Shown: in pieces, positions 1 through 64,000 of the stretch
Layout: each line of letters starts with the position of its first letter
Numbering within the stretch: position 1 is the stretch's first letter
Source of the DNA: Chitinivibrionales bacterium
Lineage (GTDB): Bacteria > Fibrobacterota > Chitinivibrionia > Chitinivibrionales > JANQEN01
Direction of reading: 5' to 3'
DNA: 64,000 nucleotides
NCBI GenBank assembly: GCA_028278335.1
Contig: JANQEN010000188.1
Location: 1-64,000, forward strand
Translations under genes and position numbers: made by a program
Notes under the pieces: model-generated
Databases searched by the model: none
What the model saw: only the letters and a program-made list of their open reading frames with translations
Told to the model about the DNA's origin: nothing

Positions 1-4
1 AACA

Positions 5-331
5 ATGCTTGAATTAATTCCTGGCGCAGGTCATTTATACCTTGGCGATTATAAAGATGCAGGACTAACAGCATTGGGATTAGGCACCTTAGCCGCATCA
101 TGCCCGCTTTTCCTTCATTTCGGAGACAAAATTGACTCAAAGGCTTTAACTATTTTTGGGTGGGTTTTTATTGGATTTGGAGCATTTTTATACATCACCG
201 ATGTTGCTTCCATGCCAAGAAAAACCAAAGCTTACAATAAATTGAGAGGCGTTGATTCTGCTGAGAATAGCAATAATAAACTCAATTATCAAAAGACATA
301 TAGCCTTTTTTCATTTACAATTGAATTTTAA
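5..331 (+). CDS. Small membrane protein, TM2-like, possibly 5'-truncated by the window edge
   Basis: Encodes about 108 residues. The N-terminus carries the pattern PGAGHLYLGDY, which resembles the turn of TM2/DUF5683-type membrane proteins, followed by two hydrophobic segments (about residues 17-38 and 46-66) and a polar tail. The reading frame is open to the first base of the window and no ribosome binding site is visible before the ATG, so the real start may lie upstream. Function unknown. The C-terminal 25 residues look unconstrained. The next gene starts about 185 bases on, after an AT-rich gap. Confidence 0.45.
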   Translation: MLELIPGAGHLYLGDYKDAGLTALGLGTLAASCPLFLHFGDKIDSKALTIFGWVFIGFGAFLYITDVASMPRKTKAYNKLRGVDSAENSNNKLNYQKTYSLFSFTIEF

Positions 332-515
332 TCTCATTAACCTTTTTGCCTCTTTGTTAATTACTTAAATTATAATTTAAACCTTCATTTATTTAGAAAT
401 AATCGAAGCACCCTTGTCCAACACAACGAGAAATTTTCTCTTTGTGGCCGCGCTTATTGTATAATTATATATATTATGGACACACAAAGAGCTTTTTTCT
501 CACAAAGGACATGGC

Positions 516-1844
516 ATGCTATTAAACTTTTCGCTTGAAAACTGGAAATCATTTTCTAAAAGGGTAACATTTTCAATGATTGCCAGCAAAGAAAGACAAC
601 ATGGAGATCGAGTTCCTAAATTGGATAAATATCAGACTCGAGTTTTACCAATATCAGCCATATATGGTGGAAATGCGTCGGGAAAAACAAACTTTTTTAA
701 AGCGTTAAATTTCGTAAAGAGATTTGTCGTTCGAGGAACATCATTACCAGAAAGTTTAATTTCTGTAGAGCCCTATCTATTAGACAAAAAAAATAAGGAC
801 AAACCCACAAAAATTGAAGTTGTATTTTTATTTGACAATAATATTTATGAATTTAGTTTCAGTGTTACACAAGATTCAGTTCTTGAAGAAAAATTAGTTT
901 TTATCACAAGCAGTAGTGAAAAAGTTTTATACCATAGAAAGGACAATATTCCACATTTCAATAATAAATTTAAAAATGACCAATTCTTACATTTTGCATT
1001 TAAAGGAACGAGAAAGAACCAGCTTTTTTTAACAAATTCTGTATCTCAAAATATTGACACATTTCGTCCAGTGTATGATTGGTTTAAAGATAGATTGGAA
1101 TTAATTGCCCCAGATTCTAGATTTGAACCATTTGAAAGATTCCTAAATGAAAACCATCCACTCTATGCTGCAATGAATAATATGCTCAATAAGCTTGACA
1201 CAGGCATAGATCAACTTGGCGTTGAAGAAATACCTTTTGAAAACATTCCATTTCCAGAAGATCTTAAATCTAGACTTCAGGAAGAAATTAAAAATGGAAT
1301 GAATTTACGAATTACAAATCCTTTAAATGAGCGTTTTATTATCGAAAGAAAGGATGGACGACTTTTAGCAAGGAAATTGGTTTCTTATCATGTTCGTCCT
1401 GATGGAGAGAAAGTTAAATTTGAAATTCAACATGAATCCGATGGATCTCAAAGAATCATTGATTTACTACCAGCGTTTCTGGACATCTCACTCTCGGATT
1501 CAAATAAAATCTATGTTATTGACGAGCTGGGCCGTAGTTTACACCCTCTATTGACTCGACGATTACTTGATGCATACTTAAAAAAATGTAGCCACGAAAG
1601 CAGGTCTCAGCTCTTAGTAACTACCCATGATGTTTCATTAATGGACCAAGCACTATTAAGACGTGATGAAATGTGGGTGGCAGAAAGAGATTCCAAAGGT
1701 TGCACAGACCTTATATCTCTGAGCGAGTATAAAGAGGTACGCTATGATAAAAACATTCGAAAAAGCTATCTTCAAGGAAGATTAGGCGGTATTCCAAACC
1801 TAAAAATCAGCGACATTATATCTATTTATGGAGATGGTTCTTAA
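516..1844 (+). CDS. AAA ATPase of the AbiLi/RloA type (COG1106-like), putative phage-defence ATPase
   Basis: A 442-residue P-loop ATPase of the ABC-like AAA_15/AAA_21 group. Walker A is GGNASGKTN at residues 51-59, Walker B with catalytic Glu is IYVIDELG (D336, E337), followed by a D-loop-like SLHP and the switch His in TTHD (H371). There are no membrane segments. The start has AAAGGAC upstream at good spacing. The stop overlaps the ATG of the next, RloB-like gene (TAATG), so the two are translationally coupled. This pairing of ATPase with RloB matches AbiL abortive-infection and RloAB-type systems, where the ATPase is thought to control a TOPRIM-like nuclease. That role is inferred from family and context. 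The gene is AT-rich and lies beside an IS element and cassette-like genes, consistent with an acquired defence island. Confidence 0.8.
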
Positions 1845-2440
1845 TGTCTTCGAAAAGAAATAGATTTAGATGACCACAAGGCATACGCTCTTATAGGAAA
1901 ATCTTTATCATTGCTGTGGAGGGCCAAAAAACTGAACCTCAATATTTTGCATATTTTAATAATCAAAACTCAGTCATCAGAATTAATTGCTTAAGAGGTG
2001 GGAATGATAGTTCACCAAACCATGTTCTTAAAAGAATGAAAGATTTCTTGAGGATAGAGGGGATTAAACGCACTGATGAAGCATGGCTGATAGTTGACAA
2101 AGACCAATGGACGGATAATCAACTATATCAATTACATGAATGGGCTCAAAAAGCTGAGAACTACAATTTCGCTCTAAGTAATCCAAAATTTGAACTTTGG
2201 CTATTACTTCATTTTGAAGATGGTGATGGAGTTACTAGCTCTCAAAGTTGCACTCAAAGATTAAAAAGACATCTTCCCGATTATGATAAAGGATTTGATA
2301 TCCGAAAAATAACTAATGTAAAAATCAATGATGCAATTAAGCGAGCGAAACAAAAAGATAATCCACCATGCAAAGATTGGCCAAGAGCTATAGGAACGAC
2401 TGTATATAAACTAGTTGAAAACATATTATGTAATAGTTAG
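1844..2440 (+). pseudogene. RloB/AbiLii-like protein interrupted by an in-frame TGA at codon 10
   Basis: From the ATG that overlaps the ATPase stop, the frame runs to 2440 (198 codons) but contains one TGA at 1871-1873, codon 10. Either side of it the reading is coherent: a basic leader, then the RloB first strand IFIIAVEGQKTEPQYF and later the acidic pair in LIVDKDQW (D85, D87) and SNPKFELWLLLHFED, all typical of RloB (TOPRIM-like). The only later start, a GTG at 1916, falls inside the first beta strand and has no good ribosome binding site, so a protein made from it would probably be defective. The likely explanation is a CGA-to-TGA nonsense change or a sequencing error. The TGA is not at a redox or catalytic Cys position, so selenocysteine is unlikely. 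If intact, this would be the effector partner of the upstream ATPase. Confidence 0.7.
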
Positions 2441-2614
2441 AGTTTTATTTGAATCATTCATTTTACATATGTATACCCAATTTTAGAGGCCAATTAATTC
2501 CAACATGTAAAGAATGTACTATGCGTGGAAAAATTGTAAAAGTCAACTACCACCACCAGAGGTGGTGGCTTGATTTAATATACCTGGAAGGTATGCTTCC
2601 TTGTTTTAATTTAG

Positions 2615-3058
2615 TTAGTCAGTAAAACTTAACCCAAGTTGTTCGGCTTCCTTCTCTTTCTCTTCTTGATATTTTACGTAAGCTTTGATCCGATCCTCAT
2701 CCAAACCAATGGTGCTCGCACAATACCCACGAGACCAAAGGTGTCGACCCCAGTATCGCTTTCCAAGAATTTCATAGCGTTTAAAAAGCTCTATTGCTGA
2801 TTTACCTTTGAAGAAACCCATAATTCCAGAAACCGTATATTTTGGTGCAATCGATAACACGCTATGCACATGGTCAGATTGAATATTGAGCTCCTCAAAT
2901 TTAACCAAATCTTTTTGGCGCGACAAGCTTAAAAGCAATTGCTTTGTATAATCTGCGATCTCATCTTGAAATATTCGATAACGATACTTTGGGCACCAAA
3001 CTATATGGTACTTGCAATACCAAATGGTATGAGATAATTTTTTGAAACGTTTTTTCAT
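2615..3058 (-). CDS. tnpA: IS200/IS605 transposase TnpA (Y1 HUH)
   Basis: A 147-residue single-strand transposase. The HUH metal-binding motif is SDHVHS (H63, H65), and the catalytic tyrosine is expected at Y127 in IKAYVKYQ with the conserved Gln at 131. The N-terminal pattern HTIWYCKYHIVWCPKYR is diagnostic of the family. The length matches intact family members, so the protein looks functional. Translation is probably damped by a hairpin over the ribosome binding site (see 3061-3099), as known for IS200. A related copy elsewhere would tell whether the element is active. Confidence 0.93.
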   Translation of the reverse strand: MKKRFKKLSHTIWYCKYHIVWCPKYRYRIFQDEIADYTKQLLLSLSRQKDLVKFEELNIQSDHVHSVLSIAPKYTVSGIMGFFKGKSAIELFKRYEILGKRYWGRHLWSRGYCASTIGLDEDRIKAYVKYQEEKEKEAEQLGLSFTD

Positions 3059-3060
3059 AT

Positions 3061-3099
3061 AGTACCTCCAATTACGGAAGCATTCTTCCAGGAGGTACT
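3061..3099 (-). promoter_or_regulatory. RBS-sequestering hairpin in the tnpA leader
   Basis: On the minus strand the GGAGG of tnpA lies inside GGAGGTACT just before the ATG and can pair with AGTACCTCC 30 bases upstream; a second nested pair (GGAAG/CTTCC) fills the loop region. Such translational repression is established for IS200 tnpA leaders. Confidence 0.7.
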
Positions 3100-3170
3100 A
3101 AATTATTATCATTGCTATAACGGCAGAGCCTTTTATGGGACCACTACCAGAGGTAGTGGTTTTGTCATTT

Positions 3171-3356
3171 AATAAATACCTATTAATAATCAACAAATAG
3201 CTTAACTAAGTTAATTAAAAGCATAACAAAATCAATAAACACCTATTAATAATCAATAAATAGCTTTATGAAGTTAAATAAAAGCACAACAAAATCAATA
3301 AATACCTAATAATAATTAATAAATAGTTTTACTATGTTAATAAAAAGCATAATAAA
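3171..3356. repeat. Three tandem copies of a 63-bp AT-rich repeat
   Basis: Units start at 3171, 3234 and 3297, each opening with AATAAA(T/C)ACC and containing AATAAATAG and AAAAGCA; the first two are exactly 63 bases apart and the third is slightly degenerate. They begin 12 bases after the IS200 terminal hairpin. There are no unique spacers, so this is a direct tandem repeat, not a CRISPR. The stretch from here to the next gene (about 3357-3649) is AT-rich and shows nothing else recognisable. Confidence 0.8.
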
Positions 3357-3649
3357 AAGAATTGTCCTTAATTTGAACAAGTACTGAGCAACTTCACTGG
3401 AGCTTTATTACATCATCTTTAGATTAAATAATCAATATGCCAAAAACTCAATGATATTGTGATGAGATAATCTATTTAACTTGTTTTATTATAATTAATT
3501 ATAGGGTGTTCGATGTTATAAGGGGATGTGCAATATAAATTGATTGTTTTTCATAAATCTGACATTTATATTAATTACTATGAGTCACTTTGATAAATAG
3601 CAGTTTTCTACTCAATCGTTATGTTGAGGAGGAGTGGAAAGATATAAAA

Positions 3650-4006
3650 ATGTATCCATTATTAAACAATACAAAATGGCGAGAAATCTTAACTGTACTT
3701 GCAGAAAATGAAGTTGGCTTTGTGGTAAAATTAATTGATCAGCCTATTGAGAAGTGCTTAGAATATATCGACTGTTTTGAAATAGAGGAGAATCGTCTTG
3801 CAGACGGAGCAATTGGTGTTCCTACTGAATATTCCAAGATCCAGCTAATTCAAATACCAAAGAATCCAAAGTCTTCTCATATTGAGTATATACAAGGTAG
3901 ATCTACACCAGATATTTCAAGCGTAATTAATAGAATTGTTCAACTGGGGAAGATCCCGCTTGAAGAATATGATACATATTATGAAATACAAGGATACACA
4001 ACCTAA
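3650..4006 (+). CDS. DUF6678-like protein of unknown function
   Basis: Encodes about 118 residues beginning MYPLLNNTKWREI, a pattern I associate with the DUF6678 family. It is soluble and acidic with no signal peptide. An upstream in-frame TTG at 3590 would add 20 residues, but it lacks a ribosome binding site; the GAGGAGGAG run before 3650 favours the later ATG, although its spacing is long. The gene is followed at its stop codon by an attC-like palindrome and then a second small gene in the same direction, which is how integron gene cassettes are arranged. Function unknown. Confidence 0.5.
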   Translation: MYPLLNNTKWREILTVLAENEVGFVVKLIDQPIEKCLEYIDCFEIEENRLADGAIGVPTEYSKIQLIQIPKNPKSSHIEYIQGRSTPDISSVINRIVQLGKIPLEEYDTYYEIQGYTT

Positions 4007-4062
4007 CCAAGCATTTGAGTGGGCGCGAAAAAACGTCGCGCCACTCAATTTTGTCGTTGAAA
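4001..4062 (+). other. attC-like palindrome overlapping the stop of the DUF6678-like gene
   Basis: The outer boxes are ACCTAAC (4001-4007, fits RYYYAAC) and GTTGAAA (4056-4062, six of seven to GTTRRRY). Between them is a 13-bp stem TTGAGTGG-CGCGA / TCGCGCCACTCAA with a single extrahelical G on one side, a hallmark of attC sites. The 62-bp length is within the attC range, and the position directly at the stop codon fits. The outer boxes pair only through AAC/GTT, so this could instead be a hairpin terminator, though no T-run follows. Confidence 0.4.
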
Positions 4063-4079
4063 ACTCAAAAGGAAATTAT

Positions 4080-4484
4080 ATGAAAGATATATATACTTTA
4101 ACACTTTCATTCCCATACGATGAAGATGATGTGTCTTGGTCAAGAACTATTGAAGTGAAGGAGGATTTTTCTTTAATTGAACTACATGAATACATTCAGG
4201 AAATAGTAGAATTTGATAACGATCATTTGTATGAATTTTTTGCTGGAAGAAATCCTAGAAATAGAGCTATTGAAATTTCGACTGGAACAAGGCTTAATGA
4301 AATATACCCCTTAAAAGGTTATAAACTGTACTATCTTTTTGATTTCGGTGATAATTGGTTGTTCCAGATCAATAAATCCAGAAAGAAAAAGAATGAAGAT
4401 AAAAATAAAAAATACCCTACATTAATAGAATCTAAAGGGGAAAATCCAGAGCAGTATCCGGATTATGAGGAATGGGAGAACTAA
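4080..4484 (+). CDS. Plasmid pRiA4b ORF-3-like family protein
   Basis: Encodes about 134 residues. The family pattern is clear: LYYLFDFGDNWLFQI in the middle and a C-terminal ENPEQYPDYEEW, both typical of the pRiA4b ORF-3/IS1096 TnpR-associated domain found on plasmids and mobile DNA. The start is the ATG at 4080, preceded by AAAGGA; a longer frame to 3936 overlaps the previous gene and is not needed. No signal peptide. The biochemical role of the family is unknown. It lies between two attC-like sites, suggesting a mobile cassette. Confidence 0.75.
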   Translation: MKDIYTLTLSFPYDEDDVSWSRTIEVKEDFSLIELHEYIQEIVEFDNDHLYEFFAGRNPRNRAIEISTGTRLNEIYPLKGYKLYYLFDFGDNWLFQINKSRKKKNEDKNKKYPTLIESKGENPEQYPDYEEWEN

Positions 4485-4532
4485 CCAATGCGTCAGATTG
4501 CATGCAACCTGCGGTTAAGCTGCGCGTTGCTT
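4479..4532 (+). other. Second attC-like site after the pRiA4b-like gene
   Basis: Begins in the stop codon with AACTAAC and ends with GTTGCTT (4526-4532); these outer boxes pair at five of seven positions. Inside, CAATGCG pairs with CGCGTTG (one G-T wobble) and CAGATTGC pairs with GCAACCTG (one mismatch). The overall layout resembles classical attC sites, but no integrase is in the window and the match is degenerate. Confidence 0.35.
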
Positions 4533-4569
4533 ACAGCAGAACCCACCCCTGAAGAGCAGGGCCGGATTC
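4531..4569. repeat. Degenerate copy of a dispersed ~38-bp repeat
   Basis: Contains TGAAGAGCAGGGCCGGATT at 4550-4568, a variant of the 19-mer that is exact at 9395-9413 and 11162-11180, with further similarity upstream (TTAC-GCAGAA-CCA). It lies immediately downstream of the second attC-like site. Confidence 0.5.
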
Positions 4570-4645
4570 AGTTGATCACCTGATTTACAACTTTATCATT
4601 ATTTACCCGTCGACCTGTCCATGAATGAATTATTTTGTTGATAAC

Positions 4646-4657
4646 GAAAACGTTTGC
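4646..4657. promoter_or_regulatory. LacI-type palindromic operator upstream of the first sulfatase
   Basis: The sequence GAAAACGTTTGC matches 11 of 12 bases of the perfect palindrome GCAAACGTTTGC found upstream of the GH9-like gene at 25703-25714. It sits about 180 bases before the sulfatase ATG. Sites of this form are typical for LacI/CcpA-family sugar regulators; no such regulator gene is present in the window. Confidence 0.45.
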
Positions 4658-4675
4658 ACAACCTTGATAGTACAA

Positions 4676-4802
4676 TACCAAAAATGAGCGATTTTATTTG
4701 GAAATTCTCACGTAACCTTCCAGGTTAAGCTCCGTTTTCAGCGAACCCACTAGTAGCACAGCTGAGGCAACCTTTCCTCAAAACAATCGCTCAATTTAGG
4801 TA
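4676..4802. repeat. Foldback element with 18-bp inverted ends, upstream of the first sulfatase
   Basis: TACCAAAAATGAGCGATT at 4676-4693 is an inverted copy (16 of 18) of 4785-4802. The ~90-base interior shows partial further complementarity. It could be a MITE-like element or a long RNA hairpin in the sulfatase leader, ending 36 bases before the start codon. Confidence 0.5.
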
Positions 4803-4837
4803 TTAATAATTTTTATCTATAAAAAAGGATTATCACT

Positions 4838-6769
4838 ATGTCCTTATCCTCATTCCACCGCAAAATACTAAAATATTCGTCCCTCTTTTTTTTCATAAGC
4901 AGCGCATTAAACATTCACAATATTGCAGCCCAGGAAAAACCAAATGTCATCTATATTTTAGCGGATGATTTAGGATACGGGGATTTAAGCTGCTACGGTC
5001 AGAAAAAATTTTTAACTCCCCATATTGACATGCTTGCACAAAAGGGAATCAAATTTACCAACCATTATTCAGGCAGCACCGTAAGCGCCCCTTCCCGTTC
5101 AAGTCTTATGACCGGACAACACACTGGCCACACCCCCATTCGGGGCAATGGCACTGTCCCGCTGCCTGCAGCCTCCATCACTGTTGCAGAGATGTTTCAG
5201 GATGCAGGATATAAGACTGGTCAATTCGGAAAATGGGGCTTAGGTGAACCGGGAACCCAAGGCGATCCCAATACTCAAGGATTTGATGAATTTTTCGGGT
5301 ATATCGACCAGGCCAGAGCTCATCGATACTATCCCGACTACTTAATAGATAATGGGGTAAAGGCCCCCTTACCGGGAAATGACTGGACCAATCTGGTGAC
5401 CTATTCCGCAGATACGATCCACCAACGGGCATTGGAATTTATTGATAAAAATAAGAACGATCCTTTTTTTCTCTATTGCTCCTATACCATACCCCATGCT
5501 GAACTGATTGTTCCTGATGATTCAATACTTAAAAAGTATGAAGGTAGATTATTACCGGAAAAGGTACACAGCGGCAATGATTACATTGGGCCCGGCACGG
5601 TTGTTTCCGGTTACTGCTCCCAGGAGCAGTGCCATGCAGTTTTTGCGGCCATGGTGTATCGTCTTGATCTCTATGTGGGCCAAATAGTAAAAAAACTGAA
5701 AGATCATGGTATTATTGATAGCACTCTCATTATATTCACCAGCGACAATGGGCCGCATAAGGAAGGAGGCGGCGCGCCGAACTTCTTTAGCAGCCGCGGC
5801 GGATTGCGCGGTATGAAACGAGATCTTTACGAAGCGGGAATCCGGGTACCTTGCATTGTGAGCTGGGCAGGTACTGTTCCTTTTGGTATTGTATCAAACC
5901 ATATATCAGCATTCTGGGATTTTCTGCCCACCTGTGCCGATCTCTTAAATGTCCAGGTATCTGCAGGCACAGATGGTATCTCCTTTCTTCCTGAAATCCT
6001 TCAACAGGGCGAACAGAAAAAGCATGAGTTCTTATATTGGGAATTTTATGAGGAAAACGGCCGCCGTGCCGCCAGAAAGGGCAAATGGAAGGCAGTACAA
6101 TATGACATGAAAAATAATCCCTATGCACCGGTCAAGCTGTTTAACCTAAGCAATGATATTTCAGAAGGCAAAAACCTCGCATCCTCCAAACCGGACACCG
6201 TTGCCAAAATGCTAAACATCATGGAAATGTCCCATGTTTCCTCCAATGATTTTAACTGGGCCTACGAAGACAAAAAACTCCGTGCCACATTCGTGCTCAT
6301 TGCCCACGATGCCCCCCTTGCAGACAAAAAAGTAACCTTTGGTAACAATGGAACCCGCATCACCTGGAAAAACGGTCTGGCTGTTTATACGGGAGTAACA
6401 AAATCATCAAACCCGACCCTCACGGTGTTCAATGGTAGCCAAATACAATTCACTAAACAGGTCCCGATTGACTCTAGTGATATCGTGGATACCATTGATC
6501 TTACAACAAAAATTGCCAAACCATCGAATATAAAAGAAAAACTGCTCTCCTGCGAGATCAACAGCAACAATAATTTTCTCAGTATACAACTTGCAACCCC
6601 CCTAACAATGGTAGAACTTTTCACCTTGCACGGAAAAAAAATGATGCACAGGCGGACACAATCACCAACGCTACATCTACCTATACGCCACCTACCAAAG
6701 GGGATCTATACTGTTAGGATATCCGGACAGCACCACTCCTTTTTTAGGAAAATTTACAAGAGGCATTAA
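4838..6769 (+). CDS. Secreted sulfatase, Ser-type (S-x-P-S-R), with C-terminal sorting domain
   Basis: A 643-residue type I sulfatase. A signal peptide (about residues 1-31, cleavage near AAQ) precedes the alkaline-phosphatase-like fold. Metal-binding DD is at 43-44 (LADDLGYGD), the modified residue is S83 in SAPSRSSLMTG, and a later metal site is FTSDNGPH. Ser at this position means formylglycine must be made by a radical-SAM anSME, not the aerobic FGE, consistent with an anaerobe; no anSME gene is in the window. The last ~80 residues form a beta-rich type IX-style sorting domain ending with LPKGIYTVRI. The start has AAAGGA at nine bases. It stands first of two sulfatases in tandem. Substrate unknown; the GH16 and GH9-like enzymes downstream suggest a sulfated plant or algal glycan. 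Confidence 0.9.
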   Translation: MSLSSFHRKILKYSSLFFFISSALNIHNIAAQEKPNVIYILADDLGYGDLSCYGQKKFLTPHIDMLAQKGIKFTNHYSGSTVSAPSRSSLMTGQHTGHTPIRGNGTVPLPAASITVAEMFQDAGYKTGQFGKWGLGEPGTQGDPNTQGFDEFFGYIDQARAHRYYPDYLIDNGVKAPLPGNDWTNLVTYSADTIHQRALEFIDKNKNDPFFLYCSYTIPHAELIVPDDSILKKYEGRLLPEKVHSGNDYIGPGTVVSGYCSQEQCHAVFAAMVYRLDLYVGQIVKKLKDHGIIDSTLIIFTSDNGPHKEGGGAPNFFSSRGGLRGMKRDLYEAGIRVPCIVSWAGTVPFGIVSNHISAFWDFLPTCADLLNVQVSAGTDGISFLPEILQQGEQKKHEFLYWEFYEENGRRAARKGKWKAVQYDMKNNPYAPVKLFNLSNDISEGKNLASSKPDTVAKMLNIMEMSHVSSNDFNWAYEDKKLRATFVLIAHDAPLADKKVTFGNNGTRITWKNGLAVYTGVTKSSNPTLTVFNGSQIQFTKQVPIDSSDIVDTIDLTTKIAKPSNIKEKLLSCEINSNNNFLSIQLATPLTMVELFTLHGKKMMHRRTQSPTLHLPIRHLPKGIYTVRISGQHHSFFRKIYKRH

Positions 6770-6906
6770 CGGTACATTTTCTCTTTTATTAAAGAGGAAT
6801 TTAAATGTATGATACTCTTTTTATCAGTATATTATATAGTAAAATCGGGTATAGAGGAAAAAGTTAAATTAATGCTTATGAAAGATGGAATAGTTAAGGA
6901 GAAATT

Positions 6907-9075
6907 GTGAATATTTGGTCGTTTATCTGCACAGTTAAAAATATAGTCGGCAATCGTTTCTGGCTATATCCGATACTATTCTCACTCCTTCATTTAAACT
7001 ACAGAGTCCATGCCAAGGAACGACCGAATATTGTCCTTATTATGGCTGATGATATGGGATTCTCTGATATAGGGTGCTATGGTGGGGAAATTGAAACCCC
7101 AAATCTAGACACCCTGGCAGCTCATGGGATTCGTTTTAGCCATTTTTATAATGGAGCACGCTGTTGTCCTAGCCGAGCCAGTCTTCTCACCGGTCTTTAT
7201 GGGCATCAAGCAGGTATCGGCGCGATGGATGCAGATGAAGTACATAAAAATGGCCCTGGTTATGCAGGATACCTAAACAGTCGATGTGTTACAATCGCCG
7301 AAGCGTTGAAATCCGCTGATTATTTTACCGCAGCTACTGGTAAATGGCATATAGGTGCAAAGAGAGCCCACTGGCCTCTCCAGAGAGGATTTGACCGATA
7401 TTTTGGTTCACCTGAAGGGGGTGGATTCTACTTTACTCCATCGCGCGACATATATCTGGACAACAATATAATCTACCCTAAGGGAACTCAAATGCCTTCA
7501 GAGTGGTATGGAACCTTTGGCTGGACTGAATACGGAATTAAGTTTATTGATGAGGCTCTTGCAAAGGAAAAACCCTTTTTCCTCTATATTGCCCACATTG
7601 CTCCTCATTTTCCTATTCAAGCGCCGAAAGAATATATAAATAAATACCTGAGAAAATACCGACAGGAATGGAACTCATTTCGGCTCAAACGTTATCAAAA
7701 GCAGAAAAACATTGGTTTGCTTGATGACTCATGGCCTTTACCCTCTCCTGTAGCTGGATTATCAGATTGGAATGCTCTAACTAATATACAAAAAGCTAGG
7801 CAGGATTCTGCTATGGCAGCTTATGCAGCAACGGTCGAATGTTTGGATAAAAGTATAGGGACCCTTGTACAGGAACTTAAAAGGCGAAATATCTTTGATA
7901 ATACCCTTATAATGTTTCTTTCTGATAATGGCGGGTGTGATGCTGGAGGAAACCTTATGAATAACTCAGAAAAAGGTCGAATCGGTACTGATCAGTCTTA
8001 TGTCAGATATGGTCGTAATTGGGCCAATGTATCCAACACACCTTTCCAATTTTATAAAAAGTACACCCATGAAGGCGGAATTGCTGCACCCCTTATTTTC
8101 CACTGGCCTGATGGGATAAAGCGTGGTAATGAATGGGAACATCAAGTAACCCATATAATTGATATTATGCCTACTTGCATTGAGGTATCTGGTGGTTCTT
8201 ATCCACGAGCATATCAGGGAAATTTGATCCAGCCTAGTGAAGGTATAAGTTTGGTACCAATTTTTAGTGGCGGTTCAATTGAACGAAAATCACCCCTTTT
8301 CTGGGAGCATTTAGGAAACCGGGCAATACGTGAGGGGAAATGGAAATTGGTAGCAAAAAAATCACAAACAAACTGGCAACTTTATGATATGGAAGCTGAC
8401 CGAACAGAGCTGAAAAATCTCGCCCAGTCCAATCCAACAAAGGTAAATTATCTCAAAGAAAAGTACAATGCCTGGGCAGAACGGGCCTTTGTTATAAAGA
8501 AAACTACCTACAATCTGCCGCCGACTCTTGAACTGGTCTATCCAAAGGGAGGTGAAATCCTTGTACCAAACAGTAACGTAGAAATCAAGTGGGGATTCAT
8601 GTGGACAGATATCAAGGATGTAAAAGTGGAATACTCTATTGATAATGGTCAATGGAGAAAAATTATAGAGCAAGCCAGTAACAGTTATATATGGAAAGTT
8701 CCTGATATAAATTCAAACCGTGTAAAGGTTCGGGTTACTGAAATCAATGGTAATCTGAAAGATATAAGTAATGAGTTTTTCTCGATTTCGCCAAATGTTG
8801 CCATTAAGGACTTAAAAAATGAGAGGAAAAATAGTACCTATACCCTCCTAGTTAAAGGGATATCCCCTATTGTCTTTAAAACTCATTTCAGTGCCCAGAG
8901 CTTAAGAATTTATAATGTAAAAGGAAGGATAGTGCACGAGTTAGCAATAAATTCTCCTACTATAAGCTGGGATGGAAACTTACATTGTGGAAAGAAATGT
9001 GGTGCTGGAACCTATTTTATAGAAATAAGAGGAAAAGAGCAGAGTTCTATAAAAGGAAGTATATTTATACCCTAA
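6907..9075 (+). CDS. Secreted sulfatase, Cys-type (C-x-P-S-R), with Ig-like and sorting domains
   Basis: A 722-residue arylsulfatase-like enzyme with an N-terminal hydrophobic signal segment (about residues 15-36). Metal-binding DD is at 48-49 (MADDMGFSD), the formylglycine precursor is C86 in CCPSRASLLTG, and SDNGGCDAGG provides a further metal ligand. After the catalytic domain (to about residue 510) come an Ig-like domain (VYPKGGEILVPNSNVEIKW) and a C-terminal sorting domain with GAGTYFIEIRG. The start is GTG, chosen because AAGGAG lies seven bases before it. It differs from its neighbour in the modified residue and in overall sequence, so the two probably act on different sulfate positions. 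It follows the first sulfatase after 137 bases. Confidence 0.9.
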   Translation: MNIWSFICTVKNIVGNRFWLYPILFSLLHLNYRVHAKERPNIVLIMADDMGFSDIGCYGGEIETPNLDTLAAHGIRFSHFYNGARCCPSRASLLTGLYGHQAGIGAMDADEVHKNGPGYAGYLNSRCVTIAEALKSADYFTAATGKWHIGAKRAHWPLQRGFDRYFGSPEGGGFYFTPSRDIYLDNNIIYPKGTQMPSEWYGTFGWTEYGIKFIDEALAKEKPFFLYIAHIAPHFPIQAPKEYINKYLRKYRQEWNSFRLKRYQKQKNIGLLDDSWPLPSPVAGLSDWNALTNIQKARQDSAMAAYAATVECLDKSIGTLVQELKRRNIFDNTLIMFLSDNGGCDAGGNLMNNSEKGRIGTDQSYVRYGRNWANVSNTPFQFYKKYTHEGGIAAPLIFHWPDGIKRGNEWEHQVTHIIDIMPTCIEVSGGSYPRAYQGNLIQPSEGISLVPIFSGGSIERKSPLFWEHLGNRAIREGKWKLVAKKSQTNWQLYDMEADRTELKNLAQSNPTKVNYLKEKYNAWAERAFVIKKTTYNLPPTLELVYPKGGEILVPNSNVEIKWGFMWTDIKDVKVEYSIDNGQWRKIIEQASNSYIWKVPDINSNRVKVRVTEINGNLKDISNEFFSISPNVAIKDLKNERKNSTYTLLVKGISPIVFKTHFSAQSLRIYNVKGRIVHELAINSPTISWDGNLHCGKKCGAGTYFIEIRGKEQSSIKGSIFIP

Positions 9076-9173
9076 ATATTGATCGTACTAGAATTTAACA
9101 AGTATTTCCGGATTATCAACCTAGATTGCAAAAGAGTGGCCCCTATAAAACTGACAAAATGAAATACCCTGTT

Positions 9174-9413
9174 GCACTGTTCCCTTTAACCCAGATTATG
9201 CAATAGGAAGCAGCGCAGAAGCACAATCCTATGCCTATTAAGACTTTCAGGCTTTTCGGCCATATCACCTAGTAGATATGCCCTTCAAAACCTTCAAGCC
9301 TTACTAAATCATAATCTTGAGCTTCTGCATCTACTCCTACTGCATAATCTGGGTTGAACAGTGATTCTTACTTTTTAATAGCTGAACCAAAGCCTGAAGA
9401 GCGGGGCTGGACT
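9174..9413. repeat. 240-bp dispersed element with a long internal foldback
   Basis: Starts GCACTGTTCCC and ends with the 19-mer TGAAGAGCGGGGCTGGACT, the same two ends as the 87-bp copy at 11094-11180. Inside, 9175 to about 9260 and the stretch ending at 9363 form an imperfect inverted repeat whose core AACCCAGATTATGCA (9188-9202) is perfectly complementary to 9341-9355. A solo copy of that core with flanks occurs at 33989-34010. No coding potential; probably a MITE-like element. It fills most of the 380-base gap between genes. Confidence 0.65.
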
Positions 9414-9457
9414 GAGAATTCATCTTCCCTCTGAATCGAGACATTAGAAATTAAACA

Positions 9458-11041
9458 ATGCACTATTATAAATCTTTACAAAAACACATACACACATTTC
9501 TGCTATTTTTAATCTGTACATCCATTCTTATTATACCTATAAAAAGTGCATTCAATATTTATGATGAAGGTTTTGCATTAACAACAGCTTACAGAATTGG
9601 AGAAGGTGACACTCCCAATTTAGACATGTGGTCACCGTATCCCTCAACTCAATTTTATATATTAAATGTACTTTTTTCATATTTTAATCCATCAATATTC
9701 ACGGCGAGAGTGTACGACGCTTTTGTAAAACTTGTACTATTAGTATCAATATTTTTTGTTGTAAGAAACATCCTTCCTAAAAGGTATACTTACTTTGTAT
9801 TAGTTGCCGTCTCTCTTCTTATTGCATATTCAAAATTATATCTTTACCTTGTATTTCCTGCAGTTGCTTTTGGGATTTTAGGGATTTACTTTTACCATCA
9901 ATTCTGCGTTCAAAATGGAAAAAAATTCCTTTTGTATTCTGGTTTTTTTGTAGGGCTCTCTACTCTATTTCGATGGGATTTTGGGTGTTACTTCATTTTT
10001 ACAATTACGATCACACAATTAGCGGTTAGTATCAAGGAGTCTTTAAAATCAGGGCTTGGTTTACAAACCATAACGATACTCAGTCATATAAAACCCATTG
10101 CAGTATATTTTTGGTCAGCACTGCTTATGGCAAGTCTTCCTGTTTATATATTTTGGACTATTCAATCGGGGTTGTATCATGTTTTTGATCAATTGGTTAT
10201 TTTTCCATTAACGATATTAAAAAGCACCAGAACTCTGCCAGTCCCCAGCTTAATTCCAATAGACATAAAAGTTTTCGATTGGTTTTTCTTTTATACTCCC
10301 ATCACAATAGTAACAATTTTCATTGTTCGCACTATTAAAAACTTTTTCTTTAATAAACAGCTTATTCCCCAAACCTTCTCTTTATTGGTTATCACCTCCT
10401 GTTTTCTGCTTCATGCTGTAAGTCGATATGATATTGTGCATAGTATCCCCTTTATGATAGGTTCACTCATTGTTACCTGTATACTACTTTCTCAAAAAAA
10501 GATTAGAAAAATCACAAAAATTGGTGTATATGCCTACTTAATCATTTTTAGTTTTTTCTACTTTAGACCACAAGTTCGTTATCTAAAAGATTGTATTAAC
10601 TCGATTTCTCCTTTTTCCTCTCACTCCATGATTCTAAGAGCTGGTGGAGTCAAGTTGAATGAAAATCAAGAAAAAGCCATAAAATTTATACAAAAAAACA
10701 CTCAAAAAAATGAGAAAATATACGTTGGAAATACACACCATGATTTTGTTTTCATTAATGATATATCACTATATTTCTTAGCAGAACGATTGCCGGTAAC
10801 CGCTTATCACTGCCTTCATCCAGGGGTTGCTACTACTGTTGAAGTTCAAAACGAGATTATCTCTGGTATACAGAAACACAATACACCTTATTTAGTATTA
10901 GTAGATTTCCAAAAATCTATTGAACCAAATAATAGTTCCATTTCCAGTGGAGTTTTCAAGCTTGATACTTTCATTGAGAAGAATTATAGGAAATTCAAAA
11001 GTTTTGGTACTTACCAAGTCTGGAAAAGAAAACTCCTTTAA
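9458..11041 (+). CDS. Polytopic membrane protein, GT-C glycosyltransferase-like
   Basis: A 527-residue protein with about ten hydrophobic segments and a soluble C-terminal part of about 130 residues. The first membrane helix is followed by the loop NIYDEGFALTTAYRI with an acidic DE pair, the layout of GT-C enzymes (ArnT/PMT-like) that use lipid-linked sugars. I do not recognise a specific subfamily. It may glycosylate surface polymers or secreted proteins, but that is inferred only from topology. AT-rich compared with the housekeeping block. It lies between two copies of a dispersed repeat (9174-9413 and 11094-11180), so it may be part of a mobile segment. No clear ribosome binding site is visible before the ATG. 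Confidence 0.6.
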   Translation: MHYYKSLQKHIHTFLLFLICTSILIIPIKSAFNIYDEGFALTTAYRIGEGDTPNLDMWSPYPSTQFYILNVLFSYFNPSIFTARVYDAFVKLVLLVSIFFVVRNILPKRYTYFVLVAVSLLIAYSKLYLYLVFPAVAFGILGIYFYHQFCVQNGKKFLLYSGFFVGLSTLFRWDFGCYFIFTITITQLAVSIKESLKSGLGLQTITILSHIKPIAVYFWSALLMASLPVYIFWTIQSGLYHVFDQLVIFPLTILKSTRTLPVPSLIPIDIKVFDWFFFYTPITIVTIFIVRTIKNFFFNKQLIPQTFSLLVITSCFLLHAVSRYDIVHSIPFMIGSLIVTCILLSQKKIRKITKIGVYAYLIIFSFFYFRPQVRYLKDCINSISPFSSHSMILRAGGVKLNENQEKAIKFIQKNTQKNEKIYVGNTHHDFVFINDISLYFLAERLPVTAYHCLHPGVATTVEVQNEIISGIQKHNTPYLVLVDFQKSIEPNNSSISSGVFKLDTFIEKNYRKFKSFGTYQVWKRKLL

Positions 11042-11093
11042 TTCTACCTACCATTGTAAACTCTCAAATAGTAATTTACTTAGCTGATGGATG

Positions 11094-11180
11094 GCACTGT
11101 TCCCCTGAGCTGTGTGTAACTTAATTTTTATAGACTTTTCAGTTACGACAGAAGCCAGCAATGAAGAGCGGGGCTGGACT
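11094..11180. repeat. 87-bp copy of the dispersed element, lacking the foldback interior
   Basis: Shares both ends with 9174-9413 (GCACTGTTCCC at 11094 and the exact 19-mer at 11162-11180) and an internal GACTTT(T)CAG. It looks like a version of the 240-bp element with the inverted-repeat interior deleted. Confidence 0.6.
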
Positions 11181-11183
11181 TAT

Positions 11184-11238
11184 ACTGTTTCTCAAAAGTT
11201 TTGTCCCATGGTTTTGACAAAACTCTTATAGAAACAGT
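11184..11238. other. Long hairpin between the dispersed repeat and the DUF4332 gene
   Basis: Two nested perfect 9-bp stems: ACTGTTTCT (11184-11192) pairs with AGAAACAGT (11230-11238), and AGTTTTGTC pairs with GACAAAACT inside it, around a 10-base loop. No T-run follows on the plus strand. It may be part of the repeat, a transposon end or an RNA structure. Confidence 0.6.
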
Positions 11239-11322
11239 TATGCCGCAACAAAACATAGGACATAATTATTGAGAAGCGGTATAAGTCAACTGGATGTGTT
11301 CTGCCAAAGAAAAAGAGGAACT

Positions 11323-11997
11323 ATGAAGTCACACTACCATATAGATGCAGAGAAAGTTAGCTTGACAAGCTTTCATGCGAGTTTAAAATCGCGTGACTTA
11401 GTACCAAGTAGGGCTGTGCTGAAAGAGAATTGTACAAAGAGATTCAAAATCATAGCTCTTGCAGGTGTGAACTCTCTAAGTGATCTGATTGATAATTTGA
11501 AGACAAAAAAGAAGATTGAGGAGTTCTCGAACAGAACGGGATTGAATATTGAATACTTGACTCTTCTGAAAAGAGAAGCGAGTAGTTTGTTTCCCAATCC
11601 CATACAGCTGAAAAGTTTCCCCAGTGTGCGACCACAGACCCTTCAGAAACTAGAAACAGGTGGTATCAAAAACTCAAAGCAACTATTTGACAAGGTCCAA
11701 TTTGGAGGTGCGCTAGAAGAGATTTGTTCGAAAACTGGACTCAAACAATCCGAACTTGAAGAGCTATACCAACTGTCTGATCTTTCTAGACTTTACGGGG
11801 TAGGGCCGGTTTTTGCACGTATTCTGTATGACATTGGAATCCGTTCAGTAAAAATGTTCCTTGAACATGGGGCTGATGAGATTGTCAGAATCTACGAAAT
11901 TAAAAAAGGTATTAAGGCGGATTTCTCTGCGAGAGATATACAGTTTGCCCTCGAATTAGCGAGAGAATTAGAACTGAAAATAGAAACTCGAGCATAA
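11323..11997 (+). CDS. DUF4332 (helix-hairpin-helix-like) protein
   Basis: Encodes about 224 residues. Tandem helical units recur, the clearest being SRLYGVGPVFARILYDIGI (about residues 160-180), the pattern of DUF4332, which resembles the helix-hairpin-helix folds that bind DNA. The start is the ATG at 11323 with AGAGGA upstream; the longer frame from 11269 lacks a site. Soluble, no signal peptide. Function unknown; DNA binding is only suggested by the fold. It stands alone between repeat-rich gaps. Confidence 0.65.
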   Translation: MKSHYHIDAEKVSLTSFHASLKSRDLVPSRAVLKENCTKRFKIIALAGVNSLSDLIDNLKTKKKIEEFSNRTGLNIEYLTLLKREASSLFPNPIQLKSFPSVRPQTLQKLETGGIKNSKQLFDKVQFGGALEEICSKTGLKQSELEELYQLSDLSRLYGVGPVFARILYDIGIRSVKMFLEHGADEIVRIYEIKKGIKADFSARDIQFALELARELELKIETRA

Positions 11998-12397
11998 CAA
12001 ATCATTGTACCATGACGTCTTCAGCGCGAGTGAATGTGGTTGTTGTCAGTATTAACTTACACTTTTACATTAAAAAGGATTATAAAATCATTTATTAATA
12101 TCCTCATTCATTCATAATTCTTTTACATTGGGTAATGATAATTATATGGGTACAGAAGGAGCAAACATCTTTCCCTCTAAATCAACATCGATACAAATGA
12201 TCAAAGGGCGAATTAATTTGAATTTGACATATAGTGTTTGTTCACCCGGGCCGGAAGAGCGAGTCTGACTATCAGCTTAACTTATACGTATTGTAATTAA
12301 AAAATGAAAGGAAATTTATTTCTAATTTTTTCCTACTCTCGCATTTTCTCAAAAATTGGATTTTAATTTCTATGATGCTGTCTAAACTGAGGTAGTT
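11998..12397. other. Intergenic gap with a possible degenerate repeat copy
   Basis: About 400 AT-rich bases between convergent genes. At 12252-12270, CGGAAGAGCGAGTCTGACT partly resembles the 19-mer that ends the dispersed repeats. No credible gene or clear terminator was seen. Confidence 0.4.
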
Positions 12398-15300
12398 CTA
12401 ATAATTGAGCATTGGCACCTTTTCAGGATCTGTATTTGCGTGTAACCTCTCTACCTGTAAACTGAACGCTTCAATTTTTGCTTCGAGTACCTGTGGAAAT
12501 GGATTGCCGTCAGTTTCAATAGAAAGGAAAGGTAAATCTGAAACGTGAAGTGATTTGAAGAGAGAATGATCATTTTTACCGTTATTCACGTTCATTTTTA
12601 CCCGCTGCATCGTGTCGTTATTGGCTTCGGCCGATAGAATTGACTCAATCACCCGAGTAGGCATACAGGCAAAGGGCCCGATAGAAATGACCCCGTGCAC
12701 ACTATGGAGCATTTCCCGAAAGAAATTGCCAAGAACAAGTATAGACTCACCACGAAAATGAATATCAAAAAAATTCTGTCCATGGTCGAGAATATCCGGA
12801 ATATCAATGAGCTCGTATTTAAACAAACCCGACTGTGCAAGCAATCTCTTTATTTTGTGTTCATATTTAGCCTGAAGGTACTGTTTAAATTGAAACTGAA
12901 TTCTTTCTCCTAAAGTAAAATTCGCTTCATATATCCCCTTTTTCACCATATGATCCGTATATTTAAAGTACTCAAAAAAGTGGGACTTCTTTACAATAAT
13001 ATTTCGTTGAGCAAGCCTTGCAATAAGGTCCTGGACTGAAAAATAATCCCGTCGAACGAAGATTTCTCCGGTAAGAGAAACTACCTTTGCCTTTTCCAGA
13101 GGATACCGCAATTCGATTTGTGATAATCTGTCTGCAACTGATATTAAAGTAGGATACAGTTCATACACCTTTCCCTGTCTGAAGATATTGGTAATTCTCT
13201 CAAGCTCTGTTTCAAATTTCTCATGGGCTTCCCTTTTATCAACGGCCAATACGGAGAGAGCGTTTTTGATGTCCTCCATAACATCTGCTGTAATAAACGA
13301 TTTAAGCAGGGTTAATCGGTTTTTACTGGAAAATGCCTTTGGCATATATCCCTTTTCAGCGTTAAGGCTGAAAATAGCAGTATTTTTTAACCGTTTTTTT
13401 GCAATAGTGTTTTTAAAGAACACACTATATTGAGGAAAACGACAATTCCCTGGTGTAAAGGGCATAAAAAAAGCAAGCATTTCGTCGGGATCTTTTCTGT
13501 CTTCAATATACTTAAGCAAGCCTCCAATGGTAAGTTGCAGAGGCAGACATTCTTTGCAGAGCGTATTAGCACGCCCCAGCTTTAATGCACGATAGTCGTA
13601 TACCGGAACAGAAGAAGAGCGAACACCAAAACCTTCCAGTGAGGCCGCTAGCATCTCACTGCTGATCTTACCCACTGATGGAAAAACAAGATGAACCTTT
13701 TTATCAAAGAAACTGTATTCTATGTTATCTGAAGACAGAAAATAGGGTACTTTCTTTTTAATGACAACCTTTGCTGGTGTAAAGGACGCCTCATTTTTAT
13801 CACACTTCCCAATTTCCCTGTAACGCTTTATGATGTCAATAAATGCCTCAATACGTGTGTTGACTCCAGCATCAGCAGTGTGACTGTCAAGTTCGAGGGT
13901 AAGAGAAGGTTTCGATTTCATTATATCCCTGAAATAACTAAGTAGAAAGGAGTCCGGCCCACAACTAAAATTTGTAACCCAGACACCATATAATTGTGGA
14001 TGCAGCTTGACATAAGCCGCCGCTTTCATCAGATCCTGTCCGATGGCCCAACACATATCCTTATCACAATACTCATTTTCAAAGGGAAGAAAATCGTAGG
14101 GAATCGTTATTAATCCGCGAGAGGTAAATTTTGCTGGTATACCCATATTAGCATCCTTCGAGAACGCATTATATGATCTTCCGAAAAGTACAACCGCAAA
14201 AGAATTTGGATTTGATTCAATTTCACGAATTATTGCTTTTCCACTTTCTTTGCATTTACCAATAAAAGTCTGCTGGTTCTTAACCGCATGCCCGTAAGCG
14301 ATAAGCGCTTTTCTTTTCTTAATCCCAAAGTGCTCTGCCATGTTTGCAAAGTCACTCTTACAGGCGTTATACCCTTTTGAAAAATCCAATAACGGTGAGA
14401 TTATTTCCGGCTGGTCTGGAATGTCCTTAAATGCTGCTTTTATATAGTACGATTCACTCTGTAAAAGTACACACGTGCTTTGATGCTGCTTGAGTTCACT
14501 GATGCTGTTAGTAGCTCGTAACCCCATTATTTTCGGGATAAAGATATAATCAAGGTTTTTGCTTAAAAGGTTTGCATAGCAGCCGTGGGCAATTTCACCG
14601 GGGTAACAGAAGGAAGAACGCTTTTTATTGATTCCTTCCTGCGAAACACCATCTGAAAGCACCACTTCCATACCTAGCTCTGTAAAAAAGGTATGGTATA
14701 AAGGATAAAAGGTATTTGTCAAATAGGAACGGCTGATCCCAATTTTCTTTCTCTTTCCATCAGAAACATCTCCAGCCTCCCTGTTATAAACCCATGATTG
14801 CCGCCGGTCAACAAGATCCAGCTTGATTGAATCAAATTGTAAGTGATGGGTAATATTGTAATATTTATTGCATACGCCACCAAAGGTATATTTTTTATTG
14901 TTTATAATAGCTACATTAATTTCACACTTCCTGTCACATTTTTCTTTCACACCCCGGCATTCAAATTTTTTACCGTAGGTTATTTCTCTTTCAGCCAGCG
15001 TTCTCAGGTTAAATGTACCTTTCTCAAGCAGGCGATTATGTATCCTCTCCTTTGTTTCCAGTGCTACACCAAATGCTCCGATTAGCCCTGGATCCGGTGG
15101 TACAATTATCTCTTTTTCAATTAAATGTGCCATCGCTATTGGAACAGCTTTATTATAGCATACACCACCCTGCATAAATATCTTCTTACCTACCGGCCGA
15201 ATACCCTTAACACGATTGGTGTAGTTCATACAAATAGAGTATACTAATCCAGCCACAATCTCTGTTTTACTTATACCTTCATGAATTGCAGTTTTAATAT

Positions 15301-16747
15301 CAGAGCTTATGAACGCAGCGCACTGATCATTAAAATTAGGTGCGAATTTTCCTGAAAGTGCGACAGATTCAATTTCCTTATAGTCAAGTCCAAGGCTCTC
15401 TTTTGCAGATTCCTCTAGAAATGATCCGGTACCGGCACTACAGGCCTCATTCATTGCATAATCAGAAGGGACTCCGTTGGTAAGGCTTGTATATTTAGCA
15501 TCCTGACCACCAATTTCAAATATTGTGTCAACCTCTTTATCAAAATATGCAGCCCCGGTTGCATGGGCGATTATTTCGTTAATTATCGCATCTGTTGATG
15601 CGTGAAGTCCTGCAATCTGCCTGCCTGAGCCTGTTGTACCAAGACCGATAATATCTATTGGAACAGTAATCATCTCATTGAGAGCGTGGTAACATTGTCG
15701 AGATGCTTTTACAGGGTCTCCATTTGTACGCAGGTACACCGATGCAAGGACAGCATTGTCATTAACTCGTAAAACAGCAGCCTTTGTAGTAGTTGATCCG
15801 ACATCAAGACCAACAATACATTCATCATTGGGCTGCACCTTCCCTTTTGGTGTCGACTCAAATCTTACAAGGTCGCGCCCACGATTAATAGCAGGAAGAG
15901 TATCAAAGGTTACCGTAGTTGTTTGAAAGATATTTTTTGAAGAAGTATTAATTACAGTTTTATTATTAAATGCATAAAAGGCAGCCCCGAGTGCTTCAAA
16001 TACATCAGCATGCTCATGAACAGAAAAATTCTCAATCTTTCTCTCAAGTATATTGACAATCGCTCTGTTGTTTGTTACTCCACCAACAGCAAGGATATCC
16101 CTCATTCCATTCTTTTCAAGTAAATCAAGCACTTTATCAGCAATCATTCGGCATAATCCGGCAGAGACTCTATTAGCAGGGACGCCTTTGTTTAGTGCAT
16201 GGGTGCAATCACTTTTGCAAAACACCGAACATCTGCCGGAAACAGAGTAAATGTCTGAACTCAATGCCAGTTCAACGGCCTCATCTAATTCCATGCTCAT
16301 TCGTTTAATTTGCTGCATAAAAAATTCACCGGTACCACTGGCACATTTATTTCCGGTTTCAACAGTCGAAATCCTGCAATTATTATTCAATTTATAGGCA
16401 GCAAAGGTTTCAGCACCTAAACTTACAATCGTTGAATAGTTTTGATTTTTTTCATCACTGTTTTGTATAAATTCCAATGCATTTTCTGTGGCTTCAAGTT
16501 CGGTTATTGAACTTGTATTTATTATCGTCCTAAATTTCCGGCCGGTTACAACACCATATGTAATCTTATCTATTTCAAATTCATTAAATATATCCAACAG
16601 AACCTTTTTAGGATTGCTTTGGTGGTTCCTAACCGCCTTTCTACTTACCCTTATTTCATTACCATTATGATGCAATATGACAACTTTAATTGTTGATGCA
16701 CCAATACATATACCGATAGATTCTATGTTTCCTGTTGAATTTGGCAT
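12398..16747 (-). CDS. Giant 2-hydroxyacyl-CoA dehydratase activator-like protein (tandem BcrAD/BadFG ATPase, DUF2229, HgdB-like)
   Basis: A 1449-residue cytoplasmic protein of the COG1924/COG3580 type. It has two tandem ASKHA ATPase modules: one opens with GICIGASTIK (about residue 12), the other with GLDVGSTTTK (about residue 305). Each has the Cys of the intersubunit [4Fe-4S] cluster (NKCASGTGEF and NEACSAGTGSF) and a second motif (GGVTNNRA, GGVCYNKA). A DUF2229 region with CYPGEIAHG and an HgdB-like C-terminal half with CKECLPLQ follow. Activators of this class drive ATP-dependent single-electron transfer to 2-hydroxyacyl- or benzoyl-CoA dehydratases/reductases. No dehydratase subunits are adjacent; the C-terminal part may play that role or the protein may be a stand-alone enzyme of unknown substrate. 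Oxygen-sensitive by nature, so a marker of anaerobic life. Not clearly in an operon. Confidence 0.85.
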   Translation of the reverse strand: MPNSTGNIESIGICIGASTIKVVILHHNGNEIRVSRKAVRNHQSNPKKVLLDIFNEFEIDKITYGVVTGRKFRTIINTSSITELEATENALEFIQNSDEKNQNYSTIVSLGAETFAAYKLNNNCRISTVETGNKCASGTGEFFMQQIKRMSMELDEAVELALSSDIYSVSGRCSVFCKSDCTHALNKGVPANRVSAGLCRMIADKVLDLLEKNGMRDILAVGGVTNNRAIVNILERKIENFSVHEHADVFEALGAAFYAFNNKTVINTSSKNIFQTTTVTFDTLPAINRGRDLVRFESTPKGKVQPNDECIVGLDVGSTTTKAAVLRVNDNAVLASVYLRTNGDPVKASRQCYHALNEMITVPIDIIGLGTTGSGRQIAGLHASTDAIINEIIAHATGAAYFDKEVDTIFEIGGQDAKYTSLTNGVPSDYAMNEACSAGTGSFLEESAKESLGLDYKEIESVALSGKFAPNFNDQCAAFISSDIKTAIHEGISKTEIVAGLVYSICMNYTNRVKGIRPVGKKIFMQGGVCYNKAVPIAMAHLIEKEIIVPPDPGLIGAFGVALETKERIHNRLLEKGTFNLRTLAEREITYGKKFECRGVKEKCDRKCEINVAIINNKKYTFGGVCNKYYNITHHLQFDSIKLDLVDRRQSWVYNREAGDVSDGKRKKIGISRSYLTNTFYPLYHTFFTELGMEVVLSDGVSQEGINKKRSSFCYPGEIAHGCYANLLSKNLDYIFIPKIMGLRATNSISELKQHQSTCVLLQSESYYIKAAFKDIPDQPEIISPLLDFSKGYNACKSDFANMAEHFGIKKRKALIAYGHAVKNQQTFIGKCKESGKAIIREIESNPNSFAVVLFGRSYNAFSKDANMGIPAKFTSRGLITIPYDFLPFENEYCDKDMCWAIGQDLMKAAAYVKLHPQLYGVWVTNFSCGPDSFLLSYFRDIMKSKPSLTLELDSHTADAGVNTRIEAFIDIIKRYREIGKCDKNEASFTPAKVVIKKKVPYFLSSDNIEYSFFDKKVHLVFPSVGKISSEMLAASLEGFGVRSSSVPVYDYRALKLGRANTLCKECLPLQLTIGGLLKYIEDRKDPDEMLAFFMPFTPGNCRFPQYSVFFKNTIAKKRLKNTAIFSLNAEKGYMPKAFSSKNRLTLLKSFITADVMEDIKNALSVLAVDKREAHEKFETELERITNIFRQGKVYELYPTLISVADRLSQIELRYPLEKAKVVSLTGEIFVRRDYFSVQDLIARLAQRNIIVKKSHFFEYFKYTDHMVKKGIYEANFTLGERIQFQFKQYLQAKYEHKIKRLLAQSGLFKYELIDIPDILDHGQNFFDIHFRGESILVLGNFFREMLHSVHGVISIGPFACMPTRVIESILSAEANNDTMQRVKMNVNNGKNDHSLFKSLHVSDLPFLSIETDGNPFPQVLEAKIEAFSLQVERLHANTDPEKVPMLNY

Positions 16748-17537
16748 AATAGAGATTTCTTTCTTTTACAAATGTTTGCCTTCTTTTGACAGACAAATTT
16801 TGATAGGGTGATAAGACATTTACTTAATAGGCTCCCTAACCATGTTATCTGGTTCAATAATTTTTAAGTATACTACCAGCAATATCGCCAGTTATATACC
16901 AAACTTGAATTGAATAATATAACTCATTGTTTAAAAAGTTTAAAAAACAGTTTTAACAAAGCTAAGAAGTTTCACTTTGCAATATCAATGCCAGGTTAAA
17001 TATTGGGCATTATGACTAGTATAAACCAAATAGCAAGAATATCTCTCTACAAAAAGGTTGCATTTGTGCAACATAACTCATTTAATGTTTGCAAAAATGT
17101 TACTCAAAGGTAAATATAAATAAGCGTGTAAGATCTAAAATTAAAATTTATAATTTTTTATTTCAAAGCCTGCTTTACTTCATTAGGAAGATTAATTTCC
17201 ATTTTCTGAATTAGTATAATCCTCCACCTTTTTTAGAAGCAATTTAAAAGCAATAGGAACATAAATTCATGATAATTTTTAGTGGAAATCTGGCACAAAG
17301 AGCAGAGCTATATTAATTGATTGCTTTGTGTTAAAAAGCTAGAATGTTTCATTTCTCTCGAAGAGAGAACATCGTCTACTAACCATCGGTAAGATATGCA
17401 ACCTGGTGTAAGAGATTATAATTGCAACCCATCAGACTTCGGAGAGGTATAAGGAAAGGAGAGTTACATCGGACATCACAAAACAGAGTCATTTATTGAG
17501 GATTTTTAAAGATTGCTAAGAAAGGAGGCAAACAATT
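16748..17537. other. Long AT-rich intergenic region
   Basis: About 790 bases with no convincing gene. One small palindrome, GTTGCA-tttg-TGCAAC, lies near 17058 and might be an operator. The region probably carries the promoter of the minus-strand activator gene near its left end and of the small genes to its right. Confidence 0.4.
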
Positions 17538-17663
17538 TTGTCGAATACTATTTTCGATGAAGTTCGACCTCTTAGAGGTCGTTGGATTTTATTTTATTAT
17601 ATTGACCCCAGGTTACATTCCCTATCAGGAGTTAGCCAATTTATATCTCCTTTGGAGGTTTAA
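17538..17663 (+). CDS. Candidate 41-residue small protein with a strong ribosome binding site
   Basis: Starts at TTG with AAAGGAGG about ten bases upstream, unusually strong for a chance frame. The predicted peptide contains IFDEVRPLRGRWILFYYID and is amphipathic. An 8+1+8 palindrome (CGACCTCT-t-AGAGGTCG, 17565-17581) lies within it. It precedes the NTF2-like gene by about 110 bases on the same strand. No family recognised; it may equally be a non-coding leader. Confidence 0.3.
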   Translation: MSNTIFDEVRPLRGRWILFYYIDPRLHSLSGVSQFISPLEV

Positions 17664-17696
17664 ATTGGTCAGATGTTTGACAAATGGGTTAACCTA

Positions 17697-17723
17697 ACTG
17701 TAAAGCGTTACGTACTTTACAGT
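17697..17723. promoter_or_regulatory. Perfect 9-bp inverted repeat upstream of the NTF2-like gene
   Basis: ACTGTAAAG, nine spacer bases, CTTTACAGT. It lies about 50 bases before the start at 17775 and has no following T-run, so an operator is more likely than a terminator. The cognate regulator is unknown. Confidence 0.5.
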
Positions 17724-17774
17724 CGGTAATACAAATCATTATTTTTGTGAGTTTTCATTCAAATGGAGGGTGGT

Positions 17775-18188
17775 ATGGTTAAAGCAATGTCATTTTTTTA
17801 TTTATTACTGGTTATTTGTGTCCCACAATATTTGTTTGCTGAATCTGATTTAAAATTGAAAAACAGACACGCCATTAAAAAGGCATGTTTAAACTATGTC
17901 GAGGGGTTTTATGAATCCAACGGAAAAAGAATTGCAAAAGGAGTTAATGAAAAGTTGGTAAAAAGAATTATTGGTGAAGATAAAAAGATCCATACCATGG
18001 ATAGGGCAACTCTTATAAAAAATGCAGAAAGCAAAACCTATGCAAAGCCCGCTATTTCAGTTGAAATTTATGACATTTATAAAAATATTGCCACAGTAAA
18101 AATCACCTCCGATTTTATAGATTATGTTCAGGTGGGAAAGGTAAATGATACATGGCAGGTGATAAATGTGCTTTGGACATTTAAATAG
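17775..18188 (+). CDS. Secreted NTF2-like / lumazine-binding-like protein
   Basis: Encodes about 137 residues. A signal peptide (MVKAMSFFYLLLVICVP) is followed by a single cone-shaped domain of the Lumazine_bd_2/SnoaL-like group: a helical ACLNYVEGFYESN, then strands ending VQVGKVNDTWQVINVLW. The start at 17775 is preferred over the ATG at 17763 because GGAGGG lies between them. Related proteins are common in marine and anaerobic polysaccharide degraders, but a specific ligand or reaction is not known. Exported to the periplasm or outside. Confidence 0.7.
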   Translation: MVKAMSFFYLLLVICVPQYLFAESDLKLKNRHAIKKACLNYVEGFYESNGKRIAKGVNEKLVKRIIGEDKKIHTMDRATLIKNAESKTYAKPAISVEIYDIYKNIATVKITSDFIDYVQVGKVNDTWQVINVLWTFK

Positions 18189-18376
18189 GAGTGTTTTGCA
18201 ATTTACAAAAGCATCACAGGGTATATGAGAAAGATGGATCACTGACGTAATCTGCATTTGAATACCATATTGTCGGTATTTTTTAGAATTAAATTTCCTT
18301 TCTATTCTTCAATACTATAAGGGTCTGTTGCTTTCCTATTGCTTTATCTAAACAGCCAAAGTCATCACCTGTTTAA

Positions 18377-18949
18377 CAACCATTCTTTGATGGAAGAAAT
18401 TTTCGTATCCTCTCTGTAAAGGATGCCTCTCTATTTCAGACTGTTATTACCCCGCAATGTTCGTTAGTTGCCTCGACGCCTCTTCCTCTTACTGACTCAT
18501 CCTTCACCGGCATTATGGGATCCGGAAGCATACAAAATAAATTTGCAGCCTCCTATAATACGTTTATTAAAGAGCACGAAGGGCATCCGGTATACAACTG
18601 GCGCTGTAAGAGCTGGCTATATGATGACCAAGCTGTCAATGCAGATCATCATTCAAAGATAAGGGATAAACTTAAATGTACCCTTATTCAAAAAGGTGTC
18701 AACGGACAATTGACATTGCACATAACCGGCATCTCCAAAAATATGCAGAGCCAGCGTATACGTTTTGGATTCTATGATTGTCGTGGGCGACTGCTCTACG
18801 CAACCAGTTCGGTTTTATCCCCAGGTACCCCGAAACATACCGTTCAGTTTGACAGAATCAGGATAGGAGTTTTATCCTCTGGTGTGCATGTTATTCATAT
18901 CAGGATTGGAAATCTGCAACAGACAGTAAAATCTGTCATCATGCGCTAA
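18377..18949 (+). pseudogene. 5'-truncated remnant of a secreted protein with C-terminal sorting domain
   Basis: The frame is open from the stop at 18374 to 18949 and reads as protein throughout, with continuous sense before the first ATG at 18515, but no start with a ribosome binding site exists. The C-terminal ~65 residues (FGFYDCRGRLL through GVHVIHIRIGN) form the beta-rich sorting domain seen in neighbouring enzymes. The remainder is not recognised. Probably the tail of a larger secreted gene whose 5' part was lost. No signal peptide. Confidence 0.5.
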
Positions 18950-19025
18950 TACAATCTCCAATACACTGAATGTTTCTAAATGATGATTTTTTATTAGGCT
19001 GCTCAATAAGGAATCGCCTTGATAG

Positions 19026-20990
19026 CTATTTTAGAAGGCCTAACCTCCCTCTATACAGCTCTACTCCAACACTGCTCGTAAGAGAATAAAGATACATCCC
19101 TGGGGAAAGATGAGTCAGGTCTATTAGTGGAGAGCCGATTTTGCACCTATGAACTTGTCTGCCGGAAATGGTATATATATGTAACGATATTTTAGAAAGG
19201 GATTCATGGCTCTCCATGCCATTAATTCGGAACTTACCCTTTGTAAGGCAGGAGGATGTCAGATCCCTGTTGATGCTCCTAAGTGATTTGATCAATGTGG
19301 CCGGGGCGAACTCAACATCCACAGTGATAGCCTTTAAGGGCATGAAAAAGATGTATCTGTTATTAAGAGAATCAAAGGTGCCCTTTACATCGTCGGACGA
19401 TATGTTCCTCACAATGTATCCGCTTTCCGGCGTGGCGTCCAGATAAATCTCGAAACCGTAACGAGCCTGCAGATTTGTACCGACATCTTTCAGGCCGCAG
19501 TATGAGGCTTTTACTGTCCCGTTTTGCTGGCCGCGTATGGTGATTTTATGGGATTTAACGCACTTCTGCATATGCACATTCGCGTCAAATTTGGCTTTAT
19601 AGCTTGCGGGGAGTGTATTGGGATCTTCCGGTATGCGTCCCAGGTCCTTTGCTGCGTGTTCCCATTCAGTTATTTTTTTCATAAGGCTGTCTACCATATC
19701 CGCATAGGCGGCTGAATCGGCAAGATTTTTGATTTCCCAGGGATCGTTTTCCAGATCATACAACTCCAGAGCAGGCTTCTCTGGTCGGAAAAAATGTGCC
19801 TGTACTTCGTTAAGTTCACCGTTTGCATACATGGTACGCAACAGCGGAAGTATGGGTCGCACCCCGGGATTGTTCATATACGCTGAATTTGCGTCATAGG
19901 GCATAAGCGGCATATCGTTTCGTATCAGTTTAAACCGTTTTCCAACGACACTCCGGCTTTTATCATAGCACTCGCCAGCGCGGTCCCTTGCGGCAAAGAT
20001 AAACTCCCGATCAGGTACGGTACTTTCAAGGAAGGGGCGCCCTTGCAGGTAGGAGGGCATGACAACCTCCGCCTCGTGAAGTATCTGCGCAACCATATCC
20101 AGCATCGGTACCAGCTCATCACTGACGGTTCCTGCACTGATTTTGGCCGGATAACGGATAATAGCAGGCACATGAATACCGCATTCATAGAGATAGCACT
20201 TTCCCCGCACCTGACAGCGCCCGTTATCACCAATAAAAATGACCATTGTGTTATCGAGAAGGTTTTCATTTTTGAGGCGCTGTACAATCTGTCCAACCTG
20301 TTTGTCCACATGTTCCATCTGGTCAAGGTACAACGCCCAGTCGTATCGCACTGCCGCTCTGTCAGGAAGATAGGGGGGCAGCTCTATTTCATTGACATTG
20401 ACCGGGTCAGGGGAGTTTTTCCTGATATTCTCCCAGTTAGTTATTGTATTGTTGCGATGTGTCTGATAGAGGGTTATCTGAGCATAGAATGGCTGCCCGG
20501 TTTGGCGCTCACTCCAGTCCTTCCCGTCAAAAAGCGGTTTTTGGCCCTCCCGCAAATTGAAATTCATATCGGTTTTTTTATTATACCCGTTTCCGTTGCT
20601 TGTATAGTAGCCGGCCTTACGCAGCATGCTTGTCAGTGTGGTAATCGGCTGCGGCAACTTGTAACCGTCCTCAGTATGGGAACGATGGTTATGGCAGTCT
20701 ATGCTGTTCTGATACATACCAGTCATCATTGAGGAGCGCGACGGCGAACAGATGGGACTGTTGGTGTAGGCCCTTGCTAGTAGCATACCCTCCGCAGCTA
20801 GGTTATCCAGATTGGGTGTCTGCAGCCCCTTTCTACCATAGCAGGCAAGGTCAGTCCCGATATCTTCGGCCATTATCCATACTATATTGGGCTTCTGCTG
20901 AGCAAAACAGGAGGTAAAACAGAAGTAGCCAAAAAGAATGACTAAGGATTTAGCAATAAATTGAGTTGAAAGATTCTTCATGAGCGTCAT
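19026..20990 (-). CDS. Secreted sulfatase, Cys-type, sulfamidase-like, with sorting domain
   Basis: A 654-residue enzyme. The ATG at 20990 is chosen because AAGGAG lies just before it; the frame extends to 21014 but would include that site. After a signal peptide (to about FAQQ) come metal-binding MAEDIGTD, the formylglycine motif CSPSRSSMMTG, and IGDNGRCQ. The AEDIG and short-loop arrangement is like the heparan N-sulfatase/sulfamidase branch. A strand-rich repeat similar to InlB B-repeats (about residues 490-570) and a C-terminal sorting domain ending near SPGMYLYSL follow. It is the second gene of an operon after the GH16 gene, 34 bases downstream, so both probably act on the same glycan. 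Confidence 0.88.
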   Translation of the reverse strand: MTLMKNLSTQFIAKSLVILFGYFCFTSCFAQQKPNIVWIMAEDIGTDLACYGRKGLQTPNLDNLAAEGMLLARAYTNSPICSPSRSSMMTGMYQNSIDCHNHRSHTEDGYKLPQPITTLTSMLRKAGYYTSNGNGYNKKTDMNFNLREGQKPLFDGKDWSERQTGQPFYAQITLYQTHRNNTITNWENIRKNSPDPVNVNEIELPPYLPDRAAVRYDWALYLDQMEHVDKQVGQIVQRLKNENLLDNTMVIFIGDNGRCQVRGKCYLYECGIHVPAIIRYPAKISAGTVSDELVPMLDMVAQILHEAEVVMPSYLQGRPFLESTVPDREFIFAARDRAGECYDKSRSVVGKRFKLIRNDMPLMPYDANSAYMNNPGVRPILPLLRTMYANGELNEVQAHFFRPEKPALELYDLENDPWEIKNLADSAAYADMVDSLMKKITEWEHAAKDLGRIPEDPNTLPASYKAKFDANVHMQKCVKSHKITIRGQQNGTVKASYCGLKDVGTNLQARYGFEIYLDATPESGYIVRNISSDDVKGTFDSLNNRYIFFMPLKAITVDVEFAPATLIKSLRSINRDLTSSCLTKGKFRINGMESHESLSKISLHIYTISGRQVHRCKIGSPLIDLTHLSPGMYLYSLTSSVGVELYRGRLGLLK

Positions 20991-21024
20991 TATCCAGCTC
21001 TCCTTAATAGTCAATAATCCAATA

Positions 21025-22884
21025 CTAATATGTAACCATCATTTGTTTTGTGTCATGCCAGGTTTGTCTTGCACTTTTAACAGTTACTCTGTAAAAGTAA
21101 ACGCCGGCAGGCACCTCTTCTCCCTTTTCATTTCTTCCATTCCAGGTTAGAACATTCATCCCGGGATTTTGAGAGTACACTTTACGGGAATAAATCATCT
21201 GGCCGGACACCGAATAAACCGCAAAGTGTACTTTGGCTTGATCAGCTAACCGAAGGTGAATTTTTGTTAATGCATTGAAGGGATTTGGCCGGTTCTGAAA
21301 CAATGTATTTGATTGTCCCATTGATCTATTGTGCTGCTTATCTATTGGTGTGGGGTCCTGTCCATATACTTCCAGTTCATAGAGGCGAAGCACATTTTCA
21401 CTCGATCCCTTTGTAGCATACAACCGCACCTTATCGGTGGTAACCGGCATGAACCCATGAGAAGATTCCGGATTTGCATTATCTTTTACAGATAAAATAT
21501 TAACCCACTGATTGTTTGACCAATATTGAAACTGAAAGTCTGAAATCGGGCCATTATACCCATTCCATCCGGTATAGATTTTTACCATACTGATAGAATA
21601 CTCCTTCTGTAAGTCAACCTCTATCCAGTGGGGGTAGGCCCGGTCTGCCGAGAGCCACCGGCTGTTATTGTCGGTTATATTGCCGTCCACCGCTTTTGAT
21701 GCTGTATAGGTGGCATTGAACTCTGAATCGGCTCGCGCATTTTTCTGTTTTGCAACATTAATTCGTGTGCCGCCCTGGGGCGTCGCGCTGACCTCCAGCG
21801 AACGCTCACTCTCTTCGCCGGTGCTGTCAAAGGCAGTCACCGAATAATAATACTTCTGACCACTCTGTACATCATAATCAAAATAGGCCGTGTCGGTAAG
21901 CTCCGCTATTTTCTTGAAGGGGCCTCCGGTACTTTCTCTGCGAAATAAAAAATAGGAGAAGATATTCAGTTCTGGGTTTTTACTCCAGGATAAACTAACG
22001 GTCCATTTTCCTGCCTCCGCCTTTACATTCGCCGGTTTTTCCGGTGGGACCGGTGGGTTGCTAGCATCGACCTCGTAAAAGCGGAAATAGTCATAGCGGG
22101 CCTCGCTCTTTTCAGGGTCGGGATCAGTCCAGTTCGCTGACATGGCAGTTAACCAAACATTAATCGAATCATGGAGAAAAGATTCCGCCGGATACTCAGC
22201 AACCTTGGTAAGCTTGCCATTTATAAAGAAGCAGACTCGTTTCGCGTTCCACTTGAAGGCGTAGGTGTGCCAGTTATTCGTATTGAAGCCATACAAGTCG
22301 TTAAGGTCCTCGGGCGGCGTGGGCAGGCGACCCCACTCCGAGCCGTCCTCTTTCCACACGATTATATGCTGCGTAAAGCGAGCTGAACTGTCAACGGTGA
22401 AATTATCGGTGTATTCATAACAGTCAATCTCAGTCCTGCGTCCCGGTGTGAAGGAGTTTTCAATAGAGCCGTTTGTGGGGGTCGCAAGCATCGCCCAGAA
22501 AGCATGATGCCACCCCTCATCGGTCAGGTTATCGCCGTCATGGTTGATCGCATCACCCATCTTTGCTCGTACTTCATAGTAACCATAACGAAACCGCTTT
22601 TTTGTCACTATGCCGGCACCGGCATACTTTTTTCCCTGGATGGGTTGTGATAGCTCGGTCAGATTGAGTACCAGTGAAATGCCGTCGAAGGTTACATTTT
22701 CCCGCAGCTGGACGCTTTGATGTTTTGCGTCTGTTCGGTAGTACCATTCAGAAGTGTTAAGCGTGGTGGTATTAAATTCATCAGACCATGCGAGTTTGTA
22801 TCCGTCGGGAACTTGGGCAAATGCTGCTGAAAATAATAGAGCACTTAGAAAAAAGGTTTTTTTATAATATCTATTTTTTATCAT
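21025..22884 (-). CDS. Secreted GH16 endo-glycanase with FN3, F5/8C and FlgD-like sorting modules
   Basis: A 619-residue modular enzyme. Signal peptide (1-23), then a GH16 domain (about 25-270) with catalytic motif EIDCYE (E152 nucleophile, D154, E157 acid/base). Next come a fibronectin-III domain (about 275-370), an F5/8 type C/CBM32-like domain (about 375-510, ending LYELEVYG), and a FlgD-like sorting domain starting NRPNPFNALTKI. GH16 members split laminarin, agar, porphyran, carrageenan and similar beta-glycans. The paired sulfatase favours a sulfated galactan, but subfamily cannot be set by eye. The ribosome binding site is weak. The gene is first in the operon with the sulfatase. Confidence 0.9.
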   Translation of the reverse strand: MIKNRYYKKTFFLSALLFSAAFAQVPDGYKLAWSDEFNTTTLNTSEWYYRTDAKHQSVQLRENVTFDGISLVLNLTELSQPIQGKKYAGAGIVTKKRFRYGYYEVRAKMGDAINHDGDNLTDEGWHHAFWAMLATPTNGSIENSFTPGRRTEIDCYEYTDNFTVDSSARFTQHIIVWKEDGSEWGRLPTPPEDLNDLYGFNTNNWHTYAFKWNAKRVCFFINGKLTKVAEYPAESFLHDSINVWLTAMSANWTDPDPEKSEARYDYFRFYEVDASNPPVPPEKPANVKAEAGKWTVSLSWSKNPELNIFSYFLFRRESTGGPFKKIAELTDTAYFDYDVQSGQKYYYSVTAFDSTGEESERSLEVSATPQGGTRINVAKQKNARADSEFNATYTASKAVDGNITDNNSRWLSADRAYPHWIEVDLQKEYSISMVKIYTGWNGYNGPISDFQFQYWSNNQWVNILSVKDNANPESSHGFMPVTTDKVRLYATKGSSENVLRLYELEVYGQDPTPIDKQHNRSMGQSNTLFQNRPNPFNALTKIHLRLADQAKVHFAVYSVSGQMIYSRKVYSQNPGMNVLTWNGRNEKGEEVPAGVYFYRVTVKSARQTWHDTKQMMVTY

Positions 22885-22926
22885 TTTTTTTGTAGTCTTC
22901 CGGTGACTTATACAAATTTATTAAAC

Positions 22927-23005
22927 GTCATTGCGAGGAGTGAAGCGACGAAGCAATCCTCTTGAAACTCCTAAAAAAAGATTGCCATGCTACGCTCGCA
23001 ATGAC
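22927..23005. repeat. Palindromic MITE-like repeat
   Basis: About 79 bases: GTCATTGCGAG at the left pairs with CTCGCAATGAC at the right, and GCAATC with GATTGC inside. The sequence closely resembles a short palindromic repeat seen in many unrelated bacterial genomes. It sits between the GH16 and GH9-like genes. Confidence 0.8.
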
Positions 23006-23046
23006 AGCCATATTTTTTTGATTTAAAAAGTTAGCTAATATGGTGA

Positions 23047-25635
23047 TTATTGTGAAATTGCCACCTTTTTATAAATGTATCTTTTATTCTCCTCCAGAGA
23101 AACAATGTACTGACCATTGGACAGGTTGAAAGGGTTAAGGCTAATCTTGTTTTTTCCGGGTACAAGGGCCACGTGCAATTGGGGGGCCACCATCTTTCCC
23201 CTGATGTCAAATAGCCTAATATTTACCTTTGTTTTATTCTGAGCAATCAGGTAAAGCGCTGGGTTCGTTTGAAAAATCACTAAATCATTTATACCGATTT
23301 CAGACCTAAATGAAATGGGTGACGGATCGAATACAACCTGCTTTTTAAAGTACCCATATCCGTATGAGACGGTTACCTTACTGCCCGTTACTGGAATTTT
23401 CCCGGAAAAGAATTCGGCATTATTGGATTCCTCGGTGAGGGTTACCTTTTGTTCCGATCCATTCTCCTGTGTGACAACAACATCTGCTCTTTCACGGGTG
23501 CCATATTTAAAATTGAGGGGAGCTTTTAAGCGGGCAATGACATCGGAGCCCTGGATGCTGCAGGTAAGAGAGATATCGTTATACGCCATGTACGCGAGGC
23601 TCAGGTTAAAGGGAACATTGTGTTGAACCCAGCCCTCGGTCCACCCAATATCACCGATATCCGGGTTATAGGGGTAGTGGGCGTTTTTTGCCGCGCCGTC
23701 AAAAACAAAGCGCGATTCTTCAAGCATACCCACACCGCCGATATAAAAAGAGTACCATCCTTTATCAACTCCCTCGATCTCTCTCGCTCCATCATAGGAG
23801 AAGTGCCTGCCACAGGGATTTCTTCCGAAGCAGTTATCCATGTGCGAATAGACAAGCTCATTGAGCCGTTTCACAATAGTAGCATCATCTATCACCTGCG
23901 TAACGGCAAGGGCACAGGCTGGGAAGCCGACCACATTACCTGGTTCGTTCCACTTTGTTGGGGCCGTGTCATCAAAGGGTACCCAGGTGCCATTGTCGGT
24001 AAGTGTCCTAAAATCCCACATGTTATTGGACCGGCGTACCATGACATTAGCCCAGGCCTTGATCTTGTCCTTCAGGCCGGCGGGAGCTTTATCGGGGTAC
24101 TGCGTCAGCATATGTACCATTCCGGTTATGGTGTGAAACTCGCTGATACGCTGCCCCTTTGTCGTAATCGAGTCTTCCCAGTCAAGGTTGCGGACCATCC
24201 ATTCTACCTGGTTGTATGCGGCAGAAAAGTATTTCTCCGCATTAGGCATGTTGTCCCTTTTTGCCACTTCGTAGAGCATTAGGTTAGGTTGTACGTTCCG
24301 GCCCGGTGGTAATCCTCCCTTTGAGGTCCCCATTTTTGTTTTCAGAGCCAGCAGATTATGCTCGGGACTTTCATCAAAGGAGTAGGGCCTGTCTGCAGTG
24401 GTATTTTCCCAGGTGGAAAAGGTAAAGGCCTTGACTTTGTCGTAGTTTTGCTGCGGTAGCCACTCTTTGATCCAGGGCCAGGCATAAAGGAAATAGGGCA
24501 GCTGCACCTTGATATTCTCGTGGGTCAGTCCCTGGGTCACGATGACATCGCCTCCCCAGTGCATCAGTTTTACTATATCGGGGGCAGATTCATTATAGCG
24601 GTTCAGGTCTCCCCATAGTTCGCGGTTGCTTGGGACGACATAGCGCACCTGGGATGGCATGCGCAGATATGCCGTTGGACTGGACAGAAACTGCGGTACC
24701 AGGCAATGCAGCACCCAGCCGTAGTGGGTATCGTCGCGCCAACTGTAGGAGTCCCGCCTTTTTCCTGTATGATTGCCAACGTAATGACGACTGTCTATCA
24801 TGAAGTCAACTGACCCCTGATAGCTCACCCGCTCAAGCCACCAGTGCCCGATCTTAAAGGGAAAAGAGGTGAGTGTATCAATAACAATAGTATATTCGGC
24901 CTGCGATATCGGGTTAAAGGTTGAAAACTCACCTATGTTATCCTGAATGCTCCCGGTAAAGACTGTCTGGTTTGTTGCCTTGTTTTTAATCGTAAAGGGA
25001 GTGCCATTTCCAATGGTGGGGGCGGTAAAACGTTTCGGTTTGTTGAGATTATAACCACTCTGATTAATGTATATGGGTGGCACACTGTCAACGTAAGGCT
25101 CATACCCTGACACACCGGTGCCAAGAGGTGGGATACCCGATCCGCTGTACTCCCAAACCGTTATCTCTCGCACCCGGGCAATTTCTCCCGGTGTCCTTGT
25201 TATAATTACTCTCAGAGCATTTGTCCGCACCTCAACATTTTCGTCAAATCGGACCGGTGCTGCGACGCTGTAATTTCCGACAACATTGGCTGAGGGAATA
25301 TCATTCCACCGATTATTGGCGTAAAACTGCACTTTAAAATCCTGAAGGGGCGAGCCGCTCTTATAGCCGGAGTACAGGTGAATACCGCCTATTCTTTTTG
25401 TCGCAACCATTGTTATGGTTGCCCAGGACTCAGCTTCTGCTGCACTGAGCCACCGCGAGGGATCCGAAACAATGGTGTCATTTAAATAACGTGCTGGATA
25501 TTGATTCGCATTATGAAAGGAGCTTACCTCAATCGTCGCCCCCTTTGCCAGGTTAACCGGCTGTGCCTGGGCAGACGAAATCAGGTTTGAAGAAATAAAT
25601 ACCAGCAAAAAAGTTGAAAATAGTAATGCTTTCAT
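23047..25635 (-). CDS. Secreted GH9-like glycoside hydrolase with N-terminal F5/8C domain
   Basis: About 862 residues. The chosen start (MKALLFSTFLLVF) gives a clean signal peptide to AQAQ; a longer frame to 25776 lacks one. Order: F5/8 type C/discoidin-like domain (about 25-165, ending VREITVWEY), a cellulase N-terminal Ig-like domain (IYINQSGYNLNKPKRFT, about 190-270), an (alpha/alpha)6 catalytic region (about 275-650) with NPCGRHFSY and PYNPDIGDIGWTEGWVQHN, and a C-terminal sorting domain. The Ig-plus-barrel layout is that of GH9 enzymes, but the classical GH9 catalytic motifs are diverged, so the substrate may not be cellulose. A LacI-type palindrome lies 67-80 bases upstream. Confidence 0.7.
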   Translation of the reverse strand: MKALLFSTFLLVFISSNLISSAQAQPVNLAKGATIEVSSFHNANQYPARYLNDTIVSDPSRWLSAAEAESWATITMVATKRIGGIHLYSGYKSGSPLQDFKVQFYANNRWNDIPSANVVGNYSVAAPVRFDENVEVRTNALRVIITRTPGEIARVREITVWEYSGSGIPPLGTGVSGYEPYVDSVPPIYINQSGYNLNKPKRFTAPTIGNGTPFTIKNKATNQTVFTGSIQDNIGEFSTFNPISQAEYTIVIDTLTSFPFKIGHWWLERVSYQGSVDFMIDSRHYVGNHTGKRRDSYSWRDDTHYGWVLHCLVPQFLSSPTAYLRMPSQVRYVVPSNRELWGDLNRYNESAPDIVKLMHWGGDVIVTQGLTHENIKVQLPYFLYAWPWIKEWLPQQNYDKVKAFTFSTWENTTADRPYSFDESPEHNLLALKTKMGTSKGGLPPGRNVQPNLMLYEVAKRDNMPNAEKYFSAAYNQVEWMVRNLDWEDSITTKGQRISEFHTITGMVHMLTQYPDKAPAGLKDKIKAWANVMVRRSNNMWDFRTLTDNGTWVPFDDTAPTKWNEPGNVVGFPACALAVTQVIDDATIVKRLNELVYSHMDNCFGRNPCGRHFSYDGAREIEGVDKGWYSFYIGGVGMLEESRFVFDGAAKNAHYPYNPDIGDIGWTEGWVQHNVPFNLSLAYMAYNDISLTCSIQGSDVIARLKAPLNFKYGTRERADVVVTQENGSEQKVTLTEESNNAEFFSGKIPVTGSKVTVSYGYGYFKKQVVFDPSPISFRSEIGINDLVIFQTNPALYLIAQNKTKVNIRLFDIRGKMVAPQLHVALVPGKNKISLNPFNLSNGQYIVSLEENKRYIYKKVAISQ

Positions 25636-25701
25636 AGTCTTTTTTAGTAGGTGTATTAAGTAGTATATATCCATTAATATATAGCTCAAAATAGTATTTA
25701 G

Positions 25702-25715
25702 CGCAAACGTTTGCG
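25702..25715. promoter_or_regulatory. Perfect 14-bp LacI-type palindrome upstream of the GH9-like gene
   Basis: CGCAAACGTTTGCG, with the central CG typical of LacI/CcpA-family operators. A near copy is at 4646-4657 before the first sulfatase. The rest of the gap to 26135 shows only short imperfect hairpins, e.g. TTCACC-catga-GGTGAA near 25890. Confidence 0.6.
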
Positions 25716-26135
25716 GAAAATACTTCCGAAATAGAGTTTTTGACCCAAAATCCTTAGTTGAAAGTGAGGAAAGCACAAAAAATACAATGAGTGAAACCTG
25801 AAAGGTTTATACTCCTTATGCTTAAGAACGATCAGCGACAAAGAGTGGTGAGATCCTGTACAAGAAGGAATTGTATCAAAAGGAAGGTTCACCCATGAGG
25901 TGAATTGAGTATTTTGTATCCCTTATGATATAAGGAATTGCCGCTATTTTACCGTTTCAACTGAGTATTTTGGGTTTAAGCAATTAGCCTATACTTACCT
26001 CATCAACGCACTTCCCTTGGAAGGATTTAAATAACGTTAGATGTTGATACTAATTAGAACAGTATATACAACCAACCTCCCAAATCTCATCCACCTTTAA
26101 CTAACAAGGGAGAGTGAGGCAAGAAACAGTATTTA

Positions 26136-27131
26136 TTAATTTTTAATCAAAACTTTTTTAATAAATGTCACATTATCATTATCAATTTTCAACAGAGTGA
26201 TTCCAAATGAATATGAATTGTCAATGTGACACCATCTTTTTCCTGTAACATTATCCACTTTCTTAAGCATTTTTCCCCGTGCATCAAGTAAGCTAATTGA
26301 GTACAGTTTATTTTCTGGTAAATAAACCATTACTGATTTGTTAGAATTTTTAATATCAATATTTTTGCTTAGTCTTTGCACCTTGTCTTTCAATGATGAC
26401 GATCCATCAATAGCAGATACACAGCCCTGTACTATCTCTTTGTCTGATTTCTGAATAAAGGAATTCATTTTGCAATTACTCTTGTTCCAACCTGATTTTA
26501 AAGTAAAATTCCACTCCTTTGTTATTTTCTGGCCTGCTGCAATGGTAACTTCTTCACCTTTACCACCGGCAAGCATGTCACGCATGGTCCAGGTATCCCT
26601 GCCATTCACCGATAACTTTTCTGCAATGGCAACATGGAGCGTGGCCGTAATGTTACTGCCAGAAGTGTTCTCAATCGTAACCTTGGCTGTGCCGCTGGAT
26701 TGAGGACACCGCGAATCTATAATGATTTTTGCCGGGCTCGGCTTGCTCTGATGATTCGTATAGGTATTTTTTAGCTCATCATATTTGGGATAGTTATTTG
26801 AAATTTTCGTGCCTTCAAAAAAGAATCTCGGTTTGCCATAATCCCTATAATACTGATCGGTTCTCGCCCGGTGGACCTGGGTTGTCAATGAATTTGCCTG
26901 TTGATAGGTAATAAGGCAAAGGTCGTTACCCTCCTCCTCCTTCAGTTTAAAGAGTGCCGCCGCCGGCGGGTTACAGCTTGATCAGGTAATGCTGTCAAAA
27001 TGTTCAATCACCACCACCCGTTTTGATTTATGCTGCTCTTTAGCAGCAAAGGCCGTACCTACGTCTCCTGCTGCTATAGAGACGATAAATTGTGAAAGAA
27101 AAATTATATTACAGAATTTCTTGATATCCAC
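26136..27131 (-). CDS. Candidate selenoprotein: secreted thioredoxin-fold (Omp28-like) protein with U-x-x-C active site
   Basis: The frame from GTG 27131 (GGGAGG upstream) to 26136 is 331 residues with a single TGA at 26984-26982, codon 50. Before it are a signal peptide (to about AFAA) and the strand RVVVIEHF; at it is SIT-TGA-SSCNPP, the exact place of the first Cys of a thioredoxin-like C-x-x-C-P motif, giving U50-S-S-C53. After it the fold continues to YYRDYGKPRFFFEG, the cis-Pro/FF-G segment of secreted thioredoxin-like proteins. Then come an Ig-like region and a sorting domain. A 13-base GC-rich hairpin starts 12 bases after the TGA, matching bacterial SECIS spacing. A nonsense mutation or sequencing error from TGT/TGC is the alternative. 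Lies between the protease and the GH9-like gene, same strand. Confidence 0.6.
26957..26969 (-). promoter_or_regulatory. Candidate bacterial SECIS hairpin
   Basis: On the minus strand CCGCC-GGC-GGCGG folds as a 5-bp stem with a 3-base loop starting with G; an alternative fold pairs GCUG with CGGC outside CCG/CGG, leaving a bulged UAAC and a CCGG loop. Either way the apical loop begins about 15-17 bases after the UGA, the usual bSECIS distance with a G in the first loop positions. Confidence 0.5.
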
Positions 27132-27270
27132 GAAATTGCCCTCCCTATTGTTTATTAAAATCAATATCTTAAAAAATTGCTTTATTGTGTAAAGTTAATT
27201 TAGCGTTGTTTCTTAAACCCCGCCCACCCTGTGAGCTTCGGGGGAACAGGATGAGCGAGGCAAGAAACGT

Positions 27271-27437
27271 TAAGGTAACCTCTAAAAATTCACTTCCTAT
27301 TACGGCTGGCTGCAAAACGTTTTAGGATTTGTTACATTCAATCGCCGAATCGCAGCGGATTCGCCTCTTTCATGTGCCTCTCCTAAAGGTTTTTCGCTCA
27401 GCCTCAAAACAAAACTGAATTATTAGAGGTCACCTTA
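27271..27437. repeat. 167-bp foldback (MITE-like) element
   Basis: The outer 22 bases at 27271-27292 and 27416-27437 are inverted copies (20 of 22). The pairing continues inward (GGCTGGCTGCAAAACGTTTTAGGA region against 27380-27403) to a central CGAATC/GATTCG hairpin, so nearly the whole element folds on itself. It lies between the subtilase and the candidate selenoprotein gene. An AAAACGTTTT core within it may mimic the LacI-type sites. Confidence 0.65.
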
Positions 27438-27450
27438 ATTAATGCATATG

Positions 27451-30288
27451 CTATTTTACCAAAAGTATTCTTTCTGTTCTGCTTACTTTTTTCTGTGTAT
27501 TTGTTCCTCCTGTTGCATGGGCTATGAATTTGAGGAAATAGAGGCCCGACGCAGCTTTTGAATTGGAATTTCTATTCCATAAAACAGTATGGCTTCCCCG
27601 GTGAACCTTCCCATTAACAAGAGTTGTCACCAAGCGCCCCCTGGTGTCCATGACCGCAAGTGAGACATTCATCTTTGCCGGAAGGTACATCTTAACGGCT
27701 ATTTGCCCGTTACCGGTTCGATAGGGTGACAATGAAAATGCAGCATCAACTCCAATGTGGGATATATCAGTACAACCACTATAAAAACTGATAAATCCAC
27801 CACTCTTGCTAGCACCGACAGGGAATGTGCCAGTGTTCGGTGAACCAAATCGCCAGGAGTCGATAGCCTCAAGAAAGTAATCTACCTTAATGTTGGTGCC
27901 TGCCTGTTTTGGTATTTCGGCACTATAGTGATTTGAAGAACCATTCATGTTCCGCTCAACCCATTGACTACCACTAACCCGGTACAGAAGCTTTACCCCT
28001 GCCACGCCGTGATCGTCGGTAACGGTACTCTTAATGGGAAAGGGGCCTTCATTAAGGGAACTTTTAATAATGGTCGTATTGGTAAAGGCCGGTGGCACAT
28101 TATCGCAGGGTATGGCAATTTCCACATCGTCAACGTACCAGTCTGTTACCCTAACAAAATTAATAACCCTGACATTAAGAAGGAAACGTATTTTAAAATT
28201 TCTGGATATATGCGATGAAACATTTACCCGTAATTGTCTCCAGTCAGCGCTGCCTCTACCGGGAGATCCTACATTATTCCAGGTTGATCCGCCGTCGCCG
28301 GAAACCTCAATCGCCGGATTTGAGGCGGCAGGAAGATCTATTTTTCCTTTGTACCAGCAGAACAAATATGCCTCCGGATAGCCGGTCAGGTCGATGCCCT
28401 GTTTTGATTCCATCATCGATTTGTTCGCTACCACATCACCACTGAACCCGCAATGGGTTGCAGAGTGAGACTGTGTGCTGTTATAACCCCAGTTTCCCGT
28501 AGTTTTCCACAGGATGGAAAAACTGTCGGGGCTGGCATACTCAAAATCATCCTTAAAAACCGTTATTGGATCGGGGACCGTACCAATTGTAAATGAGTAT
28601 CGAACAGTATCGAGAAAGTTCATGGAGCTGCGGCTTTCGGCCTTTAAGATGATCCCTATTTCTCCCTTGAGTCCGGGAGGGGTCTTTGAGTGGACCCTGA
28701 TCTTAAAAGGGGAGCCATTATTATCCGCCTTCTGTTTCTCCCGCAGGTTACCAGCATCAAAAGAGGCGCTTCCTATGGTGATAAAATTACTTAGGGACAC
28801 ACATTCTACACGGGTGTTTTTCGCCTCCTTAGCGCCGATATTTACCACGGTTATCGCCATCTCAGATGTTTTGCCTGCTGCTAAATCACCACTGGACTGC
28901 TGGGAAATTGAGATATAGGGCCTGTTCATAGCAGGTGTAGCTGAAACAGATTTATAGGCATTGACCCGTCCCCAGCCAATCTCGTTATTGGGGTAGCTGG
29001 GATAGCTGGATACTTCGTCGGCATGATTGATCAGCAGGTCGTAAACTTCTTTTACCGTTAAATCCGGTTTTTTCTGGAAGAGCAACGCCACAACACCGGC
29101 AACGTGGGGCGTAGCCATTGAGGTACCATTAAATTCGGCATAGCCGCCACCGGGAATACAGGAATTAATCGCCACACCAGGGGCAGATATATTTGGTTTT
29201 ATATAGTTCCAGTCATCGCGGATCCAAAGAGATCTGTTATTCCACGGGGCCCTCTTGGTTGTCGGCCCCTGCCCAGAAAAACTACCTCTTTTATCCAGAC
29301 TGTCTGTGGCGCCAACACCAATTATATTGGGATTATCACCGGGTGAACCCACTGAACCGACACCCTGCACACCGTCATTACCATTGGCGACAACGGGAAC
29401 AATGTTTAGGGACAATAATGTTTTAAAGGTTTCCAAATAAATATCAGACCCTCCCGGGCCGCTTATAGACATTGAAATAGCTACTATGTTTGCTTCCTTT
29501 TTAATTTCCCCCATGTATTCCAAACAGGGAATTATTGTATTATTCGAGCCAGAGCCACCAGAGTTCAATCCTTTACCAGCGGCATATTTGGCACCGGGCG
29601 CAACACCGATATCATATTCGAAATTGCCTTCACCATCACCTCCACAGATTGACCCCGTACAATGGGTACCATGCTTATTATCATCATAGGGCAGGTCGCT
29701 CTGGGGCATTGACTGATCAACAAACCAATGGCCCGACCATTTACCTTTTAATGCTGGGTGATAATAGTCTACCCCGGTATCAATAACACCAATTATCACA
29801 TCACCACCGGTAATACCATCGTTCCAGCATTTATCAGCACCAATTTTTCTCACTCCCCATTCGATACCGGCCCGTATCCTTGTTTTGTCAGCCACAGTTT
29901 GGGGTGATACCGTAACGATTGCATCATTATAAATACGGGCAACATCACTTCGTTCTGCTACCTCACGGATAACAGCGGGTTTTGCCCTAAGAAACAGGCC
30001 ATTGAGAATCCAGTAGGATCGGTATTTTTCAACTGAGACTTTCTGATCTGACAGATATTTTATAAGGTTTTGTTGACTTCTTTTAGCAATACCACGAAAG
30101 GTGGATATTTTTTCCCGAGCAGTACTGCTTCTGGTGGTATAAAAGGGATAGGATTCCTGCATGAGGATGATGCAGGAGACCATTTCATTGGGGGAAGCTT
30201 GCGAAAGCTCCTGTTGTAGCTCAAGGCTGATTGAACCGTGAATAGTGATTGCACATAGGAAGATAAATACAGACAAGGGAAAACGCAT
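27451..30288 (-). CDS. Secreted subtilisin-like (S8) serine protease with sorting domain
   Basis: About 945 residues. The ATG at 30288 follows GAGGAG; the signal peptide is RFPLSVFIFLCAITIHG. An inhibitor-like propeptide (about 25-130) precedes the S8 domain with the triad D170 (VIDTGVD), H206 (HGTHCTG) and S390 (NGTSMATPHVAG), and oxyanion Asn in VANGND. Downstream are a CARDB-like domain (TRVECVSLSNF), a jelly-roll/MAM-like region (about 590-740), a beta-sandwich and a FlgD-like sorting domain (SPYRTGNGQIAVKMYL to ASGLYFLKF). Exported; probably degrades host or matrix protein or processes secreted enzymes. It is the first gene of the minus-strand block with the candidate selenoprotein. Confidence 0.92.
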   Translation of the reverse strand: MRFPLSVFIFLCAITIHGSISLELQQELSQASPNEMVSCIILMQESYPFYTTRSSTAREKISTFRGIAKRSQQNLIKYLSDQKVSVEKYRSYWILNGLFLRAKPAVIREVAERSDVARIYNDAIVTVSPQTVADKTRIRAGIEWGVRKIGADKCWNDGITGGDVIIGVIDTGVDYYHPALKGKWSGHWFVDQSMPQSDLPYDDNKHGTHCTGSICGGDGEGNFEYDIGVAPGAKYAAGKGLNSGGSGSNNTIIPCLEYMGEIKKEANIVAISMSISGPGGSDIYLETFKTLLSLNIVPVVANGNDGVQGVGSVGSPGDNPNIIGVGATDSLDKRGSFSGQGPTTKRAPWNNRSLWIRDDWNYIKPNISAPGVAINSCIPGGGYAEFNGTSMATPHVAGVVALLFQKKPDLTVKEVYDLLINHADEVSSYPSYPNNEIGWGRVNAYKSVSATPAMNRPYISISQQSSGDLAAGKTSEMAITVVNIGAKEAKNTRVECVSLSNFITIGSASFDAGNLREKQKADNNGSPFKIRVHSKTPPGLKGEIGIILKAESRSSMNFLDTVRYSFTIGTVPDPITVFKDDFEYASPDSFSILWKTTGNWGYNSTQSHSATHCGFSGDVVANKSMMESKQGIDLTGYPEAYLFCWYKGKIDLPAASNPAIEVSGDGGSTWNNVGSPGRGSADWRQLRVNVSSHISRNFKIRFLLNVRVINFVRVTDWYVDDVEIAIPCDNVPPAFTNTTIIKSSLNEGPFPIKSTVTDDHGVAGVKLLYRVSGSQWVERNMNGSSNHYSAEIPKQAGTNIKVDYFLEAIDSWRFGSPNTGTFPVGASKSGGFISFYSGCTDISHIGVDAAFSLSPYRTGNGQIAVKMYLPAKMNVSLAVMDTRGRLVTTLVNGKVHRGSHTVLWNRNSNSKAASGLYFLKFIAHATGGTNTQKKVSRTERILLVK

Positions 30289-30566
30289 TCCAGCTCCTCT
30301 CAATTAAATCCGGATTGTGCACCAAGCCACTGTGATAAGATTGCATTTTATACTGGTTTCTAATGCAAAATCCAGATTACAATGTAAGTAATTAAATCGA
30401 ATACTTCTAGCTCCCAAAAGCTTGAGAACCAGTACTATCGACGCCACCCCTTGTCAATTATTTTATTATGATACTACTTTCAATTACTCCTTTAGAATCA
30501 TTTGATACTTTTTAAATATGTAAACCTGGTGAAATCGTCACCGGTATAGGTATTTATATTTTGCAA

Positions 30567-32111
30567 TTATTTAATTGTTGGCCCAAAACTAATCACACCA
30601 TTATCATCAGTACCAAACCACATATTGCCTTTACTGTCAGTTTCTACTGCATGAAAATATTCGCCCTTTAATGGCGCGCGTCTCTCATCGGTTGTATCGA
30701 TCATTTGAGTACCGTCATACCAAGCAACACCTTTGGTTGTAACTATCCAGATGTTGCCCTCATTGTCCTCACAAAAATCATTGACCTCTGTGTCAAGTAT
30801 GGATGAGTTATATAACCCCCAATTGCTGCCATCGTATTTTGAGACTCCGCCATTATGGCCAAACCATATGTTCTTTTTGCTGTCAACAAATAACGCAGTG
30901 GCTGCTCCGCTGTAAATGCCTGAATTTGAGGTTGTATAGGTTTTCCAGGAGGTGCGGTCATATTCACAGACACCGTCCAGTCCGCCACACCACACATGGT
31001 CGTTACTGTCCACAATAACATCAACCCATTTATCGGAAGGTAAATTTGAATTGGCTTTGTTAAACACAACCCACTCGGAACCGTTGCGGTAGAGTATCCC
31101 ATTATACGAAGAGAACCATTTGTAACCGCTTCTCTCTCTTGCAAAGGCGGTCAGTTCATTGGATGGCAAATCGGAATTGGCGGTCGTCAGGGTAGACCAG
31201 ATATTCCCCGTTAAGATTGCGATTCCTCCTTGGGTAACTATCCATAGGGAGCGGTCAATGTCCCTGAATACCTGAGACAGCGGTGTTCCGGGAATGGATG
31301 AATTACCGGTCGTATACACGGTCCAGTCTGTGCCAGTGAAATGGGCCACTCCGTCATGCAATGTTGTCAGCCAATAGGAGCCATCAGTATCAATGAAAAT
31401 ATCCTGTATACGTATACCAGGAAGGGGCGAGTTACTGCTCGTATAGTTGGCCCAGAATACGTAGGCCTCAGTTACCACGGTGTCATTTGGAATTACTGGT
31501 ATGGTATCAGAGATGAGAACTGGTTGAGATGGATCATTTACTTTACCATAGTGGATTCCACTGATTGATATTTCAGGAATAGAATCCAGATAAGCAATAA
31601 AAGTATTCTGATTTGAAATTACCCCCAGAGAAAGCCTCTTAGAATAGGTTGTTCCCTCTATGTAAATATATCCATCAACTGTGTCAACGGTGTTGGGGAG
31701 GTAGGCTTTGATTACGCCAGTGGCCTTCAGCGTAGCCGGAGGCAGGATAATGGTGTCCTGTTGACTGTTAAACACTATGCCGGGGATAAGTAACTTTGTT
31801 CCCCTGGTAAGGTGAGCTGCCTGAATGGTATATATTCCGGTATCCTTTGCAGATAAGGTAAAATTAAAGCGTCCTGTATTTTCTGTTGTATCAGCAAAGA
31901 GGTTTCCGGTCTGAGAAACAGGGTTGTAGTGTGATGAAACACATAAAACCCTAACATTAGGTGAAACACTCCCTTGACTGTCTCTGATTATGCCCGATAC
32001 ATACCCGTTTGTAGTCTCTTCGCCGGTGCCGCCGGAAAACAGGTCAACCGAGCAAGACATAAACAATGATAGAACACTTGCCAGAAGCAGTGTGCTGTTT
32101 CTCATGTTCAT
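30567..32111 (-). CDS. Lipoprotein with regulator-propeller (Reg_prop) repeats
   Basis: A 514-residue outer-surface lipoprotein. The lipobox is LFMSC (C20). A carboxypeptidase-regulatory-like domain (SGIIRDSQGSVSPNVRVLC, about 38-115) is followed by a beta-propeller of two-component-regulator-type repeats, recognisable as recurrent W-x(n)-DxxGxxWxxT units such as DNEGNIWIVTTKGVAWYDG. These propellers usually serve as sensor or ligand-binding modules. Its ATG overlaps the stop of the upstream TIGR02147 gene by four bases, so the two are co-translated. This regulator-lipoprotein pairing is a recurring layout in Fibrobacterota. Ligand unknown. Confidence 0.75.
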   Translation of the reverse strand: MNMRNSTLLLASVLSLFMSCSVDLFSGGTGEETTNGYVSGIIRDSQGSVSPNVRVLCVSSHYNPVSQTGNLFADTTENTGRFNFTLSAKDTGIYTIQAAHLTRGTKLLIPGIVFNSQQDTIILPPATLKATGVIKAYLPNTVDTVDGYIYIEGTTYSKRLSLGVISNQNTFIAYLDSIPEISISGIHYGKVNDPSQPVLISDTIPVIPNDTVVTEAYVFWANYTSSNSPLPGIRIQDIFIDTDGSYWLTTLHDGVAHFTGTDWTVYTTGNSSIPGTPLSQVFRDIDRSLWIVTQGGIAILTGNIWSTLTTANSDLPSNELTAFARERSGYKWFSSYNGILYRNGSEWVVFNKANSNLPSDKWVDVIVDSNDHVWCGGLDGVCEYDRTSWKTYTTSNSGIYSGAATALFVDSKKNIWFGHNGGVSKYDGSNWGLYNSSILDTEVNDFCEDNEGNIWIVTTKGVAWYDGTQMIDTTDERRAPLKGEYFHAVETDSKGNMWFGTDDNGVISFGPTIK

Positions 32112-32953
32112 GCGCTTCTTCCTTTCCTCTTTTTGGCAATAGGAAAAAGCTGCACGTTAATATGATAGGCCCCCTTGGGCTGTTCTTGCCGGTTTGCAAG
32201 CTCAAGCATTTCACGACGGAACTGTTTTATTCGCTCTTTTGCTTCTAAAAAACCCTTCTCTGATAAGGTTACCGTCACAGTAGAAATGTCCCGATGGTCC
32301 TTGAGAATGCCATCAAGGGCCTGCCCGGCCAGTGCCACCGTGTCTTTTTGAAATTGTCGCACCGCAACTGAATGCCACTTATCACCGGTGGTTAGTAGTC
32401 GGTCTGTTACGGTATATGTCCCATCTGTTGATTTTTTAATAAAGCCCAGTTTACGTAATAGGACTACTGCTTTTTTTGCCTGAGTTTGGGTAATGGGCGG
32501 TACTGTTAAAGAGGCAAGCTCCTTATAATCCCCGGAGAATTTGTAATATGTAAGGATCTGTCGGATAGCAACGTAATACCATTTGGTATAATATTCATAC
32601 TGCCGGGGTGTAATTTTTCTAAGTGACACCTCTTTAAAGGACATCAGTTTCTCGAAATAGAGCTTGATTGCCTCGTTGGATGTTGCCCTATTAAATAATA
32701 CAAGCACCTTGAAATATTCGGTTTCCCGCTTATTCAAGCCAAACAATTCTGCAAGAAGGGCTACTTTCTTTTGTGGCAGGGGCTTACTACCCTGGAACAC
32801 CTTAAAGAGGTACCCTGGATCAATGCCCGCTTTCGATTGAATATACCGATATGAAAACCATCGATCTGCAGCATGCCGAGCTTCATAGCAGTCACGAAGA
32901 TACTTCACACTGTCTAAATAATCGAAGATATCAGGTAATACTATTTTCCCCAT
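32108..32953 (-). CDS. TIGR02147-family transcriptional regulator-like protein
   Basis: A 281-residue protein of the TIGR02147 family (first defined from many paralogues in Fibrobacter succinogenes). The N-terminus has a Cro-like helix-turn-helix (RYIQSKAGIDPGYLFKVFQG), the middle is helical with FGLNKRETEYFKVLVLFNRA, and the C-terminal half holds a second winged-helix-like region (QAKKAVVLLRKLGFIKKSTDG). It is the main taxonomic clue in the window. It is co-transcribed with the downstream lipoprotein. A role in controlling the secreted-enzyme locus is possible but only inferred from closeness. Confidence 0.85.
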   Translation of the reverse strand: MGKIVLPDIFDYLDSVKYLRDCYEARHAADRWFSYRYIQSKAGIDPGYLFKVFQGSKPLPQKKVALLAELFGLNKRETEYFKVLVLFNRATSNEAIKLYFEKLMSFKEVSLRKITPRQYEYYTKWYYVAIRQILTYYKFSGDYKELASLTVPPITQTQAKKAVVLLRKLGFIKKSTDGTYTVTDRLLTTGDKWHSVAVRQFQKDTVALAGQALDGILKDHRDISTVTVTLSEKGFLEAKERIKQFRREMLELANRQEQPKGAYHINVQLFPIAKKRKGRSA

Positions 32954-33584
32954 ATGAACTAAATATATTCAATTATGATGAAAATAGCAGAAGTATTATA
33001 TCTAATTATGGAACTAATGTAGTACAAAAGGACTACAAAAAACCTATAAATTCAATGCAATAATACTATTATGTTATTATATAATAATATGTTATGGTTT
33101 TGTTAGACTGGTTTATATTATATACCGGATAGCACATATTTAATTAAAAAGGTCTACTAAAGTATATCAGATTAAATAATTCTAAAAGAAAAGGTTTCAA
33201 GGCCATTTCTAGTTCTACTATATATGCCGATATCTTTTATACCTAGTACCCTTCAATGAATGAGTTGAATTAATATGCATTATTGATGAACCAAGATTTG
33301 GAAAGCTATCCCTCAGTATTGCATCTGATGTAACAAACAGTTCTCTCTAAAGAATTTTTTATCACACCTTAACAAAATAGTATTTGAAATAACTCATCGT
33401 ATTAAAAATCTGAAGTCATAAAGAAAGTCAAATGCTCAAGATATCCATACAATGTTGATTATCATGTTATTTGCAAGGGAATTGCTGAAATTAATATTTT
33501 AATACTAAATTATCCCTGAAGTTTCCTTAAAAAATCGAACACAAATTTAGACAGCCTTTCATATTCTCAACCAAAGGAGCTACA
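32954..33584. other. AT-rich divergent promoter region
   Basis: About 630 bases between the minus-strand regulator operon and a plus-strand membrane gene. A palindromic ATTATATAAT lies near 33072. No gene with a ribosome binding site was seen, and no structured RNA was recognised. Confidence 0.4.
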
Positions 33585-33989
33585 ATGAATCGAGACAACA
33601 CCATTCTTAAATACTCATTTCTATTCTGTACTATCTACTTTATTTGCATGGCAATTGCTCACTTTTTTAGCATCAAACTTCCAATCTTGTTTGTGTACTA
33701 CGATATTCCCTTTCATGCGTATCAAGACAAAATCATCTCTTTTTGCGTGATAACCTATGCTATATTTTTCTTTGGGGCATATCAAAACAGGGTCTTTGCT
33801 CCTTACGCAATTTTTTCATTATTAACAACAGTATTGGGACTGTCCTTAGTCAATTTATCTAGTGATCTCAAATCTGTTCTTAATGAAGGCACGACAACCA
33901 TGTATTGGCTGCAAACTGGTATGTTTGCCTCGATTCTTCTTTGGTTAGTTGTTTTTTATTTGAGAGCTAAAAAGTCTGATACGAATTAA
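33585..33989 (+). CDS. Small four-helix membrane protein
   Basis: A 134-residue integral membrane protein with four hydrophobic segments (about residues 9-31, 45-68, 76-93, 108-128) and short charged ends. AAAGGAG lies about six bases before the ATG. No family recognised. It stands alone and ends at a bidirectional terminator. Confidence 0.6.
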   Translation: MNRDNTILKYSFLFCTIYFICMAIAHFFSIKLPILFVYYDIPFHAYQDKIISFCVITYAIFFFGAYQNRVFAPYAIFSLLTTVLGLSLVNLSSDLKSVLNEGTTTMYWLQTGMFASILLWLVVFYLRAKKSDTN

Positions 33990-34010
33990 ACCCAGATTAT
34001 TCAATAGGAA
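33989..34010. repeat. Solo copy of the 22-bp dispersed repeat core
   Basis: Matches 9188-9209 at 21 of 22 bases, starting in the stop codon of the membrane-protein gene and leading directly into the terminator hairpin. Confidence 0.5.
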
Positions 34011-34043
34011 CCTGTGTGAACTTGAAGTTTGATTTCACACAGG
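34011..34043. terminator. Hairpin between convergent genes
   Basis: CCTGTGTGAA pairs with TTTCACACAGG across an ~12-base loop, located between a plus- and a minus-strand gene end. Probably a bidirectional terminator, although T-runs are weak. Confidence 0.55.
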
Positions 34044-34060
34044 ACACCCATTTAAATAAA

Positions 34061-35986
34061 TTACTCCTCTGGTAACATTGTTTTCATATAAAACCGTAGC
34101 ACACCAACAGTCTCCTGGAGATGATTCGTTTCATCGTCAAGGGAAGACTCTTCCTGCACCCGTATTCGATATTTCCCCGGGGTTATCATCTCCTGACGCA
34201 AATTACATGGATTATCACCACGGAAAGTCTGAATTTGTCCGAATAACCATGATTCTGCCACGTTACCAATTGGATCGTCCAGCTCGGCCCAATTGCTGGA
34301 AACTTCCAACAGATTGGTTTCATCGGAACCAACAAGCGGCTCGACAAGGAGATAGTGTACTACCTCTGGGGAATGGTCTCCATCTGAAGCTTCTTCTTCC
34401 TGAAGGCACATATAAAAGGAAGATGTAGTAACATCCTTTACTCGGACGACAACGGCACTTTGCTCATTTGTCGTAACACACTGTGCTAGAACAATTGGCT
34501 CTACTGAAAAATCATGATTTATTTCTACACGTTGCCACCGCTCATCAAGATCGGTAATTTTCCCAGCTTCAATTTTTCGACCATGCCGAACTTGACACCC
34601 ACGATCATAGACCAAATAGTCCACCTCAATAGGCCAGTGAATACCGTTCTGGTAGTCCCACTCATCAATCTGGAACTCGAAACTAGAAGGACCGACATTT
34701 CTTAAGCGCGTTGTTACTGGCTGCTGTCCATTATTATCGGGAATACCCATGATCACAATAGGATCGTGAAAGTGGACACCATAATCCGCATACTCCCAAT
34801 AAATCGAATTAATCTGCTGAATAGTTACTTTGTCAAGCACCTTTTCAACACTTGTTTTATATCGTCCTATCATAAATATTTTTGTATCATTAATGGTGTC
34901 ATTGTCATCCGGGTTTTCATAATCGGGATCGGTTTGCTCATACACGGGAACTCGACGCAGTCCGACTGGGTAGGGACCATCAATGACATAGGCTACTTTT
35001 TCTTCAACGTCCCATTTCAAAAGCATCATAGCATGTTCCTCATATCGACCGAAATAGTCACCGGGCTGTGGAATGAAACTCTGAGTTAAATCAAGGCTAG
35101 TGTCAGGATTCATTAAGTACCATTGATTTGTATTTCTCTCATAATCATACCGTTTATTGGCCCAAAAAAAATGATCGGCAATTCGATGCGGATCCTGCCG
35201 AGGTGTTTCGAAATCGAACACATATCCTTCATGATCACCCCATTGCCCAGTAATGGTAAAATCATCTTCATAATAATACCATGACACAAAATCACCACAA
35301 TAATTCGAGGCAGTATCTTCAAGTCCATATTTAGGATTTATTGGTTGGGAATCAGCAGAATCACTACTACCACTTTTTCCTAGATCATAAATAGCTTCCT
35401 TGATAGGTGTTGAAAGGGCATTAAAGTCAGCCTCACTCCAGCCAAAATAGTCCTGAATATATTTTTTACGGCCTCTTCTACCATCAAGATGGTACTCTCT
35501 TTCAAAACCGCCAGCATCGTGCAAGTAAAAGTTTTGCTCATAGGCAATCATGGTTCTGGGCTCCCACTCTCCCCCTCTGTTTCCATATTCAATCCACATC
35601 TCAAACCACTCTACATCTAAATCAAAAGTGGCATACTTATTAACGAATCGCATATCATCCCAATAGGAGCGATTATTGGGTACAACAAGTTCAGCTAAAC
35701 CTTCAATATTTGTGAGTTCCCCAGAATAGGTTCGTGCATCCGGGTCTCCCATCAGAGGCTCGAAATCAATATTAAAAATTTTATACACGTTATTCTGGTT
35801 AACAAATTTTAGTTGTTTTTGAAACTCATTTTCAGGGGCTGAAGTCCTTAAACGCATTTTAATAGTTAAGGCTGTCGGCTTTTTTCGTTTGGTAACAGGG
35901 TATCCTGGTGTTTGGCTATATATCGAGTTTCCCATTATTATAAAGAGTACATTTACTATTAGAATTAGTTTTATATTACTATTCAT
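34061..35986 (-). CDS. Secreted protein with NlpC/CHAP-like amidase domain and C-terminal H-type lectin domain
   Basis: A 641-residue exported protein. The signal peptide ends near SIYSQ (residues 1-24). The middle holds a papain-like signature: Cys230 in NYCGDFVSWYY, PQPGDYFG, His318 in EHAMMLLKW and Asp in YVIDGPYP, the Cys-His-Asp layout of CHAP/NlpC-P60 amidases. The C-terminal ~170 residues look like an H-type lectin (F-x-x-x-P-I-V-L-A pattern in DFSVEPIVLAQC and SSFYMCLQEE). There is no FlgD-like sorting domain, unlike its neighbours. It could be a peptidoglycan hydrolase or a toxin directed to glycans. This function is inferred from motifs only. No immunity gene is obvious nearby. Confidence 0.5.
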   Translation of the reverse strand: MNSNIKLILIVNVLFIIMGNSIYSQTPGYPVTKRKKPTALTIKMRLRTSAPENEFQKQLKFVNQNNVYKIFNIDFEPLMGDPDARTYSGELTNIEGLAELVVPNNRSYWDDMRFVNKYATFDLDVEWFEMWIEYGNRGGEWEPRTMIAYEQNFYLHDAGGFEREYHLDGRRGRKKYIQDYFGWSEADFNALSTPIKEAIYDLGKSGSSDSADSQPINPKYGLEDTASNYCGDFVSWYYYEDDFTITGQWGDHEGYVFDFETPRQDPHRIADHFFWANKRYDYERNTNQWYLMNPDTSLDLTQSFIPQPGDYFGRYEEHAMMLLKWDVEEKVAYVIDGPYPVGLRRVPVYEQTDPDYENPDDNDTINDTKIFMIGRYKTSVEKVLDKVTIQQINSIYWEYADYGVHFHDPIVIMGIPDNNGQQPVTTRLRNVGPSSFEFQIDEWDYQNGIHWPIEVDYLVYDRGCQVRHGRKIEAGKITDLDERWQRVEINHDFSVEPIVLAQCVTTNEQSAVVVRVKDVTTSSFYMCLQEEEASDGDHSPEVVHYLLVEPLVGSDETNLLEVSSNWAELDDPIGNVAESWLFGQIQTFRGDNPCNLRQEMITPGKYRIRVQEESSLDDETNHLQETVGVLRFYMKTMLPEE

Positions 35987-36461
35987 TTTACTATCTCCTG
36001 TTTTTGTATTGGTTATTTTAAATAGTTTAAAAAAAGAAAGGTGGCTTTAGTAGATTAGATACTATTTCGACCTCCTATTTTTCTGCTCAGTTACAATTGA
36101 AAATATTGCCCTCTTGGACCAAAATATTTTTATACTAAAGTTGCAACAATATCGGGGGTAAAAAAGCGTTTAATGATGTTAAACAAGGAAAATGGATTTA
36201 AGTAAATATACCGATGGGTGTATAATTCTAATGCGGTGCTTTTTAAAAAACGATTATTTGTGTTTGTCTATACGATCCAAAATGGCCCGCTAATTTTTAG
36301 AAAGAAGCGGAAGCCATTTAAGGGGTATTCAGTGAACAGAGTATTAAGTGTCATCACATAGGAAGTACAGTCGTGCCTGGTTCAAATGCAAAACCAGTTT
36401 TTGAAATATCTTGCATACTATGAAAAGAAGGTATTTTCACAGTACTCTTTTTTCGAACATT
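35987..36461. other. AT-rich intergenic region
   Basis: About 475 bases upstream of the lectin-type gene, likely containing its promoter. Near 36418-36445 a hairpin (ACTATGAAAA / TTTTCACAGT) is followed by a T-run on the plus strand. Nothing else recognised. Confidence 0.35.
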
Positions 36462-37010
36462 TTATTTTCTAAACACCGCAATACGACTAATAATCCCTTC
36501 TTCTTTGACCACAGCCAATCCTTCCTTTTTACATACTTCCAGCAACTCATCATACTGACTCTTGGATACGTGAAACTTTGGTTCTGCCAAATAGTAGTAG
36601 CCACCTGGCTTCAGCAAAGAGCAAATGTCTCTTGCAAATTGCTTTGGATTCGGTGTTTCATGGACCATATAAAAGGTTACAATAAAATCTGCAGGAGTTG
36701 CAATTTCACTCAAGGAGTCGTCACACTTGTGATAGCTCACCCGGTCCTGCAACGATGCTCGCTCAATTTTTTGTTGTGTTCTTTTAAGCATCCCCTCCTG
36801 TATGTCAACAGCAATGACGTTGCCCTGAGGACCTACAAGCTTTGCCAATCCCAAAGTAAAGGTTCCTGGACCGCAACCGATATCCAAAACCGTTCCACCG
36901 GGATGAACAAACTCCTTAAACATTTTTTTTGGATTATGAATAAGATTTCGTAGAGGATTGTCCAACCATTTAGCATGCTCTTCTCCACAAATATGTTTTG
37001 CAGTTTCCAT
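36462..37010 (-). CDS. Class I SAM-dependent methyltransferase
   Basis: A 182-residue Rossmann-fold methyltransferase: motif I VLDIGCGPGTF (about residues 41-51), an acidic end of strand 2 (VIAVDIQEGML), then YHKCDDSL and a post-motif LLKPGGYYYLAEP. Small-molecule or ubiquinone/UbiE-like substrate is likely; which one is unknown. An operator matching that of the tetR gene lies just upstream (37029-37044), so TetR probably represses both. The gene follows tetR on the same strand after about 55 bases. Confidence 0.85.
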   Translation of the reverse strand: METAKHICGEEHAKWLDNPLRNLIHNPKKMFKEFVHPGGTVLDIGCGPGTFTLGLAKLVGPQGNVIAVDIQEGMLKRTQQKIERASLQDRVSYHKCDDSLSEIATPADFIVTFYMVHETPNPKQFARDICSLLKPGGYYYLAEPKFHVSKSQYDELLEVCKKEGLAVVKEEGIISRIAVFRK

Positions 37011-37028
37011 ACATCACTCCTTTAATTT

Positions 37029-37044
37029 AACTTAACGTTCGGTT
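37029..37044. promoter_or_regulatory. TetR-type operator before the methyltransferase gene
   Basis: AACTTAACGTTCGGTT, one base different from the copy at 37699-37714. The palindrome centre is AACGTT. It lies 18 bases upstream of the methyltransferase start. Confidence 0.7.
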
Positions 37045-37064
37045 AATTATATCAATAAAAAATT

Positions 37065-37682
37065 TTATTCCCTAGTATGACGGATGTGACTTTCGGTAAA
37101 CACTTTTACAAAGAGAGCTATCATTTTACTTCTGTCACATTTAAAATAGTGAGCCCATTTATCCTTAAAAATTGCAAAAAAGACTATAGGTAAAAAACCA
37201 GTGTAGAATTCATGCATAAGCAACTCTTCCCGCTCAATTTTTTTACCCTTCTTCTTTTCTAATGAATGGATAACTTCCGACACATTTTTAGATATCACCA
37301 AATCAGCACATTGAAAGAGTGACTGATATCCTTTTTCATTTTTTAAAGCCTCCATGAGCATTACGGTCAATATCTTCTTTTTATTACTTAAAAAGTCAAT
37401 AATCGTTTTGATTCGCTCTTCAGGAATTCCGGTTTGGTCAACACTGTTGACCTTTTCCTGCACATTGCCCTGCATGGTAAACATGTCCTCTAAGGTTTGT
37501 TCAAAAAGAGAATCAATAATATCCTGTTTATTTTTGAAATGGTAATAAATTAGGGCCTTATTCACCTTGGCGGTGGTAGCAATAGTTTGAATACTAGTGC
37601 CATCATACCCTTTATCAGCAAAGAGCTTTTCTGCAATGGAAAGTATTTTTCTTTTTGTTTTTTCACCACCGGTGCGAGCCAT
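37065..37682 (-). CDS. TetR/AcrR-family transcriptional repressor
   Basis: A 205-residue regulator. The N-terminal helix-turn-helix is typical (ILSIAEKLFADKGYDGTSIQTIA ... KALIYYHFKNKQDIIDSLF); the C-terminal ligand-binding domain is helical and variable. The ATG at 37682 is favoured by AAGGAAG upstream; a GTG six bases earlier is possible. Two near-identical palindromes flank the gene, one in its own promoter and one before the methyltransferase, implying autoregulation and control of that gene. The divergent DJ-1/PfpI gene shares the promoter region and may also be controlled. Confidence 0.92.
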   Translation of the reverse strand: MARTGGEKTKRKILSIAEKLFADKGYDGTSIQTIATTAKVNKALIYYHFKNKQDIIDSLFEQTLEDMFTMQGNVQEKVNSVDQTGIPEERIKTIIDFLSNKKKILTVMLMEALKNEKGYQSLFQCADLVISKNVSEVIHSLEKKKGKKIEREELLMHEFYTGFLPIVFFAIFKDKWAHYFKCDRSKMIALFVKVFTESHIRHTRE

Positions 37683-37698
37683 TACCACTTCCTTTAAT

Positions 37699-37714
37699 AA
37701 CTGAACGTTCGGTT
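37699..37714. promoter_or_regulatory. TetR-type operator in the tetR promoter
   Basis: AACTGAACGTTCGGTT, a near-perfect palindrome, 17 bases upstream of the tetR start and about 120 bases before the divergent DJ-1/PfpI start. Confidence 0.75.
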
Positions 37715-37834
37715 AAATTATAATTCTTTTTTTAATAAAAATCAAGGATTATTTTTAGCATCCTCTTTCTCCATGCATATTACATATTTTTAAAAAATGG
37801 ATTGGTCAATACGTTTTTTATTAAAGGAAAGAGA

Positions 37835-38422
37835 ATGCCCAAGAAAGTATTGCTTTTTTTAGCACAGGGTTTTGAGGAGTTAGAGGCCAGCGCCTTTACC
37901 GATGTCATGGGTTGGAGTCGAGAACATGGTATCGAAGGGGTGGAATTATATACCACAGCCTTGCACCCAGAAATACGGGGGACCTGGAATCTTATTGTAC
38001 GACCGGAATTGCTCTTTAATGAAATAAAACAAGAAACCTTTGACGCCTTAGCAATCCCTGGTGGATTTGAAACAGCAGGATTTTACTCAGATGCCTATGA
38101 TGAACGGCTACTTTCTCTGATTCGCGATTTTGACAAAGAGAATAAAATAGTTGCCTCGATTTGTGTTGGCGCACTTCCTATAGCTAAATCAGGGACTCTT
38201 AGAAACAGGAAGGCAACGACCTATGACCTATCTAAAAACGTACGTCGAGAGGAGTTAGCCAATTTGGGTGCAACACTTTCTGAAGGACCCCTAGTTGTTG
38301 ACCAAAACATTATCACTTCAACAGGACCTGCCACAGCCCTGGATGTAGCCTTTACTTTATTGGCGCTTTTGACATCTCAGGAGAATGTCTTGCAAGTAAA
38401 GAAATTTATGCGCTTTATATAG
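37835..38422 (+). CDS. DJ-1/PfpI-family protein
   Basis: About 195 residues, start at the ATG preceded by AAAGGAAAGAG. The family fold is shown by KKVLLFLAQGFEELEA (Glu of the triad-like site), DALAIPGGFE and the nucleophile-elbow Cys in SICVGALPIA. Members include glyoxalase III/deglycase-like and stress proteins; the true activity here cannot be assigned. It is divergent from tetR and converges with the lipoprotein gene, leaving a gap of two bases. Confidence 0.88.
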   Translation: MPKKVLLFLAQGFEELEASAFTDVMGWSREHGIEGVELYTTALHPEIRGTWNLIVRPELLFNEIKQETFDALAIPGGFETAGFYSDAYDERLLSLIRDFDKENKIVASICVGALPIAKSGTLRNRKATTYDLSKNVRREELANLGATLSEGPLVVDQNIITSTGPATALDVAFTLLALLTSQENVLQVKKFMRFI

Positions 38423-38424
38423 AA

Positions 38425-39483
38425 TTACTCCGTTCCCATCTGCTCTTTAAGCCGCATTTCCTGTTGAACACGATGCTCTAAAATTCTCTGGTACCCTTTT
38501 GCATCTTTATTGCCATATTCAGTATAAGCAGCCCGAGCCCAGTTAATAGCTTTTTCTAAATCACCAAGAACCTCAAAAGCTACTGCTAAATTATAGGCAG
38601 CTTTCCCCGCGGTCTCTTCATGAGGAGAGGTAACAGCACGTTCCCAAGCCTTGGCAGCGTTTTTCCAATCATTGACATCTGCATAGCGTTTCCCCTTTTC
38701 AACATCGGTGCTATGCTTTGCCTTTTTATACATTTTGCGTTTGACGGTTACTCGCCGAGGAGCGATTTTAAAGCCATAATGTTTTCCCATAACAAAGCCA
38801 ACCCGCTTAACCGCAGCATTGCGTTTTATAAGTTTAGCAATGGCATCCTTTACCGAAGCTCCCTTTGATTTAAAGGTGCGAGACCGATTATATAAATTCT
38901 GATCAATAATGGCCTTAGTCTTAGGGTCGTAAAAACGAAAACCAGCCTTTACTGATGCCACCCCCTTGGCAGTAAAAACCGTTTCCTTATACTCATTGCC
39001 ATTCTCATCCTTCTTTGTTTCTACAATACTACCATCAGTGACAATAAAATCAGTGTCGAACACCTCTAAGGAGACAACAGCATCAGCATTATATTGTTTG
39101 CAATATTGTTCGATTTGAGACCAGGATAAGGGGTTGGTAAAGGTGTTACCTGTTTTTGAGCCTTTAAGTCGTAATCCAGTTGAGATCACATGAAATCGGG
39201 GAGAATCTTTTAGCACAAGATTTAGTCCATTTATCACCTCCTGCGATGCCTCTGCATCTTGATAAATGCCCTCTCCTGTCATAACACCTTCAATAACATT
39301 CATCACGGTGTTTGAAGGCTTTGTCCGATTTATCAAGGCAACCTGTTTAATATGTTGCTTAACAGTTACATCGGCTGGCTTCATTATCGTTAGTAACACC
39401 GACGATGTGCAGGAGGATAAGAAATGTACTACAAAGAATAATAAAGAGATAAAAAGTGTTGATTTCACTATTTTCTGAGTCAT
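38425..39483 (-). CDS. DUF6340-like lipoprotein with C-terminal TPR-like helices
   Basis: A 352-residue lipoprotein; signal peptide with lipobox LSSC (C25). The middle domain (KQVALINRTKPSN to YDPKTKAIIDQ) matches my recollection of DUF6340, seen in Bacteroidota-like lineages. The last ~90 residues form TPR-like helices (DWKNAAKAWERAV, YNLAVAFEVLGDLEKAINWARAA). TPR usually mediates protein contacts. Function unknown. Confidence 0.65.
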   Translation of the reverse strand: MTQKIVKSTLFISLLFFVVHFLSSCTSSVLLTIMKPADVTVKQHIKQVALINRTKPSNTVMNVIEGVMTGEGIYQDAEASQEVINGLNLVLKDSPRFHVISTGLRLKGSKTGNTFTNPLSWSQIEQYCKQYNADAVVSLEVFDTDFIVTDGSIVETKKDENGNEYKETVFTAKGVASVKAGFRFYDPKTKAIIDQNLYNRSRTFKSKGASVKDAIAKLIKRNAAVKRVGFVMGKHYGFKIAPRRVTVKRKMYKKAKHSTDVEKGKRYADVNDWKNAAKAWERAVTSPHEETAGKAAYNLAVAFEVLGDLEKAINWARAAYTEYGNKDAKGYQRILEHRVQQEMRLKEQMGTE

Positions 39484-39500
39484 GAACTTATTCTCCTATA

Positions 39501-40586
39501 TTAAACCAGATCTGTTTGAGATCTTTTTAATGACCAGTGTGGTATGACGGTAGCAAAAAGCATTCGTATTGAAGCAGGATTGTAGGATGCAACCTCTTTA
39601 AGTCGTGCCTTCACACTCCAATGTAAGGCATCAAAATTTTCAGGTACAGCTCGATCAATTTCGCCAATTTTTTTATACATGCCAGTAACGGAATTATCAA
39701 AGGAAGCTTTATAATCAAGATCTCCCTCTCGGGGTACTGCTGACATATCAATATGTAAATCAGATTCCGATTGTAGCGCTTGTAGCTCCGCCATCATCCA
39801 GTTAAAAGTAATATTTGACAAGGGTTCCTTCACCAGCTCACCTCCGCCAACACAGCCATGATCCCCAGAAAACCACATTTGTTTAAGGTCAGTTAAGTCC
39901 TTAGCTCTGGAGCTCAGTGTCATGGGAGTAACATCAAATACTTTTCGACGCTCATCTATGGCCACAGCGTGCCGGGCATGCTTGACAATGAAGCTTAGGT
40001 CTGTATCGTGAAATTGGTGCTTGCGATTTATCTTTGTGTCAAGTTCAAATTTTGGATTCAAATCAGGTACCCCTAAGGAGCCAACCGTATCCCAGCACCC
40101 TAAAAAGGTAATCCAGGCTCGATTATCGGTTTCTGTGCTATGATGGGCATAGCGCACACGAAAGGCAATAGCCTCTTTACTATTGGGCTTTACATCGGTG
40201 TCCCGATAGAATCGAAATGCTTTACGTATATGCCGTCCTTTTCCCGTTCTCACTAATCCGCATTTGTAAATAAGTCCCGCAAGGCTTCGTACCGTATAAG
40301 CTCCTCTACTAAAGCCAAAAAGGTAAATTTTATCACCGGGCGTGTAATTGTCACAGAGGAACTCGTAACATTGTCGAATATTACGCCGCAGCCCAGAACC
40401 AAAGGCGCCACCAAAAAGTTTCGCTATTGGATTCGAGGTTCCAACACCGGGATCATAAAATAGACGCTGATCCGATTGTCCAGCCCCTTCTATGACCCTT
40501 TTGGTTTTTACTACATTCGTGGGGTACGTTTTATTGATCTTCTGCCAGGTTCCGTCACTGCACACAATAAGATGTTTTGGTGCCAT
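39501..40586 (-). CDS. DUF2235 alpha/beta hydrolase
   Basis: A 361-residue cytosolic alpha/beta hydrolase. The N-terminus LIVCSDGTWQK and nucleophile elbow GFSRGAYTVRSLAG are diagnostic of DUF2235, the family of the Tle1 phospholipase effectors, though members outside T6SS loci are common. The acid may be the Asp in FLGCWDTVGSLG, and a late His follows in SGDHGCVGGG. No T6SS genes are in the window, so a housekeeping hydrolase is as likely. No signal peptide. It lies 17 bases beyond the lipoprotein start on the same strand. Confidence 0.85.
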   Translation of the reverse strand: MAPKHLIVCSDGTWQKINKTYPTNVVKTKRVIEGAGQSDQRLFYDPGVGTSNPIAKLFGGAFGSGLRRNIRQCYEFLCDNYTPGDKIYLFGFSRGAYTVRSLAGLIYKCGLVRTGKGRHIRKAFRFYRDTDVKPNSKEAIAFRVRYAHHSTETDNRAWITFLGCWDTVGSLGVPDLNPKFELDTKINRKHQFHDTDLSFIVKHARHAVAIDERRKVFDVTPMTLSSRAKDLTDLKQMWFSGDHGCVGGGELVKEPLSNITFNWMMAELQALQSESDLHIDMSAVPREGDLDYKASFDNSVTGMYKKIGEIDRAVPENFDALHWSVKARLKEVASYNPASIRMLFATVIPHWSLKRSQTDLV

Positions 40587-40679
40587 GGTCCAGCTCCTTT
40601 CAAAAGGATGAGGTGAATATTGAATGTTTTAAAATACTCTATTGGGATGTATTGAGTTACATCTATTTCAAAACTGAAT

Positions 40680-41711
40680 CTATATGCTTATTTGATTGCG
40701 GCCGGAAAATTTTGCACGATAGAGGGCTTTATCAGCCTTGACTAAGAACTCTTCCACAGATTGGTCATTGGTAGGAATTGTACCAGCAACACCGGAGCTT
40801 ACCGTAACATAATCACTAATAGTTGATGTTTCGTGGAGTATACGTAACTCTTCAATCTGGAGACGAATCTCCTCTGCCAAAACGACGGCTCCCTCTGGAT
40901 TGGTGTCAGTCAGGATAATTGCGAACTCTTCCCCTCCATAGCGTGACAAAAAATCACCGGGACGGACAATACGGGTCTGTAAAACCGCGGCAACCTTCTT
41001 AAGGCAGTCATCTCCTGCAATATGGCCGTAGTGATCATTGTAAAGTTTAAAAAAATCGATATCCATCATGATGATAGAAATCCATTGACCACCACGCAAA
41101 GCACGACGCCACTCATTATCTAAGGTCTCATCAAAGACTCGACGATTAGAAATACCAGTGAGTCCATCCAGACGAGCCAGTCGCTCAAGCTCAAACTCAA
41201 GCTCCTTTTGGCGGGTAATATCCTTGGAAGTGCCTAAAGTACCAATAATGTTGCCATCATCATCATAGAGGGGTGCTTTGCTGGTTATTACATAGGTTTT
41301 ATGACCATCAGGCCATGTTTCTACCTCTTCGATGCCACCAATAGGTTTGCCTGTTTTAATTATCTTCTGTTCATCATCGTAGGCTTGCTGAGCGTGTTGC
41401 TGGGAGAAAAAATCAAAATCCGTTTTCCCAATCATATCCTCAGGACTTTTTGCCCCCACCTTATGGGACATATAGGCACTTACTTTAAGAAAACGACTAT
41501 CCAAATCCTTAAAGTAGATCGCTGCAGAGATGGAGTTGAGTAAGTTATTTAGCAGACTCTCAGTTTGGATTAGCCCGGTTAAGGTATCTTGCTGCGAAAG
41601 GAGCTGTTTTTTTTGAACAGCTAAGGCATGAGTAAGCTCTTGGATCTTCTGCAAGAGAGACATATCATCATGATTGGAAGTTTTACTCGAATCCTTCATA
41701 CTTGCATTCAA
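40680..41711 (-). CDS. PAS-GGDEF diguanylate cyclase
   Basis: A 343-residue soluble cyclase. An N-terminal coiled coil (about 15-45) precedes a PAS domain (about 60-165, with KAPLYDDDGNIIGTLGTSKDIT) and a GGDEF domain (about 175-343) with active-site GGEEF in SRYGGEEFAIIL. An RPGD five residues upstream forms the inhibitory I-site. Makes c-di-GMP, with PAS as the input. Transcribed alone. Confidence 0.92.
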   Translation of the reverse strand: MNASMKDSSKTSNHDDMSLLQKIQELTHALAVQKKQLLSQQDTLTGLIQTESLLNNLLNSISAAIYFKDLDSRFLKVSAYMSHKVGAKSPEDMIGKTDFDFFSQQHAQQAYDDEQKIIKTGKPIGGIEEVETWPDGHKTYVITSKAPLYDDDGNIIGTLGTSKDITRQKELEFELERLARLDGLTGISNRRVFDETLDNEWRRALRGGQWISIIMMDIDFFKLYNDHYGHIAGDDCLKKVAAVLQTRIVRPGDFLSRYGGEEFAIILTDTNPEGAVVLAEEIRLQIEELRILHETSTISDYVTVSSGVAGTIPTNDQSVEEFLVKADKALYRAKFSGRNQISI

Positions 41712-41746
41712 ATATAAATAGAGCGATTAATAAAATCTACTGAGAC

Positions 41747-41971
41747 CTATTCCCAGCTCTTTTCAGCGAGCAAGGACTCATCATAAGCTCCACAGGCAAA
41801 TTCATCTTTCTCAATTTGATCCATTCGATTTAGAGTACAGAGCACCTCTTGTCTTGGGTCGTCGTCAAATTTACAGGAAAGACAAAGGGATGGTTTGCTA
41901 ATGAGGTTTGGATTAACTTCAGAACCATCATCATTATAAAAATGCATGTGTTCGTCCAAGGGTATTTCCAT
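41747..41971 (-). CDS. Small four-cysteine protein, putative metal-binding
   Basis: A 74-residue acidic protein with Cys at 30, 33, 45 and 60 (LCLSCKF, VLCTLNR, ACGAY), a spacing that could bind Zn or an Fe-S cluster. It has no signal peptide. It recalls small conserved hypothetical proteins of anaerobes, but I do not recognise a named family. It follows the GGDEF gene's start region on the same strand and is divergent from ffh. Confidence 0.6.
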   Translation of the reverse strand: MEIPLDEHMHFYNDDGSEVNPNLISKPSLCLSCKFDDDPRQEVLCTLNRMDQIEKDEFACGAYDESLLAEKSWE

Positions 41972-42205
41972 TTTTATGATTTAGCTGTTTGAAAAGATTT
42001 ATAAAAAGCAACTATACATTATTCTAAGCAAATAGCACCTCCTCTATAAAATAATATAGTTACCCGCACTTACTTCAATAATAATGGTCATAACCTAATC
42101 GACTTGTGTGATGACTGGCGCAGGAATTAATTTTTGGGGCTTTTAATTTTGGCTTAGTGTATTGAGAAACAATACAGTTAAATAAACAATTGTGGATGGT
42201 ATACC

Positions 42206-43540
42206 ATGTTTGAAGAACTATCAAACAGATTTGATTCGATATTTAAGAAACTCAAGGGACGGGGTAAACTATCCGCGGATAATATTTCCGAGGCAATGCG
42301 CGATGTAAAACGGGCGCTTTTAGAGGCTGATGTTAATTACAAGGTGGTAAAAAACTTCACGGCCCAAGTTAAAGAAAAGGCTCTTGGCAAAGAGGTTTTA
42401 CAGAGTGTTACCCCGGGACAACAGTTTATTAAGATTGTCCATGAGGAACTCACTGCACTCATGGGTAAGGATGCCCAAGAGTTTCGTTTCCATACCAACC
42501 GGAGTAATACCATTGTCTTTGCAGGACTCCAGGGTTCCGGTAAAACTACGGCCTGTGCAAAAATTGCACTCTATTTTAGAAAAAAGGGACACCGCCCCCT
42601 CTTGGTTGCAGCTGACACCTACCGTCCTGCTGCTATTGATCAGTTAATAACCCTGGGAAAATCACTCAACATTCCCGTACATTTCGATAGAGAGAAAAAA
42701 CCCCAGCAAATTTGCAAAGATGCTCTGTCTTTGGCAAAACGAGAAGACCACTCGCTGGTTATTGTTGACACCGCAGGCCGACTTCACATTGATGACGATA
42801 TGATGCAGGAGCTCAAAGAGGTTTGTTCCATCACCAAGCCCGATGAAGTCTTCTTTGTAGCCGATGCCATGACTGGTCAGGATGCAGTTTCTACAGCCAC
42901 AGAGTTTTATAACCTGATCAATTTTACCGGTGTTGTCCTAACTAAAATGGATGGTGATGCCCGCGGTGGCGCAGCCCTCTCAATTCGACAGGTAACCGGT
43001 GCGCCGGTTAATTTTATTGGTGTTGGGGAAAAACCAGATGCCTTAGAACTCTTTCATCCAGAGCGCATGGCTTCACGCATTTTGGGGATGGGTGACATTG
43101 TTACCCTTGTTGAAAAGGCTCAAGAATTTGTTGATATAGAAAAGAGCAAAAAGCTTGAAAAGAAGATTCGAAAGAACGCTTTTTCGCTCCAAGATTTTTT
43201 AGATCAATTACGACAAATTAAAAAAATGGGCTCCCTCCAAGAGCTTATTTCTATGATTCCCGGAGTGGGATCACAAATGAAGGATGTAGAAGTTGATCCC
43301 AACAGTCTCAAGAAAATTGAGGCGATTATCTGCTCAATGACCATGAAAGAGCGGGAAAAGCCCCAAATTATCGATGGGAGTAGAAAGCGAAGAATCTCCC
43401 GAGGAAGTGGTACGCAAGTGCAGGATATTAACAGGCTACTCAAGCAGTTCGACCAGATGAGCACCATGATGAAACGGATGAATAAAATCGCCGGAAAAAG
43501 AGGTCATGCTGCAGCTATGAGAAATATTCTGCCATTTTAA
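42206..43540 (+). CDS. ffh: Signal recognition particle protein Ffh
   Basis: A 444-residue SRP54 GTPase that with 4.5S RNA targets membrane proteins to the translocon. N domain (1-90), G domain with G1 GLQGSGKTT (107-115), ADTYRPAA and DTAGR, TKMDGDARGG, and the Met-rich M domain with SGTQVQDINRLLKQF. Full normal length. It heads the conserved ffh-rpsP-rimM-trmD-rplS cluster, separated from rpsP by a terminator-like hairpin. Confidence 0.98.
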   Translation: MFEELSNRFDSIFKKLKGRGKLSADNISEAMRDVKRALLEADVNYKVVKNFTAQVKEKALGKEVLQSVTPGQQFIKIVHEELTALMGKDAQEFRFHTNRSNTIVFAGLQGSGKTTACAKIALYFRKKGHRPLLVAADTYRPAAIDQLITLGKSLNIPVHFDREKKPQQICKDALSLAKREDHSLVIVDTAGRLHIDDDMMQELKEVCSITKPDEVFFVADAMTGQDAVSTATEFYNLINFTGVVLTKMDGDARGGAALSIRQVTGAPVNFIGVGEKPDALELFHPERMASRILGMGDIVTLVEKAQEFVDIEKSKKLEKKIRKNAFSLQDFLDQLRQIKKMGSLQELISMIPGVGSQMKDVEVDPNSLKKIEAIICSMTMKEREKPQIIDGSRKRRISRGSGTQVQDINRLLKQFDQMSTMMKRMNKIAGKRGHAAAMRNILPF

Positions 43541-43550
43541 CTACGTTTTT

Positions 43551-43583
43551 ATCGTATTTCAATATATTTTTATACGATTTTTT
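43551..43583 (+). terminator. Rho-independent terminator after ffh
   Basis: ATCGTAT pairs with ATACGAT across an AT loop and is followed by a run of T. Weak in GC content, so it may be an attenuator between ffh and rpsP. Confidence 0.55.
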
Positions 43584-43733
43584 GCGCAGAAGTGCTTTTA
43601 TGCCTAAATTGGCAAAGAGAGACTTCTCATAAAAATTGGTAACAAGTTGTTAGAAAAATCTAAATCCAAGAGATTCGTTTTTTCTGATAGAATGATAAAT
43701 ACAATCTAATAACTCAAATTAAAGGAGTTTTTG

Positions 43734-44099
43734 TTGTCTGTAAAAATTCGTCTTGCTCGCAAGGGAAGAAAAAAAGTTGCCCGTTTTAGAGTTGTTGCTG
43801 CTGACAGTCGCAGCCCCCGTGATGGGAAATTTATTGAAACACTTGGCTATTACAACCCCCAAGCAGAACCTAAAGAATTTACCTTAAACACAGAACGTGT
43901 TGGGTATTGGGTAAAACAGGGTGCTTTAGTGTCACAAACAGTTAAAAATCTTCTTTCCCAAGATGGTTTCAAGGAAAAGTTTGAAGCTTTGGAAAAGGGA
44001 CTTGACTTGGCAAACATCTCTGTTGAGAGAAAACCTGAGCGTAAAAGAAAAGCAAAACCAAAGCAGAAACAGGCACAACCAGCAAGCGGTGATGAGTAA
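43734..44099 (+). CDS. rpsP: 30S ribosomal protein S16
   Basis: About 121 residues. The start is TTG 43734, giving the usual SVKIRLARKGRKK N-terminus; the TTG three bases earlier would add one residue. AAAGGAG precedes it. It has an extended basic, Lys/Gln-rich tail beyond residue 85 that is longer than in E. coli. The last eight bases overlap the rimM start. Confidence 0.97.
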   Translation: MSVKIRLARKGRKKVARFRVVAADSRSPRDGKFIETLGYYNPQAEPKEFTLNTERVGYWVKQGALVSQTVKNLLSQDGFKEKFEALEKGLDLANISVERKPERKRKAKPKQKQAQPASGDE

Positions 44100-44637
44100 C
44101 ACTCCCCAAGAAAGCGCTTCTGATTCAGAATACATAGCGCTTGCAACCATAGGGAGACCGGTTGGCCTTGATGGATGGTGTAGAATATTTCCCTTTGGGG
44201 AGACATTAACAAAATTGTCGCTCCCCATTGAAGTCCAGATAGGGCCAAACACACCGCAAAAAAGTGTGTCTTTAAACAAACTGAAGTGTGAAAATAAAAT
44301 TCACAAAGCCCTTTTTCAGGGGTACTCAAGTCGAGAATCAGTAGACACGCTTAAAAATCTAAATCTCTTTTTAAAAGAGAGCGAGTTGCCTAAAAGAGAG
44401 AGTGGTGAATTTTACCACTTTGAATTAGAGGCAATGCAGGTAGTAGCCGAACAATCGGGTAAAATTATTGGACCGGTGATACGGGTACATAACTACCCGA
44501 CCACCGACGCCTTAGAAGTAAAAACAGAGGATGGAAAAGCAGTGGTTATTCCTTTTAATAAAGATGTGGTACGATCAGTAAACTCATCTAAAGGAATAAT
44601 TATAGTTGATGATACAATTCTCGAAGAATTACTGTAA
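44092..44637 (+). CDS. rimM: 16S rRNA processing protein RimM
   Basis: About 181 residues; the ATG at 44092 overlaps the rpsP stop by eight bases, and a longer frame inside rpsP is unnecessary. The N-terminal RimM domain begins IALATIGRPVGLDGW, and the PRC-barrel domain follows with SGEFYHFELEAMQV and VIPFNKDVV. It assists 30S head maturation with S19/S16. Fits the conserved gene order. Confidence 0.95.
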   Translation: MSNTPQESASDSEYIALATIGRPVGLDGWCRIFPFGETLTKLSLPIEVQIGPNTPQKSVSLNKLKCENKIHKALFQGYSSRESVDTLKNLNLFLKESELPKRESGEFYHFELEAMQVVAEQSGKIIGPVIRVHNYPTTDALEVKTEDGKAVVIPFNKDVVRSVNSSKGIIIVDDTILEELL

Positions 44638-44654
44638 ATACAGTCAAACAGACT

Positions 44655-45359
44655 ATGCTCTTTGAAATTTTAACGCTATTTCCTTCAATGTTTGAGGGTG
44701 TATTTAGTGATAGCATTATTAAGCGGGCTATGGACAAGAAAAAAATCGCCATATCCATCGAGAATATTCGAAATTACTCGGAGGACAACCATAGCAGTGT
44801 TGATGACTATCCCTATGGCGGAGGCCCCGGCATGCTTATGATGCCTCAACCCTTGGCCAAGGCAATTAATGCTTCGCAAAACCGACTGGTTAAAAAATCA
44901 CCTAAGGTTATCTATTTCAGTGCCCATGGACAAACATTGACTCACGAAGTCGCCCAACAATTGACTCAAGAGGAATCACTGATTTTGCTCTGTGGACGGT
45001 ATAAGGGAATTGATCATCGCATTTGCGAAAAGTATGTAGATTTGGAAATATCTGTAGGAGATTTTATTCTCTCCGGTGGTGAAATCCCGGCGATGATCCT
45101 TATCGATGCTGTCACGCGATTAATTCCTGGAGTGCTTGGGAACCGTGAGAGTGCCGAGCGAGATTCTTTTTTTACGGGGCTTTTGAGTGCACCCGAATAC
45201 ACACGACCAGAGGTGTTTGAGGAAATGGCAGTACCGGCAGTTCTATTGAGCGGCCACCATGAAAATATTAGAAAATGGCAATTAGAACAGGCGCAACAAT
45301 TAACTCAGAAACGGCGTCCTGATCTATGGAAAAAAAAATTAATCAATAAAACAGAATAG
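44655..45359 (+). CDS. trmD: tRNA (guanine-N1)-methyltransferase TrmD
   Basis: A 234-residue SPOUT methyltransferase that makes m1G37. The trefoil-knot motifs are present: YPYGGGPGMLMMPQPL, LLCGRYKGIDHRI and DFILSGGEIPAM. Starts 17 bases after rimM and lies before rplS. Normal length. Confidence 0.98.
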   Translation: MLFEILTLFPSMFEGVFSDSIIKRAMDKKKIAISIENIRNYSEDNHSSVDDYPYGGGPGMLMMPQPLAKAINASQNRLVKKSPKVIYFSAHGQTLTHEVAQQLTQEESLILLCGRYKGIDHRICEKYVDLEISVGDFILSGGEIPAMILIDAVTRLIPGVLGNRESAERDSFFTGLLSAPEYTRPEVFEEMAVPAVLLSGHHENIRKWQLEQAQQLTQKRRPDLWKKKLINKTE

Positions 45360-45393
45360 TATAAAATAATGGATATATTTGCAGGAGGTTATT

Positions 45394-45741
45394 GTGGAAG
45401 ATACCATGAAATTAGTAGAAAAAGAGTATTTATCAGAGAACGAAGTTGTCTTTGGGCCCGGTGATACCGTTGCAATCTCTTACACAATTCGTGAGGGGAA
45501 CAAAACCCGGACTCAAACATTTCAGGGAACAGTCATTCAAAAGAAGGGTGCAGGATTGGGCGCCAGTTTTACTGTTCGCAAGTCTTCGGGAAACAATATC
45601 TATGTAGAACGTATTTTTCCTTCACACTCTCCCCTTATTACTGGTATTAAAGTGGTACAGCGGGGTAAAGTGCGCCGAGCCAAGCTCTACTATCTTAGAG
45701 AAAGAACAGGAAAGGCAACCCGTATAAAAGAAAAGAAATAA
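45394..45741 (+). CDS. rplS: 50S ribosomal protein L19
   Basis: About 115 residues. The GTG at 45394 is chosen because CAGGAGG lies just upstream, inside the longer frame from 45379. Conserved FGPGDTVAISYTIREG and the C-terminal RAKLYYLRERTGKATRIKEKK identify L19. Ends the cluster before a terminator. Confidence 0.96.
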   Translation: MEDTMKLVEKEYLSENEVVFGPGDTVAISYTIREGNKTRTQTFQGTVIQKKGAGLGASFTVRKSSGNNIYVERIFPSHSPLITGIKVVQRGKVRRAKLYYLRERTGKATRIKEKK

Positions 45742-45776
45742 CTATTTAATTTATTGATACTATATTGTATTATTTG

Positions 45777-45810
45777 AAGAGAGGGTATGTATATACCGTC
45801 TCTTTTTTTA
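45777..45810 (+). terminator. Rho-independent terminator after rplS
   Basis: AAGAGA...GGTAT pairs with ATACC...TCTCTT around a short loop, followed by seven or more T. Confidence 0.8.
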
Positions 45811-45849
45811 TTCATTGTATAACAGGTACTTAACTACAAGCAATGGCCT

Positions 45850-46842
45850 ATGCAATCTGGTGACCGTACAAAACTCAAGACAGGTCAACGACCACACCAA
45901 CTTCAGACCAAAACATTAAAGGAGGGTGATACTCTTTTTAAAGAGGGCTCCTTTGGTAAAGAGGTATACCTTGTTCAAGAGGGTAAGGTCGGGGTGTACA
46001 AGGATAGCCCCGAAGGAACGGTTGAGCTTGCTGCTGTAGAAAAGGGTGGTATTATCGGTGAGATGTCGCTGTTGGATAATCAACCCCGATCAGCAACGAT
46101 TCGAGCGATTGAGGAGTCTTCAGTAATTGTTATCAATGAACAGGTCTTTTACTCCTCCCTTAAAAAAGCCCCAGGATGGTTAAATAGTATTATTAAAATT
46201 ATCGTGAGTAGATTAAGAGACACTAACATTCGATTGGATTACTCCTCGCTGCGGGATCATGAACATGGATTGATTTCCCTCATGATGCTTTTACTTCCAG
46301 AAAATAAATATCAGTATGAATCGACCATCGCTCTTGGATACGAAACGATTATCATCGAGGCCTATTATGTTTGTCGCCTTAAAAAGAAAGAGATTATCAA
46401 CATTCTTCTGGGCTTGGAAAAACGTGAAATTGTAACCATTGAAGAAGATGACAAAGGGGAGAAACATATCTGTATCCGTGATCTGGAGGTGCTTAAACTC
46501 TTTTTTGAATACTTGACACTCAAGAGTCAACATAAGGAGTTTCAAGAAATTAAAATTCCACCGGATGCCGTGGCAATTCTTTCCAACATTGCCTATATCG
46601 CCCAAAAGTCAGGTATTGAGACTGCTGAAGGTACCGCTCTTTCAAAGACCGCCTTTTTAGAGGATATGTCTGAGAAGGACACCGATAAACTGGAAAAGAT
46701 GCTTTTAGATTTACGCCGAAGAAATCTCATCAATATCATGCCTGAAGGGAATGACTATAACATTCTCTTTAAACCTCAAACCCTTAGTCGAATAAAGAAA
46801 ATCAATGATTGGTTACCGCGGTTTGAAATGGATGTCAAATGA
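45850..46842 (+). CDS. Cyclic-nucleotide-binding-domain protein (first of pair)
   Basis: A 330-residue soluble protein. Residues about 15-120 form a CNB domain: FKEGSFGKEVYLVQEGKVGVYK, then the phosphate-binding cassette region GEMSLLDNQPRSATIRA. The C-terminal 200 residues are helical with a winged-helix-like part, not the short CRP helix-turn-helix. Ends in TGA overlapping the next gene's ATG, so the two are coupled. TGA here must be a true stop. A cAMP/c-di-GMP-type sensor role is likely; the output is unknown. Confidence 0.8.
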   Translation: MQSGDRTKLKTGQRPHQLQTKTLKEGDTLFKEGSFGKEVYLVQEGKVGVYKDSPEGTVELAAVEKGGIIGEMSLLDNQPRSATIRAIEESSVIVINEQVFYSSLKKAPGWLNSIIKIIVSRLRDTNIRLDYSSLRDHEHGLISLMMLLLPENKYQYESTIALGYETIIIEAYYVCRLKKKEIINILLGLEKREIVTIEEDDKGEKHICIRDLEVLKLFFEYLTLKSQHKEFQEIKIPPDAVAILSNIAYIAQKSGIETAEGTALSKTAFLEDMSEKDTDKLEKMLLDLRRRNLINIMPEGNDYNILFKPQTLSRIKKINDWLPRFEMDVK

Positions 46843-47876
46843 GAAGTACGGGACAAAAGAAAAAAAGTAAAGTTGGAGCGGGACGAAATCGTACTCGACT
46901 CAATGAGCAGGTTTACAAGAAAGGAACCTTGATGTTCATTGAGGGGGAGCAAAGTACGGAGATGTTTATTATCCGTGCAGGATCAGTGAGGATCCTTAAA
47001 CAGGAGGGTGATAAAACCGTGGAGCTTGCAGTCCTGGGTAAGGGAAGCGTTCTTGGTGAGCTCTCGCTGCTTGACCATCAGCCTCGTTCGGCAACCGCAC
47101 AAATAGTGGAAGACGTGACAGCCACCGTCATTGACGAGTCGACCTTTAACAAAACAATGAAGAGCATACCTAGCTGGCTTGCTAATATTATCCAGGTAAT
47201 TGTCACTCGATTACGCAACACAATGAAACGCTCCAGTGATAGTATTGTACAAAAGAGCGTTGCCGGTGTCATTAAGATTCTCTTACTTCTTTACAAAAAT
47301 GAATCTGTTGAAAAGGATGGTGTGAAAAGAATTTCCTTAACTCGCGCTAAAGAGGCTATCGCCTCGACCATTGGCATTGGAGAAATGGAAACTGAGAATG
47401 TACTCTTGCATCTAATTCTCAAAGAGACGATTCTGATTAACAAGGATATCAATGGAACTGAATTTATAACTGTCATAGACCCAGAAGTCCTCACAATCTA
47501 CATGAATTTCCTCCGTGCCTCACAGCGGGGAGCCAAGCTTCTTGGCGAAGACCTCCCCGACAATGCTGTTGATCTGATTCAGGTCATTACTGAGACGGGA
47601 AATAAAAACGGTTCCTTAGTCCGCCCAGGGATAAAAAAGATTGGTGTCCCCCAATTAGAGATCGAATTGCAACGTCAGGGTAAAGGGAAAAACATCGATC
47701 TTGATGCCCTTGACAACTTGGTCGATGCTAAAATTATTTTAAAAGAGCAGAGCGCCGTTACGACGGCTCACCAAACCCATAAACAGACCGCGCTCATTTA
47801 TAACGAAAACACCCTTAAAAAGGTTATGGCTCTACATATATGGTTGACAAAGTTCAAGGAGGAGATCATCTTCTAA
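46839..47876 (+). CDS. Cyclic-nucleotide-binding-domain protein (second of pair)
   Basis: A 345-residue paralogue of the preceding gene with the same order: CNB domain (about 25-130: FIEGEQSTEMFIIRAGSVRIL, GELSLLDHQPRSATAQ) and a long helical C-terminal half. The four-base overlap with its neighbour suggests equimolar expression and perhaps a heterodimer. No catalytic motif seen. Confidence 0.8.
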   Translation: MRSTGQKKKSKVGAGRNRTRLNEQVYKKGTLMFIEGEQSTEMFIIRAGSVRILKQEGDKTVELAVLGKGSVLGELSLLDHQPRSATAQIVEDVTATVIDESTFNKTMKSIPSWLANIIQVIVTRLRNTMKRSSDSIVQKSVAGVIKILLLLYKNESVEKDGVKRISLTRAKEAIASTIGIGEMETENVLLHLILKETILINKDINGTEFITVIDPEVLTIYMNFLRASQRGAKLLGEDLPDNAVDLIQVITETGNKNGSLVRPGIKKIGVPQLEIELQRQGKGKNIDLDALDNLVDAKIILKEQSAVTTAHQTHKQTALIYNENTLKKVMALHIWLTKFKEEIIF

Positions 47877-48610
47877 AACCACTCAAGTGGTATAAATCAC
47901 TCCGATCAGCAAAGGGTCGTCACGAGGCGCAGGCTTTTATAGTTGAGGGTCGCAAAGCCATCGAACAGATTATCAAGCACAATCCAAAAGGTTTATTAGA
48001 ACTTATCGTTCGAAATGATAAAAAAGAGGAGTATCACCATTTTCCGTCCGCACACATCATTGGCGACCGCCAATTTCAAGCAGTTGCGACAAGCAAATCC
48101 CCTCAAGGGATTATCGCTGTTATGGCTCTTCCTCAAAACTATATGGACAATGTCCTTCCCCCAAAGAGTGGCAGTCGTATTCTCATGCTGGAAAGCATTC
48201 AAGATCCGGGGAATGTGGGCACTCTCATTCGAACAGCTGCAGCACTTGACTTTTCTGGAATAATTCTAAGCCCCGATTGCGCTGACCCCTTTTCACCAAA
48301 GGCAATTCAATCAGCAGCGGGTGCCACCTTTTCCCTCTGGTTGCGGAAACATAGCGAATATCCTCAGATGATGAAAACCTTGCAAAAAGAGGGTTTTTCC
48401 CTTATAGCAGCAGACATAAATGGCTCTGAAAAGCTAACCGACCCAGGAATCAGAAAACAGGTCCTTCTCCTGGGGAATGAAGGGCAAGGATTGTCAGATA
48501 CAATGCTTACCATGGCAGATGAAATTTTGACCATACCCTTTAATAAAAATGCTGTGGAATCCCTCAATGTAGCAATCGCTGGAGCACTCTGTATGTATCA
48601 CCTTCGGTAA
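47840..48610 (+). CDS. SpoU/TrmH-family RNA 2'-O-methyltransferase
   Basis: About 256 residues from the ATG at 47840, which overlaps the preceding gene by 37 bases; AAGGAGG inside the frame has no suitable start after it. The N-terminal substrate-binding domain (EAQAFIVEGRKAIEQ) is followed by the SPOUT motifs LESIQDPGNVGTLIRTAAA, LLGNEGQGLS and PFNKNAVESLNVAIAGALCMY. Methylates a ribose in 23S rRNA or tRNA; which position is unknown. Confidence 0.92.
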   Translation: MVDKVQGGDHLLKPLKWYKSLRSAKGRHEAQAFIVEGRKAIEQIIKHNPKGLLELIVRNDKKEEYHHFPSAHIIGDRQFQAVATSKSPQGIIAVMALPQNYMDNVLPPKSGSRILMLESIQDPGNVGTLIRTAAALDFSGIILSPDCADPFSPKAIQSAAGATFSLWLRKHSEYPQMMKTLQKEGFSLIAADINGSEKLTDPGIRKQVLLLGNEGQGLSDTMLTMADEILTIPFNKNAVESLNVAIAGALCMYHLR

Positions 48611-48620
48611 ACACTACGCA

Positions 48621-49808
48621 TTAATGAACAGATCCACCCCGTTTACGAGCACCATTAATATAGACAGGAACCGTGCCTCTCCCCCGCCGCTTGCGCTTGT
48701 ACATGGCATCATCAGCGCGCTTGACAATACTCTCCTCATTGTCCCCCGCTTCAGCTTCGGTCACACCAATTGACAAATCAGTATTACCGAACTTAAAGGA
48801 CATGTACTGTTTTCTGATTCGTTGCGCTACCACATTCGCCTGAGACTTATTGGTATCGGGAAGCATAACAACAAATTCATCGCCCCCATAGCGATACCCT
48901 GAATCGATATCCTCTCGAATACAAGATTGTATAATCTCAGCTAAAGCATGAAGGACTGCATCACCCATCTGATGACCTTCAGTATCATTGAGTTCCTTAA
49001 AGCGATCTATATCGATGAGGAGCAAAGACAAAGCTCGGTCAGGCTTTCGTCGAAATCGCTTTAATTCCCGCTTGATCTCTGCATAGAAGTGACGTAGGTT
49101 ATAGAGACCTGTGAGACTATCGGTTATGGCTAAAAGACTCAGTTGTTCATTCTTTTGCCGAAGCTCATCCTCAAGTTGCTTTTTCTCAGTGATATCTTTA
49201 GCAGTAAGAACATAACCATCAATGTTATTGATCTCAAAGTTCATCCGCGAAATATTCAAGATAAGCACCATCATATTGCCCTCTTTGGTCTTTGCTGATA
49301 TAACTTCATTGATAACAGAGCCAGTTTTCTTCATTTTTTCAATGAGAGAGGCTATTCGTCTACTCTCAAAAAGTAGGGTAAGCGGTTTTCCTAACACCTC
49401 TTCCTGGGTGTAACCAAAGTAGGACTGTGCGCCCTCATTGAACTTTAAGATGTAATGTTCTCTGTCTACTGTAAAAATGATATCATTGGAATTTTGTATG
49501 ATGTGCTCAAGATAGGTTACCTTTTTCTGCTCAACCCGATAGAGGAGCGCATCCTTCTCCTTGGTTTCAATATCCGCAGCATACAACATTTTGATATTGA
49601 AGATTAACAGGAAAGGAACAAAGAGAGCTGGCACCATTATGAGTATTTTCACATAGAGCGGAACAGGCAAGAATAGTGCTAAGGTACAGTTGGTAAAAAT
49701 GATGATAGTACCAAAAAGACCTGCCACAAAGGTTCGTCTATAGAGACCAATATTATTCTTTTTGTGATTTTTTAGGCTTTTGCGATACCGGTTTGAAACC
49801 GTTCTCAT
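48621..49808 (-). CDS. Membrane-bound PAS-GGDEF diguanylate cyclase
   Basis: A 395-residue protein with two N-terminal membrane helices (about 25-48, 51-72), a PAS domain (about 95-210) and a GGDEF domain with RYGGDEFVVMLP. The I-site position reads EDID rather than RxxD, so product inhibition may be lost. Its cytoplasmic input could be redox or small ligands. Converges with the SpoU gene, leaving 10 bases. Confidence 0.92.
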   Translation of the reverse strand: MRTVSNRYRKSLKNHKKNNIGLYRRTFVAGLFGTIIIFTNCTLALFLPVPLYVKILIMVPALFVPFLLIFNIKMLYAADIETKEKDALLYRVEQKKVTYLEHIIQNSNDIIFTVDREHYILKFNEGAQSYFGYTQEEVLGKPLTLLFESRRIASLIEKMKKTGSVINEVISAKTKEGNMMVLILNISRMNFEINNIDGYVLTAKDITEKKQLEDELRQKNEQLSLLAITDSLTGLYNLRHFYAEIKRELKRFRRKPDRALSLLLIDIDRFKELNDTEGHQMGDAVLHALAEIIQSCIREDIDSGYRYGGDEFVVMLPDTNKSQANVVAQRIRKQYMSFKFGNTDLSIGVTEAEAGDNEESIVKRADDAMYKRKRRGRGTVPVYINGARKRGGSVH

Positions 49809-50176
49809 ATTTCCCCATCATCTATTACTAATTATTTACTAAAACCCACTCCCTGAACGACCCCTCCACAGGCACTGGATTTACCCTTTTAAAATCAACC
49901 ATTTAGACAGAAATACATCTAAATGATACGGTTAATTTCTGAGAGCATATCACAAAAAAGGGTGAAACAATTGCTTATCGTTTACATCTTCCCACATACT
50001 AATTATACCACAAATTTGTATTTTTTTCGGTAATAATATTCTCTTTTGCATTGATTTTATTCAGAATATAATTTTTTTATTTATTATATATAGTGGTTCT
50101 AGTAAGAATTGAGGAATCATTGGCGCAACAGCGTGCTCAAATTAATTACAAAATCAGTGTCAAGGATTGAAAAAGA
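49809..50176. other. Divergent promoter region
   Basis: About 370 bases, AT-rich in its right half, between the GGDEF gene and the MpsC-like gene. No clear operator, RNA or gene. Confidence 0.35.
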
Positions 50177-50557
50177 ATGCCAAAAAAGAGATATTTTACC
50201 AAAGGCCAAATGGAAGCTGACATTAGTGCAGCCATCACCCGATTTGAAAAAGAATTTATGGGAAGAGGGCCTTTAGAAACAAAGACATACATCCTCGACG
50301 ACATGGTAATCACCCGTCTGACTGGAATCTTGAGTAAGGCTGAGTTAAAACTGGTCCTCTCTGATCGAAATGTTAGAGGACGAGAGCTGATCAAGCAAGT
50401 GCGATCCGAACTCATTGAAAACAATCGTGGCATATTGGAAGCTGTGATTAAAAACATCACAAAGCGTAAAGTTAAATCACTTCATACTGACATCAGCACG
50501 ACAAATGGTGAAAAAATAATCATATTTATTTTAGATAAAAAAGTCGATCTCTCCTAA
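50177..50557 (+). CDS. DUF2294/MpsC-like protein
   Basis: A 126-residue soluble protein. GRGPLETKTYILDDMVITRLTGIL and the later REL-IKQVRSEL/TDISTTNGEKIIIFIL match the DUF2294 family, named MpsC for a putative sodium-translocating membrane-potential system. The biochemical basis of that name is thin. It stands alone. Confidence 0.75.
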   Translation: MPKKRYFTKGQMEADISAAITRFEKEFMGRGPLETKTYILDDMVITRLTGILSKAELKLVLSDRNVRGRELIKQVRSELIENNRGILEAVIKNITKRKVKSLHTDISTTNGEKIIIFILDKKVDLS

Positions 50558-50889
50558 TCTATAAATAGTATTAAAGTTATTTTATTCTTGCGCACTCCCT
50601 GAGAAATAGTATAAATTATTCTCGTTAAACTGGACGAAAAAGGGATAGGTTTCTATCTGTTTCTTCGTAAAGTTAAAAGCTTTTTTAAAAAATCGAGTTT
50701 ATCAGAACTCCCCACAAGGAGTGCGTGATAAAAATGATGTCCCTTTGGGCTGTGCTGCGAAGAACATTCTCAAGGGCCTTTTTTTTGCACAATTCAAAAA
50801 CTAATTATTGACAGAAAAGAACTAGCACCTTTCTGCTCAGGTAACAAATCACAGTGAAATCTCTGTTTTAGTGAAAAGGAACAATAACT
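50558..50889. other. Intergenic region with hairpins before accD
   Basis: About 330 bases. Two hairpins are seen: ACTCC-ccacaa-GGAGT near 50707-50722, and CCCTT (50733) with AAGGG (50774) followed by eight T. The second could terminate the upstream gene or attenuate accD. No known riboswitch class was recognised. Confidence 0.4.
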
Positions 50890-51723
50890 ATGGGTTGGTT
50901 TTCTAAATCACAGGATGAAAAAAAGAAGATTCGCAAGAGTCCGGAGCTGTGGCTGCGGTGTAAAGCCTGTAAAAAACACATATTCAAAGAGGACTGGCAT
51001 AACCAGCACAGTGTTTGCCCCCAATGTAATTACCATGGGAGACTTACTGCCTATGAACGTATCGGAATAACCCTGGACGTAGGAACATTCAAAGAGATTA
51101 ATGAAGAGATTCACCCAGGTGATCCATTGGACTTTGTTGACGGCAAGGGAAAATACAGTGATCGCGTTGAGGAGACTCGGACTAAATCCGGTCTTAATGA
51201 GTCGATTGTTACTGGTACTGGTTCTATTGAAGGAAAGCCGGTGGTTGTTGGCGTTATGGACTTTCGCTTTTTAGGCGGTAGTCTTGGTTCTGGCACTGGA
51301 GAAAAAATTCTTCGTGCAGCAAACTATGCCTATGACCACAAATTGCCACTCATCATTTTCTCAGCCTCCGGTGGTGCTCGCATGCATGAAGGGCTATTGT
51401 CACTTATGCAAATGGCAAAAACCTGTGCCGCAGTAAAACGGCTTGCAACAAAAAATCTACCCTATATTTCGGTACTGACCGATCCGACAACCGGTGGTGT
51501 ATCAGCCTCCTTTGCCATGGTTGGTGATGTTCATTTAGCAGAACCGGGCGCTTTGATAGGATTCGCAGGACGGCGTGTTATCGAGCAAACAATCAAACAG
51601 AAACTTCCCGATGACTTTCAAACATCCGAGTATTTGCTTGAGCATGGTTTCGTGGATCGTATTGTTCAACGGGGAGAGATTAAACATACGCTTAGCTTGC
51701 TACTATCCTTTTACAACCGCTAA
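50890..51723 (+). CDS. accD: Acetyl-CoA carboxylase carboxyltransferase subunit beta
   Basis: A 277-residue subunit that transfers the carboxyl from biotin to acetyl-CoA with AccA. An N-terminal zinc ribbon has C24, C27, C43 and C46; crotonase-like core motifs ASGGARMHEG and TDPTTGGVSASFAM are intact. First of the accD-accA-oadA run. Confidence 0.97.
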   Translation: MGWFSKSQDEKKKIRKSPELWLRCKACKKHIFKEDWHNQHSVCPQCNYHGRLTAYERIGITLDVGTFKEINEEIHPGDPLDFVDGKGKYSDRVEETRTKSGLNESIVTGTGSIEGKPVVVGVMDFRFLGGSLGSGTGEKILRAANYAYDHKLPLIIFSASGGARMHEGLLSLMQMAKTCAAVKRLATKNLPYISVLTDPTTGGVSASFAMVGDVHLAEPGALIGFAGRRVIEQTIKQKLPDDFQTSEYLLEHGFVDRIVQRGEIKHTLSLLLSFYNR

Positions 51724-51780
51724 GCACAAATTTTACAAACAAGAATATAAACAGATTTACTTTGCATATTGGAGGAACGC

Positions 51781-52608
51781 GTGGCAAAAAAGAAAGAGAC
51801 TCATTTTTCAAATATGACTCCCTGGGAGATCGTACAGATTGCCCGTCATAAGGAGCGGCCCGTTCTTGTCGATTACCTTGACAAAATTTTTGATGATTTT
51901 ATTGAACTACACGGCGATCGGTGTTTTTCTGACGATCGTGCTCTTATCGGTGGATTTGCCCGTCTGGACAAACAAAATGTTATGGTCATTGGACATAACA
52001 AGGGAAAAAACGTTCAAGACAATATAGCCCAGAATTTTGGCCAAGCCAAACCAGATGGGTACCGTAAAGCACTTCGTTTGATGAAATTAGCAGAAAAATT
52101 CAACGTACCGATCATCGCCTTTATTGACACACAGGGAGCATTCCCCGGTCTTGACGCAGAGGAACGTGGTCAGGCAGAAGCGATCGCCCGAAACCTTGCC
52201 GAGATGTCGCAGGTGACCGTACCGATCATCTGTATTGTCAGTGGTGAAGGTGGTAGTGGTGGCGCTCTTGGTATTGGCGTTGGTGATGTGATCATTATGC
52301 TGTCGAACTCAATTTACTCGGTGATCTCACCGGAAGGGTGTGCTGCAATTCTTTGGCGGGATGCAAAGTTCTCACCAGAAGCGGCAGAAGCCCTCAAATT
52401 GACGGCACCCTCCCTAGTGCGTCTTGGGATTGTTGATGAGATCATCGATGAGCCTGTTGGTGGCGCTCACACCGATCCAGAGGCAACAGCTGAAGCCGTT
52501 AAAAATTCCCTTCTTAAAAACCTTCAAGGTTTACAAAAATTGCCTCCTGCAAAATTAGTAAAAAAACGTTTTGAGAAGTTTGCAAATATTGGACATTTTA
52601 ACAAATAA
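51781..52608 (+). CDS. accA: Acetyl-CoA carboxylase carboxyltransferase subunit alpha
   Basis: About 275 residues. GTG 51781 is chosen because GGAGG precedes it; a longer TTG frame would include that site. Motifs LHGDRCFSDD, DTQGAFPGLDAEERGQ and GEGGSGGALGI identify AccA. Shorter than the ~319 residues of E. coli. It follows accD by 57 bases. Confidence 0.96.
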   Translation: MAKKKETHFSNMTPWEIVQIARHKERPVLVDYLDKIFDDFIELHGDRCFSDDRALIGGFARLDKQNVMVIGHNKGKNVQDNIAQNFGQAKPDGYRKALRLMKLAEKFNVPIIAFIDTQGAFPGLDAEERGQAEAIARNLAEMSQVTVPIICIVSGEGGSGGALGIGVGDVIIMLSNSIYSVISPEGCAAILWRDAKFSPEAAEALKLTAPSLVRLGIVDEIIDEPVGGAHTDPEATAEAVKNSLLKNLQGLQKLPPAKLVKKRFEKFANIGHFNK

Positions 52609-52629
52609 ATCAAAGACAGGATACTGATT

Positions 52630-54657
52630 ATGGCACAAAAAACAGCTCCGAAAAAAAAGGCTGGAAAAGCAGCCACAAGTAAGGAAGATGCTCTTCATAA
52701 GATTCCTCTTCGTATTACCGATACCACGCTGCGCGATGCCCACCAGTCACTGTGGGCCACCCGTATGCGCACCGAGGATATTCTTCGCATTATCGACACG
52801 GTTGATAATGTTGGTTACTACTCCTTAGAAGTTTGGGGTGGCGCAACCTTTGATGTCTGTCTCCGTTTCCTCCATGAGAATCCCTGGGAGCGCCTTCGCC
52901 AGATCAAGGCTAAGGCCAAAAAGACTCCTCTCCAAATGTTATTACGGGGACAAAATCTCGTAGGATATCGTAACTATGCCGATGATGTTGTTGACAAATT
53001 CATCGCTTTATCCTGTGAAAACGGTATTGATATTTTCCGTGTTTTTGATGCACTCAATGACACCAGAAATTTAGAAGCTGCTGTTAAAGCTGTAAAGCGC
53101 CATGGTGGACACGCCCAAGGTGTTCTTGCTTATACCATTTCTCCAGTTCACACTGTTGAAAAATATGTCCAACATGCAAAAGACCAACTGGCACTGGGGA
53201 TCGATTCACTCTGTATCAAGGATATGGCCGGTATTCTTACACCCATAGCAACAGAGGCCCTAGTTAAGGCATTGGTCAAGGAAGTGGGTATTCCGATTCA
53301 AATTCATTGTCATTCTACCAGTGGTATGGCAACAGCAACCTATGTTGAAGGTGTTCGCGCCGGTGCAGGTGCTATTGACTGTGCTATCTCTTCAATGGCT
53401 GGTTCAACAGCACAGCCTCCTGTAGAAACCCTGTCGGCAATCTTTAGCGAAACCAACTATTCGGCAAATCTTGACATTGAGGCACTTCAGAAAATCGCCA
53501 AGTACTTTGAAGAATTAACCCCCAAGCGTCGCCAGAAAAGTGCCCCAACCAACTCAATAGATCCGGGCATTCTCATCCATCAGATTCCCGGTGGCATGAT
53601 CTCCAATTTCCGTTCTCAATTAGATGCCCAAGGTGCTTTAGACAAACTCCCCGAAGCCCAAGAAGAGGTAACCCGAGTTCGTAAAGATCTGGGATATCCC
53701 CCATTGGTAACGCCTACCAGTCAGATCGTTGGAACTCAAGCGGTAATGAATGTGATTGTTGGCGAACGGTACAAAGTTGTGCCTAACGAAGTTAAGGACT
53801 ATGTACGAGGCATGTATGGACGCTCACCAGCGCCAATCACACCGGAGTTTACAAAACAGATTTTAGGAGACGAGAAACCGATCGACTATCGTCCAGCTGA
53901 CAAAATCAAACCTATGCTTCCCAATGCTGCCGAAGGTATTGATCCTGACTTGATTGAAAAAGAGGAAGATATTATCTCTTACTGCATCCTTCCTGATGCA
54001 GCAATGAAATATTTCAAGTGGCGCAAACTTCCTGTAGATCAGCGTCCGCCAATCCCAGCAGATTTGGAAATGGAAAAGGCAAAACAGGCAAGCGCTCCAG
54101 CTCCAGCAAAGGCAAGTGGGCCTGCTGTCAGTGCAAAGACTAATCTTAAGGCCGATCAGATCGTACATCCTGAAGATTATAAAGGCATTGGCCACCTGAT
54201 CAAATGTGCTGCTGGGATCCAACTCAATGAATTCTCTATTCGTAAGGGTAGCTTTGACCTCACTTTTAGTTCCGACGGAAACACTAAACCGGGATTACGC
54301 AAACCACTCCCCGAAGAGATGAATGAACCTGAGGCGCCGGTAATCGAAGAGGTTGTGGAAGAACCGCCAAAAGAAGTTGAGATGAAAAAGGATATCACTG
54401 AGAAAAACACAGATTATTCTCATACCATTAATGCACCCTTGGGTGGAACCTTTTATTCATCGGCAAACCCAAGTAATCCACCCCTTGTAAAAATTGGGGA
54501 TGAAGTGAAGAAGGGTCAAAAGGTCTGTATCGTAGAAGCGATGAAACTCTTTAATGAGATCGAGGCAACTACCGATGCAAAGATCCTTGCCTTTTTAGTA
54601 ACTGATGGTGATACGGTGACCAAAGATCAACCTATTATCGCCTTTGAACCAGTTTAA
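52630..54657 (+). CDS. OadA/PycB-type carboxyltransferase fused to an AccB-like biotin domain
   Basis: A 675-residue protein. Residues about 25-300 form the TIM-barrel carboxyltransferase (ITDTTLRDAHQS, metal-binding Asp31; HCHSTSGMA), then a PycB/OadA linker domain (about 300-470), a Pro/Ala-rich linker, a short domain resembling the AccB N-terminal region (about 505-560), and a biotinyl domain with EAMKLFNEI (biotin at K639). OadA and PycB proteins act on oxaloacetate/pyruvate. The AccB-like tail and its place directly after accDA, with no accB/accC present, raise the idea that it also serves acetyl-CoA carboxylase. No sodium-pump OadB/G is adjacent. Confidence 0.85.
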   Translation: MAQKTAPKKKAGKAATSKEDALHKIPLRITDTTLRDAHQSLWATRMRTEDILRIIDTVDNVGYYSLEVWGGATFDVCLRFLHENPWERLRQIKAKAKKTPLQMLLRGQNLVGYRNYADDVVDKFIALSCENGIDIFRVFDALNDTRNLEAAVKAVKRHGGHAQGVLAYTISPVHTVEKYVQHAKDQLALGIDSLCIKDMAGILTPIATEALVKALVKEVGIPIQIHCHSTSGMATATYVEGVRAGAGAIDCAISSMAGSTAQPPVETLSAIFSETNYSANLDIEALQKIAKYFEELTPKRRQKSAPTNSIDPGILIHQIPGGMISNFRSQLDAQGALDKLPEAQEEVTRVRKDLGYPPLVTPTSQIVGTQAVMNVIVGERYKVVPNEVKDYVRGMYGRSPAPITPEFTKQILGDEKPIDYRPADKIKPMLPNAAEGIDPDLIEKEEDIISYCILPDAAMKYFKWRKLPVDQRPPIPADLEMEKAKQASAPAPAKASGPAVSAKTNLKADQIVHPEDYKGIGHLIKCAAGIQLNEFSIRKGSFDLTFSSDGNTKPGLRKPLPEEMNEPEAPVIEEVVEEPPKEVEMKKDITEKNTDYSHTINAPLGGTFYSSANPSNPPLVKIGDEVKKGQKVCIVEAMKLFNEIEATTDAKILAFLVTDGDTVTKDQPIIAFEPV

Positions 54658-54687
54658 TCTGTATTTTTAGTTGAAATATAGGTAACG

Positions 54688-54717
54688 GGCCCTGTCTCTT
54701 TGTAAAGAGATGGGGCC
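54688..54717. terminator. Strong hairpin after oadA
   Basis: GGCCC-tg-TCTCTTT-gt-AAAGAGA-tg-GGGCC, between the plus-strand oadA and minus-strand HDOD ends; likely bidirectional. Confidence 0.75.
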
Positions 54718-54741
54718 ATTTCTGTTGAGTCTATTAATCCT

Positions 54742-55614
54742 TTATCCTCTAAGGACATCTAAAAAGGATGCAACTCTCTCCATCTCCTCTGGAAGTCTCT
54801 CTTTGATCTGATCCAAATGGGAATTGTTAAATTCTAATGCTCCATAACATTCCTGTATTAACGGTGGTGAGGGCTGATCTGCATCGACTTGAGTGAGCTC
54901 TAGCTCATAGCAAAAATAATCAGCTAAATGACATACAGCATTGTTACTGGTAAAGGACTTTATCTTCAAAGGGGTATGGTGGTGGATAATTGGATAAAAC
55001 AGTACATCAGGAAGATTCCATCGGTTAACAAGCCACTCTGCTACATCAGTATGAGTATAGCCAAGGATTTCATTCTCAATTTCATAGGAGGAACGACCTT
55101 GACTGTTGACCTGTTTAACAACCTTTTGTAAATCATCGTGTAGATACTGCTCCATAACAATTTTACCGACATCATGCAAAAGGCCGCAACAAAAAGATTC
55201 ATCAGGAGAAACATCTCGATTGTCAACAACATCAGCAATAAGCTTTGCTAAAAGTGCGCAGAACACGCTGTGTTGCCAAAATTGTGCTCGATTAAAGGTT
55301 GGTTGGTCCTTTGCATCGGGAAACATATCAAAGACCGTCAAACTAAGCACCATTGTATTGATTACCTTAAATCCTAACACTACCACGGCCTCATTAATAT
55401 TCGTTATTTTCCGTGGCATCCCATAAAAGGCACTATTAGATAGCCGTAACACCTTAGCTGAAATAGACATATCCTGGGCGAGGATGCCTGCCACATCCTT
55501 TGAGGAGGTTGTGGGATCATTAATACAGGCCAATAAATGGGTGGCAACTTGCGGCAGAGTCGGAAGGTTGGAAATTCGTTTGATCTTATCTTTTAATTCC
55601 AAAGGTACTGGCAT
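54742..55614 (-). CDS. HDOD-domain protein
   Basis: A 290-residue soluble signalling protein. The HDOD pattern is clear: ISNLPTLPQVATHLLACIND at the start, SNSAFYGMPRKITNINEAVVVLG, and an HD pair in GLLHDVGKIVMEQ. Most HDOD proteins lack phosphodiesterase activity and act as scaffolds in c-di-GMP or motility networks, consistent with two GGDEF proteins nearby. Transcribed alone. Confidence 0.9.
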   Translation of the reverse strand: MPVPLELKDKIKRISNLPTLPQVATHLLACINDPTTSSKDVAGILAQDMSISAKVLRLSNSAFYGMPRKITNINEAVVVLGFKVINTMVLSLTVFDMFPDAKDQPTFNRAQFWQHSVFCALLAKLIADVVDNRDVSPDESFCCGLLHDVGKIVMEQYLHDDLQKVVKQVNSQGRSSYEIENEILGYTHTDVAEWLVNRWNLPDVLFYPIIHHHTPLKIKSFTSNNAVCHLADYFCYELELTQVDADQPSPPLIQECYGALEFNNSHLDQIKERLPEEMERVASFLDVLRG

Positions 55615-55871
55615 AATTAGTTTACATGTCCTTGGTGCAAAATTTGAGCGAAGGTTGTGCTATATATTTTTAATAATGCTTTTGCACTTTGTCATCCAAA
55701 AGATTATTTTGATATAGTTAAATTTATTATACTATATTAGTTTGTACTAAATACCTATCATATATACAGGTAACTGGCAAAAACAGTTACAGAGGATAGG
55801 CTTTGTGTACTTTCAAGTATATCCTTTTTAACGCGGTTTTTCCAGTTAATTGTGAGGGAGGAAGAGTAATA

Positions 55872-57773
55872 ATGGGTAGTAAACAAAGAGGTGCTGTATT
55901 ATTTAGCTTGGTGTGTTTAGCTCTTTTCAGTTCTCTATACGCGGTCTCCTACGAAACGCCTCTGGTAAACAAATTTGGCCAGAGTGGGCTGCTCTTTATT
56001 CACTCTGCAAAAACACTTGGGTGGGGACGACTTAATATCGGTGTTAATGGCAATGTAAGTAGGAACGAGGATTTTCTTATCTCCCTTATGCAAAATTCTC
56101 CTACCGCAGTTAAGGACACTAGCTCCATACCGGATATCGTCATTGGTAATATAAATTGTAATCTGGGCTACGGTCTCACCCGTTGGCTCGATGTTGGTGT
56201 TATGGTTCCGATCTATTTTGATAGGATTGCCGAATCAAGCAAACACTCGATTGGTGGAACGGTAACAGCATTAGGTGATGTTGAGGTTAGCTTAAAGTGG
56301 CAGTATCCCCCTCACACGATTAAAAACTTTTTTGAGATGGCCTACTACGGTGCGGTTTCTGTGCCTACCGGTGATAAGGGCGACAGTTACTTTCCCCGCC
56401 ATACTTACTATCTTCAAAAAGATAAACCAGAAGAACCAATTTACTTTTTTACTTCCGGTAATGTGGAAGTGGACATGAAAATGCTCTGGACCTTCAATTT
56501 TCATCAACTGCTTCGCGGAGCTCCAGTTAAAGCTTACTTCAACTATGGTGTTCGTTGGACCGAAGGAGCACTGGACCATCTGTTCTTGCTTAATGCAGGA
56601 CTTTCCTATCGCCCAGTCAATTGGATCACCTTCTTTTCTGAATTCAGTGGGGAGACCAGAGTAAGCAATGTCGATCGTGGATTCAAGATTGGCGATGACC
56701 CCTTGCGTCTTTCACCAGGCATAACCATAACACCTCCAGGTGGATTTTACCTTACCTTTGGCATGGATATTAACCTTTCCTCGGACACATCACTTAACTA
56801 TTTTACTTCCCTTGACAATGGAAAGTTTTTGCAAACAGAGATCGAACCACAGTATCGTTTTGAAATGTCTGTGGGATGGGCCGGTTTTATCATGCCTCAG
56901 GATAAGGATAAAGACGGTATCAAGGATAATGAAGACCGATGTCCGGAAGATCCCGAAGATTACGATGGGTTTGAAGATCACGATGGTTGTCCTGAATATG
57001 ATAATGATGCCGATGGTATCCCCGACACCCTCGACAAATGCCCCAATGATAAGGAAGACATTGATCAGTTCGAGGATGAGGATGGCTGTCCCGACCTTGA
57101 CAATGATGGTGATGGTATCAAGGATGTTGACGACAAGTGCCCCAATGTTGCTGAAGATATTGATGGGTTCGAAGATACTGATGGCTGCCCTGATTACGAT
57201 AATGATAAAGATAACATACCCGACTCATCGGATGCCTGCATCAACACACCTGAAGACAAGGATGGTCATGATGATGCTGATGGCTGCCCGGACTTTGACA
57301 ATGATCTTGATGGTATTCCCGATTCATTAGATAAGTGTCCCAATGATCCAGAATCATATAACGGATTTGAAGACGAGGATGGCTGTCCGGACGAGAAACC
57401 AAAAGAAAAACCGAAAGCCAAGGAAATTAAGCGTGGACGGGTGATCCTCCGTGGTGTCAACTTTGAATTCAACAAGGCTGCCCTCAAAGAGGAATCTTAC
57501 TTAGTTCTTGATCAGGTTCACGCATCACTGGTTGAATGGCCAGAGGTCAAAGTTGAGATTATTGGTCATACCGATAATATTGGCTCCCGTATATTCAATA
57601 ACCGTCTCTCACGGAAACGTGCAGAAACAGTTCGAAACTATCTGATTTCCAAGGGAATCACTCCAGATCGCCTTGTGGCTCTGGGTAAAGGTGAAGACGA
57701 ACCAATTTCTACCAATAAAACTGCTGACGGTCGTGCTTCGAACCGTCGTGTTGAACTACATCGAATTGATTAA
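55872..57773 (+). CDS. OmpA-family outer-membrane protein with TSP3 repeats (first)
   Basis: About 633 residues. The ATG at 55872 (GGAGGAAGAG upstream) gives the signal peptide to LYAVS. An N-terminal beta-barrel-like region (about 25-350) is followed by five thrombospondin-type-3 calcium-binding repeats (DxDxDGIxDxxDxCP units, about 355-530), a Pro/Lys linker and a C-terminal OmpA peptidoglycan-binding domain (IGHTDNIGSRIFNNRLSRKRA). It anchors the outer membrane to the wall. A paralogue follows after 22 bases. Confidence 0.92.
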   Translation: MGSKQRGAVLFSLVCLALFSSLYAVSYETPLVNKFGQSGLLFIHSAKTLGWGRLNIGVNGNVSRNEDFLISLMQNSPTAVKDTSSIPDIVIGNINCNLGYGLTRWLDVGVMVPIYFDRIAESSKHSIGGTVTALGDVEVSLKWQYPPHTIKNFFEMAYYGAVSVPTGDKGDSYFPRHTYYLQKDKPEEPIYFFTSGNVEVDMKMLWTFNFHQLLRGAPVKAYFNYGVRWTEGALDHLFLLNAGLSYRPVNWITFFSEFSGETRVSNVDRGFKIGDDPLRLSPGITITPPGGFYLTFGMDINLSSDTSLNYFTSLDNGKFLQTEIEPQYRFEMSVGWAGFIMPQDKDKDGIKDNEDRCPEDPEDYDGFEDHDGCPEYDNDADGIPDTLDKCPNDKEDIDQFEDEDGCPDLDNDGDGIKDVDDKCPNVAEDIDGFEDTDGCPDYDNDKDNIPDSSDACINTPEDKDGHDDADGCPDFDNDLDGIPDSLDKCPNDPESYNGFEDEDGCPDEKPKEKPKAKEIKRGRVILRGVNFEFNKAALKEESYLVLDQVHASLVEWPEVKVEIIGHTDNIGSRIFNNRLSRKRAETVRNYLISKGITPDRLVALGKGEDEPISTNKTADGRASNRRVELHRID

Positions 57774-57795
57774 TTGATGGAAGGAGTAATACATT

Positions 57796-59658
57796 ATGTC
57801 TAAACTCAGTGTAAAACTCATTGCAACAGTTTTACTCGTTAGCGTTGGAGTATTCAGTACCATTAACACTGAAGGACAGAAAGGTGTCGTCCGTACACTG
57901 TCGGCAAAGACCAATGGTAAATTGACTTTAGATATCGGCGCAGGTATCAACTATGCTCAGGACAATGAATTTGTCACTGATGTTCGTGATCAGAACGGTC
58001 AGCCACAGGACAGCTCCTTTGCACGAATGATGTCTAACACGCTCAATATTACCTTTGGTGCAGCCTCCTTTATTGACCTGGGAGCTAGCATGCCCTTTTT
58101 CTACGATAAAACTGGGCTGAGTAGCAGTGAAAGCAGTGGGGGTATTGGTGACTTAGCACTCTCTATGAAGCTTTTATACCCACCACCACTCAAAAAGCGT
58201 CTTTTTTATCAATCACTCTTCTTAGGAATAACCATTCCCACTGGTAGTGACGAGAGTGGTATCTTTCCTCGCCACACCTGTTACAAGGATAATGATGATA
58301 CTCCCATGAATGGGCTCTACTACACACCAAATAGTTTTACTATCAAACCAATGGTTGCCTGGACCTTTGATATTGGTGGCGTAGTAGAGAAGTTTCAATT
58401 TGAGATTGATGTCAATGTGGGTGGAATTTTCTCCATTGATTCAAAGAAAAACAACCTGGTTTTGGCCAACATCGCCATGGAGTATACTCCGGTTGAACCA
58501 TTGACCATCTTCTGCGATTTTGCCGGTCAGTCACGGTGGCAGAATTTCGAGAAGAGTTTTAAAGTTGGTACCGATCCGCTTATGCTTTCTCCAGGACTAC
58601 GAATCAATACACCTATAGGATTGTATGTTCAGTTTGCAGGAGACTTTGCTCTTGCTTCACGGGAAAGGAAAGAGCGTTGGAAGGACGAATACTCACCACT
58701 TAAGAATTGGAGTTACTCTACCTATGTTGCTCCCAAATATGGCTTTCAATTTGCCATAGGTTGGAATGGCTATCTTATGGCCCAAGATCAGGATGAGGAT
58801 GGTGTCAAGGATGACATTGATCGCTGTCCTAAAGATCCAGAGGACAAGGATGGTTTTGAAGACAATGATGGCTGCCCCGACAAGGACAATGACAATGATG
58901 GTGTCCCTGATCTTCAAGACAAGTGTCCCAACGAGGCTGAGGATAGAGATGGCTTTGAAGAGGATGATGGTTGCCCAGAATCAGACAATGACAAAGATGG
59001 CATCCCCGATGATCAGGATAAATGTCCCCGTGTTGCCGAGGATTTTGATGGTATAGAGGACAATGATGGCTGCCCCGATGTCGACAATGACAAAGACGGT
59101 GTTGATGACTCAAAGGATAAATGTCCTAATGAACCAGAGGATGTAGACTCCTTCCAGGACGACGATGGTTGCCCTGACCCTGACAATGATAAGGATGCTA
59201 TTCCTGATCTTAAGGATAAATGTCCCAACAAACCAGAAACCCTCAATGGATTCCAGGATGAGGATGGCTGTCCAGACACAAAGGAGAAACCAAAACAGAT
59301 CCAACAGTCTGACATGCCAAAACACCAGATTTTGGAAGGGGTCAACTTCAGTAGTGGAAGCTCGAATATGACCTATTCCTCTTATCAATATATTGAACCA
59401 ATCATCAGAGAGATGAAGAAATACCCTGACATTCGGATTGAGGTCCGTGGCCATACCGACAGTGTTGGAAAATACGAATCCAATATGCGTCTCTCAAAGA
59501 AACGGGCAGAATCGGTAAAAGCCTACCTAGTACGCAAGGGTATTCAGGCACATCGGATTCATGCGGTTGGTTTTGGCCCCAGTAGCCCTGTTGCTGATAA
59601 CCGTACTGCAGCAGGTCGGGCAAAAAATAGACGGATTGAGATTGTCCGAGTACGATAA
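57796..59658 (+). CDS. OmpA-family outer-membrane protein with TSP3 repeats (second)
   Basis: A 620-residue paralogue with the same layout: signal peptide to about INTEG, a barrel-like N-terminal region to about 325, five TSP3 repeats (about 330-495), and an OmpA domain (VRGHTDSVGKYESNMRLSKKRA). Tandem with the first and ends at a strong terminator, so they form a two-gene operon. Similar abundant OmpA-TSP3 proteins are known in Fibrobacter. Confidence 0.92.
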   Translation: MSKLSVKLIATVLLVSVGVFSTINTEGQKGVVRTLSAKTNGKLTLDIGAGINYAQDNEFVTDVRDQNGQPQDSSFARMMSNTLNITFGAASFIDLGASMPFFYDKTGLSSSESSGGIGDLALSMKLLYPPPLKKRLFYQSLFLGITIPTGSDESGIFPRHTCYKDNDDTPMNGLYYTPNSFTIKPMVAWTFDIGGVVEKFQFEIDVNVGGIFSIDSKKNNLVLANIAMEYTPVEPLTIFCDFAGQSRWQNFEKSFKVGTDPLMLSPGLRINTPIGLYVQFAGDFALASRERKERWKDEYSPLKNWSYSTYVAPKYGFQFAIGWNGYLMAQDQDEDGVKDDIDRCPKDPEDKDGFEDNDGCPDKDNDNDGVPDLQDKCPNEAEDRDGFEEDDGCPESDNDKDGIPDDQDKCPRVAEDFDGIEDNDGCPDVDNDKDGVDDSKDKCPNEPEDVDSFQDDDGCPDPDNDKDAIPDLKDKCPNKPETLNGFQDEDGCPDTKEKPKQIQQSDMPKHQILEGVNFSSGSSNMTYSSYQYIEPIIREMKKYPDIRIEVRGHTDSVGKYESNMRLSKKRAESVKAYLVRKGIQAHRIHAVGFGPSSPVADNRTAAGRAKNRRIEIVRVR

Positions 59659-59684
59659 CAAAGAATAAAATTATCAAATTTCAT

Positions 59685-59717
59685 AGCCTTCCCTTGAAAA
59701 GGGGAAGGCTTTTTTTA
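59685..59717 (+). terminator. Rho-independent terminator after the ompA pair
   Basis: AGCCTTCCC pairs with GGGGAAGGCT across a seven-base loop, followed by eight T. Very strong. Confidence 0.92.
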
Positions 59718-59917
59718 CACTTTTTCCTCTCTTTTATCTTATTCAATATTTCTAAACATTATCAAGCATCTATTTTATTGCAAAGCCAAACCTTCTATGT
59801 AATTTTCTTAATTTTTTTAATAAACAGATGTCATATTGCCTATTTTTTCGCTTTGGGAGACCCTTTTTTATATTTGGCAATAAAATTGTAAAAGTATTAT
59901 ATTATTAAACGTCAAAG

Positions 59918-59935
59918 GACAGCATTTTTGCTGTC
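59918..59935. promoter_or_regulatory. Palindrome upstream of the ABC-transporter operon
   Basis: GACAGCATTTTTGCTGTC, a perfect 7-bp stem with a four-base loop, 34 bases before the start codon. It may be an operator or an early RNA hairpin. Confidence 0.5.
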
Positions 59936-59969
59936 ATTCTCTTTCATTATTCATTGCTATGGAGGCACC

Positions 59970-61103
59970 ATGAAAAAAGCTTTGTCCCTCATTGTAATTA
60001 TTGCATTAGCAATAAGCATCAATGCAAAAGGCAAAATGCCCGTTCTTAAAGTAGGGTACGCAGGTCATGATCATCAAGCTGCACTCTATGTTGCTTGCTA
60101 CCAAGCTGAAAAAACAAAAAAAGACTGTGGCGTCTATTTAAAAGAGGTTGATCCCAAAAAGCACTATGAAATGTATAATAAGGATAAAAAAGTCGCTGAT
60201 GTTGAAATTTTTAAGGCCGGTGGAGGATCCAAAATCCCCACAATGATGTCACAGGGACACTTTGAAGTTGGTTTTGGTGGTGTGGCAGCTTTTGCTTTTT
60301 TTGTGGATAAGGGCTCACCTATGAAAATCATATCTCCCTTACATACCAAAGGAGATATGCTTGTTGTTGCTCCAGATAATAAGGTTGACTCTTGGGATAG
60401 CTTTGTAGCATGGGTAAAAGAGAAAAAAGAGCCGGTTAAGGTCGGATTTAAAAAACCCGTGGCAGTAGCAAAGCTCATTTTTGAAACAGCAGCTAAAGAG
60501 GCAGGGCTCTCTTATAGCAGTGACGCCTCAAAAAAAGATCTTGAAATTTTAATGGTGAACATGAAGGGTCAAAAGAATTTAAATCCCGGTTTAAAAAATA
60601 AAGTCATTGATGCTTATGTTGCTAACAATCCATCCTGCGCGATAGCAGAGAACAAAGGTATGGGAAAAATCGTTGCAGATCTTAATGATCTACCTCCGGG
60701 GATTTGGAAAGATCACCCCTGTTGCGGAATTGCAGCGAACACAAAGGCTATGGAAGAAAAAAAGGATCTTATCACCGACTTCTTAAAACTTATCATTCTT
60801 GCAACAAATTACATGAATGAACAACAGGATGAAATAGCCGTTAAAGATGCATCAAAATGGCTTGGCACATCCATTGCAGTTGAGAAGGCCTCTATTCCAA
60901 CCTCTGGCTATACCACCGTACCCAGTGATGATTGGAAAAAGAAGATGTATGTTTGGGTCGATGCCATGAACGATATGTCAAAGTTTAGCGGTGGCCTTAA
61001 AGATAAAAAAGAGGCAGCAGTTGATCCCCTTCTTTTTGATTTTTCTATGTTAGAATCTGCTGCAAAAGATTTAAAGGCCAAGGGTATTGAAAACCGTTTT
61101 TAA
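59970..61103 (+). CDS. ABC transporter substrate-binding protein, NMT1/SsuA-like
   Basis: About 377 residues; ATG at 59970 with GGAGG upstream. The signal peptide ends near SINAK. The NMT1/SsuA-like fold is shown by VLKVGYAGHDHQAALYVA, GGSKIPTMMSQGHFEVGFGG and DHPCCGIAANTKAM. This group binds sulfonates, nitrate, thiamine precursors or similar anions; the substrate is not evident. First of a three-gene uptake operon. Confidence 0.85.
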   Translation: MKKALSLIVIIALAISINAKGKMPVLKVGYAGHDHQAALYVACYQAEKTKKDCGVYLKEVDPKKHYEMYNKDKKVADVEIFKAGGGSKIPTMMSQGHFEVGFGGVAAFAFFVDKGSPMKIISPLHTKGDMLVVAPDNKVDSWDSFVAWVKEKKEPVKVGFKKPVAVAKLIFETAAKEAGLSYSSDASKKDLEILMVNMKGQKNLNPGLKNKVIDAYVANNPSCAIAENKGMGKIVADLNDLPPGIWKDHPCCGIAANTKAMEEKKDLITDFLKLIILATNYMNEQQDEIAVKDASKWLGTSIAVEKASIPTSGYTTVPSDDWKKKMYVWVDAMNDMSKFSGGLKDKKEAAVDPLLFDFSMLESAAKDLKAKGIENRF

Positions 61104-61926
61104 TTTTTGCAAAAAACATGCTGTAAGTCTTATACTTCCCCTTTGTATAATACTTTTTTGGGAAGTTGCAGCCAAAGTTGTTGATAATCGCGCTTTAGTG
61201 CCTACTGTAGAGTCGGTACTAAAGCGTTTTTTTCACCCCTTTGCCGATCTATTGGGTATCGGTAACTATCTCCATCATATCTTTGCCAGTGCATTTCGGG
61301 TTATTATTGGATTTTGCATGGCAGTTGTTATAGCAATGCCTCTGGGACTCATTTCTGGAAGAGTACCAATCCTCTCACGCATGATCAACCCCGTTATTGA
61401 ATTTTTACGTCCCATTTGTCCAATTGCCTGGATTCCCTTTGCCCTGGTGATTTTTAAAACCTACTCAGTTGCCAATCTTTTCGGTGTGCAGTATACACGC
61501 TCCATTTTTGGCGACATCCAAATTGGCATGCTCTTTGTAATTTTTTATGGTGGTTTTTTTCCCATCTTTGTCAACACAGTCTATGGAGTAACCTCAGCAA
61601 AAAATATTTATATTGAATCAGCTCAACTCTTGGGGTGTGGAAAGAGACAACTTTTTAAACGAGTAATCCTTCCCTCTGCTCTGCCCTCTATACTGACGGG
61701 ATTACGAATTGGCTTAGGAAACTCCTGGATGGTCATTATTGCAGCAGAAATGCTTCCCGGAAGTGAAGCGGGATTGGGCCACCTTATAATGTATGCCTAT
61801 GAGCTGGCTGACATGGATATTATGATTTTTAGTGTGATTTTAGTCGGTATTATTGGCTCCCTACTAAGCCATGGAGTAAAACTTATTGAGAATAAAACTT
61901 CAACGTGGCAGGCAAAGGAGCGATAA
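61087..61926 (+). CDS. ABC transporter permease, SsuC/TauC-like
   Basis: About 279 residues with six membrane segments. The EAA-type cytoplasmic loop is ESAQLLGCGKRQLFKRVILPSALPSILTG. The start overlaps the previous gene by 17 bases at a TTG; a later start is possible. It pairs with the ATPase downstream. Confidence 0.88.
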   Translation: MKTVFNFCKKHAVSLILPLCIILFWEVAAKVVDNRALVPTVESVLKRFFHPFADLLGIGNYLHHIFASAFRVIIGFCMAVVIAMPLGLISGRVPILSRMINPVIEFLRPICPIAWIPFALVIFKTYSVANLFGVQYTRSIFGDIQIGMLFVIFYGGFFPIFVNTVYGVTSAKNIYIESAQLLGCGKRQLFKRVILPSALPSILTGLRIGLGNSWMVIIAAEMLPGSEAGLGHLIMYAYELADMDIMIFSVILVGIIGSLLSHGVKLIENKTSTWQAKER

Positions 61927-62681
61927 TGTCCTTTTTAATAATAGATAAGGTCAACAAAGTCTATACCGGAAAGACAAATGAAGAGATTGTCGCTTTACAA
62001 GATATTAGCTTGAGCTGTGAGCAGGGTGAATTTATCACGATTGTTGGATCTACTGGTTGTGGTAAAACAACTCTTCTTCGATTAATCGCCGGATTAGAGC
62101 AACCCTCATCTGGTACCATCACTATTGGTGAAAATGCAGTTACTGGCATAAACGAAGAGGTTACTTTGGTTTTTCAACAGTACTCGCTCTTTCCCTGGTA
62201 TAATGTGCTGGACAATATTGGCTTTAGCTTAGAGCTTAAAGGTGTTGATAAACATGAACGAATAGAACGTGTTCAAAAACTCATATCTCTGGTCGGACTT
62301 ACAGGTTTTGAAAAGTCCTTCCCCTATGAGCTTTCAGGGGGTATGCAACAGCGTGCCGCCATTGCTCGAGCACTTGCCTATAATCCAAAGGTTCTCCTTT
62401 TAGATGAACCCTTTGGTGCATTAGATGAGCGAACTCGTCACCGACTACAGGAAGAGTTTTTGGCAATTTGGGAACGAGAAAAAAAGACCATTATTTTAGT
62501 AACTCACAATATCGATGAAGCGGTCTTCTTAGGTACCCGTATCTTCATTATGCGCGATCGACCGGGAAAGATTGAGGAGGAGGTCCTAATTCAGCTTGCC
62601 CGTCCACGATCGAGGCAGTCAAAGGAGTTTACTGATCTCCATCTCCATGTGCGAGAAACCCTTGAGAATATATTAGAGTAG
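61926..62681 (+). CDS. ABC transporter ATP-binding protein, SsuB/TauB-like
   Basis: About 251 residues from ATG 61926 (AAAGGAG upstream, overlapping the permease stop). Walker A GSTGCGKTTL, Q-loop FQQYSLFPW, signature LSGGMQQRAAIARA, Walker B VLLLDEPFGALDE and switch His THNIDEA are all intact. Confidence 0.94.
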   Translation: MSFLIIDKVNKVYTGKTNEEIVALQDISLSCEQGEFITIVGSTGCGKTTLLRLIAGLEQPSSGTITIGENAVTGINEEVTLVFQQYSLFPWYNVLDNIGFSLELKGVDKHERIERVQKLISLVGLTGFEKSFPYELSGGMQQRAAIARALAYNPKVLLLDEPFGALDERTRHRLQEEFLAIWEREKKTIILVTHNIDEAVFLGTRIFIMRDRPGKIEEEVLIQLARPRSRQSKEFTDLHLHVRETLENILE

Positions 62682-62809
62682 TCCATCTTCAGAACTGTCT
62701 TCCCGTCAAGATACAAAAATTATTTTATTTGCTATAGACGTTTTAATATATATATTAATTAATCTACTAATAGGTTAGCAACAACTCTAAGAATATACAG
62801 GATCAGATT

Positions 62810-63025
62810 ATGGGTTTTGTGGGTGGACAAGAACTAGTTATCATTCTAATCATTGTCATTCTCCTTTTTGGAGCAAAAAAGATTCCCGAACTTGCCAGTG
62901 GCCTTGGGAAGGGTCTAAAGGAGTTTAAAAAGGCATCTTCCGAAGCAGAAAAGGAGATTGAAGATCTCTCAGGGAAAATATCGTCCGACCAAAAACAAAT
63001 TAAAGACGAAAAAGAGAGCAAATAG
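62810..63025 (+). CDS. tatA: Sec-independent protein translocase TatA/E-like
   Basis: A 71-residue protein: short periplasmic start, one membrane helix (about 8-22), the [23 protein letters not shown] hinge/amphipathic helix and an acidic tail. It forms the Tat pore. No tatC is adjacent. Confidence 0.93.
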
Positions 63026-63186
63026 CCTTCATTTTTTCATTACATTTTAATATTTAGCATTAGTTATTTATAGTTTTTATCATTATTTCCGTTATTTCAA
63101 CTTGAACCACAACAGGGCTAAAACTATTTTGTTACACCCAATTCGATCATCACACCACGCACCAACTAACAAAGGGGAAGCGGGAT

Positions 63187-64000
63187 ATGAAGTTTAAAGG
63201 TGGGTTCAATGTTCGACTAAGAGGCGAACCATCTCACTCTATAAAACCCCTCCCCCAATGTAACACCTTAGAGCTTCCACTAACTTCAACACGATTTAAT
63301 TTCTCTATAGTTTTAGTAAAACCAGGTGAATTAGTCTTTCCTGGTGATAGAATCGCAATAGATTCGGACAACTTTTCATTACCCCTCTTGGCTCCCTGCA
63401 AAGGAACAGTAAATCTTGATTTAAAAGGCAAAATTATTGCACTTGAGTCGATCCAACAAATGGATAGTACGGCCATTGATATAAAAAAAGATATGCCCGA
63501 GCGGTATCAATCACAGGGTGTATTTGGAGAGACACGATATACCCTTGTTCGACTTGGTGCATGGCAATTACTGTTTGACACAAAAAATGGATCTGTTCCG
63601 GATCCTCTGGATAAACCTCAAACAATCATAGTCTCTCTTTTGTCTTTGGAACCCTTTTCTTTACATCCTGATGTTCTTCTTAAAGAGCGTTTATCAGAGT
63701 TTATTCATGGGCTTAAATGCCTCTATTCATTAATTGGGGATAAAAAAATTTATTTAATCCTGCCAAATATAAAATCAAAAAGTATAGACCAATGCTACAA
63801 TGATTTATACCGTAATAATTTAATTAGGCTTGTGAAGGTCCCTGCAAAATATCCTTACTCTGAACCGGAGTATGTAGCACAAGCTCTTCCCGAATTTGAT
63901 AATAGCCCTGGATCTGCGCCAATCTGGGCAACCTCTGTGGAGGGTGTCCTTGCCATAGACCAGGCATTGACCATTTCCCACCCCTATCTGCATCGTCATA
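63187..64000 (+). CDS. NqrA-like subunit of Na+-translocating NADH:quinone reductase (3' end outside window)
   Basis: An open frame from the ATG at 63187 (GGGGAAG upstream) to the window end, at least 271 residues. LAPCKGTVNL and TRYTLVRLGAWQLLF followed by PDPLDKPQTIIVSLLSLEPFSLHPDVLL matches the NqrA pattern, though the N-terminal motif is diverged; an RnfC-like protein is the alternative. Other nqr subunits would be expected just beyond the window. Confidence 0.7.
   Translation, partial: MKFKGGFNVRLRGEPSHSIKPLPQCNTLELPLTSTRFNFSIVLVKPGELVFPGDRIAIDSDNFSLPLLAPCKGTVNLDLKGKIIALESIQQMDSTAIDIKKDMPERYQSQGVFGETRYTLVRLGAWQLLFDTKNGSVPDPLDKPQTIIVSLLSLEPFSLHPDVLLKERLSEFIHGLKCLYSLIGDKKIYLILPNIKSKSIDQCYNDLYRNNLIRLVKVPAKYPYSEPEYVAQALPEFDNSPGSAPIWATSVEGVLAIDQALTISHPYLHRH

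Follow-up and report, generated by a model that had tools for sequence, protein, structure and literature searches.

We are highly confident that a gene in the window (the whole stretch of 64,000 nucleotides of DNA that was analysed) encodes a selenoprotein in which UGA 50 specifies selenocysteine (Sec), and that its product is most likely a surface thiol/selenol-disulfide oxidoreductase exported by the type IX secretion system (T9SS). The sequence itself provides a single frame, a conserved TGA, homologues with Cys at the same codon, the Sec machinery, a hairpin and a T9SS translocon gene; Sec insertion very probably follows, and export and redox activity of the protein are predicted. In the mechanism that we propose, SelB and tRNA-Sec(UCA) would decode UGA 50 as selenocysteine. 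The product would have a signal peptide, and it would contain a UxxC active site in a thioredoxin fold, a beta domain of the Omp28 type and a tail for type IX sorting. It would most likely cross the outer membrane and serve as a thiol/selenol-disulfide oxidoreductase on the cell surface or beyond it, close to secreted polysaccharide-degrading enzymes.

Translation gives a single reading frame of 331 residues plus stop with one internal TGA (Table 1), and the first-pass annotation, which had described one in-frame TGA in an otherwise continuous 331-codon gene, was correct in both coordinates and length. It had also placed the TGA at the first Cys of a C-x-x-C-P site. The TGA is indeed at the first Cys position, but the local context is FDSIT-U-SSC-NPP, i.e., UxxC-N-P-P, with the proline one residue later than supposed.

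Table 1. Features of the candidate selenoprotein gene, in window positions.
Feature	Position	Strand	Basis or remarks
Coding sequence	26136..27131	(-)	331 residues, GTG start, TAA stop; eight paralogues align full length
Start codon GTG	27131	(-)	Sequence
Ribosome-binding site GGGAGGG	27139..27145	(-)	Sequence, 5' of GTG start
Predicted signal peptide, residues 1-29, end AFA-A	27045..27131	(-)	By eye: hydrophobic stretch, then small residues
TGA, candidate selenocysteine 50 (U50), first residue of UxxC	26982..26984	(-)	Translation; paralogue and Cys-homologue alignments
TGT, Cys53, second residue of UxxC, invariant in family	26973..26975	(-)	Paralogue alignment
bSECIS-like hairpin CCGCC-GGC-GGCGG	26957..26969	(-)	Stem of 5 bp, GGC loop, UGA-to-loop spacing 17 nt
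Thioredoxin-like domain	26742..27020	(-)	Strand 40-45, UxxC 50-53, helix 54-70, strand 72-77; AlphaFold2 (low confidence near motif) and fold match
Pfam Omp28 match, residues 95-236	26424..26849	(-)	Pfam profile match
Putative type IX secretion C-terminal sorting tail, residues 265-330	26142..26339	(-)	Sub-threshold here; over NCBIfam cut-off in four paralogues

A protein search of the phylum recovered eight full-length copies of the gene, the window gene included, all of them in the source genome. Every copy has exactly one internal stop, which is always TGA, always in the same alignment column and always part of UxxC; neither this column nor the Cys three residues further along varies among the eight. 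Relative to the window protein, the seven other copies have 26-57% identity in the N-terminal domain and 22-45% along the full length. Judged from these alignments, eight paralogues with TGA at one codon are what chance cannot give. Sorting tails dominated the hits when full-length profiles were run against the phylum, so an alignment stripped of them was used. Profile searches identified two proteins from other genera of the same order that have Cys at the TGA column, L094 (genome G003; CGGC) and L076 (genome G027; CNYC), and no selB over the cut-off was found in either genome. Homologues had been named at the outset as a check on this codon; it is Sec in the seven paralogues and Cys in these two proteins, and none has an unrelated residue. 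A recoded Omp28-like gene in a genome of the same family (G034) retains both the UxxC and the hairpin. Synonymous-codon conservation after the TGA, compared between the window gene and C190a, was not significant (p = 0.27).

The assignment to Omp28-like proteins made by the first-pass annotation is borne out by a match to Pfam Omp28 (PF11551) of 37.7 bits, over the gathering cut-off of 34.9, and it is this match that the protein shares with the Omp28 family. Compared with the Omp28 lipoprotein model NF033782, the window protein reaches 33.7 of 150 bits, has Sec for Cys and carries a putative sorting tail. An AlphaFold2 model (mean pLDDT 70, worst around the motif) consists of a strand-UxxC-helix unit followed by beta domains, and among solved structures it comes closest to HBP35 of Porphyromonas gingivalis (PDB 5Y1A), with E = 4.6e-12 along its entire length but a TM-score of only 0.50 for a model of pLDDT 70. 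HBP35 is a type IX-secreted surface thioredoxin that has, as predicted for the window protein, a signal peptide, a thioredoxin domain with a redox motif, a beta domain and a T9SS C-terminal domain. Its thioredoxin activity needs the active-site Cys pair, and its C-terminal region is required for the surface form (PMC2907840). HBP35 binds hemin and has Cys (CxxC) where the window protein has UxxC. We conclude that the window protein acts in the manner of HBP35, Sec taking the attacking role, and that it would be exported and redox active.

A different location of the product has to be considered, namely a selenoprotein that stays in the periplasm or is held by a lipid anchor rather than being exported by the T9SS. 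The sorting tail noted in the first-pass annotation scores 14 bits in the window protein, which is below the Pfam cut-off and the NCBIfam cut-off (23 bits), and Omp28 proteins elsewhere are lipoproteins (NF033782). However, of the seven other paralogues four (L025, L027, L028 and L032) have a tail that passes the NCBIfam threshold, a T9SS translocon gene of the SprA family is present over its cut-off on contig C155, and no lipobox was seen by eye at the end of the signal peptide of the window protein. We consider a periplasmic or lipid-anchored protein unlikely and favour type IX export to the surface. The gene was said to lie in a glycan-degradation region, and its same-strand neighbours are a sulfatase, a GH16 gene, a CelD_N/F5-F8 cellulase-type protein with a sorting tail, and a subtilase.

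Genes for Sec synthesis and insertion, which had likewise been named as a check, are all present in the source assembly (6.33 Mb in 301 contigs, 90% complete and 1% contaminated), with two each of selA, selB, selC and selD. The two selA match with E values of 9e-149 and 1e-129; both tRNA-Sec exceed the Rfam cut-off and are called tRNA-Sec with UCA by ARAGORN; and each selD has its own TGA at the usual Sec loop. Each tRNA-Sec adjoins a selA-selB pair, one on contig C6 and the other on contig C244. A selB over the cut-off occurs in 14 of the 168 phylum genomes, and two copies occur only in the source genome. In an 11-sequence tree, the C6 copy clusters with copies from the order and the C244 copy forms a long separate branch, which suggests that the second set (C244) was acquired. 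Locus L066 of C244 contains a TGA at 8050, the tRNA-Sec at 9444-9542, and selB and selA at 9720-13051; the Omp28-like gene directly next to this set has a TGA but no Cys at +3 (ATR-U-GNVS).

It is conceivable that UGA is decoded as cysteine, or as some other amino acid, by a tRNA with a UCA anticodon, which would give a CxxC protein with no selenium. A tRNA-Cys with a UCA anticodon occurs in some bacteria, and the homologues have Cys at this codon. However, no UCA tRNA besides the two tRNA-Sec was found among the contigs scanned for tRNAs, and decoding as Cys would not explain why the Sec machinery is complete and duplicated or why hairpins follow the TGAs, making this reading very improbable.

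Decoding of UGA 50 as Sec would be guided by the hairpin just downstream. This hairpin starts 12 bases past the TGA, exactly as first reported for an AT-rich gene, and is 100% GC in a gene of 39% GC. The bases after the TGA were compared with the bSECIS limits given in a review of prokaryotic selenoproteins (PMC13188914), which are a loop of 3-9 nt, a stem of 4-16 bp, a G among the first two loop nucleotides, a UGA-to-loop distance of 16-37 nt, and at most -7.5 kcal/mol. The window hairpin is within all of them (5 bp stem, 3-nt loop starting GG, 17 nt, -7.7 kcal/mol), and four of the eight paralogues are without a hairpin that clearly fits the model; some selenoprotein genes do not clearly fit it either (PMC13188914). 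The window hairpin is unusual against synonymous-codon shuffles (p ~0.005, with 1% of shuffles passing the bSECIS model) and not unusual against dinucleotide shuffles (z = +0.64), and another stretch of the window gene scores equally extreme in the hairpin test; because of these last two results, the hairpin alone is not decisive. Across the candidate Sec sites, 24 of 31 have a hairpin with a GG/GT loop (Fisher p = 3.6e-17 versus synonymous shuffles, related genes being counted separately and not independent). Random windows of ordinary genes, used as a control, gave a mean p of 0.50 with 2% at <=0.02, and no hairpin excess was found in the two Cys homologues and one other Cys thioredoxin (p 0.26-0.65).

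Genome-wide reassignment of UGA would account for an in-frame TGA in many genes, but it is contradicted by the stop counts, and UGA is otherwise a true stop in this genome. Of 490 long frames in 1.2 Mb, 73 close with TGA, the median gap to the next in-frame stop is 10 codons whether a frame ends in TGA, TAA or TAG, and internal TGAs are absent from the vast majority of long frames. Among internal stops, counted as stops between two coding stretches, a Cys lies within four residues at 16 of 39 TGAs, compared with 1 of 23 TAGs and 11 of 72 TAAs. Reassignment is hardly credible on these figures. A pseudogene or a sequencing error, with the stop being real, could explain a lone gene with one stop, but has next to no chance here and is already contradicted: the same TGA is present at eight independent loci on six contigs, which rules out sequencing error, ~280 further codons are open with conservation on both sides of the TGA, and the Sec/Cys pair signature of TGA paralogues and Cys homologues removes both readings.

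The first-pass annotation regarded secreted Omp28-like proteins with Sec in the redox site, within a glycan-degradation region, as unusual; Omp28-related selenoproteins are already known, and the window gene is one of many candidates in its own genome. The GOS_C hypothetical protein, with 74 Sec sequences (PMC2398784), is NF045500 'Omp28-related selenoprotein' in NCBIfam and is included in Table 1 of the review (PMC13188914). Both it and the window family are Omp28-like, with a Trx-like fold, one Sec in UxxC and a bSECIS-like hairpin past the UGA, whereas the window family has eight copies in one genome and a putative type IX sorting tail. Against NF045500 (cut-off 200 bits), the window protein gives no hit, the paralogues score 18-39 bits, and no phylum genome exceeds the cut-off in a profile search. 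Because its scores are so far under the cut-off, the family is, by profile comparison, a distinct branch of Omp28-related selenoproteins. There is also a likeness to Sec-containing thioredoxins (PMC13188914), in which UxxC similarly begins the thioredoxin helix, but the window protein is a predicted surface cargo with extra domains and not a small stand-alone thioredoxin. A literature search returned no paper that links Omp28, or in any substantive way type IX secretion, with selenoproteins.

Targeted searches and a de novo survey of 1.2 Mb (~19% of the assembly) yielded ~39 candidate selenoprotein genes in the source genome, mostly with predicted export and sorting tails; the total is probably higher, because only that fraction was surveyed de novo. 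They comprise 12 Omp28-like genes (the eight paralogues, C119:85132 with WUGPC, C244:30049 beside the second tRNA-Sec, C161:25k and C20:5k), two thioredoxin/AhpC-TSA genes with WUGPC, two deiodinase-like genes with UPPF, two FG-GAP-repeat genes with UC, two CxU proteins, the two selD with a TGA each, one 2-hydroxyglutaryl-CoA dehydratase D (HGD-D) gene with TGA at an apparent Cys position, and 16 of the 17 copies of a CBM96/disaggregatase-repeat-like family, which have one or two TGAs. Judged by their sequences, these additional genes are candidates of uneven strength: the case for the secreted CBM96-like family is strong, given its recoding in six genomes (the source genome, G034, G001, G021, G022 and G023), and that for the single HGD-D gene is weak. 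When CBM96-like members are aligned, Sec falls in one short block just 5' of an ARxxxKFDLS motif, and an upstream GYxGC cysteine is nearly constant; the loci include L198, L206, L212, L215, L218, L141:12850-13755 (+), L164:7773-8786 (+) and others. A 2026 selenoprotein catalogue lists 119 families, and CBM96, FG-GAP and HGD-D selenoproteins are absent from its table (PMC13188914).

Several of the candidates have features of their own. The FG-GAP-repeat genes, L069:9879-11123 (-) and L068:17410-18615 (-), have their TGA in a UC motif at the same place, share a CCTCA-GGT-TGAGG hairpin, and lie on contigs C2 and C190, close to Omp28-like genes that are themselves recoded. Two Omp28-like genes, L123 (G000:C161 ~25000) and L124 (G000:C20 ~5200), each contain three in-frame TGAs, two in a UxxU motif and a third ~32 residues on, and in both a perfect TATCTGA-AGTT-TCAGATA hairpin lies past the third. 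On contig C119, three adjacent genes for exported thioredoxin-like proteins (L178:3011-6109, (-)) all have TGA at the first Cys (WUGPC), and contig C148 encodes two exported iodothyronine-deiodinase-like proteins with a UPPF motif (L164:5-850 (+) and L164:2532-3689 (-)). The CxU proteins are adjacent, homologous secreted proteins with CTU and CHU (L068:11532-12380 (-), and a TGA at L068:10839 (-)), and in the one scanned the sorting tail is the only known domain. In the HGD-D gene (G000:C13:20038, spanning L196/L197), the TGA lies in SGTUPY. Four other sites (C92:68766, C130:28962, C23:14836 and C285:6198), each of which looks like an ordinary stop followed by a neighbouring in-frame gene, were rejected as selenoprotein candidates after inspection, as were C92:170530 and L091.

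Finally, we consider what so many candidates may mean for the organism. Selenocysteine is costly and easily oxidised, and most bacterial selenoproteins known so far are enzymes that serve anaerobic metabolism and thiol redox. The largest selenoproteomes reported have 57 and 63 genes. We think it probable that the source genome has a large surface selenoproteome, in which dozens of proteins exported by the type IX system depend on two separate Sec machineries. Among them would be a new family of CBM96/disaggregatase-repeat-like proteins with Sec in a non-thioredoxin beta domain, FG-GAP-repeat proteins with UC, and Omp28-like proteins that each carry three Sec; in number they would equal or surpass these records. 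The genome would also provide a natural example of two coexisting Sec insertion systems. The families outside the 2026 catalogue suggest that secreted selenoproteins are under-counted, because annotation ends at UGA. Sec in many exported surface proteins, several of them outside the thioredoxin fold, raises the question of what purpose an extracellular selenol may serve.
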